Of a DNA stretch of 10,853 nucleotides, positions 1 through 10,853 are shown in pieces (the stretch's first letter is position 1; each line of letters starts with the position of its first letter). The notes beneath the pieces were generated by a model. The model did not search any database. It had not been told where the DNA came from and saw only the letters and a list, made by a program, of their open reading frames with translations. The position numbers were made by a program, and so were the translations under genes. The DNA is from Actinomycetota bacterium (GTDB lineage: Bacteria > Cyanobacteriota > Vampirovibrionia > Obscuribacterales > Obscuribacteraceae): NCBI GenBank assembly GCA_903970355.1, contig CAJCIF010000245.1, positions 1 to 10,853 of the forward strand. Direction: 5' to 3'.

Positions 1-1760
1 CAGAAATGTCCTCCTTTCGCCATAAGCGCGGCATAATCTCCACGCTCTTCTATCATGCCGTTTCGAAGTACGATGATTTCGTCGCAGTCAACCAACCACC
101 CTAAGTCATGTGTAACCAAAATGATCGTGCGCTGTCCCCGCAGAGCGAAGATAGCATTCATAACCAAGTTGGCCTTTTCGCTATCAAGGTGGTTAGTAGG
201 CTCGTCGAATATTAGAATCGGGGCCTGACTCAAGAACGTTCGAGCCAGAGCGATTCTCTGTCGTTGTCCAACCGACAGGTTGTGTCCGTGTTCGGTCAGA
301 ATGGTTTCATACTTCTTGGGCAGCTTGTCGATGAAACCGGCTGCTCCTGCTGCAACTGCGGCTTGCTGAACATCTGCCCGCGTTGCATTTGGTCTGCCGT
401 AAGCGATGTTTTCGTAGAGCGATGTTGGAAACAGCAGTGCTTCCTGAAATGCGCAGGCAAAGTGTCCACGCACATGGTCGAGTTTGCACGTACTGAGATC
501 AAATTGATCCAGCATAATGCTACCACTGGTAGGGTCATCGAACCGAGGCAAAAGATTGACGAGCGTGCTCTTGCCACAGCCACTTTCGCCTACCACCGCA
601 ACGATGCGCCCTGGAGGAATCTCAAGAGAAATTCCATTCAGGACGGACATATCGTTCGAGTAACCGAAACGAACATCGTTAAGTGCAATGGTTCTGGGTT
701 GAATCGGCATGTTTTTGCCATCGATTGGTTCCTTTGCTTCCGGCTCTCTGTCCAGTATTTCAAAGAGTCGCTTCGCCCCGGAGAGTCCCTGAGCGATGTC
801 GACATTGAAACTGGAGAACCGACACAAAGGCAACCACATAGTGTTGAGGTAGTCGAGGAAAACGAGCACCTCGCCTCCTGAAAGTGCCAGCTTGCCGGCA
901 TGTGAAAGTTCGCCACGGACTGCCAGCACGCCACCATATGCAAAGACAGCAGAAGCCGCCAACGCATAAACCATGTCGATGATCAGGTTATAGGTAGCCT
1001 CGCTTTTGACCACTTCCTGCCAGCCATTGGCACTGCCGCGCGCTGCATTAGCGAAACTGCGAATCTCATCTTTGACATGCAGGAACGCGTGTACAACAGG
1101 CATGGTTCCTATCGAGCGAACCAAACAGTTGTACAGGGAAGTGTCTGCTTCTTTAGCACGGTTTGTAAATTCCTCTACGCGAGAAGAGAAGTAGAGATTG
1201 GTAAGGATGACGATTGGTGTAATGGAAAGACAGATGAAGGTCATGATCGGACTGATAGTGATCATGATCCACACAGCCGCTACGACGGATAGACCGGCCG
1301 TGAGCGTTTCCACAACCACCTTGAAGATCTCGGAACATCCGAGTGAATCTTCATTGAGACGATAGACCAGGTCTCCTTCGCTCTGCTGGCGATTGTAAGG
1401 AACACCCAGGTCTTGCAGCTTTTGGAAGAGTTCGCACTTGGCGCGGAAATCACCGTTATAGTCGATACGGGTTTCCACGACGGTGTGTAAAAAGGTGAGA
1501 ATGATCTGGCTCACCTTAGAGATTAGGAAAATGAGGGCCAACCCAACCACTTCCTTGATCCTGTCCGGTGGCAGAATGGAGAGGAGCAAGTTGCTTACCC
1601 AGTTGGTATGCGGCTCGGTATGCGTCAAATCCATGAGGATTGCCGCAGGCCAGGCTTCAACCAACTCGATGATGGTGAGTAGCCCTACGATGACGAAGAG
1701 CCAGGCTATGAGCCATTTGTCTTCGAAAAAGTACTTGATGGATCTGCGTATTAATTTCAT
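1..1760 (-). CDS. ABC exporter half-transporter, fused membrane and ATPase domains (3' end off the window)
   Basis: This is an ABCB/MsbA-type exporter that would work as a dimer in the inner membrane; the substrate cannot be told. I translated 586 codons from an ATG at 1760-1758. The membrane domain fills about residues 15-330, with hydrophobic stretches near 17-37, 75-93, 160-200 and 275-300. The ATPase domain has Walker A GESGCGKST (391-399), a Q-loop in AFQEALLF, signature LSVGQ (495-499) instead of the usual LSGGQ, Walker B ILIFDEP with D519 and catalytic E520, a D-loop written NHLD, and switch His551 in VTHD. Exporters of this class are about 580-620 aa, so the stop lies just past the left edge. 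The start is supported by an SD GGAGGG at 1774-1769, 8 bases upstream. The gene stands alone and is divergent from the genes to its right. The family call is firm; the substrate is unknown. Confidence 0.95.
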   Translation of the reverse strand, partial: MKLIRRSIKYFFEDKWLIAWLFVIVGLLTIIELVEAWPAAILMDLTHTEPHTNWVSNLLLSILPPDRIKEVVGLALIFLISKVSQIILTFLHTVVETRIDYNGDFRAKCELFQKLQDLGVPYNRQQSEGDLVYRLNEDSLGCSEIFKVVVETLTAGLSVVAAVWIMITISPIMTFICLSITPIVILTNLYFSSRVEEFTNRAKEADTSLYNCLVRSIGTMPVVHAFLHVKDEIRSFANAARGSANGWQEVVKSEATYNLIIDMVYALAASAVFAYGGVLAVRGELSHAGKLALSGGEVLVFLDYLNTMWLPLCRFSSFNVDIAQGLSGAKRLFEILDREPEAKEPIDGKNMPIQPRTIALNDVRFGYSNDMSVLNGISLEIPPGRIVAVVGESGCGKSTLVNLLPRFDDPTSGSIMLDQFDLSTCKLDHVRGHFACAFQEALLFPTSLYENIAYGRPNATRADVQQAAVAAGAAGFIDKLPKKYETILTEHGHNLSVGQRQRIALARTFLSQAPILIFDEPTNHLDSEKANLVMNAIFALRGQRTIILVTHDLGWLVDCDEIIVLRNGMIEERGDYAALMAKGGHF

Positions 1761-1768
1761 GGTGGTAA

Positions 1769-1774
1769 CCCTCC
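1769..1774 (-). promoter_or_regulatory. Strong ribosome binding site of the ABC exporter
   Basis: GGAGGG on the minus strand lies 8 bases before the ATG at 1760. It decides the start of the exporter gene and contrasts with the SD-less starts in the right half of the window. Confidence 0.8.
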
Positions 1775-1948
1775 ATAGCGCTAGTGCGCCATTTAGAAGT
1801 TAGTGAAAAAAAACTGGTTTCGAGCGCAGTACGATTTGCGAACGCCCTGGCGCACGCAATTTGACTTATTTGAAAGGGAATGCCGGGATTACGATTGATT
1901 CTTCAGAAGAAGAAAATATGCCTAAGGGAAAGAGATTGAAGCTTTCAT

Positions 1949-1978
1949 AATCTAGGCTGCACCGTATTTTAAATACAA
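1949..1978 (-). promoter_or_regulatory. Candidate promoter of the ABC exporter gene
   Basis: On the minus strand TTGTAT (1978-1973) and TAGATT (1954-1949) are separated by 18 bases and resemble sigma70 -35 and -10 boxes. The -35 overlaps the palindrome at 1964-1976, which would suit repressor control. It would give a leader of about 180 nt before the ATG at 1760. It is a weak match and other placements are possible. Confidence 0.25.
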
Positions 1979-2184
1979 CCAAGGAAAGCGCTGCTTGGCA
2001 GCCAGTTTCGACGTTTTTGCTCACTCTTCAGGCAGCCATTGGGAGCCCCGATAAGGAAACGTTTTTAGCGAGGCTCGCACCGGTCAAAATGATTCGATCG
2101 ACCTTTGCACCTCCGCTAGCGTGGCCCAATATTTGATCTCACACTTTCCTAATTGTCATTAGCAATTGCCGTTTATCTATTGCT

Positions 2185-2201
2185 CCGGGTCACTGACCTG
2201 G
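2185..2201. promoter_or_regulatory. Candidate operator palindrome upstream of the 2347 gene
   Basis: CCGGGTCACTGACCTGG is an imperfect 17-base palindrome with a perfect core GGTCA-C-TGACC. It lies about 150 bases before the next plus-strand gene in a non-coding region. The form suits a dimeric repressor or activator, but no regulator gene is in the window and no partner site was found. Confidence 0.3.
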
Positions 2202-2346
2202 TTACCGTCAAATCATCTATCTTATTTTTTCCGGGACAAGCACCACTTCCCAGACAGCATTCACACTTCAACCGTTTCCGTTTTTTCAGCGTGCATAGCA
2301 CTCTGACCGATTTTGCCACCAACTTTCCAATCTAAATAGGAGTTTT

Positions 2347-2652
2347 ATGTACGTCCAATTCTCGGCGCCGATCAACACCGGTGAAATTACTTACGTCGTC
2401 TACGTCGAAATCAAATTGATCCAACATCCTCTCTCGCAATACAAAGACGAGGTGACCCGCGCCTGCCAAGTTTTTTATGCAAACTTCAGTAAATGCATCC
2501 GACAAGGCATGCACTACGAATTTGACTTCGGGCAACATTTACCTTTGTCATCGTCTGAATGGGAACTGTTCTCAGCTCTTTTCAGTGAGCACGTCATCAA
2601 AAAGGTGAACAGCGCCGGGACGACCACTGCCCAGATTTTGCGGAGGGTTTGA
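2347..2652 (+). CDS. Hypothetical 101-aa soluble protein
   Basis: I do not recognise this protein. The ATG at 2347 has an SD AGGAG (2338-2342) 4 bases upstream, which makes it a credible start. The N-terminal third alternates hydrophobic residues (FSAPINTGEITYVVYVEIKLI), as in beta strands. The middle and C-terminal parts look helical, with YKDEVTRACQVFYANFSKCIRQG at about 32-54 and a SEWELFSALFSEHVIKK helix near 70-86. Two cysteines (C40, C50) fall in the first helix. There is no signal peptide or membrane span, so it is probably cytoplasmic. It is followed by a large inverted repeat (2681-2735) and then the small membrane protein gene at 2846. Confidence 0.7.
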   Translation: MYVQFSAPINTGEITYVVYVEIKLIQHPLSQYKDEVTRACQVFYANFSKCIRQGMHYEFDFGQHLPLSSSEWELFSALFSEHVIKKVNSAGTTTAQILRRV

Positions 2653-2680
2653 TTTTGACTAGGACGCACTGAAAAAACAT

Positions 2681-2735
2681 TTTTTGCAAAGCAGAATACT
2701 TCCAAACCCCGGAAGCTCAAACTGCTTTGCAAAAA
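2681..2735. repeat. Nested inverted repeat between two small genes
   Basis: A perfect 14-base inverted repeat, TTTTTGCAAAGCAG (2681-2694) and CTGCTTTGCAAAAA (2722-2735), encloses a second hairpin CTTCC (2699-2703)/GGAAG (2711-2715) with a 7-base loop. The poly-T is on the 5' arm and poly-A on the 3' arm, the reverse of an intrinsic terminator, so it is not an ordinary one in either direction. It lies between the stop at 2652 and the next gene and overlaps a possible -35 box. It could be a folded leader or transcript end, or a protein site. Confidence 0.65.
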
Positions 2736-2762
2736 TCCGGTTTTCACTATTATTTATAGTGT
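2726..2762 (+). promoter_or_regulatory. Candidate promoter with overlapping inverted repeat, upstream of the 2846 gene
   Basis: TTTGCA (2726-2731) and TATTAT (2749-2754) are 17 bases apart, a fair sigma70 arrangement. The inverted repeat CACTAT-N5-ATAGTG (2745-2761) overlaps the -10 box and resembles the ATACT-N9-AGTAT sites at 4631 and 5595. The leader to the ATG at 2846 would be about 85 nt. Confidence 0.35.
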
Positions 2763-2845
2763 ATAGTTCGTGGGAGAAACCGGCTGGTGTTTCACAGCAA
2801 ACGCAGCTATTCTCTTCACACATCACATTGCAGGGGGGGCAATGC

Positions 2846-3112
2846 ATGTCCATGACTTTGATTCGAGAATTGATTCGTTCAAACAGTGACTATTTCGGTC
2901 TGCTGCTGAACGGCATCGTCGCCCTGATTTTCTTACTAGCCCTGACAATTTTTTGGAAGCGCCTCACCAAACAGGTCAAAACTGAAGGCATTACCGCTAT
3001 CGAACTGGCGCTCGGTTTAGCCCTGGTTATCGGAATTCCCACTAGCGTACACCGCGTCCTTTCCTGGACGGTGGTATCGATCGCAGCCAGTGGCTCTAGC
3101 TCCGTAATGTAA
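2846..3112 (+). CDS. Small two-span inner-membrane protein (88 aa)
   Basis: I do not recognise this family. The frame is open from 2684, but the upstream part would run through the inverted repeat and has no SD. A G-rich SD (AGGGGGG, 2832-2838) precedes the ATG at 2846, so I start there; an ATG two codons later (2852) is an alternative. The protein has a short N-terminal segment, a first span at about residues 17-37 (FGLLLNGIVALIFLLALTIF), a basic loop WKRLTKQVKTEG, a second span at about 50-67 (AIELALGLALVIGIPTSV), and a short Ser-rich tail. The positive loop between the spans suggests a hairpin with both ends outside the cytoplasm. Two-span proteins of this size include holin-like and small stress proteins, but nothing here allows a choice. 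Confidence 0.65.
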   Translation: MSMTLIRELIRSNSDYFGLLLNGIVALIFLLALTIFWKRLTKQVKTEGITAIELALGLALVIGIPTSVHRVLSWTVVSIAASGSSSVM

Positions 3113-3203
3113 TTTCAGTTCTGAACCCGTAATAGCTGGATTCCCCCGCTTTAATTTTTGGGGCGAACTTGGCCTCTTGACTTTCAATAAATTTTCATAG
3201 GGA

Positions 3204-3243
3204 TTGCATACGATGCAACTGTGGATTTAAAAACGACTCCACA
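3204..3243. promoter_or_regulatory. Two adjacent palindromes upstream of the 3340 gene
   Basis: TTGCAT-ACG-ATGCAA (3204-3218) is a perfect 6-base-arm palindrome. TGTGGA (3220-3225) and TCCACA (3238-3243) form a second one directly after it. They lie in the 220-base gap before the small basic protein. A TTGACT box at 3177-3182 is upstream, but no convincing -10 sits at the right distance. They could be operator sites or a folded leader. Confidence 0.35.
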
Positions 3244-3339
3244 CATTCCCCAAGATTATTACCAACGCTGTCACTCAATTTGATTTTAAGCTAATGGACG
3301 GAAACTCCGTTCAGCGAGCCAATTTGGTACGTGGAAACA

Positions 3340-3615
3340 ATGACATACGATCTCAAAAACAGTATCGAGAATTCTGTGATGCAAGTCAGTGAGTCAGTCG
3401 ATTTCCTAAAACGCTACCTGCCGGTTACCAAACCAGCAGAGAAAAAGAAACCGAAATCACGCTGTGACTCTGCCTGGATGAAAAAGTATCTGCCAAAGGA
3501 CCATCCCGTGTTAGCAAAAGAATCACCGCGAAGAGCAAGACCAATTTGGGCAACGTCACAAGTGATCTCCAAAGCGATCAAAGTCTTGTTGGATCGTGTT
3601 ATTTGCTTCTATTGA
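3340..3615 (+). CDS. Small basic protein with duplicated K-[KR]-Y-L-P motif (91 aa)
   Basis: I do not recognise this protein. I start at the ATG at 3340; an in-frame GTG at 3331 would add three residues. Neither has a good SD. The sequence is polar and lysine-rich (EKKKPKSR at about 34-41). It contains two copies of a short motif, FLKRYLPVTKP (22-32) and WMKKYLPKDHP (46-56), 24 residues apart, which suggests a duplicated linear binding motif in a mostly unfolded protein. The C-terminus (residues 72-91, SQVISKAIKVLLDRVICFY) could form one amphipathic helix. No signal peptide or clear membrane span. It is flanked by long non-coding gaps, so it is probably transcribed alone. The motif duplication and uniform composition favour a real gene. 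Confidence 0.5.
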   Translation: MTYDLKNSIENSVMQVSESVDFLKRYLPVTKPAEKKKPKSRCDSAWMKKYLPKDHPVLAKESPRRARPIWATSQVISKAIKVLLDRVICFY

Positions 3616-3916
3616 CCCGTTAGCTGGTCGTTTACAGAAGACACGTCTTGATTGTCATCTACACTAGGGGCTAATGGGACAGCACAATACCTGCTGCCGA
3701 GTGAAAAATTCCGTGCTGCCAGACCGGGTTGCAGCCACGCTTTCAAAAATTTTTGTTGTCTATGTACGAGTCATTCCCATAGCATCAACTCGTATGCAAC
3801 TTTCAGTTTTCCACAGATAAACCACACGCGACTAAATCACATGGGGCTTTTTCTACCCGAATCTTTCTTGAGAGATCAAGACGATTTGGACTGGAACAGA
3901 ATGTTGCGGGAGACAT
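3616..3916 (+). other. Intergenic gap with no clear gene
   Basis: This 301-base stretch separates the basic protein from the DUF2807-like protein. A small hairpin AAGAC-AC-GTCTT (3638-3649) follows the upstream stop, with no T-run. A plus-strand frame starting with ATG at 3841 gives a protein-like start (GLFLPESFLRDQDDLDWNRM) and ends at 4032, overlapping the next gene. It has no SD and turns cysteine/arginine-rich after the overlap, so I do not call it, though a short coupled leader peptide is possible. No promoter stands out. Confidence 0.4.
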
Positions 3917-4534
3917 ATGCAAAAAATGAACCAGATCGGAACGGTTCCTCGTTTGGTGAGGGGAATTGCTATTACGGCTTATTTTGTAAGCGCCTTGTTC
4001 GTCCACTCAGATCGAGAAGACATCGCATTTAGCTCAAGTCATCCAGACAACTGGCTGCTTGAAGATGATGGCACCCTCGAGCAGCTCGATTTTCAGCCAA
4101 GCGCACCAGTTCGGCTTGTAATCGACCTCCCGACTAGTTATAGAGGTGATCTTAAGATCCATTGCATCAGGCAAACGCATCTCGAAATCGACTACTGGAA
4201 TGGTGAAAATGGCGAGCTTCATTTCACCGGGCCCAGTCAATTTTCGGCAAAACGTCTCAATTTTCAAAAGGTCGACATTTTCGCAGCCGGCAATTCGAAA
4301 GTGCTAATTGAACGTTTGCGTGTCCAAACCTGCACATTGCTTGCCTCTTCTTACTACACCGAGCTTACGGTGCAGGATATGAAGTCCGAGCAGCTGGAGT
4401 TAATTTCGATGAGCGGGGCGAAGGCGCACATCGTTAGTGGAAGCGCAAAGTCCGGGTTCGCTTGCGGAACAAGTGGCGAAATCATCCTGCAAGGAGATTT
4501 CCTCAACATCAAGCGCCCGGATATTGGACACTAA
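3917..4534 (+). CDS. Membrane-anchored or secreted beta-rich protein resembling DUF2807 (GIN domain)
   Basis: The start ATG at 3917 has an SD GGGAG (3908-3912) 4 bases away; residue 4 is a second Met. A basic N-terminus (VPRLVRG) leads into a hydrophobic segment at about 16-29 (GIAITAYFVSALFV), an uncleaved anchor or signal peptide. Beyond about residue 60 the protein is a series of short alternating strands with small turns, for example FAAGNSKVLIERL, LISMSGAKAHIVSGSAKSG and CGTSGEIILQGDF (about 121-195). This looks like the repeating right-handed beta-helix of DUF2807/GIN proteins, which are extracytoplasmic and of poorly known function. The resemblance is by eye only. An intrinsic terminator follows at 4553-4591, so the gene is probably monocistronic. 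Confidence 0.75.
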   Translation: MQKMNQIGTVPRLVRGIAITAYFVSALFVHSDREDIAFSSSHPDNWLLEDDGTLEQLDFQPSAPVRLVIDLPTSYRGDLKIHCIRQTHLEIDYWNGENGELHFTGPSQFSAKRLNFQKVDIFAAGNSKVLIERLRVQTCTLLASSYYTELTVQDMKSEQLELISMSGAKAHIVSGSAKSGFACGTSGEIILQGDFLNIKRPDIGH

Positions 4535-4552
4535 GCGCTTCGCTGATGTTTA

Positions 4553-4600
4553 GTGAGAAGGACCAAATTCAAAAATTTCGGTCCTTCTCACACATCTTTT
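4553..4600 (+). terminator. Intrinsic terminator after the DUF2807-like gene
   Basis: A perfect 12-base stem GTGAGAAGGACC (4553-4564)/GGTCCTTCTCAC (4580-4591) encloses a further AAATT/AATTT stem with a one-base bulge. The downstream tract ACATCTTTTG is only modestly T-rich. It is symmetrical enough to act in both directions. Confidence 0.75.
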
Positions 4601-4606
4601 GTGCTC

Positions 4607-4649
4607 TTTGCCTATTTTCCGATCATAGTTATACTCTATCACATAGTAT
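4607..4649 (+). promoter_or_regulatory. Candidate promoter with ATACT-N9-AGTAT inverted repeat
   Basis: TTTGCC (4607-4612) and TATACT (4630-4635) are 17 bases apart. The -10 differs from TATAAT at one base; the -35 is weak. ATACT (4631-4635) and AGTAT (4645-4649) form an inverted repeat that is almost copied at 5595-5613, with identical spacing and several shared flanking bases. It follows a terminator and no protein gene follows before the next terminator at 4776. Confidence 0.35.
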
Positions 4650-4829
4650 TTACTTTCAATATAAGGCACCAACTGAGAAATTTTTGGACTTAATACGTGT
4701 TCTCCACATCTCTATGAACCAAGTTAGCCCACATTCCTAATTCAATATGGCATCAGACAACTAGCCTGCTTCGATAGCGCGAGCCGATTTTGGTACCGAA
4801 TACAGTACCACTAAATGCTCGCGCTTTTT
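4642..4829 (+). ncRNA. Candidate small RNA between promoter-like site and intrinsic terminator
   Basis: A transcript starting about 7 bases after TATACT (4630-4635) would run about 190 nt to the terminator at 4776-4829. No frame of meaningful length with a ribosome site occurs in it. This is inferred only from the arrangement of a promoter-like box, absence of a coding frame and a terminator that cannot belong to the preceding gene, which already has its own. The start is approximate. Confidence 0.25.
4776..4829 (+). terminator. Intrinsic terminator with a nested hairpin
   Basis: AGCGCGAGC (4776-4784) pairs perfectly with GCTCGCGCT (4817-4825), followed at once by TTTTT (4825-4829). Inside, GGTAC (4792-4796) pairs with GTACC (4805-4809). 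It lies about 190 bases past the previous terminator with no gene between, which implies a separate transcript ending here. Confidence 0.75.
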
Positions 4830-4837
4830 GCTTGCAA

Positions 4838-4883
4838 GCTAGTATTGGCGCTAGTTTCACTAAGAGTAATACTCGCGCTAGCT
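4838..4883. repeat. Complex inverted repeat with AGCTAG/CTAGCT ends
   Basis: AGCTAG (4838-4843) and CTAGCT (4878-4883) pair at the ends, and GTATT/AATAC pairing follows inside. The octamer-like GCGCTAG occurs in both halves. The interior holds TAGT-TTC-ACTA and the perfect palindrome GAGTA-A-TACTC (4864-4874). No T-run follows, so it is not a terminator. It could be a protein-binding region for the 5104 gene or a remnant of a small repeat element. Confidence 0.4.
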
Positions 4884-5048
4884 GATGTTTTTCGTATTAG
4901 TAACACCGGCCGCCCCTTGATTACAGGCTTCTAGATCTGCCACTTTCAGGCGTATTTTAGTTTTTCAATTCGCAGCATAAGAGAGTCAATCACCCAATAG
5001 ATTCGTTCCAAGTAGGTCCTTATTCCACACCAGTTATGGTGATGGACG

Positions 5049-5089
5049 AACTTCGTTTTCAACAAAAGACTTCATTTTCATTCGAAGTC
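5049..5089 (+). promoter_or_regulatory. Direct repeat and hairpin just upstream of the 5104 gene
   Basis: ACTTCGTTTTCA (5049-5060) and ACTTCATTTTCA (5069-5080) match at 11 of 12 bases and are 20 bases apart, about two helical turns. The second copy lies in an inverted repeat GACTTC (5068-5073)/GAAGTC (5084-5089) ending 3 bases before the SD AGGAG (5093-5097). It may be a transcription factor site or a leader hairpin affecting ribosome access. Confidence 0.4.
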
Positions 5090-5103
5090 ACCAGGAGTTA
5101 TGT

Positions 5104-5481
5104 ATGGTCATTTCAATTCATTTGAATTTACTGCACACTGCGATCGCCTTCTCTTCCGCGGCTATCTTCTTTGGCCTGATTTGTGCAGTTAGAAAATTTC
5201 TCAGCCGCTATGCCGCTGTCCTAACAAGCAGATTTGAGCGGAATAAGCGCAAGCATGCAAAAATCGTACTCCGTTATGCCAGTGACCTAAACACGTATGT
5301 GTTCTCTTTATGGCCCGACGAACGGACTCTTGCAGATGCAATCAAAAGCCTTGAAGAAGCCAGGATGTTTTGGGATGCGAAGTTATATCGACGTTGTATT
5401 AAGGCGTCTAACGAAGCTACCCGTGTTTTTCTAGAGACCATTGAACGTCTAGAAATTTCGCACTGCGCCGGTTGTAAGTAA
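5104..5481 (+). CDS. Single-span membrane protein with cytoplasmic helical domain (125 aa)
   Basis: I do not recognise this protein. The SD AGGAG at 5093-5097 is 6 bases before the ATG at 5104; an out-of-frame ATG at 5100 gives only a short peptide. Residues about 9-29 (LLHTAIAFSSAAIFFGLICAV) form a single membrane span, followed by a strongly basic stretch (RKFLSRY, RFERNKRKHAK), which puts the C-terminal domain in the cytoplasm. Residues about 72-117 (ERTLADAIKSLEEARMFWDA, then LYRRCIKASNEATRVFLETIER) look like two amphipathic helices in a helical hairpin, reminiscent of MIT, TPR or HEPN bundles but with no diagnostic motif. A CAGC tail adds two cysteines. The gene stands between a repeat-rich leader and a strong terminator, so it is probably transcribed alone. 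Confidence 0.75.
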   Translation: MVISIHLNLLHTAIAFSSAAIFFGLICAVRKFLSRYAAVLTSRFERNKRKHAKIVLRYASDLNTYVFSLWPDERTLADAIKSLEEARMFWDAKLYRRCIKASNEATRVFLETIERLEISHCAGCK

Positions 5482-5510
5482 GGATATGTTCTAACGCGAT
5501 CTGCGATTCG

Positions 5511-5586
5511 CAAACGGTCGGGCCTTTGTTGAAGGACGCAAGTCTAACAATAGAGGCCTGACCCGTTTGGGTTTCTCGATTTTTTT
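5511..5586 (+). terminator. Long intrinsic terminator with GNRA-type loop
   Basis: CAAACGGTCGGGCCT (5511-5525) pairs with AGGCCTGACCCGTTTG (5554-5569) with one bulge and one G-U pair. TTGTT (5526-5530)/AACAA (5546-5550) extends the stem, and the tip is GAC-GCAA-GTC, a GNRA tetraloop. A TTTTTTT tract lies at 5580-5586. It ends the 5104 gene and is unusually long for a terminator. Confidence 0.8.
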
Positions 5587-5613
5587 GTCACATTATACTG
5601 TCCGTTATAGTAT
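5585..5613 (+). promoter_or_regulatory. Promoter with overlapping operator-like repeat, for the 5686 gene
   Basis: TTGTCA (5585-5590) and TAGTAT (5608-5613) are 17 bases apart, a good sigma70 pair. ATACT (5595-5599) and AGTAT (5609-5613) form an inverted repeat covering the spacer and -10, a classic repressor position. A near-copy lies at 4631-4649. Transcription would start near 5620, about 65 nt before the ATG at 5686. Confidence 0.5.
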
Positions 5614-5685
5614 CTAATTAAAGAGAAGATTTTTGAATCAAACAAAATAAGCTAAGCTAAAAAGCGATCCTTCCCAAAAGCGCTA

Positions 5686-6450
5686 ATGCCCCAATTGCGT
5701 ATTCGTTCAATTTTGTGTCTGCTAGTTACCCTTTCTCTCTCAATCCCTGCTTCTTTTGCGGCGGACAAAGAGGAGCAAGGCTATGTTCTCGAACAGAACT
5801 GCCTGAGCATGGGTCCACAACATATTTCCATGACACAAAAGGGCATAAGAATTGACGATCGCAAGTTAGGCAACGTGCTCATTAGCACAGCGCCAAGTTG
5901 GAAGGTATCCATCTTTAACACCAAAAGTCGACGGGTTGTATCAACTCCCGCTGAGAAGTACTTCGGCGGTGCGACTCCCTGGGTTGTCGTAGGACTGGGC
6001 ATAAGTTTTCACAACCTGCCTTTGCAATTTCAAAAACAAACTACTGAAAAGGGTCTCGTACTGCGTACTTTCGTTATGCCGAAAAAACCGACGCCAAAAT
6101 TGGATGATCGCCGCAAGGCTTTCAACCAACTGCAAGGCATAATCGGAGCCTCGTATACCGTAACTAACTCTGTTCAGTTGCCAAAAGAAATACAAAAAAT
6201 TCTGGTTAAGTATTACGGACTACCGGATAAAGAAGGCTATCCGATCACAGTGGATTACGACGACGCGGAAGGGATGCATTTTAACTGGCTGGTGACGCAA
6301 TCTCTCAAGCCAGGATTTATCAAAGCTAGTGCATTTGTTGGTCCGACAAACTATCAAGTTGTGAAAGCTGAAGTCGACCTTCTTTGCCCATCAACAACTT
6401 CACAAGTGCAGGATATTTTGGATCTCACACGCACACGCGACGACAAGTAA
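5686..6450 (+). CDS. Secreted protein of unknown function (254 aa)
   Basis: A Sec signal peptide is clear: basic start (MPQLRIR), hydrophobic core at about 9-20, and a likely cleavage after A25 in PASFA-ADKEE. The mature part has only two cysteines, C39 and C234, near its two ends, which could form a disulfide in the periplasm or outside. Beta-like stretches such as PSWKVSIFNTKSRRVVSTP (70-88) and TPWVVVGLGISFHNLPLQF (97-115) dominate the first half; the second half mixes strands with a Pro/Lys-rich linker (MPKKPTPKL). I recognise no enzyme motif. No SD precedes the ATG. It has its own promoter-like element (5585-5613), and is followed by a 280-base gap, so it is probably a single-gene unit. 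Confidence 0.85.
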   Translation: MPQLRIRSILCLLVTLSLSIPASFAADKEEQGYVLEQNCLSMGPQHISMTQKGIRIDDRKLGNVLISTAPSWKVSIFNTKSRRVVSTPAEKYFGGATPWVVVGLGISFHNLPLQFQKQTTEKGLVLRTFVMPKKPTPKLDDRRKAFNQLQGIIGASYTVTNSVQLPKEIQKILVKYYGLPDKEGYPITVDYDDAEGMHFNWLVTQSLKPGFIKASAFVGPTNYQVVKAEVDLLCPSTTSQVQDILDLTRTRDDK

Positions 6451-6730
6451 AAGTGTGCGCGCATAGTGTGGAATAGCTTCGCAAGCCAGTTTTGATGTAT
6501 TCGTTGTTGTCGCTAGTTCACACGAGTGGCTACTTGTTGCGAAAGCATCCGGTTTTCAAGTAATTTCGGAACATCATTTCTTTTCCTTGAATCGCCAGGA
6601 CTTTTTCCTTTTAAAAGGCAACTTCTCCAAAATACCAATACTCAAAAGCTAAGTGCATTGCTCTGAACGGAATCCCAGAGTGATGCGCTTAAAACCATAG
6701 GATCCCAATTCAATATAAAACAACTTTTCC
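6451..6730 (+). other. Intergenic region before the paralogue cluster
   Basis: No gene is seen in these 280 bases. A weak stem CGCACAC (6430-6436)/GTGTGCG (6453-6459) bridges the previous stop but has no T-run. CCTTTTAAAAGG (6607-6618) is a perfect 12-base palindrome. The promoter of the downstream cluster should be here; TATAAA at 6714-6719 is a possible -10 but lacks a good -35. Confidence 0.5.
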
Positions 6731-7138
6731 ATGGACCAGAAAATTTTGATTATCAGCAAACATGACTCGTTGCGGATAGAAATCCTTAATGCTATTGCCG
6801 AACGACATGCAAGGGCAGATGAATGTATTGGGCTCGTACTGGACCGCGGTCAAAACAGCGTTTTCCGAGGGTATCTGCCAGACAGCAGTCTGCATTCTTT
6901 CAATCTCCAAGAATATGGCTTAGTGATTATCGATCCCAATTCCCTCGACGATAACTCCACTCCTGGAATAACTATTGCTCGAACTTTTACATTGGCAGGA
7001 CGGCTTGTTGTTTGGGTAGGTATAAAGGCTCCAACAGCAGAGGGCGTAGTCGCTGTCCACATCTTTGATCTTCCCAACTATCTAAAAGCCTCGCCTGAAC
7101 TGAATGCCTACAAGGTCAAAGACAAAAACGTAGTTTGA
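6731..7138 (+). CDS. Small alpha/beta protein, possibly a degenerate receiver-like domain (135 aa)
   Basis: The fold pattern resembles a CheY-type receiver: strand KILIIS (4-9), helix SLRIEILNAIAERH (13-26), strand YGLVIIDP (62-69) with an Asp at the strand end, helix TPGITIARTFTLAG, and strand RLVVWVGIK. The acidic pair normally found after the first strand is missing (SKHD instead) and the rest is not typical, so phosphorylation is doubtful. Other Rossmann-like folds are equally possible. There is no signal peptide. No SD precedes the ATG. The gene starts the right-hand cluster: only 38 bases separate it from the lipoprotein gene, with no terminator, so they are probably co-transcribed. The gene call is good; the receiver idea is a guess. 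Confidence 0.7.
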   Translation: MDQKILIISKHDSLRIEILNAIAERHARADECIGLVLDRGQNSVFRGYLPDSSLHSFNLQEYGLVIIDPNSLDDNSTPGITIARTFTLAGRLVVWVGIKAPTAEGVVAVHIFDLPNYLKASPELNAYKVKDKNVV

Positions 7139-7176
7139 TTCATTAACAACATCCATCAAATTTAAAACTCAAATTT

Positions 7177-7764
7177 ATGATCAAGTTCAGTTTTCGTCTT
7201 GCGATAGTATTCGCAAGCACGGTCATTTTGCTCGGTTGCAGTACAAAACGCAGTCGCTCTAAGGAAGAACTAGCGATAGCTACTGAGAAAGCCGATGTAG
7301 AAGAAAGGATCGCCATCCAAAATGCGCGTTTAGTATCGTCGCTCAAATCTGAAGCTGTGTTATTCGGGGTGAATCAGTCGAGCCTCGACAGTCTAAAGCT
7401 CCCTGAAATAACAGATACAGCCAGTCAGGCGTCGGTCGATGCGCGCATTGCAAAAGCTAAAGCAACGCAAGTGCAGCTTCATCAGGCCATAAATCAAATT
7501 CTGAGATTCAAGATTCTTGCCATCGGTGGCTCCGTTAAAAATGAAAAGGCGGAGGTTCCTTTTGTGTACGACTCTACTAAAAATCAGGAGACGGAATATG
7601 TACGCGCCCTGGAGGCAGAATCAACAGAGGCAGATTTACAGCAACGTCTTCAACTTCGATTCAGTTCCGCTGCAAAAGCTAAAGGGACTCCCTGGCCGCA
7701 TCCGGTCAGTGTCGGGAAGGTATTGCGAAACATCAGACGATTCGCCAGAAAGTTGCATCCCTAA
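7177..7764 (+). CDS. Lipoprotein with helical mature domain (195 aa)
   Basis: The signal peptide MIKFSFRLAIVFASTVILLGC ends in a lipobox LLGC with lipidated C21. Ser at +2 favours the outer membrane under the Lol rule, if the organism follows it. The mature chain is rich in Ala, Glu, Lys and Gln. Helical, possibly coiled-coil stretches lie at about 28-60 (SKEELAIATEKADVEERIAI onward), 84-112 and 138-165, and the tail is basic (NIRRFARKLHP). I recognise no family. No SD precedes the ATG. It lies between the receiver-like gene (38 bases upstream) and the first paralogue (34 bases downstream), and is probably in one operon with both. A perfect hairpin CTTGCGA-TAGTAT-TCGCAAG (7198-7217) lies early in the coding region and might affect translation. 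Confidence 0.85.
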   Translation: MIKFSFRLAIVFASTVILLGCSTKRSRSKEELAIATEKADVEERIAIQNARLVSSLKSEAVLFGVNQSSLDSLKLPEITDTASQASVDARIAKAKATQVQLHQAINQILRFKILAIGGSVKNEKAEVPFVYDSTKNQETEYVRALEAESTEADLQQRLQLRFSSAAKAKGTPWPHPVSVGKVLRNIRRFARKLHP

Positions 7765-7798
7765 AACAATTCAATAAACAGCCATCAATCTGAAAAAT

Positions 7799-8668
7799 AT
7801 GAGTCAGACAGAATCTATTGTCCAACCGACATGGACAGAAATAGCCGAACGCCTGAACGCGGAGTACAAAAAATTGTCGGTTTTCGTCGAGAGCCTTTCC
7901 GCGTTCGATGCTCCTGAGCAGAAGAAGTATGTGCCCATTGAGGTCAGAGTTACATTGTCTGATTTCAAACCAGTACTGCAAGAGCTTCAGCTACTGCTGC
8001 AATTGGATAAAGAGACCTGGTCCGAAACCTCTGAAAGCAACCATTGGTTAGAAAGAAGATTCGATACCCTTCTGATTAGACGCTTGTTCGAAAAGGCGCA
8101 ATCCGTATACAACCGTTGCACTGGAGACGTTCGCTCTTTCGTTCCCCTGCTCGCTGCGATTGACTTGATTGCACGAATCATTGTTGATTACGACGGCACT
8201 GACGATGACCCTACGGACGTTATCAGAGAGCGGGAGCCGCTTGAGGATTGCAACGAAAGGTGTCACCTCCTCTTCTATGACTTCGCGAGAAATTTGCACA
8301 CTGTTTTCGAGTATGGAAAATCCCCGGCCGGGTCTAGTGCAGATTTCCAGAACCTCATGGGCGAGTGTGACACGGTCTGTGACCTGATTGACCACGTGAA
8401 AGAGTTGCAGAGAAAGCTCAATGTGAACAAGTCTGACGCGGCTATGAGGAACAACGATGCTTATCAGGTCGGTTCGCTAATCACAGTGAACTGGGCGCTA
8501 TTGAGAGCAAGTTCCGTTTCGCCGTACCGGGATGTTACTTGGGGCGCTCGCGACCACTTGTCCCGGATGGTGACTTTAGCAATCAATCGAACGGCATCGA
8601 TCGAACAGCGCTTAGCAGATCGCCTTTTCGTCCAACCCGACCCAAAACGCAAAATCTCTACTCATTGA
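7799..8668 (+). CDS. First of three tandem paralogues, helical protein of unknown family (289 aa)
   Basis: I do not recognise the family. The protein lacks a signal peptide and membrane span and looks almost wholly helical. It shares an ordered set of motifs with the next two genes: TW near residue 11, HWLERRFD (82-89) followed by RRLFEKA (94-100), LEDCNERCHLL (148-158), LMGECDT (186-192), LITVNW (227-232), a DHLSRMVTLAI helix (252-262) and IEQRLADRL (268-276). It has a longer C-terminal tail (DPKRKISTH) than its paralogues. The conserved LERR and NW blocks are candidates for the functional core. It starts 34 bases after the lipoprotein gene with an A-rich leader (CTGAAAAATATG) and no SD, and is followed by the hairpin at 8711-8732. 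Confidence 0.85.
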   Translation: MSQTESIVQPTWTEIAERLNAEYKKLSVFVESLSAFDAPEQKKYVPIEVRVTLSDFKPVLQELQLLLQLDKETWSETSESNHWLERRFDTLLIRRLFEKAQSVYNRCTGDVRSFVPLLAAIDLIARIIVDYDGTDDDPTDVIREREPLEDCNERCHLLFYDFARNLHTVFEYGKSPAGSSADFQNLMGECDTVCDLIDHVKELQRKLNVNKSDAAMRNNDAYQVGSLITVNWALLRASSVSPYRDVTWGARDHLSRMVTLAINRTASIEQRLADRLFVQPDPKRKISTH

Positions 8669-8710
8669 AAACAAAGATGGCAAGGCTCTTCCCATTGAAA
8701 GCATCTGGAC

Positions 8711-8743
8711 AAGTGGTTTTTCCAAACCACTTACCTTTTATTT
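8711..8743 (+). terminator. Intercistronic hairpin with T-rich tail between first and second paralogue
   Basis: AAGTGGTTT (8711-8719) pairs perfectly with AAACCACTT (8724-8732) around TTCC, followed by TTTTATTT (8736-8743). The next ATG is only 30 bases beyond the stem, leaving no room for a promoter after it, so it probably acts as a partial terminator or mRNA-processing site within an operon. The hairpin at 9603-9630 shares AAGTGGTT-Y-TTC with it. Confidence 0.7.
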
Positions 8744-8762
8744 AACAAAAAAAATCTAGAAA

Positions 8763-9587
8763 ATGAAACAGACAACAAGTCTCGTCCAAAAAACATGGAC
8801 AAGCATCGTGGACACAATCGCCGCGAAAAAAGGAGAAGTTATGGGCTTCCTGCATTCCCTGACTCACGCAAAGCCCGAACAGCAACACGCCCTCGCAACT
8901 GAAATTCGGCCGAAGCTGACCGCTCTCGATCTCGCCACACTCCAGAAACGAATAAAGGTCAAACTGGAAGTAGCCGAGTTGTACGAAACCGACCCCGAGA
9001 GCCTATCCGAGCATTGGTTGGAAAGAAGCTACGACGCCGTTATCATCAATCGCCTATTTACGCGTGCCGATCAGGTCATCCACACTTTCGACAAACATCC
9101 GCGCGATCTCGCAGGCCTTATCGTTGTTCTTGACCTCATATCGTTGGTCATTTGCAACTACGACAGCGCCGATGAAGACACGACCCTGGTCGAAGAGGAG
9201 CCGCCAACCCTGGAGTATCTTGCGGAAAAGTGCCGCTTGCTCTGCTTGAGACAGGAGTCGCTCCTCAATTACGCCCTATTCAAAGAAAGCAATCATGCCG
9301 GTGACCATCACGCCTATGAGAGTCTATTGGGAAGAATCGAGGTTACAGGTGAAATATCACTCTGGCCCCGCGACAACTACCCATGGCTCAACCAACAATT
9401 GCCCGGTACCGATGCCAACAAAGAAGCAAACTACCTCGGTAAACTGATCAACGTCAACTGGAAACAACTGAGAATTCCCGCAGAGGAAATCGTTCTCGCC
9501 GGCAGACGACACTTCAGCAGTTACCTGCATCTGACCTTGAACTTGCTTCGAGGCCTGGATCTGCAGCTAGCCAATTTGCTCATGTAA
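8763..9587 (+). CDS. Second of three tandem paralogues (274 aa)
   Basis: Clear paralogue of the gene at 7799. It has TW at 11-12, HWLERSYD (84-91), INRLFTRADQVI (95-106), LEYLAEKCRLL (150-160), LLGRIE (188-193), LINVNW (228-233), HFSSYLHLTL (250-259) and LDLQLANLL (265-273). At the DNA level the HWLER block is nearly identical to the first copy (CATTGG and following 11 bases at 9012-9028 versus 8042-8058). It lacks the first copy's basic tail. The protein is helical, without a signal peptide or membrane span. The start has no SD, only an A-rich leader (AAAAAAAATCTAGAAA). The function is unknown. Divergence of the paralogues suggests specialised partners rather than dosage. Confidence 0.85.
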   Translation: MKQTTSLVQKTWTSIVDTIAAKKGEVMGFLHSLTHAKPEQQHALATEIRPKLTALDLATLQKRIKVKLEVAELYETDPESLSEHWLERSYDAVIINRLFTRADQVIHTFDKHPRDLAGLIVVLDLISLVICNYDSADEDTTLVEEEPPTLEYLAEKCRLLCLRQESLLNYALFKESNHAGDHHAYESLLGRIEVTGEISLWPRDNYPWLNQQLPGTDANKEANYLGKLINVNWKQLRIPAEEIVLAGRRHFSSYLHLTLNLLRGLDLQLANLLM

Positions 9588-9602
9588 TTCCATGAAAACG
9601 AT

Positions 9603-9640
9603 GGGAAGTGGTTCTTCGGAGCCGCTTCCCTTATTTAATT
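9603..9640 (+). terminator. Intercistronic UUCG hairpin between second and third paralogue
   Basis: GGGAAGTGGTTC (9603-9614) pairs with GAGCCGCTTCCC (9619-9630) through 12 pairs, two of them G-U, around a C(UUCG)G tetraloop, one of the most stable RNA loops. TTATTTAATT follows. The third ATG is 31 bases downstream. As at 8711-8743, the position suggests attenuation or processing within an operon. Confidence 0.8.
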
Positions 9641-9661
9641 ACTAACTACAAAAATCAAATA

Positions 9662-10468
9662 ATGAAGAACCACCTTAGCGTTGGTATCAACAACTGGCAA
9701 GAGATGGTCAGCTCTATCGCTGCCACCAAAGTAAAACTTTCTGGATATTTGAACGATCTGCTTTCAGCAACGCCTGCTGAATTTGAAGTCGTCGCATTTT
9801 CAATTGAAGGTAAGCTCAAATTATTACCGCGTGAATTTTCAATAGTGCAAGATTTCATTTATGCCATGAAGGACGCGCGATTTACGATGGGACCTGGCAA
9901 TTATCTCTATATGCTGGAGAGAAGAATTGATGTCGTTCTTCTTCAAAGACTGATAGAAAGGGCTAAGGAGACTGCTGCTGTTTTCGATAGAAGTGTGCGT
10001 TCTTTCGTTCCGGCATTTTCAGCAGTTGAATTTGCTGAATCTAACGCCCGCGGATACAACGAGTTCGCACGAGATCCTCACCCCCACTATGAAAAGCCAT
10101 TAGCAAACCTGGAGGAATGCAATGCCAAATTTCTCGTGTTCAGCTTTCGTCACAGCCACATCATCGTTGAGGCGTTGGCGCAGGAAGGTAAGAAAAACAG
10201 GACCTCCCTAAATGTTGAGCAACTGCTTGGAGAAATTGATACGCTTGAAATACTCCATAATTGGCTCGTCTCGCTGTATACAGATTTAAATTCGCAGTTA
10301 CCCGCTTTGAACGTAAGTGAATTGATCGACCTGAATTGGGACCCTTCGATAGTTCCTAGCAAAGACCTCGAGCAAGCTGCCGCTCAGCACTTTCAATGTG
10401 TGCTGACACTGACACTTAGCTGGGTTGAAAGCATAGAACTACGCTTGGCGAAACTTCAATTCAACTAA
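9662..10468 (+). CDS. Third of three tandem paralogues (268 aa)
   Basis: Paralogue of the two preceding genes. I start at ATG 9662: the frame is open from a GTG at 9608, but that extension would run through the terminator hairpin. Shared blocks are NW at 11-12, MLERRID (84-90), LQRLIERAKETAAVF (94-108), RSFVPAFSAVEF (113-124), LEECNAKFLVF (150-160), LLGEIDT (188-194), LIDLNW (221-226), HFQCVLTLTL (243-252) and IELRLAKL (258-265). RSFVP is shared only with the first copy. The LER, LE-C and LLG blocks lie at the same residue positions as in the second copy, so insertions are few. Helical, no signal peptide or span, no SD (leader AAAATCAAATA). It is the last gene before a terminator. Confidence 0.85.
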   Translation: MKNHLSVGINNWQEMVSSIAATKVKLSGYLNDLLSATPAEFEVVAFSIEGKLKLLPREFSIVQDFIYAMKDARFTMGPGNYLYMLERRIDVVLLQRLIERAKETAAVFDRSVRSFVPAFSAVEFAESNARGYNEFARDPHPHYEKPLANLEECNAKFLVFSFRHSHIIVEALAQEGKKNRTSLNVEQLLGEIDTLEILHNWLVSLYTDLNSQLPALNVSELIDLNWDPSIVPSKDLEQAAAQHFQCVLTLTLSWVESIELRLAKLQFN

Positions 10469-10487
10469 TTTATTGGTGACTTTTAGG

Positions 10488-10540
10488 AACGACCGAAAGC
10501 GCGTCTTCAACGACGCATATTTCCGGTCGTTTCTATTTTC
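10488..10540 (+). terminator. Intrinsic terminator ending the paralogue cluster
   Basis: AACGACCG (10488-10495) pairs with CGGTCGTT (10524-10531), AAA/TTT extends it past a bulge, and GCGTC (10501-10505)/GACGC (10512-10516) closes the tip around TTCAA-C. The tail TTTCTATTTTCC follows. Confidence 0.75.
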
Positions 10541-10575
10541 CAATTTCTACTGTACTGTTTAGTATTACCGTTCGC

Positions 10576-10620
10576 CAAAAAGGGCGAGTGATAAACACAT
10601 GGAAATGTGCTCACCCGCCC
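10576..10620 (-). terminator. Intrinsic terminator of the convergent minus-strand gene
   Basis: GGGCG-A-GTGA (10582-10591) pairs with TCAC-C-CGCCC (10611-10620), and CACAT (10596-10600)/ATGTG (10605-10609) extends it around a GGAA loop (GNRA type). On the minus strand the stem is followed by TTTTT (complement of 10577-10581), so it serves the gene ending at 10634. Confidence 0.8.
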
Positions 10621-10633
10621 TGGGTTGTGTGGC

Positions 10634-10853
10634 TCAATCTAACACAAACTGCCAATATAGAAATTGCAAAAATCTCGACAGCCGGCTCTCTTTCTTCGGT
10701 GCCCGATCTTCTGAAAGGTGCTTGAAAGGAAGTCTCGTAAATGTAATTGCACCTTCCTCATTTTTCAGGACGACAACTGAAATCGTGTCACCAAATTCAA
10801 ATGCTTCGCAGTTGCCACTGCCTGATTTCAGTAATTGCCCCAAAGGCAACCTT
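10634..10853 (-). CDS. C-terminal part of an unidentified protein (5' end off the window)
   Basis: The minus-strand frame is open to the right edge, and the stop TGA is at 10636-10634. At least 72 residues are visible. A TTG near the edge is the only start-like codon, so the real start probably lies outside. The visible part begins with a polar segment (GQLLKSGSGNCEAFEFGD), then a beta-like TISVVVLKNEEGAITFTRLPF, then a basic amphipathic end (APKKESRLSRFLQFLYWQFVLD). I recognise no family. A good terminator just past the stop (10576-10620) supports a real gene convergent to the paralogue cluster. Confidence 0.6.
   Translation of the reverse strand, partial: RLPLGQLLKSGSGNCEAFEFGDTISVVVLKNEEGAITFTRLPFKHLSEDRAPKKESRLSRFLQFLYWQFVLD

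Follow-up and report, generated by a model that had tools for sequence, protein, structure and literature searches.

Lineage-restricted (orphan) tandem paralogue clusters, in which diverged tandem copies of a gene match no family and have a narrow distribution, are the described systems closest to the locus analysed here. Two others bear on its individual proteins, namely bacterial lipoproteins with a type II signal peptide, recognizable by a hydrophobic leader and a lipobox, and the response regulator receiver domain (PF00072). The window, i.e. the whole stretch of 10,853 nucleotides that we analysed, is the entire contig C245 of an assembled genome (3,748,987 bases in 548 contigs, 65.7% complete), and its GC content of 0.465 compares with a mean of 0.470 (sd 0.011) in 30 loci of the same genome. 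Five consecutive genes encode a 135-aa protein, a putative lipoprotein and three paralogues (c1, c2 and c3) of a very rare family, and similar hairpins lie in the two spacers between the paralogues:

3-1799, minus strand: ABC transporter frame
3917-4534: 205-aa ORF with a sub-threshold match to DUF4097
5104-5481: further upstream ORF scanned for families
5686-6450: 254-aa protein with a hydrophobic leader, ORF upstream of the cluster
6731-7138, plus strand: 135-aa protein, ORF without a family
7177-7764, plus strand: 195-aa putative lipoprotein, ORF with the lipobox LLGC at residues 18-21
7799-8668, plus strand: paralogue c1, 289 aa, ORF with the orthologue P0002 (58%)
8711-8732, plus strand: hairpin in the c1-c2 spacer, 9 pairs, loop TTCC
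8763-9587, plus strand: paralogue c2, 274 aa, ORF
9603-9630, plus strand: hairpin in the c2-c3 spacer, 12 pairs, loop TTCG
9662-10468, plus strand: paralogue c3, 268 aa, with P0003 (99%) and the orthologue P0004 (56%)
10484-10535 (place approximate), plus strand: long terminator-like hairpin behind c3, judged by eye in the fold of 10469-10560

All five genes named in the original prediction exist where it placed them, and the gaps of 38 and 34 bases that it gave before the lipoprotein gene and c1 are correct; the two gaps that follow, which it left unstated, are 94 (c1-c2) and 74 bases (c2-c3). The mechanical ORF list started c3 at a GTG (position 9608), but we prefer the ATG at 9662 (268 aa), because P0003, 99% identical to c3, begins there and because the hairpin at 9603-9630 spans the GTG. 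A site scan of positions 4500-10853 reported no plus-strand promoter-like sites in any gap separating the five genes; over the whole scanned region there were 5 promoter-like sites (expected 7.7, sd 2.8) and 11 terminator-like ones (expected 6.2, sd 2.6). Searches of the window for tRNAs and Rfam families gave no match. The 20 bases 5' of each of the five genes (within 6711-9661) are A+T-rich (0.65-0.85), with GGAG, AGGA and GAGG absent; Shine-Dalgarno-like 4-mers are missing before 6 of 7 window genes checked and present for 12 of 48 ORFs from the same genome, the starts and reality of which are unverified. The 205-aa ORF at 3917-4534 matches DUF4097 below threshold (E-value 0.048; 13.4 bits, the cut-off being 22.9).

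The proteins c1, c2 and c3 are significantly similar over most of their length in all three pairs (blastp, six-sequence comparison; c1/c2: 30% identity over 284 columns, E-value 1e-33; c1/c3: 27% over 284 columns, 9e-17; c2/c3: 27% over 275 columns, 3e-22). At 27-30% pairwise identity they are indeed strongly diverged paralogues, as had been proposed for the three adjacent genes. The ordered set of motifs said to be common to them holds as composites of one aligned family, but in a literal search only LI..NW occurs in all three copies (it is absent from P0002 and P0004); HWLER, LE.C, LE....[KR]C and RLA.{1,2}L are each found in two copies, LLGE.D and HFS each in one. Besides these three, no copies were detected in the genome, of which the assembly lacks about a third.

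Outside this genome the family is very rare. We searched with the trio profile four overlapping sets of genomes, each including the genome of the window. Among 146 genomes of relatives, the profile matched that genome and one other (G005, 17.1 bits); among 53 genomes of the order it matched that genome only, leaving no credible copy in the 52 others; among 382 genomes of the class, with up to six candidates scored per genome, it added one match of 15.5 bits (G153) and no credible copy in the 381 others; and among 117 relatives, at E-values up to 10, it added seven matches scoring 10.7-13.9 bits, one of them again in G005. We took all of these matches for chance: the one of 17.1 bits falls on the N-terminus of a 222-aa ORF, presumably a methyltransferase by its motif, and the one of 15.5 bits contains 5 stops. 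Scanning genome contigs for patterns from the three window copies gave 67 matching stretches, and the trio profile gave 24 pattern matches in viral contigs, none of either confirmed as relatives.

In a set of 5.8 billion proteins, c1 as the query retrieved itself and P0002, and a four-row profile retrieved P0001 (c1 itself) to P0004, so that the diverged relatives number two: P0002, 58% identical to c1, and P0004, 56% identical to c3. The profile search scored the 8000 candidates sharing most words and returned no c2 orthologue, a weak negative given that c2 itself was missed as well. Identity across the c1 and c3 lines is 26-30%, as against 58% (c1-P0002) and 56% (c3-P0004) within them, so the c1/c3 split is older than that of the lineages. 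Separate orthologous lines are thus supported for c1 and c3; for c2 we found no orthologue.

The averaged hydropathy of the trio has a helical periodicity (z 2.9 against permuted columns) and no strand periodicity (z -0.7), and the three-row alignment of the lipoprotein has no helical one (z -0.7). The trio proteins are thus probably mostly helical, in agreement with the helical nature originally predicted. None of the three has an N-terminal hydrophobic leader (15-residue maxima 0.71, 0.67 and 0.77, where the lipoprotein reaches 2.33 and the 254-aa protein 2.12). Within residues 110-134, or 111-134 if c1 and c2 are taken alone, c1, c2 and P0002 contain a hydrophobic stretch (19-residue means 1.86, 1.92 and 2.06) that is missing from c3 and P0004 (0.99 and 1.22). 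It could correspond to a buried helix or to contact with a membrane, and because of it c1 and c2 cannot safely be called soluble; it also gives one concrete distinction between the two lines.

It is quite possible, if somewhat short of an even chance, that the trio has a known fold or belongs to a known family invisible to sequence searches. The profile rested on five rows only (alignment A3, which omits P0003 as 99% identical to c3 and P0001 as c1 itself), and this leaves room for such a hidden relationship. Against it, Pfam and NCBIfam gave no match for the trio at an E-value of 1; at an E-value of 10 one Pfam family matched one member among the five rows (E-value 0.17), and the best PDB match of the trio profile (E-value 0.34) is at chance level. 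The matches to PADLOC defence genes (E-values 0.0044-0.019) and to PHROGs (0.026-0.34), each in 3 of the 8 proteins scanned, were likewise taken as chance. The earlier statement that the trio falls into no recognised family is therefore upheld by these collections. A phage or plasmid origin was rejected as well: c2, the sole copy of the three that was queried, had no tblastn match in phage or plasmid collections.

Both spacers between the paralogues carry a hairpin whose end lies 30-31 bases ahead of the ATG that follows. Their likeness is far above that of shuffled sequences (local score 44 versus a mean of 17.7, sd 3.25; none of 5000 shuffles reached 44). When the two junctions, extended by 150 bases in either direction, are aligned (not by codons) and divided into 25-column blocks, the block holding most of the hairpin and the one after it, which cover hairpin and leader, match at 18 of 25 positions each, and the 14 other full blocks at 8-15. 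Nine stem pairs are all kept between the spacers (six identical, two changed on one side, one changed on both), a covariation which, with two sequences, is no more than suggestive; a duplication that carried the spacer along, or a later conversion, would also explain the likeness. The hairpin is not a genome-wide repeat: with at most 3 mismatches allowed, it turned up in both spacers of the window and at a single further place, while the reversed control gave two places.

Stable folds are not confined to these spacers. The stretch 10469-10560 after c3 folds at -30.1 kcal/mol as a whole, its hairpin being absent from the list of the terminator scan, and the 38- and 34-base gaps between the 135-aa gene and c1 have no stable fold. 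As background we used nine co-directional gaps of 30-160 bases from 30 loci of the same genome and the window, four of them in the window; the c2-c3 gap was left out, since the ORF there started at 9608. Of the five gaps outside the window, the four longer ones (89-141 bases) have folding energies of -16.1 to -38.9 kcal/mol, the fifth (44 bases) one of -4.8. Stable folds in longer gaps are therefore ordinary in this genome, and plain terminators are a good reading of the spacer hairpins.

The 195-aa protein has the N-terminal leader (15-residue maximum at residue 8) and the lipobox cysteine expected of a lipoprotein. Its relatives are P0005 (98% identical) and P0006 (56%), the latter with a leader (2.27) and an FLGC that fails the strict lipobox pattern used; none was found in the 52 other genomes of the order. 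A match in G122 (18.2 bits, 34% identity) was taken as chance, as were the best Pfam (E-value 0.11) and PDB (MxiJ, 0.13) matches. A lipoprotein normally resides on the opposite side of the membrane from proteins without a leader. This one is therefore expected to point away from the cytosol, and direct contact with the leaderless c1-c3, and hence a direct partnership with the trio, is doubtful.

Retained synteny could not be seen: the other genomes searched contain no credible copies of the trio or the lipoprotein, so there is no conserved neighbourhood in them, by absence of the genes rather than by their scattering. For these genomes, this is the outcome that the original prediction had named as counting against it. 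The longest contigs of the metagenomic relatives measure 1146 (lipoprotein), 6700 (c1) and 9266 bases (c3). Flanking genes were considered as anchors for the orthologous place. The 254-aa protein, which has no Pfam or NCBIfam match at an E-value of 1, is one of a group of proteins present in 46 of 50 genomes from the taxonomic family (that of the window included), with 12 matches in the genome of the window and 23 in G025. The ABC transporter is only 29-34% identical to the matches listed in other genomes of its family and so looks accessory; because of this breadth and this low identity, respectively, neither marks an orthologous place, and both were rejected.

These observations bear on a second alternative, according to which a tandem family happens to lie beside an unrelated lipoprotein gene and an unrelated 135-aa gene, with ordinary terminators between the copies and no joint function. 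We regard it as a tentative option with a minority chance, one that is not exclusive of the other explanations. It would account for the hairpins in the 94- and 74-base gaps, the stable folds in four of five co-directional gaps outside the window and the lack of credible copies in relatives; it also fits the upstream ORFs, which are equally without a match over the cut-off (3917-4534 scanned against Pfam only, 5104-5481 and 5686-6450 against Pfam and NCBIfam). It fits less well with the tight, unfolded gaps from the 135-aa gene to c1, with the lack of promoter-like sites on the coding strand between the genes of the cluster and, as weak evidence, with the similar divergence of the relatives of the lipoprotein, c1 and c3 (56-58%).

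For the 135-aa protein, neither Pfam nor NCBIfam gave a match at an E-value of 1, and there was none in 142 other genomes of relatives; its PDB matches (haemoglobin and others, E-values of 0.046 and above) were taken as chance. We compared it with a profile of 30 of the 76 receiver places in the genome. With all filters off it scored -1.1 bits, below the lipoprotein (2.5) and c1 (1.9), and hhalign gave a probability of 0.2 over 14 columns, a single sequence having little power in such a comparison. PF00072 likewise gave no match. Run without a held-out receiver as a positive control, these comparisons show that the "receiver-like" label lacks support in sequence, and they stop short of excluding a receiver fold. 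A signalling cluster in which this protein acts as a degenerate receiver controlling the trio is very improbable, since the N-terminal KILIIS strand and the VIID segment that resemble receiver motifs by eye, and the wealth of receivers in the genome, are set against these profile scores.

The explanation that we favour, with moderate confidence overall, is a lineage-restricted accessory cluster with a tandemly triplicated, probably mostly helical protein. It builds on the observed paralogy, rarity, two separate orthologous lines and similar hairpin spacers. An ancestral, probably mostly helical protein would have been duplicated in tandem along with its hairpin-carrying spacer at a time when this lineage and its closest relatives in metagenomes had not yet separated; the resemblance of the spacers would stem from that duplication. 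The copies would then have diverged, at least the c1 and c3 lines being kept apart. The lipoprotein and 135-aa genes would be co-transcribed with the trio, as the common strand and short gaps suggest. We consider the reading as a cluster with a diverged trio highly probable. The hairpins could further terminate transcription in part, or serve as 3'-end/processing points, and so control the relative dose of c1, c2 and c3, and the three proteins could be specialised subunits or variants of one function; this part, taken by itself, is unlikely. Still less probable is the strongest form, an undescribed family whose three copies would enter one hetero-assembly, at a ratio set by a duplicated hairpin kept by selection. 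If the trio were one machine, it would offer a small case of tandem duplication of a gene and its spacer giving subunits with built-in dosage control; as it stands, the locus mainly contributes a very rare, unclassified protein family, together with a tested correction of the receiver label.

Compared with the receiver domain PF00072, the 135-aa protein shares a few motif-like segments by eye and differs in being without profile support. The 195-aa protein resembles lipoproteins with a type II signal peptide in its leader and LLGC lipobox, and differs in matching no family over the cut-off. The trio itself agrees with lineage-restricted tandem paralogue clusters in its lack of family matches, narrow distribution and diverged tandem copies, and it differs from them in that the spacers themselves are alike and carry a common hairpin.
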